From the NCBI GenBank assembly GCA_028375605.1, contig JAONGR010000010.1, forward strand, positions 1 through 47,550: 47,550 nucleotides of DNA, in the 5' to 3' direction. Source of the stretch: Arcobacteraceae bacterium (lineage in GTDB: Bacteria > Campylobacterota > Campylobacteria > Campylobacterales > Arcobacteraceae). Of this stretch, positions 1-47,550 are shown piece by piece. A model generated the notes under the pieces. That model was not told where the DNA came from. It worked only from the letters and a program-made list of their open reading frames with translations, and ran no database searches. Position 1 is the stretch's first letter. Each line of letters begins with the position of its first letter. The position numbers and the translations under genes are program-made.

Positions 1-1248
1 ATCTTTTAAATTCATTATATAATCACTCCACCATTTTACTAATGGCTTCATCTGTTCAAAATATTCAGCTCTATGGTTATAGGCTCGTTCCACTTTGTTT
101 TCATCGTGATGGTCTAAAAATCTTCTTTTTACTTCATAGTCTAAATTATGCTCTTTTTGATGGGTATCTATTAAACTTCTATAAATTCCACGAAATCCAT
201 GCAATGTCTGTTTATCCTGGTAGCCCATTCTTTTTAATGCTCCATTTGGTGTATTACTATTTATGGGTTTTCCTGCATTAGATAAAAATACAAAATCTTG
301 AAAATTAGTTAATTCGTATTGTTCTTTTAGTATCTTTATAACTTCATCAGATAACGGCACTTTAAAGTCAGGTAAGTTATGATTTTTCACTTTCATTAGT
401 TCTCTTGGTATAGTTAAACTTGATTCATCAAAGTTTATATACTCCCATTTTATGTTAACTAAGTTATCAGCTCTAAGAGGTATATGTAAAGCAAATTTTA
501 AAGCGTTTATAGTTGAGTAGTGACCTTGATAATTATATACATCATTTACAAGTTTTTTTATATCTGTTGTTTCTGTTAGTTTTGGATTATGTACTGTTTT
601 TGCTTTTGGTATTACTAAGTCTTTGATAATATCGTTAAAAGGATTGTATTTACATAATCCCTTAGTTATAGCAAATTTAAAGATGGTATCAAGATAGTTA
701 AATAGTTTATTGGCTGTTTCTATTCCATTGTTCTGTTTTGCTTTTATAGATGACTTATGAATAGTTTTGTTTAATCTCATTTCTAATACTTTGATAATAT
801 CTTGATGATTTATATCATTGATAGATTTATTTTTAAAAAAAGGATAACTATCATTTACTAAAATAGCCTTTTTTCTTTTATGTGTTTCAGGTGTAGTTCT
901 TTTTTCTTCATAAGATAACCACTCATCAGCTATAAGGATAAAATTACTATTATCATTTAGTTTTGACTTTGATTCATCATCTCTTTTTTTATCTATAGGG
1001 TCGATTCCTTGACTAATAAGATTTATATTTTTATCTCTTATTAGTCTAATATCTTTTAATGGGATAGTAGGATAAAAACCTAATGGTAATTTACGTCTTT
1101 TATTAGTAGTTGGACTTTTGTATATAAATTCCCATCTTTTGGTTTTATTAGCTCTTATATTGATTTGAAGTCCTGCACCATCTGTTAGAACATAGTCTTT
1201 TTCTTTTGGTTTTGCTGTTTTGATTGTTCTATCTGTTAAATTACTCAT
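1..1248 (-). CDS. P4-type tyrosine site-specific integrase (partial, runs off left edge)
   Basis: Reading the minus strand from the ATG at 1248 gives 416 codons without a stop to the window edge, so the last few residues are missing. The N-terminus (MSNLTDRTIKTAKPKEKDYV, then GAGLQI) is the arm-binding DUF4102 domain of P4-like integrases. The catalytic domain shows the first Arg in PLRADNL (Arg259), HGFR (His350, Arg353), a degenerate LDHH box and the nucleophile in AYNH (Tyr390). The ending EQMKPLVKWW is typical of the family, whose members are about 400 residues, so little is missing. An AAAGGC ribosome site precedes the ATG. It would catalyse insertion and excision of a genomic island lying to the left of the window. 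Family assignment is secure; whether the enzyme is active is unknown. Confidence 0.93.
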   Translation of the reverse strand, partial: MSNLTDRTIKTAKPKEKDYVLTDGAGLQINIRANKTKRWEFIYKSPTTNKRRKLPLGFYPTIPLKDIRLIRDKNINLISQGIDPIDKKRDDESKSKLNDNSNFILIADEWLSYEEKRTTPETHKRKKAILVNDSYPFFKNKSINDINHQDIIKVLEMRLNKTIHKSSIKAKQNNGIETANKLFNYLDTIFKFAITKGLCKYNPFNDIIKDLVIPKAKTVHNPKLTETTDIKKLVNDVYNYQGHYSTINALKFALHIPLRADNLVNIKWEYINFDESSLTIPRELMKVKNHNLPDFKVPLSDEVIKILKEQYELTNFQDFVFLSNAGKPINSNTPNGALKRMGYQDKQTLHGFRGIYRSLIDTHQKEHNLDYEVKRRFLDHHDENKVERAYNHRAEYFEQMKPLVKWWSDYIMNLKD

Positions 1249-1284
1249 ATAAAGCCTTTATAAATAAGGTTTTTTAGTAAATTT

Positions 1285-1367
1285 GTTACCTATTTTGTTA
1301 CCCAAATGTTCCCTAAATTTATCAAGGTAACTTATGGGGTAACATAAAGGTATTAAATTCTGTTACC
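1285..1367. repeat. Cluster of GTTACC/GGTAAC repeats upstream of the integrase
   Basis: GTTACC occurs at 1285, 1297 and 1362, with a variant GTTCCC at 1308. The reverse form GGTAAC occurs at 1326 and 1338, with a variant GGTATT at 1349. Both triplets are spaced 12 then 11 bp. They lie between the integrase start and the SRP RNA gene. This is the place where arm-type integrase sites, excisionase sites or an autorepression operator would be expected. The repeats are seen directly; the binding role is inferred. Confidence 0.6.
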
Positions 1368-1459
1368 TTGTATTAGATTAAGTTAGACTATTATATTGTT
1401 TTGATTCTTTGTAAGTGCTTTAGTTATGGGGTTTATTGGATTGTGTTAGAGTGGAGTTA

Positions 1460-1570
1460 AGTACTCCTCCCAGATACCTAAACACACCAAGAGTGAAAGT
1501 TCCTTGCTGTATTCCTACCCTGGGGAGTTGCCTTCAAAAATGATTGTAAAGGTCTAAGAGAAGCAGTCAA
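1460..1570 (-). ncRNA. ffs: Signal recognition particle RNA, small bacterial (4.5S) type
   Basis: On the minus strand the apex at 1522-1505 reads CAGG-GTA-GGAA-TAC-AGCA. This is the conserved helix 8 of SRP RNA: a GGAA tetraloop on a 3-bp stem, flanked by the CAGG/AGCA symmetric internal loop that binds Ffh. Outer strands also pair: CTTCTC with GGGAGG, plus an adjacent ACT/AGT, and ACC with GGT further in. The tetraloop is central in a molecule of about 110 nt, like E. coli 4.5S RNA. The ends are estimated from pairing, and no clear U-run terminator follows. It scaffolds Ffh/FtsY targeting of membrane proteins. The gene lies downstream of nuoN and immediately before the integrase region. A covariance-model search would confirm it. 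Confidence 0.78.
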
Positions 1571-1615
1571 AATACATTTGTATTCTCAATGCTTATCTTG
1601 GTAATTAGGCTGAAA

Positions 1616-1638
1616 TTTTAATAGAATTTCTATTAAAA
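1616..1638 (-). terminator. AT-rich perfect inverted repeat downstream of nuoN
   Basis: The 11-base arms TTTTAATAGAA and TTCTATTAAAA are separated by one base, 14 bp beyond the nuoN stop. A hairpin here could end the nuo transcript, but the stem has only one G-C pair and the following T-run is short. Termination strength is therefore doubtful. Bases 1571-1615 between it and the SRP RNA gene would hold the ffs promoter; only a weak TACAAA -10-like box near 1577-1582 is visible. Confidence 0.4.
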
Positions 1639-1651
1639 CTTCATTAAACGA

Positions 1652-3136
1652 TTAATAACCACTTATTTCTACATACATATTTATCATCTCTAATAAAGGA
1701 TCTATGTAGAAAATAGCTGTTATTGTTAAAACAGCCGTTATACTTAGTAAGGCTACTGCGTACTTACTAGAGTTTTCCATAGCTACAGTATGATTTTCAG
1801 GTTTAGCTTCTTTTAAAAACATAAATACGATGAGCTTTAAATAATAGTACACAGCAATAGCAGAATTCAAAGCCATAATAAGTGCTAAGATAATGTAATC
1901 TGCATTTATTGTTGCACTCAATAAAAACATCTTACCCCAAAATAAACTAAATGGAGGAATCCCTGCTAAACTTAACATAAATAACCCCATTGTAAGAGCT
2001 ACGGCTGGTGAAGTTTTTATAAGACCTGCAAATCGTTCAAAAGGATGATCAGAGCCATAAGATTCATTGTTTTTACTTCTATTTGCCCATAGTAGTGCAA
2101 ATGTTCCGAAATTTGTAAATGCAAATAAAATCCAATATAAAAATAACCCTTGTGTTGCTTGTGAAGTTCCAACTAAAATAGCACCCATAACAAAACCAGC
2201 ATGAGAAATAGAAGAAAATGCCAACATTCTTTTCACATCTTTTTGTACTAAAGCAGCCATATTTGCAACAGTCATTGTTAAAACAACAATTATATATAAG
2301 ATTAGTTCTACCCATTTATTCTCAACACTTGTAAATATTTCAAAAAATCGTAAGGCTACTACAAAGGTAGCTATTTTAGGTACAACAGACATATATCCAG
2401 CCAATGCTGAGTTAGCTCCCTCATACACATCAGGCGCCCAAGTATGAAAGGGTACAAGAGAAAGTTTAAACCCTAATCCACCTAAAATAAATACAACACC
2501 AACTAAAATAAGTGGATAATTTGCAAAGTCATTTGCAACCAATGATGCAGATATTTGACCAAGTTCTACGCTTCCTGTAAGTGCATAAAAGATCATAGAA
2601 CCAAAAGCGATAAAAGAAGCAGCTACAGCACCCATAGTAAAGTACTTGATAGCAGCTTCGGTTGACTTATCTCTATTGTGCATTGCAATTAAAGTATAAA
2701 GTGCCAGTGACGCAGTTTCTAGTCCTACAAAAATCAAAATTAAATTATCACTTGCTACCATAAACTGGAAACCAGCTGTCATAAATAAAAATAAAGCAAA
2801 ATATTCTGGATATTTGTACTCATGAAATCTCTGTTTTGATAATGTTAATAAAACAAATAAGGCAGATGCTATTATTATTATCGCCTGAGTAAGTATAGCA
2901 ATACCATCTACTAGCATCACATCAAAAAAACCTCTTACCGATCCACTATACCCTATAACCATACCTAAATCTATAAGTAAAACTAAAACTGTCAGCATAA
3001 CGTATAAAGTATTATGTAACTTTTTACTAACCAAATCTATACATAAAATAACCAATGCTCCAATAATTGCGACCATCATAGGAAATAGCGTTGGTATATT
3101 TAACTCTTCTATACTTATTGAGATAGGAACTATCAT
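1652..3136 (-). CDS. nuoN: NADH-quinone oxidoreductase (complex I) subunit N
   Basis: This 494-residue protein is almost entirely membrane segments and belongs to the Mrp-type antiporter-like subunits of complex I. Diagnostic stretches are GLETASLALY (the conserved Glu of transmembrane helix 5), FKLSLVPFHTWAPDVYEG and KRMLAFSSISHAGF. It forms one of the proton-translocating channels of the membrane arm. It is the last gene of the nuo operon and starts inside the 3' end of nuoM (4-bp overlap), which indicates translational coupling. Length is normal for the family. Confidence 0.97.
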   Translation of the reverse strand: MIVPISISIEELNIPTLFPMMVAIIGALVILCIDLVSKKLHNTLYVMLTVLVLLIDLGMVIGYSGSVRGFFDVMLVDGIAILTQAIIIIASALFVLLTLSKQRFHEYKYPEYFALFLFMTAGFQFMVASDNLILIFVGLETASLALYTLIAMHNRDKSTEAAIKYFTMGAVAASFIAFGSMIFYALTGSVELGQISASLVANDFANYPLILVGVVFILGGLGFKLSLVPFHTWAPDVYEGANSALAGYMSVVPKIATFVVALRFFEIFTSVENKWVELILYIIVVLTMTVANMAALVQKDVKRMLAFSSISHAGFVMGAILVGTSQATQGLFLYWILFAFTNFGTFALLWANRSKNNESYGSDHPFERFAGLIKTSPAVALTMGLFMLSLAGIPPFSLFWGKMFLLSATINADYIILALIMALNSAIAVYYYLKLIVFMFLKEAKPENHTVAMENSSKYAVALLSITAVLTITAIFYIDPLLEMINMYVEISGY

Positions 3137-4662
3137 TTGTTCATCTCCCCTATTGAATTCACAGATGCTATTTTTTCTTTACTCACTGGGTCAACCGATT
3201 TTAAATACATCACTTGTACAAGCTGTTTTACAGACTGATCAACTGGCTCTAAAATTGGTTTAGGATATACTCCTAAATATACAACTAAAAATACTAGAGG
3301 CACTAAAGCTGAAATCTCTCGTACATTTAAATCTTTTAATTTTTCATTTATAGGATTTGTTACGGTACCGTAAAATGTTTTTTTATATAAAACCAACATA
3401 TACACTGCACCTAAAATTATAGTTAGTCCTGCTAAACCAGTTAATAGAGGAGAAACAGCAAAAAATCCAAGTAATGATAAAAACTCTCCTACAAATCCAA
3501 TAGTAAGAGGAAGTCCAACAGATGCCATAAGCATTATTCCAAATACAGTTGCATACATAGGCATCACTTTTGCTAAGCCTCCAAATTCCCTCATATCTTT
3601 AGTACCAGTTCTATCATAAATCACACCAACTAAAATAAACAATGCCCCAGAAACAATACCATGTGAAACCATCAGAAATATAGAACCACCAATACCTTCT
3701 ACATTTAATGCAAAAATTCCTAAAATAATAACACCCATATGAGATACAGAACTATAGGCAATTACTTGTTTTATATCCTCTTGTGCATAAGCTATCATTG
3801 CTGTATAAATAATAGCTATAATCGCTAAAATAGCCATAGGTATCATAAATGCAACACTCGCATCTGGAAATAATGGTAATGAAAATCTTATAAATCCATA
3901 TGTTCCCATTTTAAGTAAAATAGCTGCTAATAACACTGAACCAATTGTTGGTGCTTGTCCGTGAGCATAAGGTAACCAAGTATGAAATGGAACCATAGGT
4001 ACTTTAATAGCAAAACCTAAAAAGAACGCTACAAACAACCACATTTGCATATCAACAGGTAGCATCAAGGTATTCCAGTCCATTAGATTAAAGCTCCAGT
4101 ATCCTGTCGCTTGAAAATATATATAACCTAAATACAACATACCTATTAACATCACCAAAGAACCAGTAAATGTATACAAAAAGAATTTCACAGCTGCATA
4201 AATTCTTCTTTGTCCACCCCAAGCACCTATTATGTATAACATAGGAACTAATGAAAACTCCCAAAAGAGATAAAATAAAATTACATCTAGTGCTAAAAAT
4301 ACACCCACCATAGTCATCTCTAAAAATAGAACTGTGATCAGTAAATGTTTTAAATTGCGTTTTTCGCTAAGTCCAATTACTGAGATCATCGTCATAAAAG
4401 TAGTCATCAAAACTAAAAATAAAGAGATGCCATCTATCCCAAGATTGTAAGAGATACCATACTGAGATATTATAGGAATAAACTCAGTAAATTGCATTCC
4501 TGCGTTGGCAGTTTCAAAATTCATCCATAAGTAACACGATAAAAGAAACTCTATTATTGTTACTGTTATTGCATATGCTCGTATAGAATTTTTTGCTACT
4601 AAAAATCCTAATACAGCTGCAAATGCTGGAAAAAATATTAAAATTGATAAAATATAATCCAT
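3133..4662 (-). CDS. nuoM: Complex I subunit M
   Basis: A 509-residue polytopic protein with the NuoM signatures LFYLFWEFSLVPMLYIIG (conserved Glu), VPMVPFHTWLPYAHGQAP and KQVIAYSSVSHMG. It is an antiporter-like proton channel of the membrane arm, between NuoL and NuoN. It overlaps nuoN by 4 bp and follows nuoL after 13 bp. It begins directly with membrane helices and has normal family length. Confidence 0.97.
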   Translation of the reverse strand: MDYILSILIFFPAFAAVLGFLVAKNSIRAYAITVTIIEFLLSCYLWMNFETANAGMQFTEFIPIISQYGISYNLGIDGISLFLVLMTTFMTMISVIGLSEKRNLKHLLITVLFLEMTMVGVFLALDVILFYLFWEFSLVPMLYIIGAWGGQRRIYAAVKFFLYTFTGSLVMLIGMLYLGYIYFQATGYWSFNLMDWNTLMLPVDMQMWLFVAFFLGFAIKVPMVPFHTWLPYAHGQAPTIGSVLLAAILLKMGTYGFIRFSLPLFPDASVAFMIPMAILAIIAIIYTAMIAYAQEDIKQVIAYSSVSHMGVIILGIFALNVEGIGGSIFLMVSHGIVSGALFILVGVIYDRTGTKDMREFGGLAKVMPMYATVFGIMLMASVGLPLTIGFVGEFLSLLGFFAVSPLLTGLAGLTIILGAVYMLVLYKKTFYGTVTNPINEKLKDLNVREISALVPLVFLVVYLGVYPKPILEPVDQSVKQLVQVMYLKSVDPVSKEKIASVNSIGEMNK

Positions 4663-4675
4663 CTACTCCCTCTCC

Positions 4676-6610
4676 TTATCTTACACTACTAAAAACTAAC
4701 ACTAAAATCAACAGAACTAAAATACCAAGTCCCATCCATTTTAACGATTTAGATAAATTACCACTTTGCATAGATGTTCCAACTTCTGCACCATCAATTA
4801 CTCTAGAAGCAACTCCATCTACTAAAGAGTCGATAACTTTTAAATCTACTATTTTCCATGAAAACTTTGATAATACTAAATAAACTTTACAAACAACAAT
4901 ATCCCAAAAATGTGGTAAATAGTATTGATTTACTAGGAGTTTATAAAAGAAATTATCTTGAAATTTATTTCCGTAATATTCACCATCTTTGTTATATTTA
5001 AATACTGCAAATGCAATTCCACTTAGTGCAATAGTCGTAGTAACACCAATAAGAGTATAAAATGTTATATCAGATACATGTACATTCAGTAATGGTAAAA
5101 CATGAGTTACCATATCAATAAACTGATGTTCAAACCAACCTGCACTTATAGCTAAAATAGCTAAAGGTGTCATAGCCGCTATTACAAAAGTATATGTTTC
5201 ATGAGGATGCTTTTGCTCAGTATCATATTTTTCTTTTCCATAAAATACATACATAATAAGTCTAAATGAATAAAATGCAGTTAACCCAGCAGTTATCCAT
5301 AAAATAGTCCATAAAATGTAAGAGTGTGTACCAAATGCTACTTCTAGAATTAAATCTTTTGAAAAGAATCCAGCAAGTGGAAATATTCCAGCAAGTGCCA
5401 CAGAAGCTACTGTCATGATAAGTGCTGTTTGTGGCATATGTTTCTTTAATCCACCCATCTTTTTGATGTTTATTTCATCATTCATCGCATGCATAACATT
5501 CCCTGCACCTAAGAATAATACTGATTTAAAAAAGGCATGAGTAGCAAGATGAAATAAAGCTACCCAATAAGCACCAAGTCCAACAGCCACAAACATATAT
5601 CCAAGTTGAGATAAAGTAGAAAAAGCGATAATCTTTTTCATATTACTAGCAACAAGCGCCATAAGTGCAGCTCCAATAGCTACAAAAGCACCAAGACAAG
5701 CGATAACATATCCAACTTCAGGAACAACCATAAATATTTCATTTGCTCTTATAACTAAATAAACTCCTGCCGTTACCATTGTGGCTGCATGTATAAGCGC
5801 TGAAACAGGTGTAGGACCTTCCATTGCATTTGCTAACCATGTATTAAATGGAAATTGTGCTGATTTACCCATCGCACCTATAAATAAAAATACAGCAATA
5901 GCAATTATTATCTCATTGGGTAAAAGACTTACATTTGCAAATACTACATTGTATTGCAAACTTCCAATATTCCAAAAAATCAAAAATATACCAATAAGCA
6001 TACCTAAATCTGCAACTCTATTCATAATAAATGCCTCATTTGCAGCCCATGAAGGTGAAATAGCTGAATGAGGAGAGAGAGTTGAATATGGCGATGCTTT
6101 AATATCTTTAGATTTCTTAATATCCTCTTTGTGATACCAAAAACCAATTAATCCCCAAGAACATAATCCTACACCTTCCCATCCTATAAATAATCCAGCA
6201 AAATTATCAGACATAACAAGTATCATCATCGAAAATACAAAAGCAGATAACCATGCAAAAAATCTATTAAAACTTACATCGTGATCCATGTATCCAATAG
6301 AATGAATATGTACCATAGTTGAAACTATTGTCACTACAACCATCATCGTTACACTCACCTGATCAACAATAAATCCAAAAGGAATATTTACATTTCCTAA
6401 AACAATCCAATCCATCATATTCACATGAACGGCTTCTCCTGTTGTGTATACATAATAAAGTAAATTCAAGGTTGCAATTAATGAAACAGCCAAAAATGCC
6501 GAACTTATAATTCCTATAGATAATTTTTTTGGAGTATTAGAAAATAAAGCAGCAATAATTGAACCCACAAGTGGAGAGAATAATGCGATATATAGATATT
6601 GTTCCATCAT
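4676..6610 (-). CDS. nuoL: Complex I subunit L
   Basis: A 644-residue protein with the NuoL motifs GWEGVGLCSWGLIGFWY, FPFNTWLANAMEGPTPVSAL and KKIIAFSTLSQLGYM. The last third carries the long lateral amphipathic helix region and a final hydrophobic anchor (LKWMGLGILVLLILVLVF) expected of NuoL. It is the distal proton-pumping subunit. Its ATG shares one base with the nuoK stop. A second in-frame ATG follows at once (MMEQ), so the start is uncertain by one codon. Confidence 0.97.
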   Translation of the reverse strand: MMEQYLYIALFSPLVGSIIAALFSNTPKKLSIGIISSAFLAVSLIATLNLLYYVYTTGEAVHVNMMDWIVLGNVNIPFGFIVDQVSVTMMVVVTIVSTMVHIHSIGYMDHDVSFNRFFAWLSAFVFSMMILVMSDNFAGLFIGWEGVGLCSWGLIGFWYHKEDIKKSKDIKASPYSTLSPHSAISPSWAANEAFIMNRVADLGMLIGIFLIFWNIGSLQYNVVFANVSLLPNEIIIAIAVFLFIGAMGKSAQFPFNTWLANAMEGPTPVSALIHAATMVTAGVYLVIRANEIFMVVPEVGYVIACLGAFVAIGAALMALVASNMKKIIAFSTLSQLGYMFVAVGLGAYWVALFHLATHAFFKSVLFLGAGNVMHAMNDEINIKKMGGLKKHMPQTALIMTVASVALAGIFPLAGFFSKDLILEVAFGTHSYILWTILWITAGLTAFYSFRLIMYVFYGKEKYDTEQKHPHETYTFVIAAMTPLAILAISAGWFEHQFIDMVTHVLPLLNVHVSDITFYTLIGVTTTIALSGIAFAVFKYNKDGEYYGNKFQDNFFYKLLVNQYYLPHFWDIVVCKVYLVLSKFSWKIVDLKVIDSLVDGVASRVIDGAEVGTSMQSGNLSKSLKWMGLGILVLLILVLVFSSVR

Positions 6611-6915
6611 TATCCTTTCATACTTTTTAATGTATCTAAGTCGATTGAATTATGTTTTTTATACCATAATACTAATAGTCCTAATCCAACTGCAACTTCA
6701 CTAGCAGCCACTGCAATAATAAAAAATGCAAACATTTGCCCAGTAAGATCTCCATGAAATTTAGAAATTGCAGCCATTCCAATATTTACAGCATTTAGCA
6801 TAATTTCAGTTGAAAAAAACAACATCAGTAAATTAGTTCTTCTAAAAACACCATAAGTACCAATCATAAAAATAATAGTACTTAATATTAAATAATCATT
6901 TAAAGTGATACTCAT
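6610..6915 (-). CDS. nuoK: Complex I subunit K
   Basis: A 101-residue, three-helix protein. The second helix has the conserved Glu in STEIMLNAVNI and the third has the conserved Glu in AASEVAVGLGLLV, both part of the central proton path of complex I. It overlaps nuoJ by 4 bp and nuoL by 1 bp. Size matches the family exactly. Confidence 0.97.
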   Translation of the reverse strand: MSITLNDYLILSTIIFMIGTYGVFRRTNLLMLFFSTEIMLNAVNIGMAAISKFHGDLTGQMFAFFIIAVAASEVAVGLGLLVLWYKKHNSIDLDTLKSMKG

Positions 6916-7517
6916 TTACTATCCTTTTTATCAGTCTCTTGTTTTTTTATACTTAAGGCATTTATCTCTTTTTCACTTAATTCAGTAATTGAAACATCCA
7001 TTTTTCTACCTGCAAGTATAATTCCACTAATCATCGCAACAAGTAGCATAACAGCAGCTACTTCAAAAGGTACAAGATATTTAGTAAATAATACTACTCC
7101 CACATCTTGTGTATTTCCATCAATTGTTCCATAAAGTTCAGCTGCCATCCCTACTGGATATTGTGCTGTTACATTCGCTCCAATTATTGGAGCTATAAAA
7201 ATAAATACAATTATTAAAGCTATGATTCCTGTTAACATAAATGTTAAACGGGGATTTGTTGGTGATTCTTTTATCTCTTTAATAGAATCAAAAAACATCA
7301 TACCAAAAGAATATAGAGCCATAACAGCACCTGTATACACTATTATTTGCACAGCACCTAAAAACTCAGCACCCAATAAAAAGAAAAATGCAGAGATAAA
7401 AATCATTCCTGCTGCAAGTGCACTTAAAGCATACAGTGCATTTTTTGTTGTTACGGTTATAGTAAACATTGTAATTGTTAAAAAAGCAAATAAATAAAAA
7501 GCTACTACTTCAAACAT
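6912..7517 (-). CDS. nuoJ: Complex I subunit J
   Basis: A 201-residue protein with five predicted membrane helices. The conserved third helix LGAVQIIVYTGAVMALYSF contains the pi-bulge region that gates the quinone-site to proton-channel coupling. The hydrophilic tail (ELSEKEINALSIKKQETDKK) is cytoplasmic. It lies between nuoI (19 bp gap) and nuoK (4 bp overlap). Confidence 0.96.
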   Translation of the reverse strand: MFEVVAFYLFAFLTITMFTITVTTKNALYALSALAAGMIFISAFFFLLGAEFLGAVQIIVYTGAVMALYSFGMMFFDSIKEIKESPTNPRLTFMLTGIIALIIVFIFIAPIIGANVTAQYPVGMAAELYGTIDGNTQDVGVVLFTKYLVPFEVAAVMLLVAMISGIILAGRKMDVSITELSEKEINALSIKKQETDKKDSK

Positions 7518-7536
7518 ACACTATCCTTCATCATTT

Positions 7537-8160
7537 CTAATATCCTAATGGTGTTTTTTTAATTTTTTCATCTGCATCTGGTGAAATTGTCCCAAATCCT
7601 TGATATTCTAATTGTTGTTGTAGTTCTGCAAATGGAGTATGCATATCTTCCTTTACAACAAAGTGTTCTCTTTGTTCACTAGCATTCTCATATCTACCAC
7701 CATGCACAATAGCAAGCTCTGGACAAACTTCAGCACAATATCCACAAAAAATACAACGACCAAGATTTATAGTATATTCCATAACTTCTTTTCTTGAATC
7801 TTCATCTATTTTAGTATCCATTCGAATACAATTAGCAATACAAATTTTTTCACATAAACCACAACCGATACATCGAGTAGTTCCACTTTCTAATAACACT
7901 AACAGTTTATGAACCGCTCTATATCTTGGACTAATTGGTAATTTTTCTATTGGATATTTAGTGTTGTGTGATTCTTTATTAAAAATCACACCTTTCATTA
8001 TTTTAAATGTAATTCCAAGCCCTTTAAATAACTCTAAACTAAAGCCTCTATTTATAACTTGTTTGAATTGTTCCCAAGAAGTTTTTGGATATTCTTCAAT
8101 ATCCATCATAATATAGTCTTGACTCCCTACGTTTCGCTCTTTTAAATCTTTGAAACTCAT
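7537..8160 (-). CDS. nuoI: Complex I ferredoxin-like subunit I
   Basis: A 207-residue protein with two [4Fe-4S] motifs: CIGCGLCEKIC (Cys97, 100, 103, 107) and CIFCGYCAEVC (Cys136, 139, 142, 146). These are clusters N6a and N6b, which carry electrons from NuoG to NuoB. Residues 1-90 form the amphipathic N-terminal region that docks on the membrane arm. It lies 9 bp after nuoH. Confidence 0.96.
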   Translation of the reverse strand: MSFKDLKERNVGSQDYIMMDIEEYPKTSWEQFKQVINRGFSLELFKGLGITFKIMKGVIFNKESHNTKYPIEKLPISPRYRAVHKLLVLLESGTTRCIGCGLCEKICIANCIRMDTKIDEDSRKEVMEYTINLGRCIFCGYCAEVCPELAIVHGGRYENASEQREHFVVKEDMHTPFAELQQQLEYQGFGTISPDADEKIKKTPLGY

Positions 8161-8169
8161 TACAGCCTC

Positions 8170-9129
8170 CTATAACAGCACAATGGCTGTTACTAAAATA
8201 TTTAGTAATGCTAATGGCATTAATATTTTCCAACATAACCACATAAGTTGATCTGGTCGAACATGTGGCCATGATGCTCTTGTCCATAAAAATAAGAATA
8301 TTAAAAACATTACTTTTAAGATAATTGCAATTCCACCTGGAATAAACCATAAATCATTAAACCCACCTAAAAACATCAATACTGTTACAAAAGAAACAGT
8401 AAAAAGGTTAGCATACTCTCCAATAAAAAACATACCCCATCTCATACCAGAATACTCTGTTGCATATCCAGCAACGACTTCTGCTTCATGTTCTAACAAA
8501 TCAAAAGGTGTTCTATTTGTTTCGGCATATCCAGCAATCAAAAACAAAAAAAATGCTAATGGTTGCGTAAAAATAAGCCAGCTTTGAATACCACCAGCTT
8601 GATAATTATTAATATCTATTAACGATAAACTTCCTACTAACATCAAAGGTGCTAACATAGATAATCCAGTAACTACTTCATACGAAAGTAACTGAATAGC
8701 TGTTCTAGCTCCTCCTAAAAGTCCCCACTTATTTGCTTGTGCCATACCACCTAATAATGGACCATATAACCCAGTAGCCATAACACCCATAACAAAAAGT
8801 ACACCTACATTTATATCGGACACTATCATTCCTGGTACAAAAGGAACAGCAGTCATTGCTATAAATGCTGTTGCAGCAGTTATAACAGGTGCTACCATAA
8901 AGATAATTTTATTTGCATTCTGAGGAACAAAATCTTCTTTTGTAAATAGTTTTATACCATCACAAAGTATCTGCATAATTCCAAATGGTCCTACATGAGA
9001 AGGTCCCGGACGCCTTTGTATAAAGGCTAATACTTTTCTTTCGATATATGTTGTAAATCCAGCAAGTGCAGAAAATACTGTTAAAATAATTAAGACTTTT
9101 ACAATGGTCATTAAAATTTCGTTATCCAT
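8170..9129 (-). CDS. nuoH: Complex I subunit H (quinone-site membrane subunit)
   Basis: A 319-residue polytopic protein. The loop ERKVLAFIQRRPGPSHVGPFG and the later NRTPFDLLEHEAEVVAGYATEYSG are the most conserved NuoH stretches and line the quinone cavity. The final WPHVRPDQLM is also typical. It anchors the quinone chamber beneath NuoB/NuoD. It starts 3 bp after the nuoG stop. Confidence 0.97.
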   Translation of the reverse strand: MDNEILMTIVKVLIILTVFSALAGFTTYIERKVLAFIQRRPGPSHVGPFGIMQILCDGIKLFTKEDFVPQNANKIIFMVAPVITAATAFIAMTAVPFVPGMIVSDINVGVLFVMGVMATGLYGPLLGGMAQANKWGLLGGARTAIQLLSYEVVTGLSMLAPLMLVGSLSLIDINNYQAGGIQSWLIFTQPLAFFLFLIAGYAETNRTPFDLLEHEAEVVAGYATEYSGMRWGMFFIGEYANLFTVSFVTVLMFLGGFNDLWFIPGGIAIILKVMFLIFLFLWTRASWPHVRPDQLMWLCWKILMPLALLNILVTAIVLL

Positions 9130-9132
9130 ATT

Positions 9133-11589
9133 TTACACCTTTCTTATGTTCGCTTTTGCAAACCGATGTTTAAATAGTTTTTTTGTATTTATAAACTTAT
9201 CAAAAGTTGGGATATATGATATATCTCCAATAAGACTTTTATCTACTTTCACATCTAAAGCCATAATCATATCATTTGCAGTAACTTCAACCTTATCATC
9301 AACACTTAATTCAAGTGTCTTTTCTAATGACTCCGAAATATAAAGTGCAACTACCTCATCTTTTAATTGTTTAGCACATGCTGTGAATTCATTAAATTGA
9401 TTTATAGTATTTCCTGCGTAAATGATATATTCATCTTTATTTAATTCTATACTAGAACACTCATCTAATATGTTTATATATTCTGATTGAACTTCATTTA
9501 TTTTAATAGCATATCCTCTATGCTCAACTCTATCATTTGTAAAGTGATTTTCTAAATCATCAAACTTTACACCTTCAAAAATTTCAGATGTGTATTCTAT
9601 AGTATCTATAACATTATAATCTAAGATTTCATTTGCAATATCATTTAATTCATATCCATTATAATCAATTGCAGCATTTGTAGGTACAACATTTTTATCA
9701 ATATTTACAAAAGTACCCTCTTGCTGATTTAATGGTGGCATATCAAGGTCACCATCACCTAAAGCACTTAATTGAAAATCAGCTGATACATTGTATCCAA
9801 CAGTTTTTCCAGTTATATTTTCTGTAACATCAAGGTCACAAATTTCACTCACACCTAAAGTATTTGTTTGCGTTGGTGTTACTACTACTTTAAAATCAGT
9901 ATATTTTTCTACATACCCAGCTAGTGTTGCAATTTTACTTGCATTAGGATGAGTAATACAATCTTCTCCGATAATAATCGAATAAGTATCTTTTTTAAGA
10001 AGCATAGTAGTTATAGTTTCTAATAGCATTGCATCAGCTCCTATCATATCAAGAAGTTGTGTATATGTATATTCAACTTCTTTAGATACTTTTTTAGGAA
10101 CAATTTTTTTAACTTCTTTACTTTCACCTGTCTCTTCATCAACAACAGTTGACACTACAGTTTCTTTTACTGTTTCGGTTACAGTTTTTACTCTAGTTTC
10201 TCTCAACGTTTTTAAATACTCTTCAATGTGAGAAGGTAAATCTTTTCCAAACTGGTCTAAAATAAAATATAAAATAGCATCTTCACTAAAAGGTTTATTT
10301 GCAATAGTTTCTATTGTTTTACCTTTTTTTCCAAAACCTTCTATGTGCTTATCTCCCATACTATGGAAATATAAACCTGCCCCTTTGTTTAATGTAATAG
10401 CATTGTTAAAAGCATATTTTACTAATGGTGCATCAGACTTTAAAAATGATCCTACTGATACTATAAAATTACTATTATGAATATCTTCTACAATTCCATT
10501 GTATAAACTTTTTCCAGTTACTTTTGAATAATCAGACATAAAGTTTTTGAATTGTAACGCATCATTATTAATCAATTTCAATCCAAGTTTCTCTTTTAAA
10601 GACTGTAATATTTTTACCTCTTCATTAGTGATGTACGAATTAAATAAAATAGTATCTGCATTTTTTACAGCTTCAACTGCTTTTTGAAATGACTCTTCAT
10701 CTTTGGTAGCTCTATTTAAATAATCGAATCCAAATCGTGCAGCTCCACTTAATGATGTATAATGAGCATCATTTGTTACTCTATAAATATCTTGTTCATG
10801 ATGTTTTACTATGTTTGTATGTTTCACTTCATAGTACATAAGTGAACAATCAGAAGAGAAAGGATTTGATGCAGGAATTTTTGTAAGTTCCCAAGCATTT
10901 GATGTATACTGGAACTCATGACTTACAAGTGCACCTACAGGACAAACAGAAATACACTCACCACAATCAATACAGCTATCTTTATCAAATCCAATAAGAC
11001 TTTTGTTAAGTTTATTCCACATTGCGTATGAATCTTTCGGCATACTAGCTTTATATTCAGCACTTAAGGCATCTGCTCCTCTTTTAACAGTACTTAAAGC
11101 ACTTGAACCAATCATATCTTTACATACAGTCACACATTTTTCACATACTATACATAAACCTGGGTCATAATTCATCACTCCCCAATGAGCTGCCGGTCTA
11201 GGTACATCTTTAACTGAATAATGTTGTTCATCAACTTTCATATATGCACTATAGTTTTGCAGCTCACACTCTCCACTTTGATCACAAACACCACACTGTA
11301 AAGGATGATTTACATCATACACTTCCATGATTGCACGTCGTTCAGTTTCTATTGTTGGAGTATTGATATTTACAGTCATACCCTCTTTTATTTTTGCATT
11401 ACAAGAATATACTTGTTTTCCGTCAGCTTCAACTAAACATAATCTACAAGCTAATGTTGGTGAACATTTTGTTTGATAACAAATAGCAGGTACAAATAGG
11501 TCATTAGCTCGAGCTACATTAAGTATTGAGGTACCTTCTTTAGCTTCACACTTTTTACCATCTATAGTTATGTTTATTAGAGTATCCAT
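9133..11589 (-). CDS. nuoG: Complex I Fe-S subunit G, with a family-atypical insertion
   Basis: This is an 818-residue protein. The N-terminus carries a [2Fe-2S] site (Cys37, 48, 51, 63), the His-ligated N5 site in HPLQCGVCDQSGEC (His95, Cys99, 102, 108) and two [4Fe-4S] sites (Cys146, 149, 152, 156 and Cys206, 209, 212, 216). The remaining 600 residues are the degenerate molybdopterin-oxidoreductase-like domain that binds no molybdenum in NuoG. A charged, valine/threonine-rich stretch at about residues 464-505 interrupts that domain. The last 60 residues (from LELSVDDKVEV) resemble a dinucleotide-binding barrel. With NuoE/NuoF absent, NuoG is probably the first Fe-S acceptor from the replacement subunits encoded just upstream. 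It shares one base with the preceding gene. Confidence 0.95.
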   Translation of the reverse strand: MDTLINITIDGKKCEAKEGTSILNVARANDLFVPAICYQTKCSPTLACRLCLVEADGKQVYSCNAKIKEGMTVNINTPTIETERRAIMEVYDVNHPLQCGVCDQSGECELQNYSAYMKVDEQHYSVKDVPRPAAHWGVMNYDPGLCIVCEKCVTVCKDMIGSSALSTVKRGADALSAEYKASMPKDSYAMWNKLNKSLIGFDKDSCIDCGECISVCPVGALVSHEFQYTSNAWELTKIPASNPFSSDCSLMYYEVKHTNIVKHHEQDIYRVTNDAHYTSLSGAARFGFDYLNRATKDEESFQKAVEAVKNADTILFNSYITNEEVKILQSLKEKLGLKLINNDALQFKNFMSDYSKVTGKSLYNGIVEDIHNSNFIVSVGSFLKSDAPLVKYAFNNAITLNKGAGLYFHSMGDKHIEGFGKKGKTIETIANKPFSEDAILYFILDQFGKDLPSHIEEYLKTLRETRVKTVTETVKETVVSTVVDEETGESKEVKKIVPKKVSKEVEYTYTQLLDMIGADAMLLETITTMLLKKDTYSIIIGEDCITHPNASKIATLAGYVEKYTDFKVVVTPTQTNTLGVSEICDLDVTENITGKTVGYNVSADFQLSALGDGDLDMPPLNQQEGTFVNIDKNVVPTNAAIDYNGYELNDIANEILDYNVIDTIEYTSEIFEGVKFDDLENHFTNDRVEHRGYAIKINEVQSEYINILDECSSIELNKDEYIIYAGNTINQFNEFTACAKQLKDEVVALYISESLEKTLELSVDDKVEVTANDMIMALDVKVDKSLIGDISYIPTFDKFINTKKLFKHRFAKANIRKV

Positions 11590-12410
11590 TATGATTCAAC
11601 CCTTTGTATTTTTACTTGTTTAAATCGATATCCAGATAACATAACTTTTTCTTGTTCTGTATCTACTATTGGATATAGAGCGATAGTTCCTCTAACACTT
11701 GCGTCAATTTGAAATTTCTTTTTGATAGTAAGATTTTCATATGTTATGTTTACAGTATCTCCATCTTTAATTTTTGCAGCCATAGCAAAAGAAGCACTAC
11801 CCCTTAAGATATCTTCTTCTGTATGTACACTATAAACCACTGTACCATTATAAGTATTGATATCATCAACTTCATCAGGTATAACTTTTAAAGATAGATC
11901 AATATGAATATCCGCGTTTAATAATACAACATTGATATCTGTATATAAATCAATAAGTCGTATAAATTTAGAAATATTATCAAAGTATTTATGACCAGTG
12001 ATATCATCACCTATAACTAAAGTAATCTCTTTTTTATTTTCAAGTTTTTCCACAAGTAATTCAAGCTCTTCTTCTCCAACACTACTCTCACCACTTAAAT
12101 AACCTATATCTAAATCATCAAGATATTCTTGAATCTCTTTAGATGAATTCTTTGTAAGAAAAAATGCCAATAAAGCAAAAACACCCTCTTCGCTTCCAGC
12201 CTCATATTTTATATACTGTGTATATTTGTCTTGAAGTGATACATCATCAATTGGATGCATATAGATAAATTCACTTCCTTCACTATGTAGTATTTTATTT
12301 ATATATCTTTCTACTTTTACATTGTCTGCAGCAATTCTTGTACCTATAGTTATTACAGCATCACTATTAAAATCCATAAAATTTTCCAATTGTATTTTAT
12401 TATTATTCAC
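11589..12410 (-). CDS. Complex I accessory subunit replacing NuoF (HP1265/NuoY-like)
   Basis: This 273-residue protein occupies the position of nuoF but has no NADH-binding glycine motif, no FMN motif and no Fe-S cysteine cluster. In Helicobacter and Campylobacter the same slot holds HP1265/Cj1574c-type proteins, and complex I there is thought to accept electrons from flavodoxin rather than NADH. By eye it aligns with the C-terminal part of NuoG in this window. Compare ITIGTRIAADNVKVERYINK with VSVGSFLKSDAPLVKYAFNN, LVIGDDITGH with IIIGEDCITH, and the closing GYRFKQVKIQ with KHRFAKANIR. It is probably a NuoG-derived structural subunit. It overlaps the preceding gene by 8 bp. Confidence 0.85.
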   Translation of the reverse strand: MNNNKIQLENFMDFNSDAVITIGTRIAADNVKVERYINKILHSEGSEFIYMHPIDDVSLQDKYTQYIKYEAGSEEGVFALLAFFLTKNSSKEIQEYLDDLDIGYLSGESSVGEEELELLVEKLENKKEITLVIGDDITGHKYFDNISKFIRLIDLYTDINVVLLNADIHIDLSLKVIPDEVDDINTYNGTVVYSVHTEEDILRGSASFAMAAKIKDGDTVNITYENLTIKKKFQIDASVRGTIALYPIVDTEQEKVMLSGYRFKQVKIQRVES

Positions 12411-12672
12411 CTTCTACCTCATCTTCCACCACTAAAACTTCTGGTTTTTCTTTTTTTATTACCAAAGTCCAGTCAACTTCATTAAATTTTATAGAGTTCA
12501 TTAACGTCCAATTATTTTCTTTTACACAATCTGCCGATGCTTGAACTCCTGAAAAGTCTCCTATTTCAAACATAAAAATTCCATTTTCACCTTCAGATAA
12601 TTCTTCATTTATAAGATGTACCATTTGTGGTATAAAATCATTTTTTAAGGGTCTTAAATCAAATCGTTTCAT
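12403..12672 (-). CDS. Complex I accessory subunit replacing NuoE (HP1264/NuoX-like)
   Basis: An 89-residue acidic protein located where nuoE would be. The start [13 protein letters not shown] and the core FMFEIGDFSGV and VDWTLVIKK match what I recall of HP1264 of H. pylori, reported to be a flavin-binding protein with a new fold. There are no NuoE [2Fe-2S] cysteines; only one Cys is present. It may form the electron entry site of complex I together with the next gene product. It shares one base with nuoD and overlaps the following gene by 8 bp. Confidence 0.85.
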   Translation of the reverse strand: MKRFDLRPLKNDFIPQMVHLINEELSEGENGIFMFEIGDFSGVQASADCVKENNWTLMNSIKFNEVDWTLVIKKEKPEVLVVEDEVEGE

Positions 12673-13898
12673 TATCTATCTACCTCTCCAAAAACTATAT
12701 TTAAACTACCAATAATAGTAACAACATCGGCTAACTGATGTCCTGGAAGTAAGTCTGTTAATACTCCTGTATGAAAAAAACTGGGTGCTCTACACTTTAA
12801 TTTATATGCATATGGTGTACCATCAGATATTATATAAAACCCAAGTTCACCTTTTGGTGATTCAGTAGCCACATATACTTCTCCAACAGGTGGTCTCATA
12901 CCTTGAGTAACTAAAACAAAATGTTGCATCAAAGAATAGTTTTGAGTCATTATCTCTTCTTTTGTAGCAGAGATATACTCAGGTCCATGCGCCATAAGCT
13001 GACTATCTGAGCTTTCATACATAGGAATAAGTTGTTTTAGTATTTTAGCAGATTCATACATCTCTTGCATATAACACTTATATCTTCCGTAAGAATCACA
13101 TTTGTCTGAAACTGGTATATCAAAATCTAGTTCACCATACAACCCATAAGGCATCTCTTTTCGTAAATCCCACTTAACACCACTACCTCGTAGTGTAACT
13201 CCCGAAACTCCCCATGATTTTGCCATCTCTTCTGAGATCACTCCTACATTTTCTAGTCTCATTTTCCAAATTCTATTTTTCGTTAATAAACCTTCATAAA
13301 TAGGGATTTGGGATTCTAATGTTTTTATATACTTTACTAAATCATCTATCCAATTTTTTGGTAAATCTAAAGGAACTCCACCAATTCTAACTGCACTATG
13401 AGTAAGACGTGCGCCACAATAATCTTCCATGAGATCTAATGCAAATTCTCTTTCTCTAAATGCATAAAGAAAGATTGACATAGCTCCAACATCAAGTGCA
13501 TGAGTAGCAAGCCAAAATAGATGAGATATAATTCTGTTTAATTCTACTAGCATTGTTCGTATAACTTCAGCACGCCTTGGTACTTCAATATCAAGTAGAG
13601 CTTCTATAGCTAGTGCGTATCCATAATTATTTGATGTAGAAGCACTATAATCCATTCTATCTGTTGTAGGTAAAAATTCATTATAAGTCATATTTTCACC
13701 CATTTTTTCAACACCTCTATGAAGATATCCAATATCTGGAGTAGCTTTTACAACCTCTTCACCTTGTAGTTCAAGTATAAGTCGCAACTGACCATGTGCA
13801 GAGGGGTGCTGTGGTCCGAAATTTACAACCATTGTATTATCTTCTCGTTCGAAATTTATATTCTCAAAAAATGGTTTTAACCTATTTGTTTGTTGCAT
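12672..13898 (-). CDS. nuoD: Complex I 49-kDa subunit D
   Basis: A 408-residue protein with the signatures [20 protein letters not shown] (quinone-site His), [20 protein letters not shown] and the C-terminal [18 protein letters not shown]. Together with NuoB it forms the quinone-reduction site. It is a separate gene and is not fused to nuoC as in E. coli. It is separated from nuoC by one base. Confidence 0.97.
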
Positions 13899-13899
13899 A

Positions 13900-14721
13900 T
13901 TATTTCCTCTTCTTTAAATGAACTGTTTCTATCTCATCAAATGGGGTTACAAGTTTTTTTCCAAACAATTGCACACCACCCTCTTCTTGATATCGTATAG
14001 GAGTATCAGGTTCATTACCTTGTGAAATTGGAGTTCCTTTTGATACTTCATGTCCAAGTCTTGCAAATCTATCTGTATCATATCTATCAACACAAGCAGA
14101 ATCTCTTAACTCAGGACCAATTGCATCACGAGCTTCTTTGCCAAAAATCTTATCTACTTCATACCATGATGCAGCCTCATCACCATGCAAAGGATATGTT
14201 TTTAAAAGAGGATGTCCAGACCAGTCATTTGGCAAAAGAATTCTTTGTAAGTTTGGATGATTTATAACTTTTACGCCATACATATCAAACATCTCTCGCT
14301 CACTCCAATCTGCCATTCTAAATAAAGGCTCAACACTTTGAATAGTATCTTTTTGGTTTATAAAAGTTTTTACACGTATTCTTTTACGTTTTTTCATCGA
14401 TAATAGTTCGTATACTATTTCAAATCCTTCTTTTTTTGCAAGATAATCAACTGCTGTAAGTTCCATCATCATGTCATAGCTTTGAGAGTTTTTAAGGTGT
14501 GAGATAACTTTGACATTGTCTTGTGCATTTATGTGTAATATTAAATGATCTAATTCAAGGTATGATTCTATTATCTCCGCAACATCTTTTAAACTCTTTT
14601 CATCTGCAAAAAGAACATCATCCCAGATACTCTCTTTTCTTGGTACTGGAGGTTTTACAAAAAATCTATCGCTATAAAAAGATTTATTTTGTACATCTTT
14701 TTTATTGGTATATTTTCTCAT
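13900..14721 (-). CDS. nuoC: Complex I 30-kDa subunit C
   Basis: A 273-residue protein. The central signature [19 protein letters not shown] followed by [19 protein letters not shown] identifies the 30-kDa subunit. N-terminal (about 40 residues) and C-terminal (about 60 residues, ending [15 protein letters not shown]) extensions make it longer than the minimal bacterial NuoC. It stabilises the NuoB/NuoD module of the peripheral arm. It directly abuts nuoB. Confidence 0.95.
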
Positions 14722-15231
14722 CTAAATCAACCTTTTAGCTTTTTGTGCCATATTTGAAGGCTCTCTTCTAATTTTTTGCTGTAACATCATCAATGCATAT
14801 TGTAATGTTTCAGGTCGTGGAGCACATCCAGGAAGATAAATATCAACAGGTACAATTCTATCAACACCTTGTACTGTTGCATATGTATTAAACATACCTC
14901 CAGTATTTGCACAAGATCCCATAGATATAACCCATTTAGGATCTGGCATTTGATCGTACAATCTTCTCATAAATTCAGCATGTTTTTTAGTTAATGTTCC
15001 AGCAACAACTATAACATCTGATTGTCTTGGACTTGCTCTAAAAATAGTTCCAAATCTATCAAAATCAAATCGAGAACCACCAGTAGCCATCATCTCAATA
15101 GCACAACAAGCTAATCCATAAGTCATAGGCCAAAGAGAATTACTTCGTCCAAAATTAACAATTTTATCTACTGTTGTTAATTTTATTGGTGTCCCTGCAT
15201 CTGCAAAATAGTTTACTTTATGCTGTGCCAT
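14722..15231 (-). CDS. nuoB: Complex I subunit B (N2 cluster)
   Basis: A 169-residue protein starting MAQHKVNYF. The start at 15231 is preferred over in-frame codons further upstream because AAGGAG lies 7 bp before it and because the upstream extension is nuoA sequence in another frame. Cys42 and Cys43 ([12 protein letters not shown]), Cys107 (GSCANTGG) and Cys136 (LPGCAPRPE) are the ligands of cluster N2, the direct donor to quinone. It overlaps the 3' end of nuoA by 19 bp. Confidence 0.96.
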
Positions 15232-15602
15232 TCTAACGCTCCTTTTTTCCAGGCGTAAATAAACCCTATTGTTAATAATAATATAAATAATAACATCTCT
15301 ACAAAACCAAACCAACCTAAAACAGCAAAGTTAACTGCCCATGGAAACATAAATATGATTTCAACATCAAAAAGGATAAATAATAATGCCATAAGATAAA
15401 ATTGAACAGATATTGTGTTCGGTTGTTTTGTTACTTCAGGTCCACATTCGTAAAGTGTTGATTTAAGTTTTTCAGTATCTAGACGAGCAAATTTTCGACT
15501 TACTAATCGTGCTAACATCGTTGTAGCTAGGAATGCACCAAATGTTAATACAAACATTATAAATACACCGAAATAAGGATGTGTAAAATCCATATGTTCC
15601 AT
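15213..15602 (-). CDS. nuoA: Complex I subunit A
   Basis: A 129-residue protein with three membrane helices and the conserved loop LYECGPE, followed by [13 protein letters not shown] with the conserved acidic residues. It contributes to the quinone chamber. It is the first gene of the nuo operon, with a strong ribosome site (AAAGGGA) just ahead of the ATG. Confidence 0.96.
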
Positions 15603-15605
15603 TTT

Positions 15606-15680
15606 TTCCCTTTCTTAATTAAGTCTAGTATTTTACTATACTTTAACCCATTATATTAACTATATAATAGCTGATTATAC
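15606..15680 (-). promoter_or_regulatory. Promoter region of the nuo operon
   Basis: On the minus strand there are perfect TATAAT boxes at 15655-15650 and 15679-15674, followed by an AAAGGGA ribosome site next to the nuoA ATG. The 181-bp gap to miaA (15603-15783) is otherwise very AT-rich. It contains a short hairpin (AATAAG...CTTATT) downstream of miaA but no convincing terminator. Confidence 0.5.
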
Positions 15681-15783
15681 GTAAATAAGAACTTACAATT
15701 AGGGCTAGTGTAAGCTATTAATTTTTTCTTAATTATTAATAAATAAGCTCTACTTATTATTAAAGTATTAATTTAAAATTTAT

Positions 15784-16677
15784 TTAATAATCAGCTAAAA
15801 TAATCTCTTTCATCTCTTTTAACTCTGCTTTTTTCACATTATTAAACTGTGACTTGTTAAAAGTTCTTTGTCTTTTTGCTAATTGAGCAGTATGTATTGA
15901 AATAAGGTTTTCTAATTCAATTCTATCAATCTTACTATCTAAATAGTCAAATGTCTCGGATATTCCTATAGAATTCATACAGTTTGGAGCACGAGTATAC
16001 TCTTTTTCTAAAGAAATAACTTCATCTATCAATCCATCTGATAGCATTATTTTTGTTCGTTGTTTGATTCTATTTCTTAAAATTTCAGGATCTGTTTGTA
16101 TCTCGTATATTGGTAAGTTTTCAAGTAGTGGTTCAGGTTGGTTTTGTACAAAATATTCACTTGGAGTTAAATTAGTTTCAAAATATATTTGTGAAGCTTT
16201 TTCGATTCTATATTTATCATTTGACGCAATCTTTCTCATATAATTCTCATCCATTTTTAAAAGTTTATCATAGAGTTTAGATAAATCTCTTAACTCATTT
16301 TGAACAAGTTCCTTTGTTGAAGCTGATATCTTCGGTGTTTTTGACAATCCATCAGTAAGTGCTTTTAAATAAAAGCCTGTACCACCTACAATAATAAGAT
16401 TTTTTTGATTTTTAAGTGCATATTCTTTGGCTCGTGTGTACTCTTCATAAAATTCTATCACATCAAAAGTTTCATTTGGGTATACACAATCTATCCCAAA
16501 ATGTGCAATGCCATCTCGTTCAGCAAGACTAGGTTTTGCTGAAGCTATATCTATTTTTTTATAAACAGCTAAACTATCTAAAGATAATATAATTGCATCC
16601 ATTTTATGTGCTATATCTATAGATAATGCAGTTTTCCCAGATGCAGTTGGTGCTATTATGGCTAGTTCTTTATACAA
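15784..16677 (-). CDS. miaA: tRNA dimethylallyltransferase
   Basis: A 297-residue protein with the P-loop APTASGKTALSIDIA near the N-terminus, then SLDSLAVYKKIDIASAKPS and IIVGGTGFYLKAL, which are MiaA signatures. It adds the isopentenyl group to N6 of A37 in tRNAs reading UNN codons. The product is the substrate of MiaB, encoded further along this window. The start is TTG at 16677: AAAAGGGAA lies at normal spacing and the P-loop begins within ten residues. It diverges from mqnP across 50 bp. Confidence 0.95.
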   Translation of the reverse strand: MYKELAIIAPTASGKTALSIDIAHKMDAIILSLDSLAVYKKIDIASAKPSLAERDGIAHFGIDCVYPNETFDVIEFYEEYTRAKEYALKNQKNLIIVGGTGFYLKALTDGLSKTPKISASTKELVQNELRDLSKLYDKLLKMDENYMRKIASNDKYRIEKASQIYFETNLTPSEYFVQNQPEPLLENLPIYEIQTDPEILRNRIKQRTKIMLSDGLIDEVISLEKEYTRAPNCMNSIGISETFDYLDSKIDRIELENLISIHTAQLAKRQRTFNKSQFNNVKKAELKEMKEIILADY

Positions 16678-16704
16678 ATGATTCCCTTTTGGTGTATTGT
16701 AAAG

Positions 16705-16728
16705 TATATTATAGTAAAATCCCGCTTA
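16705..16728 (+). promoter_or_regulatory. mqnP promoter, possibly leaderless
   Basis: TAAAAT at 16715-16720 ends 7 bp before the mqnP ATG, with an alternative TATAGT at 16710-16715. There is no purine-rich ribosome site in the CCCGCTT between box and start. With the usual box-to-start distance, the transcript would begin at or within a few bases of the ATG. Confidence 0.4.
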
Positions 16729-17591
16729 TGGAAAAAATTATTAAACTTTTAAACGATTTTAACGAACTAGTAATGTTCAAACACTCAATATTTTCACTCC
16801 CTTTTATATTTATAGCTATGATTGTAGCTGCAAATGGTTGGTTTGGATGGAGCCTACTATTTTTAGGTACACTAGCTGCCTTAACTGCAAGAAATTTTGC
16901 CATGGGATTTAACCGATATTTAGATAGAGATATCGATGCTTTAAATCCTCGAACAATTAATAGACCATCAGTAGATGGAAGAATCAATCCAACACAAATG
17001 TTATTCTTTACTATTGCAAATGCACTTGGTTTTATTGGCGTTGCCTATATAGTAAATGATTTAGCGTTTTATTTAAGTATACCTATTTTACTAGTACTTG
17101 CTAGTTACTCTTATTTTAAGAGGTTCTCTTATTTAGCGCATATCATACTTGGAGTTTCTTTAGGATTAGCCCCTATTGCTGGAGTGGTTGCAGTGTCTGA
17201 AACGATAACATTATGGTCAATTTATTTAAGTGTTGGAGTTTTATTTTGGGTAGCTGGATTTGATTTACTCTATTCTTTACAAGATATTGAAGTAGATAAA
17301 GAATTAGGTCTACATTCTATTCCCTCAAAATTTGGTGCTCAAAAAACTATGTTATTTTCTAAAATTATGCATTCTTTTACAATTGTGTTTTGGCTCTTAT
17401 TTGTTATGGTTGCTGATTTAGGATTCTTTGCATATTTAGCTATCATTGCCAGTGCTGTTATGTTAACTTATGAACATATCATTGTAAGTAGAGACTTTTC
17501 TAAAATAGACAAAGCCTTTTTTACCATCAACGGTTATTTAGGAATTTTATTTTTTGTATTGATTGTATTAGAAAAGATATTTGTAATATGA
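16728..17591 (+). CDS. mqnP: UbiA-family prenyltransferase, menaquinone biosynthesis (MqnP-like)
   Basis: A 287-residue polytopic protein. The first aspartate-rich motif NRYLDRDID (Asn62, Asp66, Asp70) and the second, YSLQDIEVDKELGLHSIP, are the Mg-diphosphate binding loops of UbiA-type prenyltransferases. The N-terminus FNELVMFKHSIFSLPF is typical of the Campylobacterota member that prenylates the futalosine-pathway intermediate of menaquinone. An ATG exists further upstream, but it lies within miaA and the added sequence has no family match. It overlaps the next gene by 4 bp (ATGA). The assignment to MqnP rather than UbiA rests on lineage and is an inference. Confidence 0.88.
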   Translation: MEKIIKLLNDFNELVMFKHSIFSLPFIFIAMIVAANGWFGWSLLFLGTLAALTARNFAMGFNRYLDRDIDALNPRTINRPSVDGRINPTQMLFFTIANALGFIGVAYIVNDLAFYLSIPILLVLASYSYFKRFSYLAHIILGVSLGLAPIAGVVAVSETITLWSIYLSVGVLFWVAGFDLLYSLQDIEVDKELGLHSIPSKFGAQKTMLFSKIMHSFTIVFWLLFVMVADLGFFAYLAIIASAVMLTYEHIIVSRDFSKIDKAFFTINGYLGILFFVLIVLEKIFVI

Positions 17592-18715
17592 CTATTGAGT
17601 TAGAGAATGTGCAAACATTTAGAAATAGAGATTTTACTGACTATACTTATGATGATTTTGATGATTTATACAAAGAATTTGATACAAATAATTTAGATGC
17701 GATAAAATTAGTCCAATTTGAAAATTGCAGATTTCATAATTATTCTAGTCAATTACTACATATTAATGCAAACTTTACAGAATGTACATTTAATAATATT
17801 AATATATATGAACTTTCTGAAAGTATTTCATTTATAAACTGTAATATCACAAAAGTATTAATAAGTAGTTCCATTGATTTAAAAGGTGCATTCTCAATAA
17901 GTAATACAAAAAGTGAAACTAACACAATAGGTACAGTTGAAATCTCTAATAGTGTTTTGAAAGGTTCTTTTTCTATAAAAAATATTGATATAGGTTTTTT
18001 AAATATTTCTAATACAAACTTTGAAGAATTATTTGAATTTCATAATATCACTATTAAAGATATTGGAAGTTCTGATGGAATAATTTTTGATGAAATAATC
18101 TTTAAAGGGATAGCAATATTTGATGATTGTACATTTGATGTTAATGCTATATTTAAATATGTATTATTTGAAAAATTTAGTCAATTTAGAAATACAACAT
18201 TTCATTCTGGAATTAATTTAGACTATTGTAGTTATGACAAAAACATAAACTTTTTTCATATTCAAGGGCTTGAGACAAAGACTTCTAAAGAGAACACATC
18301 CCAAGAAACCTATCGTATTATTAAACATAACTTTGAACAACTTGCTAATAAAATAGAAGCAAATAAGTATCATGCTTTAGAATTGAAAAAGTTAAGAAGT
18401 AACACACCTTGGTATACTCCTAATTATCTTGTACAATTAATACATTTAATAAGTTCAAATAATTCACAATGGTGGTTATTATCATTATTTTGGATATTTG
18501 TCGTTGGGTTATCTACATTTTTTAGTATTGATAATTTTGTATGTCACAGATTTAGTTGTACTTCAAATTGGTTAGATTATTTTAAATATATATCTATTAT
18601 AAATTTAGATAATTGTATAAAAGAAAATCCTTTAATATTTATTTTAAACAAAATATCATTAGGTTACCTATACTATCAATTTTTAATGTCAGTTAGAAAA
18701 GATACCAGAAAATAG
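17588..18715 (+). CDS. Degenerate pentapeptide-repeat protein with C-terminal membrane segments
   Basis: This 375-residue protein is not a recognised housekeeping gene. Residues about 35-225 show a loose five-residue periodicity with F/L/I centres (FENCRFHN, FTECTFNN, FDDCTFDV, FRNTTFHS), as in right-handed pentapeptide beta-helices. A linker (YRIIKHNFEQLANKIEANKY) leads to two hydrophobic stretches, WWLLSLFWIFVVGLSTFF and NPLIFILNKISLGYLYYQF, and the basic end RKDTRK. Similar helix-plus-membrane proteins are scattered in bacteria without known function. It is translationally coupled to mqnP through an ATGA overlap and converges on dxs. It looks like an accessory gene, and no function is assigned. 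Confidence 0.75.
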   Translation: MTIELENVQTFRNRDFTDYTYDDFDDLYKEFDTNNLDAIKLVQFENCRFHNYSSQLLHINANFTECTFNNINIYELSESISFINCNITKVLISSSIDLKGAFSISNTKSETNTIGTVEISNSVLKGSFSIKNIDIGFLNISNTNFEELFEFHNITIKDIGSSDGIIFDEIIFKGIAIFDDCTFDVNAIFKYVLFEKFSQFRNTTFHSGINLDYCSYDKNINFFHIQGLETKTSKENTSQETYRIIKHNFEQLANKIEANKYHALELKKLRSNTPWYTPNYLVQLIHLISSNNSQWWLLSLFWIFVVGLSTFFSIDNFVCHRFSCTSNWLDYFKYISIINLDNCIKENPLIFILNKISLGYLYYQFLMSVRKDTRK

Positions 18716-18726
18716 ATACTTATCGT

Positions 18727-20529
18727 TTACTTTATCTTTTTAGCTAACTGCTCAGGCATTAAACCTAAATCTTCTTCTAGTAGTTTTGTATCTCCATGTT
18801 GTACATATAAATCTGGATATTCAAATGAGCTAACCTTTACATCTAAATCTTCATCACTAATCATTTCTAGTAATGCACTTCCAACACCACCTGCTTTTTG
18901 ACTATCTGAAAATACATACCATTTTTTAGTTTTGCTAGCTAACTGTGTTAACAATTGTGAGTCCATAGGTTTTACAAAACGTAAATCAACAATAGTAATA
19001 TCTTGTTCACATAAATTTGCAGTTTTAATCGCTCTACCAACACCTGCTCCATATCCTATGAAAGCTATATCACTAGTACCCTTTTTGAGGATTTCTGATT
19101 TTCCTAAAGTGAACTTTGTAGGTTCAAATTCTAGTTCATCAAAAGCACCTCTTGGGTATCGTAATGCACATGGAGATTTAAAATCCTTTGCATACTCTAA
19201 TGCATACTCTAATGTTTTAGAATCACGAGGAGCAAATAAAGTCATATTTGGTAAGAACCGTAAAAAGCTAATATCAAATTGTCCTTGATGTGTTTCCCCA
19301 TCAGCTCCAACTATTCCAGCTCTATCTATACAAAAAGTTACAGGAAGATTCATCAAACATACATCATGTATAATTTGATCAAACCCTCTTTGTAAAAATG
19401 TAGAATATATAGTCACAAAAGGTTTAAATCCATCTTTTGCCATAGCTGCCATAGAAGTAACTGCATGTTGTTCTGCAATAGCAACATCCCAAAATCTTTC
19501 TGGAAATTTATCCATAAGTTTATTTATACCGGTACCACTTGGCATAGCAGCTGTTACACCTACGACTCTATCATCCTCTTTAGCTAACTCATATAACGCA
19601 TCACTAAATACAGCTGTTGCAGCTTTTGCTCCAGCCTTTTTATAAAATTTTCCTGTTTCTACGTCAAAAGGACTCACTCCATGCCAATGTTCATGATGAC
19701 CTTCAGCGATAGAGTAACCTTTTCCTTTAACTGTTTTTGCATGTAAAATCACAGGTTTACCTAAGTTTTTTGCTAATTTTAAAGTCTCAATAACCTCTTC
19801 CATATTATGACCATCTATTGGTCCAATATAATCTATGCCCATCTCTTCAAAAATAATACCAGGAGTAATAAGTTTCATACTCTCTTCTAGTTTTTTAGCT
19901 AAATAATCTGTCCCTTTAGGCATATAGTTTTTTACTACATGATCAACTTTATCTCTAAATCCTTGGTAAAAGTTACCAGCTAAAAGTTTACTAAGATGTT
20001 TACTGATTGCACCAATTGGTTTTGCAATACTCATTTCGTTGTCATTTAAAATAATAACAACGGGAAGTTTCAAATCACCTAATTCATTCAGTGCTTCATA
20101 AATCATACCCGCTGTCATAGAACCATCACCAATCATCACAACTGGTACTTTCCCATTCTTTTCTAATGCAGCTGCTTTTGCTGCACCAACAGCAAGAGAT
20201 ATTGAAGTAGAAGAATGACCGGCTACAAAATAATCTGCTTTTGATTCTTTTGGTTTTGTAAAACCACTCATACCACCAAATTGTCGTAATGTTTCAAACT
20301 CTTCCCATCGTCCAGTTATTAGTTTATGAGGATAACACTGATGTGATACATCAAAAATAAAAGGATCGTGTTCGCATTCAAATACTTTATGCATCCCTAA
20401 AGTCAGTTCAACAGCCCCTAAAGTGGAACTAAAATGACCACCGTTAACAGATACCACTTCAATAATTCTATCTCGTATATCTTGTGCTGTTTGTTCTAAT
20501 TCTTCGATACTTTTATTTTTAATATTCAT
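18727..20529 (-). CDS. dxs: 1-deoxy-D-xylulose-5-phosphate synthase
   Basis: A 600-residue thiamine-diphosphate enzyme. Visible signatures are GGHFSSTLGAVELTLGMH (substrate His), the ThDP/Mg motif GDGSMTAGMIYEALNE and the transketolase motif DRAGIVGADGETHQGQFD. It condenses pyruvate and glyceraldehyde-3-phosphate in the first step of the MEP isoprenoid pathway. That pathway supplies prenyl chains for MqnP and dimethylallyl groups for MiaA. It is the last gene of the lysA operon, one base after the phosphoribosyltransferase gene. Confidence 0.97.
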   Translation of the reverse strand: MNIKNKSIEELEQTAQDIRDRIIEVVSVNGGHFSSTLGAVELTLGMHKVFECEHDPFIFDVSHQCYPHKLITGRWEEFETLRQFGGMSGFTKPKESKADYFVAGHSSTSISLAVGAAKAAALEKNGKVPVVMIGDGSMTAGMIYEALNELGDLKLPVVIILNDNEMSIAKPIGAISKHLSKLLAGNFYQGFRDKVDHVVKNYMPKGTDYLAKKLEESMKLITPGIIFEEMGIDYIGPIDGHNMEEVIETLKLAKNLGKPVILHAKTVKGKGYSIAEGHHEHWHGVSPFDVETGKFYKKAGAKAATAVFSDALYELAKEDDRVVGVTAAMPSGTGINKLMDKFPERFWDVAIAEQHAVTSMAAMAKDGFKPFVTIYSTFLQRGFDQIIHDVCLMNLPVTFCIDRAGIVGADGETHQGQFDISFLRFLPNMTLFAPRDSKTLEYALEYAKDFKSPCALRYPRGAFDELEFEPTKFTLGKSEILKKGTSDIAFIGYGAGVGRAIKTANLCEQDITIVDLRFVKPMDSQLLTQLASKTKKWYVFSDSQKAGGVGSALLEMISDEDLDVKVSSFEYPDLYVQHGDTKLLEEDLGLMPEQLAKKIK

Positions 20530-20530
20530 A

Positions 20531-21001
20531 TTATTTCTTTTCTAATAAATCTATTTCCCAAAAAAATTCAATCCAATCTTTTGCTTCTTTAACTGTAAAG
20601 TCAGGCTGAATTAATGCTGTTGGTTTATAAAATACTGTTGCAATTTTAAATTCACAATGATGATATTTTTCTTTTAAAATCTTGATTATCTCAACCATGC
20701 TTTCACCACTATCCACAATATCATCAATTAATACAATTTTGTGTTTTCTTGACAGGTCTGGTATATTAAATATTTCAAATGTATCTAATTTTCTCATTCC
20801 ATCATAATGAATAGAATTTAAACTATATATTTCTCTTGTTTCTAAGGCTTCACTTAATAGATGTCCTAAGAGTAATCCACCACGCGCAATTGCAATTAAT
20901 GCATCTGGTTCATAAGCTTTTATTTGAGGTATCAATACCTTACAATCCTCTATACAGTCCGCATAACTATAGTATTTTTTTGTTATAGGAGAAGATTCCA
21001 T
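20531..21001 (-). CDS. Purine phosphoribosyltransferase (type I PRTase)
   Basis: A 156-residue protein with the PRPP-binding motif VLIDDIVDSGES (residues 90-101) and a PPi-binding loop in ARGGLLLGHLL. It salvages a free base onto PRPP. The exact base cannot be read from the sequence; xanthine/guanine or hypoxanthine are likely. It abuts hisC and is one base from dxs, so it is translated from the same operon. Confidence 0.85.
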   Translation of the reverse strand: MESSPITKKYYSYADCIEDCKVLIPQIKAYEPDALIAIARGGLLLGHLLSEALETREIYSLNSIHYDGMRKLDTFEIFNIPDLSRKHKIVLIDDIVDSGESMVEIIKILKEKYHHCEFKIATVFYKPTALIQPDFTVKEAKDWIEFFWEIDLLEKK

Positions 21002-22105
21002 CTATTTCTTTTCCATAAGTAATTTATCTAATGCTTTAAATACTTTTGTATTTTGAGATTCTGTTCCTATTGTGATACGAATCGCATTTTGACCATATCC
21101 AGTCATATCTCTTACAATAATACCTTGCTCAAGTAGTTTTTGGGCAATCTCTTTAGATATTTTATTCCCTGTATAAATTGTAATAAAGTTTGTATAACTA
21201 GGAATATACGTTAAACCATTTCTTTTAGAATATTTTTCATATCTTTCCATCTCTTCAAAATTCTTTTTTATACATTTTTGAACAAACTTTTCATCATCTA
21301 AAGCGACCTTACCACCTTCTAAAGAAAGTGTAGTTACATTAAATGGTGGTCTTAATTTATATAAGTTTTTAATGATTTTAACATCTGCAATTCCATAACC
21401 AACTCTTAAACCACCTAAAGCATATGCCTTTGAAAATGTTCCTAGATAGATAACATTTGGATATTTTTTAGTTACTTTTTTAACATCAATTTTTTTCTTA
21501 CCATCTTTGTATATTGCATATTCTTGATAAGCACCATCAAGTACAACCAAAGTATTTTTATCAACTTCGTCTAAAAACTTATATACATCTTTTGCATCTA
21601 AACATTCACCCATAGGATTATTCGGTAAACATAAGAAAATAATATCAGCACCCTCTTTTTTATAAATCTTTCTAAATTCATCTAAATTATGAGTATCAGA
21701 AGGAGTTTTTAAAATTTGTGCACCAGTTTGTTTTGCATAAATTTCATACATTGCAAAAGTTGTTTTTGCCATAAGTACTTTAGAGTTTTTGTAACATTTA
21801 GCGTGTATACAAAATTCTATGATTTGATCACTTCCTGCACCAATAATCACATTTGAATCATTAACTTTAAATCTTTTAGCTAATGCTTCTTTTAATTCAT
21901 ACATACTATCGTCAGGATATACAAATGAACTTGATGATTTTTCTTTTAATGCTTTAACTACTTTAGGACTAGTTCCGTATGGATTTTCATTTGAAGCTAG
22001 TTTTACAATATCTTTTGGGTTTACACCATATTCACGCACTACTAATTCTATTGGTTTACCTGCTTCGTATATACTTAAATTGTCTAATACTTTATTAAAT
22101 GTCAT
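21002..22105 (-). CDS. hisC: Histidinol-phosphate aminotransferase
   Basis: A 367-residue class II PLP aminotransferase. LASNENPYGTSP is the substrate-binding start of HisC, LDGAYQEY holds the PLP-contacting Asp/Tyr, and Lys226 in GTFSKAYALGGLRVGYG forms the Schiff base. Besides histidine synthesis, such enzymes can transaminate phenylpyruvate. Its 11-bp overlap with pheA suggests it could also serve phenylalanine/tyrosine synthesis here, which is an inference from context. Confidence 0.93.
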   Translation of the reverse strand: MTFNKVLDNLSIYEAGKPIELVVREYGVNPKDIVKLASNENPYGTSPKVVKALKEKSSSSFVYPDDSMYELKEALAKRFKVNDSNVIIGAGSDQIIEFCIHAKCYKNSKVLMAKTTFAMYEIYAKQTGAQILKTPSDTHNLDEFRKIYKKEGADIIFLCLPNNPMGECLDAKDVYKFLDEVDKNTLVVLDGAYQEYAIYKDGKKKIDVKKVTKKYPNVIYLGTFSKAYALGGLRVGYGIADVKIIKNLYKLRPPFNVTTLSLEGGKVALDDEKFVQKCIKKNFEEMERYEKYSKRNGLTYIPSYTNFITIYTGNKISKEIAQKLLEQGIIVRDMTGYGQNAIRITIGTESQNTKVFKALDKLLMEKK

Positions 22106-23174
22106 CTGATTCCCTTACATAACTTCCTAGAAATTTTATCTCTTTATTATACTTTTCAAAAATATCTCTTACTTTTGATTCATCTTTATGCGCGTTGAAC
22201 TCTATAAAAAATGTAGAGATACCTTCAACTATATGTGATTTTATTTTTGTTAAATTAATATTTGCTTTATCAAAATCGTTTAAAAAGGTCACCAAAGAAC
22301 CTGCTTCATTTGATAATTGCACAAGTATTGATGTTTTATCATCTCCACTTTTCCCATTTTCAAAATTTGATACGATTAAAAATCGAGTACGATTATTACC
22401 TTTATCTTCAATATTTTCAAAAAGAATCGGCAAATTATACATTTTTGCAGCAACATGAGAACAAATAGCTGCACAATTCTTTTCTTGAGTAACAAGTTTT
22501 GCTGCTTTTGCTGTACTTTCAACAGGTATGAGTTCACACTCATCAAGTCCTAAGTCTACAAGAAACTTTCGGCATTGTTCAATAGCAATATCTTTAGAAT
22601 AAATTTTTTTAATATCTTTTATATTATCTACTTGAGAAGCCAAAGTGTGATGAATATCCACAATAACTTCAGTGATAATTTTCAAATCATAATCAGCAAA
22701 ACACTGAATCGTATCACTAACAATTCCATTGCTACTATTTTCTATAGGCACTACACCAAATTTAGCTTTACCATTTGCAACTTCTCTAAAAACACCTTTG
22801 ATTGAAGCAATAGGTAAATATGCACTCATTGCCCCAAATCGTGATTCTGCAGCTTGATGAGTAAAACTACCTTCAGGTCCTAAATATGCAATATTTTCAG
22901 GTAATTCAAGATTTCGTGAAATAGCAAATATTTCTAAAAATAAAGCCTCAATTGCTGCTCTATTTAAACTACCATTTGATGCTTGTGATTGAGTATATAA
23001 TCTATCAATAATAGACTTTTCTCTTTCTGGTCGATAAATCGCACCACCACTTTGTGCTTTTAATTCTCCAACTTTATGCACAGTTTCCATTCGTTTATTG
23101 AGTAGTGTTAATACTTCATCATCAATACTATCTAAAGTATCTCTTAATTTTTTTAATTCAACTGCTTCATTCAT
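22095..23174 (-). CDS. pheA: Chorismate mutase / prephenate dehydratase
   Basis: A 359-residue fusion. Residues 1-90 are an AroQ-type chorismate mutase (KLRDTLDSIDDEVLTLLNKR). Residues about 93-270 are prephenate dehydratase (AYLGPEGSFTHQAA, VVPIENSSNGIVSDTI, TRFLIVS). An ACT domain closes the protein (GSLVTFLNDFDKANINLTK). It makes phenylpyruvate from chorismate. The ACT motif usually written ESRP, involved in phenylalanine binding, reads KSHI here, so feedback control may differ. It lies between lysA (23 bp) and hisC (overlap). Confidence 0.95.
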   Translation of the reverse strand: MNEAVELKKLRDTLDSIDDEVLTLLNKRMETVHKVGELKAQSGGAIYRPEREKSIIDRLYTQSQASNGSLNRAAIEALFLEIFAISRNLELPENIAYLGPEGSFTHQAAESRFGAMSAYLPIASIKGVFREVANGKAKFGVVPIENSSNGIVSDTIQCFADYDLKIITEVIVDIHHTLASQVDNIKDIKKIYSKDIAIEQCRKFLVDLGLDECELIPVESTAKAAKLVTQEKNCAAICSHVAAKMYNLPILFENIEDKGNNRTRFLIVSNFENGKSGDDKTSILVQLSNEAGSLVTFLNDFDKANINLTKIKSHIVEGISTFFIEFNAHKDESKVRDIFEKYNKEIKFLGSYVRESDDI

Positions 23175-23197
23175 AACTACTTCCTTTTAGATATCTA

Positions 23198-24406
23198 TTA
23201 AAGATATTCCTCTTCGTGTGCAATAAGATCTTCAAATGTTTCTCTTCTTCTGATTAATTTATCTTTTCCATCTTCAAGTGCAATTTCTGCAACTTTTCCT
23301 CTTGTATTGTAATTACTAGCCATTGTAAATCCATATGCACCAGCACTATGAATCGTAATTAAATCGTTATTTTCAGTTTTAGGTAATTTTATATTTTTTG
23401 CAAAAAAGTCACCACTTTCACAAACTGGACCTACAACATTACAATCACTTGTATCTTCTGTTTTATCTAATACTTCTATTTTATGATATGCATCATATAA
23501 ACTAGGACGAATCAAATCATTCATAGCCCCATCAACAATAACAAATCTTTTTGAACCATTTATTTTTTCATATAAAACTTTTGTTACGAATGTACCAGAA
23601 TTTCCAACTAGAAATCTTCCAGGTTCACACACTACCGTGATATCTAATCCAAATAAAGCATCTAATACTGTTTGTGCATAGTCGTATGTATTAATCAATG
23701 TTTCATCGTCATAAACTATACCTAAACCACCACCAACATCAAAAAAACTTAAATCTATTTTTAATGCAGATTTAATATTTCGTACAAGGTCTGCAACAAT
23801 ATTTACAGATTCTTTAATTGGCTCTAATTCTGTAAGTTGGCTACCAATGTGACAGTGGATACCAATAGGTTCTGTACTTTCATTATTCTTTGCAAATATA
23901 TACATTCTTTTTGCTGTATCAATATCTACTCCAAACTTATTTTCATGAAGTCCTGTTGAAATATATGGATGAGTTTTTGGATCTACATTTGGGTTTACAC
24001 GAATAGAGATTCTTGCAATTTTTGCTAACTCTTTAGCAACTAATGCCACTCTGTGTAATTCAGCTTCACTTTCAACATTTATCATTAAGATATCTAATTC
24101 TAAAGCTTCTTTTATCTCAGAATCTGTTTTTCCAACACCAGAAAAAATTATCTTATATTTTGCAATTCCTACTTTTAGTGCTCTTTTGACTTCACCAATA
24201 CTTACACAATCAGCTCCACTACCTTGGTCACCTAAATGTTTCACTACACTTAAATTTGAGTTTGCTTTTACTGCATATGAAATCAGTGATTTTCTTGCTT
24301 TAAATGCGTCTTTTAGTTCATTGTATTGCTTTGAAATATAATCAAAATCATACACATAATATGGTGTCTGATATTTTTCTGCTAATTCTTTAAAGTTTAT
24401 TGCCAT
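23198..24406 (-). CDS. lysA: Diaminopimelate decarboxylase
   Basis: A 402-residue fold-III PLP enzyme. Lys47 in SYAVKANSN binds PLP, CHIGSQL and GGGLGIVYDDE line the site, and VGPVCESGDFFAK holds the Cys from the partner subunit. It makes lysine from meso-diaminopimelate, which is also the peptidoglycan cross-linking residue. It is the first gene of the lysA-pheA-hisC-PRTase-dxs operon. Confidence 0.96.
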   Translation of the reverse strand: MAINFKELAEKYQTPYYVYDFDYISKQYNELKDAFKARKSLISYAVKANSNLSVVKHLGDQGSGADCVSIGEVKRALKVGIAKYKIIFSGVGKTDSEIKEALELDILMINVESEAELHRVALVAKELAKIARISIRVNPNVDPKTHPYISTGLHENKFGVDIDTAKRMYIFAKNNESTEPIGIHCHIGSQLTELEPIKESVNIVADLVRNIKSALKIDLSFFDVGGGLGIVYDDETLINTYDYAQTVLDALFGLDITVVCEPGRFLVGNSGTFVTKVLYEKINGSKRFVIVDGAMNDLIRPSLYDAYHKIEVLDKTEDTSDCNVVGPVCESGDFFAKNIKLPKTENNDLITIHSAGAYGFTMASNYNTRGKVAEIALEDGKDKLIRRRETFEDLIAHEEEYL

Positions 24407-24440
24407 TTATATTCTCTTATTTTTAAAATTTAGTATACAT
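24407..24440 (-). promoter_or_regulatory. lysA operon promoter
   Basis: On the minus strand an extended -10 (TG then TATACT, box at 24437-24432) lies about 25 bp before the lysA ATG, with a weak AAGAGAA ribosome site. The rest of the 126-bp divergent gap to the AraC-family gene is AT-rich and shows no strong box for the rightward gene, apart from a GAAAGG ribosome site before 24533. Confidence 0.4.
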
Positions 24441-24532
24441 ATTATCTAAGTTTTAGTAATTAATGACTTAATAGAGGATTAATACTATTCAACCTAAAAT
24501 TTCAATAAAGGCATGTATTACGAAAGGCTACA

Positions 24533-25378
24533 ATGGATACGATTCAATATATAAAAGAAAATCTCAAAGAAGATAGTATCATTTCTAATGATATGACTAT
24601 TACAAAGTTCTGTACAGTAGAGAACAATTATAAACACACCTCATATATTCAATGGAATCTTTTAAATATTGTATATAATGGTAAAAAAATATTACATACT
24701 GTTGAAGGAGATATCACACTAGAAGAAGGGGAGGCAATTTTCATGACTAAAGGTGAATATATTATGAGTGAAGTTATCGGTGATGAGAATTATGAATGTT
24801 TACTTATTTTTTTTGATCACCATGTTGCGCGTCAATTAATAGCTGAGTTACCTTTCCAATTAAACAGTAACCCAAGATATTGTTCAAAAAATACTTTAAA
24901 GTTTAAGGTAGATTCATTAATAAGTAATGCAGCCGATAATCTAAAACTTTATGTGGATAATAAACCTAAATTTAATGAGGAATTGATTAATTTAAAACTA
25001 AAAGAATTAATGTTGTTAATTTTAGGAAGTGGAGCAAAAAATGATTTTATTCATTTTTGTCAAAACCTTATTCAGAATAAAAGTGATTTGAAAAGTTTCA
25101 TGGAAACAAATTTTGAAAAAAATCTTACTTTAAATGAATTTGCGAAACTGAGTGGAAGAAGCCTGAGTGGATTTAAAAGTGAATTTAATACAATCTTTAA
25201 ACAAACTCCTATGCAATGGATTTTGAAAAAGAGAATAGATAAAGGGAAATTTCTCATACAAGAATTAGGCTATGATGTAGGGACTGCGGCACTAAGTGTT
25301 GGATTTAAAACACATGCTCATTTTAGTAGAACTTATAAAAAATATTATAATTGCAATCCTAACTCTACAGATAAATAA
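24533..25378 (+). CDS. AraC-family transcriptional regulator
   Basis: This is a 281-residue protein. Residues about 30-110 look like a cupin-type effector pocket (HTVEGDITLEEGEAIFMTKG). Residues about 185-281 are the double helix-turn-helix of AraC/XylS, with LTLNEFAKLSGRSLSGFKSEF as the first reader helix and DVGTAALSVGFKTHAHFSRTYKKYY as the second. The signature order is intact. The effector is unknown. It precedes, in the same direction, a secreted beta-propeller gene whose promoter carries a 21-bp-period direct repeat; that gene is its most likely target. The last codons lie inside the first copy of the repeat. Confidence 0.92.
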   Translation: MDTIQYIKENLKEDSIISNDMTITKFCTVENNYKHTSYIQWNLLNIVYNGKKILHTVEGDITLEEGEAIFMTKGEYIMSEVIGDENYECLLIFFDHHVARQLIAELPFQLNSNPRYCSKNTLKFKVDSLISNAADNLKLYVDNKPKFNEELINLKLKELMLLILGSGAKNDFIHFCQNLIQNKSDLKSFMETNFEKNLTLNEFAKLSGRSLSGFKSEFNTIFKQTPMQWILKKRIDKGKFLIQELGYDVGTAALSVGFKTHAHFSRTYKKYYNCNPNSTDK

Positions 25379-25396
25379 TTAGACTTTACAGATAAA
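25362..25396 (+). promoter_or_regulatory. Direct repeat with 21-bp period, candidate AraC-family operator
   Basis: ACTCTACAGATAAA (25362-25375) and ACTTTACAGATAAA (25383-25396) match at 13 of 14 positions and are exactly 21 bp apart. The second copy ends where the -35 element of the downstream promoter (-10 at 25417-25422) would lie. Tandem half-sites two helical turns apart, abutting or overlapping -35, are the classical arrangement for AraC activators. The repeat is seen directly; the role is inferred. Confidence 0.6.
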
Positions 25397-25413
25397 CTAA
25401 AAATTAAAATAAC

Positions 25414-25442
25414 TGTTATAATTTCTTCACATTCAAAAGGAG
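25414..25442 (+). promoter_or_regulatory. Promoter and ribosome site of the beta-propeller gene
   Basis: An extended -10, TGTTATAAT (25414-25422), is followed by AAAAGGAG (25435-25442), 5 bp before the ATG at 25448. There is no good -35, which fits a promoter that needs an activator. Confidence 0.65.
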
Positions 25443-25447
25443 TTATT

Positions 25448-26302
25448 ATGAAAAAAGTTATGTTAGTTTTATTGTCATTGACAATATTCGTTTATGGAAA
25501 TACAAAAACAATTGAGGGATTTAGTTCCCCTGAAAGTACAATTGTAAACAATCAAGATGTATATGTTTCAAATGTAGGGACAGAATTAAAACCTACAACA
25601 AAAGATAAAGATGGATTTATATCTAAACTTAATTTAGCAGGTGATATTCAAAAGTTACATTTTATAGATGGATTAAATGCCCCAAAGGGAATGGGAATAA
25701 TTAACAACATACTTTATGTTTCAGATGTAGATACACTTAGAGGTTTTAATCTTTCAACTCAAAAAGAAGTTTTTAATTTAGTTTTTAAAGATGTGAATTT
25801 TCTAAATGACATCACAGTTAAAGATTCAAATACTTTATTTATAGGAGCTAGTGATACTAGTGCAATCTATGAAGTTAATATTAAAAATACAACATACAAA
25901 AAACTACTAGATTTTACTGTTGCTAATGGACTATTTTATGAAGATGGTATTTTATATGCAGCCCAGCTTGGTAGTAGTACAAAAAGTATGTTTGATGGAA
26001 AAGGTAAATTATATAGAATCGATTTAAAAAACAACAATAAATTAACACAATTAGGTAATTTTGAAGGTGTATTAGATGGTGTTCATAAGATTGGAAATAA
26101 AATTTATGTAAGTGACTGGGTAGCATTTAAAAAAGCTGGTATTATTAGAGTATACAACTTAGATACAAAACAAGATAGTATCTTAAAACTAGAAAAATTT
26201 ATGGCTGCTGCTGATTTTTGGATCGATAAAAAATCTAATAAACTTTATTTACCAGAAATGATTGGTGGAAAGATTACGATCATAGATTTAAATAATCTGT
26301 AA
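25448..26302 (+). CDS. Secreted SMP-30/gluconolactonase-like beta-propeller protein
   Basis: A 284-residue protein with a clear signal peptide (MKKVMLVLLSLTIFVYG). The mature part has repeated blades with small-residue strands: NNQDVYVSN, NNILYVSDVDTLRGF, DSNTLFIGASDTSAIYEV, EDGILYAAQLG, GNKIYVSDW and KSNKLYLPEMIGGKITIIDL. The blade style resembles SMP-30/NHL propellers, which include lactonases and ligand-binding proteins. I see no decisive catalytic residues, so no reaction is claimed. It probably acts in the periplasm and is probably regulated by the upstream AraC-family protein. Confidence 0.8.
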   Translation: MKKVMLVLLSLTIFVYGNTKTIEGFSSPESTIVNNQDVYVSNVGTELKPTTKDKDGFISKLNLAGDIQKLHFIDGLNAPKGMGIINNILYVSDVDTLRGFNLSTQKEVFNLVFKDVNFLNDITVKDSNTLFIGASDTSAIYEVNIKNTTYKKLLDFTVANGLFYEDGILYAAQLGSSTKSMFDGKGKLYRIDLKNNNKLTQLGNFEGVLDGVHKIGNKIYVSDWVAFKKAGIIRVYNLDTKQDSILKLEKFMAAADFWIDKKSNKLYLPEMIGGKITIIDLNNL

Positions 26303-26316
26303 TTATTTTAACAATA

Positions 26317-27195
26317 CTACTTATACTTTCTAACTATTTCGTTATAAAGTGAAGAGTATTGTAAAGGATCTACTGTTACATTATAAAGTCTTAGGGCATA
26401 ATGTAAATGTGGTCCTGTTATTCTTCCTGTTTTACCAGATAATCCAATAACATCACCCTTTTTTACTTTTTGTCCCTGTTTCACACTAAAGTCACTCATA
26501 TGAGAATAATATGAAAAGGCACCTCTTCCATGATCTATATAAACAACATTTCCTAAATAAAATCTTTTCATAACTAAAGCAACTATACCATTATTTGTAG
26601 CATATATTTCAGTACCTACTTTCGCACGATAATCTGTACCACTATGATAACTTTTGGTTTTACCATTATATACTCGTGCATTACCATAATCACTAGTTAT
26701 TTTAGATCTCATGGGAGCTTGAAACAAAGATTTTTTTGCTAAATCATAAGGAGTTATTTTTGAATAAACATCTTTATACACTTGATTATATTCTTTTGCA
26801 GAGCGGACTTTATTTTCTGAAGATAAGGTTACTTTACCTTTAGAGACTTCTATAATTTCATTCTGTTTATAATTTCCATCCACTACTGTAATTTCAAATT
26901 TTTTTTTAATTATATTATCTTTAATTCTATAAGAAACCTGTACATTTTCATGTTGTAATTTATTATAATAATCAATAGGGATAAATACTCTGTATTTTTT
27001 TATCGAACCATTGATTGTAAACATTTGATAGGTTTTGTGTTTAAAAATAACATTTGGAGCTTGTGACATATTGGTATCATTTTGAAATATAACTGCAAAT
27101 GTTGTACCATGTTTTACATTTGTATGAGAAAGGTGTATCTCTACTTTTGAAAAAAGAGATACACTAAAGATTAGTAAAAAAAGTAAAGTTTTCAC
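26317..27195 (-). CDS. M23-family peptidoglycan endopeptidase
   Basis: A 292-residue protein with signal peptide MKTLLFLLIFSVSLFS and an N-terminal beta-rich domain of about 140 residues. The LytM/M23 domain follows, with HSGTDYRAKVGTEIYA (first zinc ligands), GNVVYIDHGRGAFSYYSHMS and GPHLHYALRL (HxH pair). All metal and catalytic residues are present, so it should be an active periplasmic hydrolase of peptide cross-links. Related Campylobacterota enzymes influence helical cell shape. It is the last gene of the galU-pgi-tpiA-fabI block and converges on the propeller gene 14 bp away. Confidence 0.9.
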   Translation of the reverse strand: MKTLLFLLIFSVSLFSKVEIHLSHTNVKHGTTFAVIFQNDTNMSQAPNVIFKHKTYQMFTINGSIKKYRVFIPIDYYNKLQHENVQVSYRIKDNIIKKKFEITVVDGNYKQNEIIEVSKGKVTLSSENKVRSAKEYNQVYKDVYSKITPYDLAKKSLFQAPMRSKITSDYGNARVYNGKTKSYHSGTDYRAKVGTEIYATNNGIVALVMKRFYLGNVVYIDHGRGAFSYYSHMSDFSVKQGQKVKKGDVIGLSGKTGRITGPHLHYALRLYNVTVDPLQYSSLYNEIVRKYK

Positions 27196-27204
27196 TTTGA
27201 CTTA

Positions 27205-28038
<834 letters not shown>

Positions 28039-28044
28039 TTACTA

Positions 28045-28755
28045 TTATTTACTATTTGTTATTTTTATCATCTCTTTAAAGTCTTCAACATTCCAAGACC
28101 CACTACCGATCAAAGTTCCATCAACATTTGGAATATCTAAAATCTCTGAAATGTTTGATGTTTTAACACTTCCACCATATAAAAGTGGTTGTTTTATTTT
28201 TTTCTTTATTTTTTTATGTACTATCTCAATATCTTCAGATGTTGGAATTTTCCCAGTACCAATTGCCCAAACTGGTTCATATGCAATAATTAAATTGTCA
28301 TACTCTAAATCTATACCATCAAATTGATTCCAGATATATCCTAAAGTTTCAGTCATTCCAGTTTCTTTTACTTCTAATGGTTCTCCCACACAGTAAATAA
28401 TTTTATACCCTAAAGCTTTATAGTAATTGTATTTATATGTTATCTCTTTTTGAGATTCACCTAAAATATGTCGTCTTTCACTATGACCTATTAAAATAGT
28501 TTTTATCTTAAATTCATCAAGTTGTTCCGTACCAATCTCTCCTGTAAATGAACCATTTTTTACATAGTATGCATTTTGTGTACCGACGATTAAGTTGTTT
28601 ACACTATTAAAGTTATCCAATGCAGTAGCAGTTGGAAAAATATACACATCATTTTTTATATCATTATCAAGTAAAAAAGAGTTTGTATTAGTAATAAACT
28701 CTTTAGTTGTTTTTCTTGTGTGATTTGTTTTAAAATTACTTGCAATAATTTTCAT
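28045..28755 (-). CDS. tpiA: Triosephosphate isomerase
   Basis: A 236-residue TIM barrel. Catalytic Lys9 (SNFKTN), His91 (IGHSERR) and Glu160 (AYEPVWAIGTGK) are all present. It interconverts dihydroxyacetone phosphate and glyceraldehyde-3-phosphate, the latter being a Dxs substrate. The short length is usual for Campylobacterota. A 61-bp gap separates it from pgi, with a GAGAGG-like ribosome site before the ATG. Confidence 0.97.
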   Translation of the reverse strand: MKIIASNFKTNHTRKTTKEFITNTNSFLLDNDIKNDVYIFPTATALDNFNSVNNLIVGTQNAYYVKNGSFTGEIGTEQLDEFKIKTILIGHSERRHILGESQKEITYKYNYYKALGYKIIYCVGEPLEVKETGMTETLGYIWNQFDGIDLEYDNLIIAYEPVWAIGTGKIPTSEDIEIVHKKIKKKIKQPLLYGGSVKTSNISEILDIPNVDGTLIGSGSWNVEDFKEMIKITNSK

Positions 28756-28816
28756 AAGATAAATCCTCTTCTCTTCTATTTATATTAATTTTATCATAAT
28801 CTTTTAAAAACTCTAA

Positions 28817-30022
28817 TTATATCTTTTTTAATTTATCTTTTAAAATAATTTTACCCGCTTCGACACCTGGTTGGTCATACGTATTTATCTGAACAAATTT
28901 CCCTATTATTGATGTTAGTAATTGAAAGTTAAACATAAGTGAGGCAATGTTATATTCATCTACTTTGTCTATTGTAATTACATCACAAGGGATATCAGAA
29001 ATATTTTCTATCGAAGCTATTGTTGCATTTGCTTGTTCTTCGATAAGCTCTGCAAATGTTAGACCATCTACATAATCTAAATCCTCAAATCCATCTAACG
29101 TATCTACAGGAATGATTGTATTATCTTCAAAATCATTGATTTTTATAAAGGTTACTGTTTTATCTCTTTTACCTTCTGCAATTAACTGTAAAAAGGAATG
29201 TTGATCTACTGGTCCAACAAGTCCTATAGGAGTAAGAGCTTGTTTTGTTCCATTAACATTTATCTTCCCTAAACTTTCACCCCATAATTGTATGTACCAT
29301 TTATTAAAGCCTTCTAACGCTGAAGAATAAGAGAATAAAACATTAATATTAAACTTTATTTTATTTTCTACCATAAATCTGGCTTTTTGCATTAGTGGTT
29401 CATAAAACTCACCTTGATCAAAAAAACTGTCTCTTACTTTTTTGGCACCATTTAAAAGATTATCTATATCAACACCTATAATAGCTAAAGGTAATAATCC
29501 AACTGCTGAAAAAACTGAAAATCTTCCACCTACATTTTCGGGAATTTCAAATGTTTGAATATTATGTTTAGATGCATATTTTGTAAGTTTACTCTTCTTT
29601 TCACTAACTATTACACAGTTTGATTTATCTATTTTTATTAAGGTATGAAAGTATTTGAATAAACTTATAGTTTCAATAGTAGTACCTGATTTACTGATAA
29701 TTATAAAGAGAGTGTCCTTCAAATCAATCTTACTAAGCCTTGACTGTATATCCATAGGGTCTGTAGATTCAAAAAAATGTAGCTTTTTATCATAAGAATT
29801 AGCTTTTCTTAAAAAGTTATAAATTGCAATAGTGCCTAAGGTACTACCTCCTATACCAATAATCGCAACATTTTTTTGTTTTACAGTTTTAGCAAAATCT
29901 TTAAAATGCGTAGTATCTTGTAAAGGTAGATTATAGTAACCAATACCATTGATCTCTTCTTTTATCGCATCAAAAATCATCTCATTTGATTTGATTTGAT
30001 AAAAATTTCTAGTATATTGCAC
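28817..30022 (-). CDS. pgi: Glucose-6-phosphate isomerase (short form)
   Basis: A 401-residue SIS-fold protein with GIGGSTLGTIAIYNFL and ISKSGTTIETISLFKY (phosphate binding), ENVGGRFSVFSAVGLLP, LWGESLGK and PVDQHSFLQL (catalytic region). It is much shorter than the 550-residue E. coli enzyme but comparable with other Campylobacterota forms. It is likely to work mainly in gluconeogenesis for envelope sugars, next to galU. It follows galU after 2 bp. Confidence 0.94.
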   Translation of the reverse strand: MQYTRNFYQIKSNEMIFDAIKEEINGIGYYNLPLQDTTHFKDFAKTVKQKNVAIIGIGGSTLGTIAIYNFLRKANSYDKKLHFFESTDPMDIQSRLSKIDLKDTLFIIISKSGTTIETISLFKYFHTLIKIDKSNCVIVSEKKSKLTKYASKHNIQTFEIPENVGGRFSVFSAVGLLPLAIIGVDIDNLLNGAKKVRDSFFDQGEFYEPLMQKARFMVENKIKFNINVLFSYSSALEGFNKWYIQLWGESLGKINVNGTKQALTPIGLVGPVDQHSFLQLIAEGKRDKTVTFIKINDFEDNTIIPVDTLDGFEDLDYVDGLTFAELIEEQANATIASIENISDIPCDVITIDKVDEYNIASLMFNFQLLTSIIGKFVQINTYDQPGVEAGKIILKDKLKKI

Positions 30023-30024
30023 TT

Positions 30025-30843
30025 TTATCCTTTATTATAAAAATAATTTGTGGCTTCCACAAACCCATCAACACTACCACAATCAAATCTTTTACCGTCA
30101 AATTTATAGGCTAAAACTTTTCCTTCTTTTGCTAGTGTTAATAAAGAATCTGTAATTTGTACTTCATCATTTTTACCAGGTTTTGTATTTTTAATAACTT
30201 CAAAAATTTCAGGGGTTAAAATATATCTTCCTATAATTGCTAAATTTGAAGGAGCATCTTTTGGTTCTGGTTTTTCAACCATATCATCAATTTTAAAAAG
30301 ATTTTCTGCTATTTCATTTCCTGAAATCACACCATATTTTGATGTTTCCTCTTTAGGAACCTCTTCTATTGCAACTATACAACATTCAGGATTTTTCTCA
30401 TAAACTTCTATCATTTGAGATAAAACTGATTTTTCATCATTATCACATAAATCATCAGCAAGTATAACGGCAAATGGTTCATTTCCGATAAGAGTTTGAC
30501 CAGTTAAAATTGCATGACCTAAACCTTTCATTTCTACTTGTCTTGTATAAGAAAAAGTATAATTACTTATCATACCTCGAATTTCAGTCATTAAAGTTTC
30601 TTTTGAGGTACCTTCTATTTGATGTTCAAGTTCATATGATCTATCAAAATGATCTTCAATAGCACGTTTTCCACGTCCGGTAATAATAGCCATAGTATCA
30701 CATCCAGCACTTACTGCTTCTTCTACCCCATACTGTAACAATGGTTTTGTTAAAACAGGTAACATCTCTTTTGGTATTGCTTTTGTAGCAGGTAAAAATC
30801 TTGTACCATATCCAGCAGCAGGAAATAAACATTTTTTGATCAT
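30025..30843 (-). CDS. galU: UTP-glucose-1-phosphate uridylyltransferase
   Basis: A 272-residue nucleotidyltransferase. The N-terminal FPAAGYGTRFLPATKAIPKEML is the UTP-binding signature, VEEAVSAGCD and VILADDLCDN (metal-binding Asp) follow, and VEKPEP is typical of GalU. It makes UDP-glucose for surface polysaccharides. It is the first gene of its block and diverges from mnmG. Confidence 0.96.
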   Translation of the reverse strand: MIKKCLFPAAGYGTRFLPATKAIPKEMLPVLTKPLLQYGVEEAVSAGCDTMAIITGRGKRAIEDHFDRSYELEHQIEGTSKETLMTEIRGMISNYTFSYTRQVEMKGLGHAILTGQTLIGNEPFAVILADDLCDNDEKSVLSQMIEVYEKNPECCIVAIEEVPKEETSKYGVISGNEIAENLFKIDDMVEKPEPKDAPSNLAIIGRYILTPEIFEVIKNTKPGKNDEVQITDSLLTLAKEGKVLAYKFDGKRFDCGSVDGFVEATNYFYNKG

Positions 30844-30931
30844 TTTTTCTTCTTTTTTAAATTTTTTATTTAGTTATTATATAAAAATAAGGTTTAAACT
30901 CTGTTTCATTCACAAATAACTACGAATTGGA

Positions 30932-30963
30932 TATAATAAGTATAATATTTAAATATCAAGGTT
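30932..30963 (+). promoter_or_regulatory. mnmG promoter
   Basis: Two TATAAT boxes (30932-30937 and 30941-30946) lie in tandem, followed by a modest CAAGGT ribosome site ahead of the ATG at 30968. The 124-bp divergent gap also serves galU on the other strand, for which I see only AT-rich sequence. Confidence 0.5.
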
Positions 30964-30967
30964 AATA

Positions 30968-32845
30968 ATGACAAATTATGATGTAATAGTTGTAGGTGGA
31001 GGACATTCTGGAATTGAAGCTAGTTTAGTAGCTTCAAGAATGGGTAAGAAAACATTACTAATTACAATGCTAGTTGAACAAATAGGAGCTGCAAGCTGTA
31101 ATCCTGCTATAGGTGGTCTTGCAAAAGGTCATCTTGTACGTGAAATAGATGCTCTTGGTGGAGAGATGGGACTTTGTACTGATAAAACCGGTATACAATT
31201 TAGAATTTTAAATGCTTCTAAAGGTGCAGCTGTGCAAGGAAGTCGAGCTCAAATTGACATGGATGAATACAGAGAATATATGAGAAATGTAACTCTGAAT
31301 ACTCCTAACCTAGATGTATACCAAGATGAAGTAGCTAGCTTAATTGAAGCAGATAATATTGTTTCAGGAGTGGTTACTAAATTGGGAGAAACATTTTCTG
31401 CTAAAAAAGTAATTTTAACAACTGGTACATTTATGAAAGGTCTGATTCATATTGGAGAACAAAAGTATCCAGCAGGACGGGCATGGGAAGCTCCATCAAC
31501 TACATTATCTGACCAATTAAAAGAATTTAATTTAAATGTAGGAAGACTAAAGACAGGAACACCCGCACGTATCAATGGTAATTCAATAGATTTTTCAGTA
31601 ATGGAAGAACATGGAGGAGATGAAAAACCATATCCTTTTAGTTTTAGAACGAATAAAAAAGAATTTAATCCTACACAATTTCCTTGTTATATCACATATA
31701 CAAATGTTGAAACACATGATATTATTCGAACAAATTTTGCTAGAGCACCACTTTTTACAGGTCAAATAGAAGGTACTGGTCCTCGATATTGTCCTAGTAT
31801 AGAAGATAAAGTAAATAGATTTAGTGAGCGAGAAAGACATCAGTTATTCTTAGAACCACAAACAAAAAGAGCTGAAGAATACTATATAAATGGACTAAGT
31901 TCATCTTTACCGATTGATGTACAAAAAGAAAAGATACATTCTATTAAAGGTTTAGAAAATGCAAAAGTAGTGAGATATGCCTATGCAATTGAATATGACT
32001 ATGTTGATCCCACAGAACTTTTGCATACTCTTGAAACAAAAAAAATTAAAAACCTTTATCTTGCGGGTCAAATTAATGCAACAACTGGATATGAAGAAGC
32101 AGCTGCGCAAGGTCTGATGGCAGGAATAAACGCCTCTTTATCAATCGATAAAAAAGAACCTTTTATTCTTAGACGAGATGAAGGTTATATTGGTGTTTTA
32201 ATTGATGATTTAGTAACAAAAGGAACTACAGAACCATATAGAATGTTTACATCAAGAGCTGAATATAGACTTCTTTTAAGAGAAGAAAGCGCTGATATGA
32301 GACTTATGGATTACGGACATAAATTTGGACTAATTTCCGATGAGACTCAAGAAACTATGAGACATAAAAAACAAACCATTAAGGACGCTATAAAATTTAT
32401 GGAAGAAATTTGGTTTACTTCAAAAAAAGAAAACCTTGCACTATTAACTGAACTAGGTGAAGATAAGATATCTGATAAAATTTTATTAGTTGATTTAGTG
32501 GGAAGAAATACTATAACAAAAGAAAAGTTTGACAGATTAGTACCTAGCCTAGCACATCTTGAAGATTATTTAAAAGAGCAAGTAATCGTTGAAGCAAAAT
32601 ACTATCGATATGTTGATAAACAAAAAAAGCAAATTGATAAGATGAAAAAAATGCTTACATTAAAAATACCAGAAAACTTTGTATTTGATGATTTGCCTGG
32701 ACTTTCTACTGAAGTAATAGAAAAATTAAAACAATTTAATCCACCAACACTTTACAATGCATCACAAATAAGTGGTATAACGCCTAGTGCCGTTGATATA
32801 ATTCATCTACATATAGATATGAAGAATAAAAAAAGCAAACTTTGA
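30968..32845 (+). CDS. mnmG: tRNA uridine-34 carboxymethylaminomethyl enzyme subunit
   Basis: A 625-residue flavoprotein (GidA). The FAD motif [11 protein letters not shown] is at residues 7-17, [20 protein letters not shown] and [11 protein letters not shown] are family signatures, and [19 protein letters not shown] marks the tRNA-binding C-terminal part. With MnmE it installs the 5-substituent on wobble U34. The MnmD-type methyltransferase encoded at 43.5 kb would act on the product. Length is normal. Confidence 0.97.
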
Positions 32846-32881
32846 TAGAATAATAATAATTTTTAATTATAAGGAAATATA

Positions 32882-33745
32882 ATGACAAAACACTTTAAAA
32901 TACTTTTACTAACACTTCTACTAGCGGCAATAGGCTTAAATGCTGAATCACTAAGAATTGAACCTGATTATTTATCAAAAAATATAAATAGTTATAAAAT
33001 TTTAGATACAAGAACCGAAGTGGTTTATAAAGAAGGTCATATCAAAGGAGCTTTAAATTTTCCTATTGGATTAACATATGAACACATAAATAATAATGGT
33101 AAATTAACAAATCCAGTTAAAATGCAAAAAATTTTACAACGATTAGGACTTACTACTGATTCTAAAATTGTTGTCTATGATAATGGTGATTTTTTTGATG
33201 CTTCACGATTATTTTGGACTCTAGAAGTTTATGGATTTACAAATGTAAAATTATTAAATACAGGCTATGACAATTGGGACTTATCTTCATATCCAATAAG
33301 TACAAATACTCCTACTATCGAAAAAAGTAATTATATTTCAAAAATTAATAATTCAAAACTTGCTACAAAATTCACTACCCAAATTGCTACAAAAAATCCA
33401 AATCAAATTATTATTGATGCAAGAGCAGAAATTGCATACGAAGGAAAAAAGTCTTCAGCAAAAAGATTTGGGCATATACCATCTGCACAAAACTTCCCAG
33501 CATCACACAATATAAACTATGAAGATAATACTCAAAAACTACAAACAATATCAAAATTAAAAGAGATATATAAAAATGTAGATAAAAGTAAAAAAATTGT
33601 TCTTTATTGTGCTGTTGGTAGAATTGCAGCAACAAACTATTTTGCTTTAAGAGAACTAGACTACGATGTAGCTAATTATGATGCTTCATGGAAAGAATGG
33701 GGAAATGACAATTCATTACCGATAATTACTTTAACAAAAGAATAA
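32882..33745 (+). CDS. Periplasmic two-domain rhodanese-like sulfurtransferase
   Basis: A 287-residue protein with a signal peptide (MTKHFKILLLTLLLAAIGLNA) and two rhodanese domains. The first (about 25-140; KILDTRTEVVYKEGHIKGAL) has no active-site Cys, with Asp/Asn in VVYDNGDFF. The second (about 150-280) carries Cys243 in LYCAVGRIAA. This inactive-plus-active layout is the thiosulfate/mercaptopyruvate sulfurtransferase plan. It would move sulfane sulfur in the periplasm; donor and acceptor are unknown. It lies 36 bp after mnmG and 3 bp before the HD-GYP gene. Confidence 0.9.
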   Translation: MTKHFKILLLTLLLAAIGLNAESLRIEPDYLSKNINSYKILDTRTEVVYKEGHIKGALNFPIGLTYEHINNNGKLTNPVKMQKILQRLGLTTDSKIVVYDNGDFFDASRLFWTLEVYGFTNVKLLNTGYDNWDLSSYPISTNTPTIEKSNYISKINNSKLATKFTTQIATKNPNQIIIDARAEIAYEGKKSSAKRFGHIPSAQNFPASHNINYEDNTQKLQTISKLKEIYKNVDKSKKIVLYCAVGRIAATNYFALRELDYDVANYDASWKEWGNDNSLPIITLTKE

Positions 33746-33748
33746 ATC

Positions 33749-35068
33749 ATGTGGAATCGTTTCAGTATAAAAATTCAACTTATTCTTTTTATGACACTAG
33801 TGATTTCAATCGTAGAGATCAGTACGCTTTTTGTTATACTAGATATACAAAAAAAAGATAGTAAAAATAATGCAATTTTAGATGCAAATACGATTACACA
33901 ATCACTTAATAACGATTTATTAAAAGTTGCATTAAATCCTACAACAGATATGGTAGCAGATATCACATTTAGACTCTCTGCATTTAAGAAAATAGATGGG
34001 CTAATACTTTTAGGACAAGACCATCAACCTATATTTACATATGGTGATTCTGAAAATATTCAAATGTATAAAAAAGAACTTATGACACAAACCATCATAC
34101 ATACTGATTCAAATATGATTGTAAAAGAAAAGCTTGAAGCCCAAAACTATACTTTTGGTTATACTCTAATAAATATAAATCTTTCAGCTTATCAAGAGAA
34201 ACATAAAGAGATTACAAATACCATCCTACTGATTTTCCCATTTACACTGCTTCTAGGAATTATTATAAGTATTTTCTTAAGTAAAAGTTACACTCGGCCA
34301 TTCTCTAGGCTTTTAGATGCAATGAAAAAAAGTGACCCTACAAAAAATAAGATCACAATAGTTCAAACTTCTGCCAAAAATGAAATTAGAGAGCTTTTTG
34401 ATGAATTTAATATGCAAATGGAACAAATCAATAATTCGTCGAAAGAAGTGAGACTCTTAAATGAAGAGATAGAAGACACTCAAAAAGAAGTTGTATTTAC
34501 AATGGGTGCTATCGGAGAGAGTCGATCTAAAGAAACTGGTAACCATGTAAAACGAGTTGCTGAATATTCTAAAATACTTGCTTTAAATTATGGATTACCA
34601 GAGTATTTTGCAAATATGTTAAAACAAGCTAGCCCAATGCATGATATAGGAAAAGTTGCTATTCCTGATGCTATTTTAAATAAACCAGGTAGATTTGATG
34701 AGAATGAAAGAAAAATAATGGACACTCATGCGGAACTTGGGTTTGAGATGTTGAGAAGTTCAAATAGACCTTTACTAAAATTAGCTGCAACTGTAGCATA
34801 TGAGCATCATGAGAAATGGGATGGTTCAGGTTATCCAAGAGGATTAAAAGGTGATCAAATAGATATTGCAGGTAGAATAACAGCCATTGCAGATGTATTC
34901 GATGCATTGGGAAGTGATAGAGTTTATAAAAAAGCTTGGGATGATGAAAGAATTTTTAATCTATTTAAAGAAGAAAGAGGAAAACATTTTGATCCTAAAT
35001 TGATTGATATATTTTTTAATAATCTAGATGACTTTCTAAAGGTAAGAGAACAATTTAAAGATGTTTAA
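33749..35068 (+). CDS. Membrane HD-GYP domain signalling protein
   Basis: A 439-residue protein. It has a membrane helix at about residues 9-29, a periplasmic sensor of about 120 residues and a second helix at about 152-172 (ILLIFPFTLLLGIIISIFL). HAMP-like and coiled-coil segments lead to the HD-GYP domain. Catalytic His298-Asp299 are in MHDIGKVAIPD, HHEKWDGSGYP follows with GYP at 361-363, and AGRITAIADVFDAL completes the site. It should hydrolyse cyclic di-GMP in response to a periplasmic signal. Co-transcription with the secreted rhodanese hints at a sulfur-related signal, but that is speculation. Confidence 0.92.
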   Translation: MWNRFSIKIQLILFMTLVISIVEISTLFVILDIQKKDSKNNAILDANTITQSLNNDLLKVALNPTTDMVADITFRLSAFKKIDGLILLGQDHQPIFTYGDSENIQMYKKELMTQTIIHTDSNMIVKEKLEAQNYTFGYTLININLSAYQEKHKEITNTILLIFPFTLLLGIIISIFLSKSYTRPFSRLLDAMKKSDPTKNKITIVQTSAKNEIRELFDEFNMQMEQINNSSKEVRLLNEEIEDTQKEVVFTMGAIGESRSKETGNHVKRVAEYSKILALNYGLPEYFANMLKQASPMHDIGKVAIPDAILNKPGRFDENERKIMDTHAELGFEMLRSSNRPLLKLAATVAYEHHEKWDGSGYPRGLKGDQIDIAGRITAIADVFDALGSDRVYKKAWDDERIFNLFKEERGKHFDPKLIDIFFNNLDDFLKVREQFKDV

Positions 35069-35085
35069 ATTATTCCAATAAAGAT

Positions 35086-35117
35086 AAAAAGTATAGTTAA
35101 GTGACTATACTTTTTTT
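35086..35117. terminator. Bidirectional terminator between the HD-GYP gene and rimO
   Basis: AAAAAGTATAGT, a 6-base loop, and ACTATACTTTTTTT form a strong hairpin with a T-run on each strand. It ends both convergent transcripts. The rimO stop codon and its last Lys/Val codons lie inside the stem. Confidence 0.85.
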
Positions 35118-36424
35118 ATGATTTTAGCGATAAGTTTATCACCACTTATTTCTGTTACAGTTGCTGTGTAAACAACACCTGCTTTTATTTCACCATTTAG
35201 TTCATTATCATTGATATAAATTTCACCATCTATATCTGGAGCCCAATTTAATTTTCTTGCACTTAATAAATATTCGTGTTCACTACTTTCACCGTCAACT
35301 ACAACATCAAAAGTTTTACCAACTTCTTCTTCAAGTTTCTCTTGCGTTATTTTTGAAATAATATCACCTAAAATTCCAGCTCTTTCATCTATAATTTCTT
35401 GTTCAATCTTATCTTCTAAATCATATGCACCTGTACCATCTTCATCACTGTAAGAAAATACATTTACTCTATCAAATCTGTATTCTTCTAAATAATCACA
35501 AAGTTCTTGAAAGTTTTCAGGAGTTTCTCCAGGATGTCCAACAATAAAAGTTGATCTAACAAAACTATTCTCTTGATCCTTCATATGCTGCATTAAACTT
35601 TTAAGTTGTTCTGCACCTTTTCCTCTTTTCATGATTTTTAAAACGCTTGAAGAGATATGTTGTAAAGGCATATCATAGTAACTATGAAATACTTTAGAAT
35701 CAGCTATTTTTTCTATTAATTTATTTGATGTAGTAGAAGGATAGAGATATAAAATTCTTGCACTCTTTACTCCCTCAATTTTTTCAATTCTTGAAATAAG
35801 TTGCTCTAAACCATCTTTCATATTAAAGTCTCTTAGAAAAGAACTACTATCTTGAGATACAAATGAGAAATCATAAAATCCTTTGGAAACTAAAGCTTTA
35901 ACTTCTGCTTCAATTGAACCTAAAGGTCTACTATTTAGTTTACCTTTAAAAGAAGGGATTGCACAAAAAGAACAGGTTTGATTACAGCCTTCACTTATTT
36001 TTACATATGCATGATAATTAGACCCAGTAACTACTCTATCATTATCCTCAGATGCTAAAAAAACTTTTTCTGTAAATCGTCCCCTTTTCTCTTCAACAAG
36101 TTTATCAATAATATCATAATCACCAACCCCAGTCATAATATCAACTTCGTTTGTAAGTCCCTCTTTTAAGTCCTCTTTGTATCTTTCACTAAGACATCCA
36201 GCCATCACTAAAACAGACTCTTTTTTTCTTGTGCTATCTAATTCAAATATAGTGTTTAAACTTTCTTGTTTCGCACTTTCTATAAAACCACAGGTGTTAA
36301 CAATCAATAGATCAGCTTCTTGACTCTCATCCGTTATTGTGTATTCTTTAAGTTTTCCAAGCATAACTTCACTATCAACTAAATTTTTTGTACAGCCTAG
36401 ACTTACAAGGTGTAGTTTTTTCAT
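35105..36424 (-). CDS. rimO: Ribosomal protein S12 methylthiotransferase
   Basis: A 439-residue radical-SAM enzyme. Cys11, Cys45 and Cys77 (SLGCTKN, NTCGF, AGCLSE) bind the auxiliary cluster. CNQTCSFC (Cys147, 151, 154) binds the SAM cluster. GHPGETPENF and a C-terminal TRAM domain follow. The SLGCTKNLVDSE start separates it from MiaB. It methylthiolates an Asp of ribosomal protein S12. Its paralogue miaB lies divergently 0.4 kb away. Confidence 0.95.
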   Translation of the reverse strand: MKKLHLVSLGCTKNLVDSEVMLGKLKEYTITDESQEADLLIVNTCGFIESAKQESLNTIFELDSTRKKESVLVMAGCLSERYKEDLKEGLTNEVDIMTGVGDYDIIDKLVEEKRGRFTEKVFLASEDNDRVVTGSNYHAYVKISEGCNQTCSFCAIPSFKGKLNSRPLGSIEAEVKALVSKGFYDFSFVSQDSSSFLRDFNMKDGLEQLISRIEKIEGVKSARILYLYPSTTSNKLIEKIADSKVFHSYYDMPLQHISSSVLKIMKRGKGAEQLKSLMQHMKDQENSFVRSTFIVGHPGETPENFQELCDYLEEYRFDRVNVFSYSDEDGTGAYDLEDKIEQEIIDERAGILGDIISKITQEKLEEEVGKTFDVVVDGESSEHEYLLSARKLNWAPDIDGEIYINDNELNGEIKAGVVYTATVTEISGDKLIAKIIKKV

Positions 36425-36536
36425 TATAATCCTAACTAAAATATTTCTAAAATAAGTATATATTATATAGAATTTTTACTTCAACAAATATTTAGAGCAA
36501 AATTGCTATAATGCACGATTATTATAAATTAAGGAA
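36425..36536. promoter_or_regulatory. Divergent promoters of rimO and the HP0268-miaB cluster
   Basis: For the plus strand, an extended -10 TTGCTATAAT (36503-36512) is followed by AAGGAAA (36531-36537) ahead of the ATG at 36546. For the minus strand, TATAAT (36467-36462) precedes rimO, with a TAGGAT ribosome site. Confidence 0.6.
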
Positions 36537-36545
36537 AATCATAAA

Positions 36546-36788
36546 ATGGATATTTTATTAGCAAGAAAAGAAATTACTGCAAAGCCAAAAAAAGTTAACT
36601 TCGAAAAATTATTAGAAGATTTAGCTAAAAATGAAGAAGAGCTTTTTTACTTTGATAGAGAAAATTCTCACAAAGATATGATGGCTATCGTTGATAAGTT
36701 TGAAGAAGCAGGTTATACTGTTCATTTTAGAGAAGTAAAATACGGTTTATCTGATGATGAATATATGTATGAGATCCACTCTTTATAA
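36546..36788 (+). CDS. HP0268-family small protein
   Basis: An 80-residue protein (MDILLARKEITAKPKKVNFE to YEIHSL). It matches the Campylobacterota-specific HP0268 family in length, acidic C-terminal half and position directly upstream of miaB. The H. pylori protein has been described as a nicking endonuclease/purine-preferring ribonuclease; whether that is its cellular job is unknown. It has a good promoter and ribosome site of its own and is 12 bp from miaB, so the two are co-transcribed. Confidence 0.88.
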   Translation: MDILLARKEITAKPKKVNFEKLLEDLAKNEEELFYFDRENSHKDMMAIVDKFEEAGYTVHFREVKYGLSDDEYMYEIHSL

Positions 36789-36800
36789 TTAGTTGAGATA

Positions 36801-38138
36801 ATGTCACAAATGACGAATACTAATTGGGAGACAGAAGCTCCAAGAAAAAAACTTTTTATAGAAACATTGGGTTGTGCAATGAATGTTCGAGATACAGAAC
36901 ACATGATTGCAGAACTTCAAAAACACCAAAACTATGAAACAACACAAACTATGGAAGATGCAGATCTTATCGTTATTAATACTTGTTCAGTAAGAGAAAA
37001 ACCTGTAGCAAAACTTTTTTCAGAATTAGGTACATATAACAAGAAGAAAAAAGATGGTGCCCAAATAGGTGTTACTGGTTGTACTGCAAGTCATTTAGGT
37101 AAAGATATCATTAAACGTGCTCCTTATGTTGATTTTGTTGTAGGAGCAAGAAATATTTCTAAAATTTCTGAAGCTGTACAAAATAAAGGTACAGTTGAGA
37201 TTGATATTAATAATGACGAAACAACATATGACTTTGCTGACTATAGACAATCATCTTATAGATGTAGTGTAAATATTTCATTAGGATGTGACAAAAGTTG
37301 TACTTTTTGTATTGTTCCGGCAACAAGAGGTGAAGAGATAAGTATACCTTCGGAAATTATCATAAATGAGATTGAAAAATCTGTAAAAAGTGGTGCTAAA
37401 GAAGTATTTTTACTAGGACAAAATGTTAATAACTATGGAACTAAATTTAGTGACAATAGAGAAAAATCTTCTTTTACAAAGTTGTTGCAAGATATTAGTA
37501 AAATTGATGGATTAGAAAGAATTCGATTTACTTCTCCTCATCCTTTCCATATGGGAGATAAATTTTTAGAAGAGTTTGCATCGAATCCTAAGATATGTAA
37601 ACAGATACATGTTCCTTTACAAGCTGGTAATGATAAAGTTTTAAAAGATATGAAACGTGGTTATACCAAAAAATGGTTCTTAAATAGATGTGAAAAAATC
37701 AGACGTTTAGTACCAGATGTAAGAATATCTACTGATATTATTGTTGCTTTTCCAGGTGAAACGGATGAAGAATTTAGAGATACAATCGATGTAGTAGAGC
37801 AAGTTAAATTCGAATCTATATTTAATTTTAAATATTCTAAAAGACCCCATACACCTGCTGAAAATATGCCGAATCAAGTTGATGATAAAATAGGAACTGC
37901 AAGATTGCAAGAACTTATTGATTTACATAAATCTCATCAAGATGAACATATGGCAAAATATGTAGGAACTACAATGAAAGTTATGTTTGAGGATTTAAAA
38001 CCGAATGGTGAAATTTTTGGTTTTTCTGATAATTATTGCCAAGTTTTTGTAACAGGTAGTGAAGAGTTACTTGGAAAAATCGTTGATGTCAAAATCACAA
38101 AAGCAAGTAGAACATCATTAAAAGGTGAAGTGGTCTAA
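36801..38138 (+). CDS. miaB: tRNA-2-methylthio-N6-isopentenyladenosine synthase
   Basis: A 445-residue radical-SAM methylthiotransferase. Cys25, 62 and 94 (TLGCAMN, NTCSVRE, TGCTAS) hold the auxiliary cluster, CDKSCTFC (Cys163, 167, 170) the SAM cluster, and a TRAM domain ends the protein. GQNVNNYG and [10 protein letters not shown] are MiaB features. It adds the 2-methylthio group to i6A37 made by MiaA. The actual start may be the ATG at codon 4 (MTNTNWE). Confidence 0.96.
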
Positions 38139-38151
38139 AGACTCAATTTAA

Positions 38152-38784
38152 ATGAAAAAAAAGATCTTTAAATTTTTAGAAATTAATGTCGCACCATTTA
38201 TATTACAATTATTAGTAAGGTTTATATCCCTTACTAATAAAAAAATTTATCACACTCCTCTTACATTTAATAATAATGAAAACTTTATCGCATCTATGTG
38301 GCATGGTGACCTTCTTATGCAGCCATATAATTATAAAAACTTCAAATCACACGGAACTGTAAAAGGTATGATAAGTGAACATAGAGATGGTGAAGCTATA
38401 CGAAAAACAGTAGAATACTTAGGTATTGGATCTCTGTCTGGTTCTTCGACAAGAGGTGGAGTCAAAGCATTAATTGGTGCAATAAAATCTCTTAAAAATG
38501 GAACAGATATAGCAATAACACCGGATGGTCCAAAGGGTCCAATATACAATGTTGCAGATGGTGTTGTTATGATTGCACAGAAAACAAATAAAAGAATTTT
38601 ACCGTTTTCTTGTGTACCTTCAAAATACTGGAAAATTAATTCATGGGATAAATTTATAATTCCAAAGCCATTTGGTAAGATAGATTTTTATATTGGAGAA
38701 CCAATTGATGTAACGGGAATGACAATGCAAGATTCAAAAGATTTAATCTACAACAAAATGAATGAAAATCAACTCACAAAATAG
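38152..38784 (+). CDS. DUF374 lysophospholipid acyltransferase-like protein
   Basis: A 210-residue protein. MWHGDLLMQPYNY holds the acyltransferase-like His-x4-Asp region in the DUF374 form, followed by GSSTRGGVKALIGAI and ITPDGPKGPIYNVADGVV, the family signatures. A hydrophobic N-terminal segment (FLEINVAPFILQLLVRFI) anchors it at the inner membrane. It probably acylates a lipid or lipid A-related substrate; the precise substrate is not known. The same gene order (HP0268-like, miaB, DUF374) occurs in Helicobacter. Confidence 0.88.
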   Translation: MKKKIFKFLEINVAPFILQLLVRFISLTNKKIYHTPLTFNNNENFIASMWHGDLLMQPYNYKNFKSHGTVKGMISEHRDGEAIRKTVEYLGIGSLSGSSTRGGVKALIGAIKSLKNGTDIAITPDGPKGPIYNVADGVVMIAQKTNKRILPFSCVPSKYWKINSWDKFIIPKPFGKIDFYIGEPIDVTGMTMQDSKDLIYNKMNENQLTK

Positions 38785-38798
38785 TTTTAATATTTAAA

Positions 38799-38822
38799 AC
38801 TGTATAATAATAACTATACAGT
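38799..38822. promoter_or_regulatory. Palindrome overlapping the promoter of the 540-residue protein gene
   Basis: ACTGTATA (38799-38806) and TATACAGT (38815-38822) are perfect 8-bp inverted arms with 8 bp between. The -10 box TATAAT (38803-38808) lies in the left arm. A hairpin terminator is unlikely because no T-run follows; a repressor site is the simpler reading. Confidence 0.45.
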
Positions 38823-38837
38823 CAAAAAAGGTTAATT

Positions 38838-40460
38838 GTGTTTAATAATAAAAAACAATATCTAAATATTTTACAACAAAATAAACAACTTAGAATTAAT
38901 TATAAAATAGTGCAAGATGATAAAATATTAAAAGAAGAACAATCATCATTTTTAACAGTAGATGAAACGATTCCAAAAGATGCTATATTTAAAATTAACA
39001 CGCTGCAAAAGAATATAGAAAAAACATATATAACAACTCTTAGTGAAACTGCTAATCAAAAGATTATCCATATAAATAATGTAGATAAAAGAAGTTATGA
39101 TTCTATCAGTATAGGAGACAATCAAAGTATAGTTATACCTAAAGAAGATATTAATTTTATTGAAAAATACTTCAAAGCTACAGGAATCGACTTTATTTTA
39201 TCTCCATTCACAATTATTGAAGAGTACTTAATAGATAATGGGAAAAAAAACTCCCTCAATTTTTTGATATATAACAATTTTATATATACACTTATATATA
39301 ATACTAAAAAAGAAATTTCATTCAGTAAGACCAAACTACTAACACCATTTGAATCAACACAAGATGAAACATTTTTAGAAGATGAGATTGTAGGTCAAAA
39401 ACTTTACGAAGAAGTTAATTTTCTTGAGATTCAGCAATTTTTAAACGAAGTAGTTGAAGAATATTATAAATCTAGTTCTAATGTAGAATTTTTAGAGCAT
39501 ATAGAGATGTTATACACTCTAAAACCTATGTCAGATGAACAGATAATACTATTACAAGAAGAATTATTGATTCCTATCTCATATAGAGCAATTTCAATTG
39601 ACAATTATATTGATGAGATTATAGAGTCAAATAATAGCCCAATATATAACTTCATAACGCCAAGAATAAAAAAAGAAAGTAAAAAAATTTACTTATGGAT
39701 AGGGTTAGCTATTTTAAGTGTTTTATTATGTATCGGAGTTCTTACATATACCACAAATACTCAAGAAAATGTGTTAAATGAAAATAATAAACAAGTAGTA
39801 GAGAAAATTATCAAAGAAGAGGTAAAGACACCAAAAGTAATCTCTTCCGTTGAACCGTCAACTATTGTTTTACCCGACCATAAAAACAGCAACACTCAAA
39901 AACTAGAAAGAATTCAAATGCTATTGGATGTAGTTCCATATGATGCTATTTTGAAAGATATTGAGATAAATCAAAATAATTCAACTTATGTATCAAACTT
40001 TGTTGTAAATTCTGATTCTCTTTCAGACATGCAAACAAAATTAAAAAATATATATGTAAACTCTACGCTATTACTCAAAACACAAAATAAAGTGATTTTA
40101 AATACAATTGTTAAAAATGACACATTGCTAGACGCGTATAAAATAAATATTCCAAAAACAAATATTCCATATCAAAAATTCAAATTTTTATCTTCTTTAG
40201 AGGCGGAAGATTATCTAAGTAAAATCGTGATAAAAGATTCAATTATAAAACTTATAGAGCAAAATAAAGATAATTATCTTTCATATGAATTCTTAATTAT
40301 TTCAAAACTCCAGTCACCTCAAGAACTAACTAGTTTAATAAAAAAATTAAACTCACAAAAGATTTCTATTGAGATAGATTATCCAATCGTGTTTTCTAAG
40401 ACTACAAATTTTATTGAACTCAAATATACACTAATAGTGCATCAACAAAACAAAAAATAA
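38838..40460 (+). CDS. Bitopic membrane protein resembling PilM/PilN/PilO or GspL assembly proteins
   Basis: A 540-residue protein starting at GTG, with AAAAAGG ahead. Residues 1-280 are soluble and contain strands and loops reminiscent of an actin-like PilM/GspL cytoplasmic domain (GIDFILSPFTIIEEYL, NFLIYNNFIYTLIYN). One membrane helix lies at about 285-306 (IYLWIGLAILSVLLCIGVLTY). The periplasmic part has two alpha/beta repeats like PilN/PilO (LLDVVPYDAILKDIEIN; YEFLIISKLQSPQELTSLI). I cannot name it. Campylobacterota have a poorly characterised protein in this position near miaB. The pilus/secretion link rests on architecture only. Confidence 0.7.
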   Translation: MFNNKKQYLNILQQNKQLRINYKIVQDDKILKEEQSSFLTVDETIPKDAIFKINTLQKNIEKTYITTLSETANQKIIHINNVDKRSYDSISIGDNQSIVIPKEDINFIEKYFKATGIDFILSPFTIIEEYLIDNGKKNSLNFLIYNNFIYTLIYNTKKEISFSKTKLLTPFESTQDETFLEDEIVGQKLYEEVNFLEIQQFLNEVVEEYYKSSSNVEFLEHIEMLYTLKPMSDEQIILLQEELLIPISYRAISIDNYIDEIIESNNSPIYNFITPRIKKESKKIYLWIGLAILSVLLCIGVLTYTTNTQENVLNENNKQVVEKIIKEEVKTPKVISSVEPSTIVLPDHKNSNTQKLERIQMLLDVVPYDAILKDIEINQNNSTYVSNFVVNSDSLSDMQTKLKNIYVNSTLLLKTQNKVILNTIVKNDTLLDAYKINIPKTNIPYQKFKFLSSLEAEDYLSKIVIKDSIIKLIEQNKDNYLSYEFLIISKLQSPQELTSLIKKLNSQKISIEIDYPIVFSKTTNFIELKYTLIVHQQNKK

Positions 40461-40466
40461 TTATTT

Positions 40467-41438
40467 CTAAAAACTAAATAGACCTTTTTCATATAGAGTA
40501 AAAAGATAAGGTCTTATAATTTTAGGAATTTTATTTATTCTACATTTATTCTTAAATTTTTTTTCCATTCCGTTATCTAAAAAAGGTGCCATATAAATTT
40601 TATTTTCTTGGATTGAAATAGCAATAAGATGAGAAACGACTAATTCTTTTTTTTCTGATATTTCAACTCTTGTCTTATGTGAAATAATAATACCGCGTTT
40701 TTTCAACTCTTTATCAATCAAACGTATAGCAATATTAATATCACCATTAAAAGTAAAAGTTGTTAAATTATCCACTTTATCTTCAACAACTCCATCAAAT
40801 AATGAACAATTATCCAGTTCCAAATATTTAAAGCTTTTAGAAATTCCATCTTGAAAATTATCAAGTAATTCATCTGTAAAATTATGCCGAAAATAATTTC
40901 GTTTGTATTTCTCGTCATAATTTGATTCATCGATAAAATATTTCTTAGTTGTCTGATCTAGATATGCTTTCAAGTCATTTTTACTATAATCTAGTAAAGG
41001 TTTAAGAATATAATATCCATTTTTATATGTACTTTTTTGCATTCCTAATAACTCACTTAACCCTGCACCTTTTGTAAACTGCATTAAGAACCATTCTAGA
41101 TTATCATTTAATTGATGTGCCGTTAATAAAGAACCATAACTGTTCTCTTTCATTATCTCATCAAAAAAAGAATACCGATAATCTCGAGCATTTTTTTCAC
41201 TGAAGGCTAACTCTTTAGGGTATTCAGATATAAAACATCTCTTCTGGTACTTATGTGCTAGTTGCGTTGCATAGATAACTTCATCTTTTGATTGTGTTCT
41301 TTGATTGTAATCTACAATGGCTATATCAAAAGATATATCATTGTCTATAAGTAAAAAAAACAATGCGGTAGAATCAATTCCTGCACTAAATGCTAATAGA
41401 TTTTTTGTACTAGTTATCTCTAATTTAATATCATTCAT
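40467..41438 (-). CDS. tilS: tRNA(Ile)-lysidine synthase
   Basis: A 323-residue PP-loop ATPase. LLAFSAGIDSTALFFLL (residues 14-30) is the PP-loop, with Ala in place of the first Gly of SGG. TAHQLNDNLEWFLMQFTKGAGL and NYFRHNF are TilS motifs. It converts C34 of the AUA-reading tRNA(Ile) to lysidine and is essential. It converges on the preceding gene with a 6-bp gap. The Ala variant is probably normal for this lineage and not a sign of decay. Confidence 0.93.
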   Translation of the reverse strand: MNDIKLEITSTKNLLAFSAGIDSTALFFLLIDNDISFDIAIVDYNQRTQSKDEVIYATQLAHKYQKRCFISEYPKELAFSEKNARDYRYSFFDEIMKENSYGSLLTAHQLNDNLEWFLMQFTKGAGLSELLGMQKSTYKNGYYILKPLLDYSKNDLKAYLDQTTKKYFIDESNYDEKYKRNYFRHNFTDELLDNFQDGISKSFKYLELDNCSLFDGVVEDKVDNLTTFTFNGDINIAIRLIDKELKKRGIIISHKTRVEISEKKELVVSHLIAISIQENKIYMAPFLDNGMEKKFKNKCRINKIPKIIRPYLFTLYEKGLFSF

Positions 41439-41530
41439 CTGCTGATTATAATCAGAATAAAGTTATATAATACTTAGTATTAGCTCTAAATCAATTTACA
41501 TTACTTTATTTTATGCTAATAATAAGCGTT

Positions 41531-41565
41531 TATAATATATAATTTGTATAACATAACTTAAAGGA
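41531..41565 (+). promoter_or_regulatory. ccoG promoter and ribosome site
   Basis: TATAAT at 41531-41536 and a TATAAC at 41547-41552 preceded by TTTG are candidate -10 boxes. AAAGGA (41560-41565) sits 5 bp before the ATG at 41571. Confidence 0.5.
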
Positions 41566-41570
41566 TTCAA

Positions 41571-42950
41571 ATGACTAATGAAATCAAAATTGCTTCTTAT
41601 CGTATTAAAAGATATTGGATGTATCTAGCTGCTACTTTAGTAGCAATAATTACACCTTTTATTCAAATAGGCGGAAATCAAATCTTTCTTTTATCTTTTG
41701 ATAAGAAGCAATTACATTTAATGGGTGTTGCATTTGATATGCAAGAGCTTTATATGATGCCATTTTTATTAATGTTTATGTTTCTAGGAATTTTTGCCGT
41801 TACTGCAATAGGAGGTCGTGCCTGGTGTGGATGGAGTTGTCCTCAGACTATCTTTAGAGTAATTTATAGAGATTTAATAGAAACAAAAATTTTAGGTCTA
41901 AGACGAATCAAAAATAAACAAAAAGAACCAAACTGGAAAGAGCCAAAAAATGCCATAAAAAGAATAATTGCCATTATTCTTTGGGCTGGGTTAGCATTAC
42001 TAGCAGCAGCAGATTTTATGTGGTACTTTATTCCTCCAGCTGACTTCTTCACATACATGCAAAATCCAATGGATCACACAGTGCTACTTGGTTTTATAAT
42101 TGGAGTTGCTGCATTTCTTGTATACGATGTAGTATTTTTACAAGAAAATTTTTGTGTTTATGTATGTCCTTACTCACGTGTACAGTCAGTACTATATGAT
42201 GATGATACGGTACAAGCTATTTATAGTACAAAAAGAGGAGGTAACATCTATAATGAAAGTAAAGAAAAAATTATCTTTAAACAAAAAGATTTACCAAATG
42301 AAAATGACGAATGTACAGCCTGTCAAAGTTGTGTAACTGTCTGTCCTACACATATTGATATTCGTAAGGGAGCGCAATTAGAATGTATTAACTGTCTTGA
42401 ATGTGTTGATGCATGTACATCAGTTATGGGTAAACTGGGTAAAGAAAGTCTTGTACAATGGTCTAGTACAAATGAAGTAGAAAAGAATACTAAAACAAAA
42501 CTAATACGGGGTAAAACAATTATGTATGCAGCAGCATTACTTATTATAATTGGTATGTTATTCGTAATGGGTGGTAAAAAAGAATATATGCTTCTTAACA
42601 TTAATAAAACAACTCAACTTTACAAAATAAAAGCAGATAATGAGGTTGCAAATAATTTTCTTTTATTATTCCAAAACACTCAAAAGAAGAACTATACATA
42701 TAGTATAAAAATTGTTGGAAAATATGCTGGTATGTTTGAAATTAAGAAATTTACTGATTTTAAATTATCTCATGGAAAAATGGCAAAAAAAGTTATCCAA
42801 TTATCAACAAAACAGAGAATTGTTAATGACAATACAAAAGATACTCCAATTACTGTTACATTAAAAGCTTATGCAAAAGAAGATCCAGATGTAATATTTG
42901 TACTTCGAGATGCAGTGTTTATTTATCCACGAGCTGATAAATTAAAATAA
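41571..42950 (+). CDS. ccoG: Cytochrome c oxidase accessory protein (CcoG/FixG/RdxA)
   Basis: A 459-residue inner-membrane ferredoxin. Membrane helices are at about 16-34, 62-81, 124-143, 162-182 and 317-334. GGRAWCGWSCPQTIFR is the CcoG signature. CTACQSCVTVCPTHIDIRKG and CINCLECVDACTSVMG bind two [4Fe-4S] clusters. The C-terminal 120 residues are the periplasmic FixG immunoglobulin-like domain. It helps deliver copper to cbb3-type cytochrome c oxidase by reducing Cu(II). No oxidase genes lie beside it. A terminator follows. Confidence 0.96.
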   Translation: MTNEIKIASYRIKRYWMYLAATLVAIITPFIQIGGNQIFLLSFDKKQLHLMGVAFDMQELYMMPFLLMFMFLGIFAVTAIGGRAWCGWSCPQTIFRVIYRDLIETKILGLRRIKNKQKEPNWKEPKNAIKRIIAIILWAGLALLAAADFMWYFIPPADFFTYMQNPMDHTVLLGFIIGVAAFLVYDVVFLQENFCVYVCPYSRVQSVLYDDDTVQAIYSTKRGGNIYNESKEKIIFKQKDLPNENDECTACQSCVTVCPTHIDIRKGAQLECINCLECVDACTSVMGKLGKESLVQWSSTNEVEKNTKTKLIRGKTIMYAAALLIIIGMLFVMGGKKEYMLLNINKTTQLYKIKADNEVANNFLLLFQNTQKKNYTYSIKIVGKYAGMFEIKKFTDFKLSHGKMAKKVIQLSTKQRIVNDNTKDTPITVTLKAYAKEDPDVIFVLRDAVFIYPRADKLK

Positions 42951-42971
42951 TACAACTTAATTAAAAAGACT

Positions 42972-43004
42972 AAAACCTAAGACTTAAAAGTCTTAGGTTT
43001 TTTT
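42972..43004 (+). terminator. Rho-independent terminator after ccoG
   Basis: AAAACCTAAGACTT and AAGTCTTAGGTTTT form a perfect 14-bp stem with a 2-base centre, followed by further Ts. It separates ccoG from luxS. The symmetric A/T tails could let it work in both directions, but there is no gene on the other strand here. Confidence 0.9.
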
Positions 43005-43005
43005 A

Positions 43006-43032
43006 TGTTATAATTCAAAAAATATAAAAGGA
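43006..43032 (+). promoter_or_regulatory. luxS promoter
   Basis: An extended -10 TGTTATAAT (43006-43014) directly follows the ccoG terminator. AAAGGA (43027-43032) is 7 bp before the luxS ATG. Confidence 0.65.
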
Positions 43033-43039
43033 ATATAAT

Positions 43040-43555
43040 ATGCCATTATTAGATAGTTTTAAAGTAGATCACACAAAAATGACAGCACCAGCAGTAAGAA
43101 TTGCAAAAACAATGAAATCAAAAAGCGGAGATAAAATCTCTGTATTTGATCTTAGAATTCACACACCAAATAAAGATAAAATGACAGTAAAAGGTATCCA
43201 TACACTAGAGCACCTTTTCGCTGGATTTATTAGAGAGCATTTAAATAATAAGAATGTTGAGATTATCGATTGTTCACCAATGGGTTGTAGAACTGGTTTT
43301 TATATGAGTTGTTTAGGAACACCAAGTGAAAAAGATGTTGCAAAAGCAACAGAAAAAGCAATGAAAGATGTTTTAAAAGTTAAAAGTGAATCTGAAATAC
43401 CTGAATTAAATTTATTACAATGCGGTACATATGATATGCACTCTTTGAAAAGTGCAAAAGATACTGCAAAATTTGTTATTAAAAAAGGTGTAGGTGTTAT
43501 GAAAAATAAAGACCTATTACTTACAAAAAAACAACTAAAAGCATTAGAATCATAG
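43040..43555 (+). CDS. luxS: S-ribosylhomocysteine lyase
   Basis: A 171-residue protein. The metal site is HTLEH (His54, His58, with Glu57 catalytic) plus Cys128 in [11 protein letters not shown], and [11 protein letters not shown] is conserved. It cleaves S-ribosylhomocysteine to homocysteine and DPD, the AI-2 precursor, recycling the product of SAM-dependent methylation. No lsr-type uptake genes are nearby, so a metabolic role is as likely as signalling. Confidence 0.97.
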
Positions 43556-44304
43556 AACACATCTCTACAAAAGATGGTTCAAATACTCTCTTTAGTACAC
43601 AGTTTAATCAACATTATCATAGTACTAAAGAGGGTGCACTAAATGAATCTCTATCAAAACATGTGATTCCTGCTTTTGAATATCATCATGATAAAAAAGA
43701 ACTCAATATTTTGGATATCTGTTTTGGATTGGGATATAACACTTTAGCAACATTATATTATATAAAAAAAAATCATTTAGATATTAAAGTTAATATTTTT
43801 TCACCAGAATTCGATGAAGAGCTGCTTTCATCACTTATAAACTTCAATTATCCCGAAGAATTTACAATTTTTAGTCATATAATCCAAAGCTTATCAAATA
43901 CAAAAAAATATAAAGATAAAAATATTACAATCGAGATTTTCAATGGAGATGCAAGAGAGTATATTCGTACTATTTATAATCTTAATAAAATAAAATTTGA
44001 TATCGTATACCAAGATGCATTTAGCAGTGAGGTAAACCATCTGTTATGGACAGTTGAATATTTCAAAGAGATTTCTAATATCCTGTCTTCTGATGCAATT
44101 CTAACAACATATTCTATAGCTACACCAATAAGACTATCTATTTATCAAAATAGCTTTACCATTTATGAATATAAACCTTTAAATTCCAATCGAATTACAA
44201 TTGCTTTAAATAAAAAAGTCTTAGATTCAAATTTTAAACATATTGATATGGAACTCAAAAAAGAAAGAAATAAAACTGCAAATGCATTATTTGATCGAGA
44301 TTGA
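43552..44304 (+). CDS. mnmD: MnmD-type tRNA U34 methyltransferase, start codon unclear
   Basis: [19 protein letters not shown] is the SAM-binding loop, and [19 protein letters not shown] is the catalytic-loop signature of the MnmC methyltransferase domain. The oxidase domain is absent. The first ordinary start codon is GTG at 43663. However, the frame is open back to about 43510 and encodes the family's N-terminus ([22 protein letters not shown]), so translation should begin upstream. No ATG, GTG or TTG exists there. An ATA overlaps the luxS stop at 43552 and an ATT lies at 43543. It would finish mnm5s2U34 after MnmEG. It overlaps ftsI tail to tail by 18 bp. Confidence 0.8.
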
Positions 44305-46119
44305 CTCTTTGTCTAATTCTAAATAATTTAATTTTAATAAGATCTTAGTAATTTCCTTAAAAACAGGAACTGCTGAATGAGAAGCATAATAATAATACCA
44401 CTTTTTACCTCGATTAACAGGATCATTAACTGTTACCCCTATTGTATACCTTTTATTTTTATCATTTACAAAACCAAAAAAACTACTCATATATTTTCTT
44501 TGATATTTACCATTTTCAACTATATTTGCAGTTCCTGTTTTACCACCTATCTCCAGTCCCTCAATTAATGTCTTTTTACCGGTACCTTTTTCAACAGTTT
44601 TTACAAGAAGTTTTTTCATCTTGTTTGCCGTATTTTTAGAAATCACTTGTCTTGAGATAATATTGTTTTGACCATTATCAATTAGATAAGGAGTGACAAT
44701 TTTACCATCATTATTAAAAGCAGAATATGATTTTAAAACTTGCATAAATGTCGCAGTAATACCTTGTCCATAAGAATCGGTAGTTTTATATATATTATCC
44801 TCATTTTTATCTTCACCAGCTCTATACTGATACAATTTATGAATAATACCTTTAGCTTCATGAGGAAGATCGATTCCTGTTTTTTCAGACAATCCAAATC
44901 TCTTAAATCCATCATAAAACTCATTTGCAGTTAATCTATTTGCAATTACAAGAGTACCAATATTACTCGAAAAAATAACAACATCTTCTAAACTCAGATA
45001 ATTTTTTTTGAATCGATGATCATCATGTATAATGTGTCTATTTATTTTATACTTACCCTTTGGATATTCACCTTTTTTATTTGTTTTTCCTTTATTATAT
45101 GCATAAAATAATTCGTTATCTTTAACTTTATTATGATCCATCGCTAAAGAGATTGATAAAGGCTTTATAACTGAACCTGGTTCAAAATTATATTCAATAG
45201 CATTTATTCTTAAACTCTCAATATCTTTTTGTTCAATTTTTTGCGGATTATATCTATTTGTAGAAGCTAACGATAAAATCTTACCAGTGTTACTTTCCAT
45301 TACGGAAACAATAATCTCTTTTGCTTCAAATTCTTTTTTGTAACGATCAATCATTAACTCTATGTTTCTTTGTAATTTTAGAGGTACAGTCAAGCGAAGA
45401 TCTTCTCCATCATGTCGTTTTATTATTTTAGAATTTTTATTAAACAAGATATACGATAATATATCTTTGTTCCCTTTTAATATACCATCTTGTACATTAT
45501 TTAAATTCTTATTAAATTCCTTTTCAAGACCGTTAACACCCAAGACTTTTTGTTTTCCGCTATCATTATTATTCTTTTTAACAAAACCAATTACAGGAGT
45601 TAATGTATCTTTATATGGATATAATCGTTCTTCACCTGTTTCATATATATTTAAACCATATAAAACTCTTCTTCCATTTAATTTAATAGACTTAAAGACA
45701 TCTAACCTTCTTAGTTTAAATGCCAACGATTTTAATTCTTTTGCTACTCTCTGATTAATAGTTCTTGAGATAATGGTATAACCATTTTTAGAAATTTTAT
45801 CAAGTATTTTATCTTTTGGAATATTACTATATAAGGAAAATAATGTAACAAAAAGATCTTTTTTATTTTCATCCAAACATCGAGTATCTATTGAGGCAGA
45901 ATAAATTTTTTGAGAAGTACCTATTTTAAAATTATCTGCACTAAAAATATTACCTCGTACAGCCAAATCTTTTTTAGTGGTATTTAAAGAGGGTAATTTT
46001 CTCTCATTTTGTGAAGATTTTGACATAGAGAAAAGTAAAATTAAAAAAGCTATTAAAATCAAAGCTATTAAAACTAAAATCTTTTTCATTATTAATAATT
46101 GTTGTATATTTAAAGGCAT
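44287..46119 (-). CDS. ftsI: Septal class B penicillin-binding protein (peptidoglycan transpeptidase)
   Basis: A 610-residue bitopic protein with one N-terminal anchor (LVLIALILIAFLILLF), a dimerisation/pedestal domain and a transpeptidase domain. SVIK (Ser316 nucleophile, Lys319), SSN (384-386) and KTGT (527-530) are the three active-site motifs. It is called FtsI rather than MrdA because of its divergent ftsW-like neighbour. It cross-links septal peptidoglycan. An internal ATG at 46089 (MKKILVLIALIL) would give a more typical short cytoplasmic tail; neither start has a good ribosome site. Confidence 0.9.
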   Translation of the reverse strand: MPLNIQQLLIMKKILVLIALILIAFLILLFSMSKSSQNERKLPSLNTTKKDLAVRGNIFSADNFKIGTSQKIYSASIDTRCLDENKKDLFVTLFSLYSNIPKDKILDKISKNGYTIISRTINQRVAKELKSLAFKLRRLDVFKSIKLNGRRVLYGLNIYETGEERLYPYKDTLTPVIGFVKKNNNDSGKQKVLGVNGLEKEFNKNLNNVQDGILKGNKDILSYILFNKNSKIIKRHDGEDLRLTVPLKLQRNIELMIDRYKKEFEAKEIIVSVMESNTGKILSLASTNRYNPQKIEQKDIESLRINAIEYNFEPGSVIKPLSISLAMDHNKVKDNELFYAYNKGKTNKKGEYPKGKYKINRHIIHDDHRFKKNYLSLEDVVIFSSNIGTLVIANRLTANEFYDGFKRFGLSEKTGIDLPHEAKGIIHKLYQYRAGEDKNEDNIYKTTDSYGQGITATFMQVLKSYSAFNNDGKIVTPYLIDNGQNNIISRQVISKNTANKMKKLLVKTVEKGTGKKTLIEGLEIGGKTGTANIVENGKYQRKYMSSFFGFVNDKNKRYTIGVTVNDPVNRGKKWYYYYASHSAVPVFKEITKILLKLNYLELDKESISIK

Positions 46120-46144
46120 TTTTTATCCACATTTCCAAAAAGTT

Positions 46145-46160
46145 TGCTATAATCCAAAAA
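46145..46160 (+). promoter_or_regulatory. ftsW promoter, leaderless arrangement
   Basis: TTGCTATAAT (46144-46153) is a near-ideal extended -10 and ends only 6 bp before the ftsW ATG at 46160. The transcript should start at or within a base or two of the ATG. There is no ribosome site in the CCAAAA between them. Confidence 0.6.
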
Positions 46161-47377
46161 TGAATTTTATCCAAAAAAAGTTTAAATCCCTTACTGATGA
46201 TAATCAACCTGATTATATCTTATTTTATTTAAGTGCTATACTTATAATAGTTAGTATACTTTTTTCTTATTCATTATCTATTTATACAGTATTATACTGG
46301 GATTATAATCCTTTTCACTTCTTTTTTAGACAATTATTTACTGGACTTTTAGCAATACTCATTATGTGGTCATTAGCGCAAATAAAGCCTGATATTTTAT
46401 TGCCTAAAGTGGGATGGTTTCTTTTTCTTTTTTTCTTATTTTTAATTGTTATTATGCAATTTTTACCTTCATTTATGGTTACAGAATCAGGGGGAGCAAA
46501 AAGATGGATTAGATTACCAGGGATATCATTATCACCCGTGGAATTTTTTAAAATTGGATTTATATATTATCTATCGTGGTCTTTTCACAGAAAGTTAACT
46601 GATATAGCCAAACAATCATTTGCAAATGAGTTAAAGCTATTAGCACCATATGCTATCTTTTTTGGTTTTGTAGTATTTATGATTGCAGTACTCCAAAAAG
46701 ACTTAGGACAAGTAGTTCTTTTAGCGACAATTCTATTTATCATGCTTATCTTTGCTAATAGAAGTTGGAAAGTATTTGCATCACTTATTGCCGTTGCTAT
46801 TATAGGTCTAATGGCATTAATTTTATATTTTCCACATAGAATAATAAGAATAAAAAGCTGGTGGAGTATGATACAAGATAGTGTCCTATCAATTATGCCA
46901 GACTTTGTATCTACTGCATTGCGTATAAAAGAATTTCCTGAACCATATCAAGTTGGTCATTCATTAAATGCTATTAATAATGGTGGGTTAACTGGAGTTG
47001 GTTTAGGAAATGGTTCACTAAAACTTGGTTTTCTTAGTGAAGTGCACACAGATTTTGTTTTAGCTGGAATTAGTGAGGAAATCGGTTTTATCGGTCTTTT
47101 TTTCATTGTCTTAATTTTATTTGGTATTATCATTAGAATTTTTCGAACCTCTCGAAGAATTAAAGATACAAAGTATCATCTATTTACCATAGGAATTGGA
47201 TTAATGATAAGTATTGCTTTTTTAATTAATTCATATGGAATATCAGGAATTATCCCTATTAAGGGTATTGCTGTTCCCTTTTTAAGTTATGGTGGAAGTT
47301 CTTTATTAAGCGTATCAATTGCTATTGGGCTTGTACTCTCAATAAGCCGAGATATTAATAAAAAAAGTAAGAGCTAA
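46160..47377 (+). CDS. ftsW: SEDS-family peptidoglycan glycosyltransferase, FtsW type
   Basis: A 405-residue protein with about ten membrane helices. SGGAKRWIRLPGISLSPVEF is the SEDS signature, followed by LQKDLGQ with the catalytic Asp loop and SEVHTDFVLAGISEEIGFIG, typical of FtsW. It ends with AVPFLSYGGSSLL. It polymerises glycan strands at the septum with FtsI. The start at 46160 is chosen over earlier in-frame ATGs because those lie within ftsI and encode no family sequence. RodA is the alternative; the ftsI neighbour favours FtsW. Confidence 0.88.
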   Translation: MNFIQKKFKSLTDDNQPDYILFYLSAILIIVSILFSYSLSIYTVLYWDYNPFHFFFRQLFTGLLAILIMWSLAQIKPDILLPKVGWFLFLFFLFLIVIMQFLPSFMVTESGGAKRWIRLPGISLSPVEFFKIGFIYYLSWSFHRKLTDIAKQSFANELKLLAPYAIFFGFVVFMIAVLQKDLGQVVLLATILFIMLIFANRSWKVFASLIAVAIIGLMALILYFPHRIIRIKSWWSMIQDSVLSIMPDFVSTALRIKEFPEPYQVGHSLNAINNGGLTGVGLGNGSLKLGFLSEVHTDFVLAGISEEIGFIGLFFIVLILFGIIIRIFRTSRRIKDTKYHLFTIGIGLMISIAFLINSYGISGIIPIKGIAVPFLSYGGSSLLSVSIAIGLVLSISRDINKKSKS

Positions 47378-47550
47378 AAATATTTGTTATAAAACCACCA
47401 TCTCTTATACTTATCAATACGATAAAAATACATAAAGTAGAAACAACTAACTAAAAATCCAATTAAGATTACATCCATATAAATAGTATCTATCCTTATA
47501 GGATAAAAGAAAAATGGAATAGATAACAAATAAGCTATGTAAAAAAGAAT
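47374..47550 (-). CDS. C-terminus of an unknown membrane protein (partial, runs off right edge)
   Basis: The minus strand is open from the window edge for 58 codons to a TAG at 47376-47374. It reads ILFYIAYLLSIPFFFYPIRI, then MDVILIGFLVSCFYFMYF, and ends YKRWWFYNKYF. Two hydrophobic stretches and a basic aromatic tail indicate an inner-membrane protein end. The stop overlaps the ftsW stop by 3 bp, tail to tail. The family is not recognisable from this fragment. Confidence 0.6.
   Translation of the reverse strand: MLFYIAYLLSIPFFFYPIRIDTIYMDVILIGFLVSCFYFMYFYRIDKYKRWWFYNKYF

Follow-up and report, generated by a model that had tools for sequence, protein, structure and literature searches.

Does the ftsW mRNA of this Arcobacteraceae genome begin at its own start codon, and, if so, how is the divergent ftsI gene beside it transcribed? 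The window (the whole stretch of 47,550 nucleotides that was analysed) ends in two divergent cell-wall genes, and ftsI does not lie upstream of ftsW in the same direction. A preliminary description had proposed a leaderless ftsW, and neither this divergence nor the putative ftsI promoter inside ftsW described below was part of it. The features on the ftsW side are as follows.

44287–46119, minus strand: gene for an ftsI-like class B penicillin-binding protein, 610 aa, ATG at 46119
46120–46159: divergent intergenic region ftsI/ftsW, 40 bp between the two start codons
46145–46153, plus strand: extended -10 of ftsW, TGCTATAAT (hexamer TATAAT, 46148–46153), read directly, position conserved in the family
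46160, plus strand: predicted first transcribed base of ftsW, the A of its ATG (leaderless reading), deduced from the spacer of 6 nt; all 84 conserved loci have N5 or N6
46160–47377, plus strand: ftsW-like gene, 405 aa, FtsW-like protein by profile search

The divergent locus and the forward -10 element

FtsI and FtsW work as a pair at the septum. In an NCBIfam profile search the ftsW-like protein scored 301.9 bits with TIGR02614 (ftsW) and 193.6 with TIGR02210 (rodA); the curated cut-off of TIGR02614, 337.5, was not reached, but this model was still the best of the six listed, 108 bits above rodA. The ftsI-like protein best matched SpoVD/PBP2-type models, all under their cut-offs, and its name is based on family resemblance and neighbourhood. 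A second, distant FtsW/RodA-like protein was detected in 74 of the 80 genomes searched, but not in the window's own genome, which is an incomplete draft (61.9% complete, 122 contigs).

The hexamer TATAAT is separated from the ftsW ATG (46160–46162) by the spacer CCAAAA (46154–46159). The preliminary description was right about the presence and spacing of an extended -10 six bp before the ATG, whereas its wording "almost perfect" was mistaken, since the element is perfect. This spacing is covered by the published rule gnTAnaAT-N5-9-ATG (PMC3847290), that is, a -10 located 5–9 nt before the start codon; ftsW also starts with ATG, and no Shine-Dalgarno (SD) match of at least 4 bases was found at 3–11 nt before it. 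The ATG at 46160 is the sole in-frame ATG, GTG or TTG within codons 1–68, the next being codon 69. Upstream in frame there is just one GTG, 61 codons away inside the antisense ftsI gene, and the first stop is at codon -83.

Other properties of this region are less distinctive. For the ftsW -10 the sole -35 partner, TCCACA at a 16-bp spacer, is weak, as -35s in Campylobacterota commonly are. A consensus promoter scan of the surrounding kilobase gave 7 promoter-like matches against a shuffle mean of 7.5, which is no excess. Folding of the 5'-terminal 60 nt of the ftsW mRNA is predicted to be weak (-6.3 kcal/mol, z -1.5), yet it pairs the U and G of the AUG, so an open 5' end is unsupported.

Matches to TATAAT-N6-ATG numbered 56 in the window's own genome and 61 in a reversed-pattern control, and TGNTATAAT-N6-ATG occurred 3 times and once, respectively. 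Thirty of the 56 matches were looked at as individual loci. On such counts the motif by itself proves nothing, and conservation among orthologues is the real evidence. Among 332 open reading frames of at least 120 aa, taken from the window and 340 kb of G014 and G003, eight (about 2%) have TATAAT-N5..7-ATG at a candidate start within the first 60 codons, seven of them at codon 1; ftsW itself is absent from these eight because its longest open frame begins at the upstream GTG. Such a proportion is in line with the leaderless minority of C. jejuni (PMC3847290), where 19 of 471 5' UTRs are shorter than 10 nt and 12 of these mRNAs start on the start codon. These figures are consistent with the preliminary description, in which leaderless mRNAs make up a minority in Campylobacterota.

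Conservation of the ftsW start in the family

An FtsW/RodA-family match was present in all 80 genomes first searched, the window's own included (a distant match only in G018). In the extended set, an ftsW homologue was found at E 1e-60 in 99 of 104 family genomes, and five had none at that threshold. The sample comprised 100 ftsW loci of the family, drawn from 98 genomes because G108 and G111 contributed two each. A pseudogene-like match in G128 was left out, as were 16 loci from named relatives, of which only L002 (Nitratifractor, 43% identity) is clearly of the same phylum. The start was taken as the most upstream in-frame ATG, picked blind to the -10 and available in 93 of the 100 loci. Labels such as f1, g1 and g2 denote family and genus groups of the genomes compared.

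A -10 hexamer with at least five of six matching bases was found at N5 or N6 before the ATG in 84 of the 100 loci, compared with 8.8% in dinucleotide shuffles. The hexamer is a perfect TATAAT in 74 of these 84 (1.2% in shuffles of the same upstream DNA). The spacing is N5 in 66 loci and N6 in 18; N4–N10 were scanned, and no 5/6 hexamer appeared at any other spacing. Conservation of the -10/ATG spacing in orthologues, the check that the preliminary description had called for, was thus borne out. The element was found in 16 of the 19 genera having a locus; the family genomes are related rather than independent, and genus weighting corrects for kinship in part only.

None of the 84 conserved loci has an SD match of at least 4 bases at 3–11 nt, and in six of them AGGA or AAGG lies 0–2 nt before the ATG, too close for a usual SD. 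An in-frame stop occurs within nine codons upstream of the ATG in 78 of the 84 loci and within three codons in 65, often inside the -10, so the ftsW start codon is hardly in doubt. The extended TGn accompanies 7 of the 10 imperfect hexamers, the seven coming from three genera, versus 2 of the 74 perfect ones; TGn appears to compensate for imperfect ftsW hexamers. With conserved spacing, no SD and a fixed start codon, the leaderless ftsW of the preliminary description is by far the best reading of the locus, and it is very likely that the ftsW mRNA starts at the start codon.

A control is provided by tilS, which carries the same signature in the window.

41436–41450, minus strand: TATAAT-N6-ATG of tilS (TIGR02432), likely a leaderless gene

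Among the tilS matches listed, 29 loci were examined; the window is one of them, two belong to other families, and one further locus, cut at a contig edge, was left out. The signature was present in three of them (the window, G003 of the same genus and, in a weaker form, G013) and absent in 26. Compared with 84 of 100 for ftsW, this suggests that the tilS signature was soon lost whereas that of ftsW was not. No -10 of 5/6 was found beside the ATG in L076, L083 and L089, three outgroup loci of other families that are also divergent, indicating that the compact leaderless arrangement may be derived within the family.

Under the blind rule the arrangement is missing in 16 of the 100 loci. Two of these cases are artefactual: in G110 the rule picked an upstream ATG although the motif is present, and G096 has Ns in the gene. 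The exceptions G026, G037 and G009, together with the second copies in G111 and G108, have no detected divergent ftsI, and several show SD-like runs; G010 is an exception that is likewise not divergent. G038, G048 and G027 have a TTG start with AGGA. L023 (G031), an ftsW homologue of the same family, has a GTG start with AAGGA upstream and lacks a -10 at N5–6, as expected if leaderless starts need an ATG. In G043, G033, G017 and G007 the ftsW start is apparently shifted downstream.

By lineage, displaced starts are found in L034, L040, L047 (g15), L051 (g5) and L059–L061 (g8). TATAAT is kept in these loci, but the former ftsW ATG has been moved, has disappeared or runs into a stop codon; translation seems to begin some tens of nucleotides further downstream. 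The loci of these three genera are apparent natural losses of leaderlessness. Several lineages would then have replaced the leaderless ftsW start, which implies that it is not indispensable. The preliminary description had further suggested a low, stress-sensitive level of ftsW relative to ftsI. This found no support. Several lineages lost the leaderless start, and in Caulobacter the translation of leaderless mRNAs was reported to be roughly as efficient as that of mRNAs with a leader (PMC4117421).

G108 and G111 each have two ftsW copies (L145/L194 and L162/L191, respectively), one divergent and one without a detected divergent ftsI; only about 740 nt (G111) and 265 nt (G108) of upstream DNA are available for the second copies. 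On visual inspection the second copy of G108 is very similar to L082, a locus of another family, and may represent contamination. Altogether, no divergent ftsI was detected in seven loci. One of them, G043, was counted by hand as divergent, since its contig runs out shortly after entering the neighbouring gene, leaving six.

A reverse-strand element in the first codons of ftsW

The opposite strand carries a second set of elements, from which an ftsI promoter is predicted.

46164–46171, minus strand: predicted extended -10 of ftsI, GATAAAAT (gnTAnAAT; hexamer 46164–46169), inside ftsW codons 2–4
46157, minus strand: predicted ftsI transcription start (about ±1 nt), 7 nt downstream of the reverse hexamer ending at 46164, giving a leader of ~38 nt
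46126–46128, minus strand: GGA, a putative weak SD-like core 6 nt before the ftsI ATG

In PMC3847290 the -10 boxes of C. jejuni and H. pylori are described by the motif gnTAnAAT. This motif occurs at the same place, on the reverse strand of ftsW codons 2–4, in 80 of the 84 conserved loci; in a looser count, at any position within 115 nt, it was found in 91 of 94 divergent loci. At the GGA site many relatives show TGGATAAA and a few AGGA. The hexamers on the two strands (46148–46153 and 46164–46169) are 10 bp apart, and this distance is 9–10 bp in 80 loci. The two ATGs are 28–30 bp apart in 66 of the 84 loci and 40–84 bp apart in 12, including the window; in six g11 loci the distance is 18 bp by the start rule used. 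A composite of both elements gave one match in the window's own genome and none in the control. Its N5 form gave 84 matches over the 104 family genomes, 68 of them at ftsW, while the other 16 were similar in number to the control (17).

The reverse hexamer variants TAAAAT, TAGAAT and TATAAT correspond to ATTnTAnC across ftsW codons 2–4, which read NAT TNT ANC. The encoded residues vary (N/Y/H/D, then F/S/Y, then I/N/S/T), while the third positions are constant. Genus-weighted information content is 1.57–1.66 bits at the third positions of codons 2–4, whereas the second position holds only 0.63 bits in codon 3 and 0.28 bits in codon 4, compared with gene-body means of 0.46 (third) and 0.77 bits (second) in a rough, ungapped estimate. 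The last base of codon 4 is C in 94% (genus-weighted), although codons for I, N, S and T end in C in only 9–17% elsewhere in the same genes. Nearly fixed third positions beside variable second positions invert the usual pattern and point to selection on the DNA rather than on the protein. Outside the proposed hexamer, codons 5, 8 and 9 also have conserved third positions (1.77–2.00 bits); on the reverse strand these form T-rich DNA just upstream of the hexamer.

The reverse element is kept in six of seven loci that no longer code for FtsW at this place (G043, G017, G007, G038, G048 and G027, but not G033), and it was found in none of the six loci without a detected divergent ftsI. In genus g2, with an intergenic region of 62–81 bp, codons 2–4 lack the element and gnTATAAT lies in the intergenic region instead (4 of 4 loci). 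An ftsI promoter embedded in the first ftsW codons is therefore quite likely. We also considered whether ftsI might itself be leaderless, using a -10 at N8, and rejected this candidate: a hexamer of at least 5/6 occurs there in part of the loci only and is absent in the window.

Proposed arrangement, alternatives and known systems

The sequences directly show the two elements at an almost constant spacing, as well as their conservation and the inverted constraint on codon positions. From these features we infer the start sites, leaderless translation and the mutual exclusion of polymerases in the following model. ftsW would be transcribed from the perfect extended -10 at 46145–46153, with the A of the ATG as its first nucleotide, and the mRNA would be translated from its 5' AUG without an SD. 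ftsI would be transcribed from the opposite-strand gnTAnAAT in ftsW codons 2–4, starting ~3 bp from the ftsW start. The two -10s would face inward across both start sites, each lying within DNA transcribed by the other gene, and one RNA polymerase would block the other; the first residues of FtsW would be largely dictated by the ftsI promoter. This combination, a leaderless ftsW interlocked with an embedded ftsI promoter, is likely.

Facing -10s and predicted start sites ~3 bp apart, together with the size of the polymerase, imply that the two promoters should exclude each other. Exclusion has been argued likewise for bidirectional promoters (PMC12825309). In the same study competition was negligible at the low basal activity of the promoters tested, and mutual exclusion at ftsI/ftsW need not matter in practice. 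We tentatively propose, as a possible consequence that is less likely than not to hold, that loading of a single polymerase at a time makes the interlocked promoters time-share transcription and damps variation in the FtsI:FtsW ratio, with ftsW translation beginning at the first transcribed base, an arrangement distinct from bidirectional promoters with a shared -10. The idea that ftsW is leaderless only since the promoters are packed together was weakened: g2 (62–81 bp, 4 loci) and g20 (84 bp, 1 locus) stay leaderless-like, and as the spacing persists there despite ample room, packing alone is no explanation.

Two alternatives concern where the ftsW transcript begins. It might start 1–4 nt upstream of the ATG, with a very short leader instead of a strictly leaderless end, and a -10 alone is compatible with this or with further promoters inside ftsI. 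However, N5 in 66 of the 84 loci puts a 7-nt spacing on or inside the ATG, and the purine preference at +1, described in another species (PMC10268837), favours the A of the ATG; we consider such a leader unlikely. We find it very improbable that the box is not the main ftsW promoter at all. In that case ftsW would be transcribed from further upstream, within ftsI, its leader would lack an SD, and the box would be conserved for ftsI or as low-melting DNA. The chance-level motif frequency in the window's own genome and the weak -35 would fit this possibility, yet the spacing to the ATG is limited to N5–N6 in 84 loci with N4–N10 scanned, and the box persists in g1, g2, g7 and g20, where the intergenic region is 40–84 bp. 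TGn is found on 7 of the 10 weak hexamers, all in g1, g2, g7 and g20, and SD matches at 3–11 nt are missing from all 84 loci, while SD-like runs occur in several loci without the box.

The remaining alternative accepts a leaderless ftsW and lets ftsI use the same -10 backwards, as a shared symmetric -10 with starts 18–22 bp apart, so that codons 2–4 would reflect protein or AT-content constraint. Several genera indeed have the ftsW -10 within the palindrome ATTATATAAT, so that TATAAT can also be read on the reverse strand, 13 nt from the ftsI ATG, and would provide an alternative ftsI start; bacteria commonly have promoters that share a -10 at a spacing of 18 bp (PMC12825309; PMC10268837), and the neighbouring ftsW codons 5, 8 and 9 are conserved too. 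The reverse reading is poor in the window, though (GATTAT, 46149–46154, 4/6), and the palindrome varies among genera, whereas gnTAnAAT stands in codons 2–4 in 80 of 84 loci. Moreover, third codon positions are nearly fixed while second positions vary, and the element is kept in 6 of 7 loci in which this segment has ceased to code. A shared -10 is thus an improbable source of ftsI transcription, and the embedded promoter is preferred.

The same distinction separates the embedded arrangement from the bidirectional promoters of Warman and Grainger, which have a shared -10. Like them (PMC12825309; PMC10268837), ftsI/ftsW would produce divergent mRNAs from a short DNA stretch on which polymerases should exclude each other. 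Instead of one -10 serving both strands, with starts 7–25 bp apart, the sequence shows two separate inward hexamers with predicted starts ~3 bp apart (or 18 bp, should ftsI rely on the weak GATTAT of the reverse strand); one -10 lies inside coding sequence, and one mRNA would be leaderless. Leaderless mRNAs of C. jejuni and H. pylori (PMC3847290; PMC11955535) resemble the predicted ftsW mRNA in having a sigma70 gnTAnaAT -10 at 5–9 nt before the ATG and no SD, and in belonging to a minority of genes. Their leaderless status is poorly conserved (3 of 23 genes common to the two species), although one gene was predicted to be leaderless in all species having it (PMC3847290); unlike them, ftsW keeps the signature over most of one family. 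The word ftsW is absent from the main text of both papers. In Caulobacter crescentus a short-form ftsW transcript (PMC4117421) likewise reflects a noncanonical start-site arrangement at ftsW, but it is an internal transcript for a 35-residue form and its architecture differs. Among reports on Arcobacter dRNA-seq and ftsI-ftsW, on leaderless ftsW and on overlapping divergent promoters (mostly titles and abstracts, with few subscription papers), a leaderless ftsW with an interlocked ftsI promoter was not found described; the ingredients are known, and the combined arrangement was not met with in these sources.

Because leaderless genes in this phylum are described as poorly conserved between species, a division-enzyme gene with a leaderless signature conserved family-wide is a testable exception. 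If the embedded ftsI promoter is real, it would illustrate clearly how a promoter can mould the protein encoded by the gene next to it, and it would couple two divisome genes by simple physical means. Lineages without the leaderless start (g5, g8 and g15) or with separated promoters (g2) offer natural comparisons.

Two further sites were noted. A DnaA box, TTATCCACA, at 46123–46131 (plus strand) beside ftsI is perfect by the E. coli type, but it was rejected because it has C at position 5, where the core TTCAC of Epsilonproteobacteria, with the A. butzleri consensus HTWTTCACW (PMC5043019), has a strict T; relatives mostly read TTATCCATA at this site, and TTATCCACA is not kept in most of them. 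In L097 (G000:C92), an extended -10 is located six bases before the ATG of a 9-codon open reading frame, which is possibly a leaderless leader peptide.
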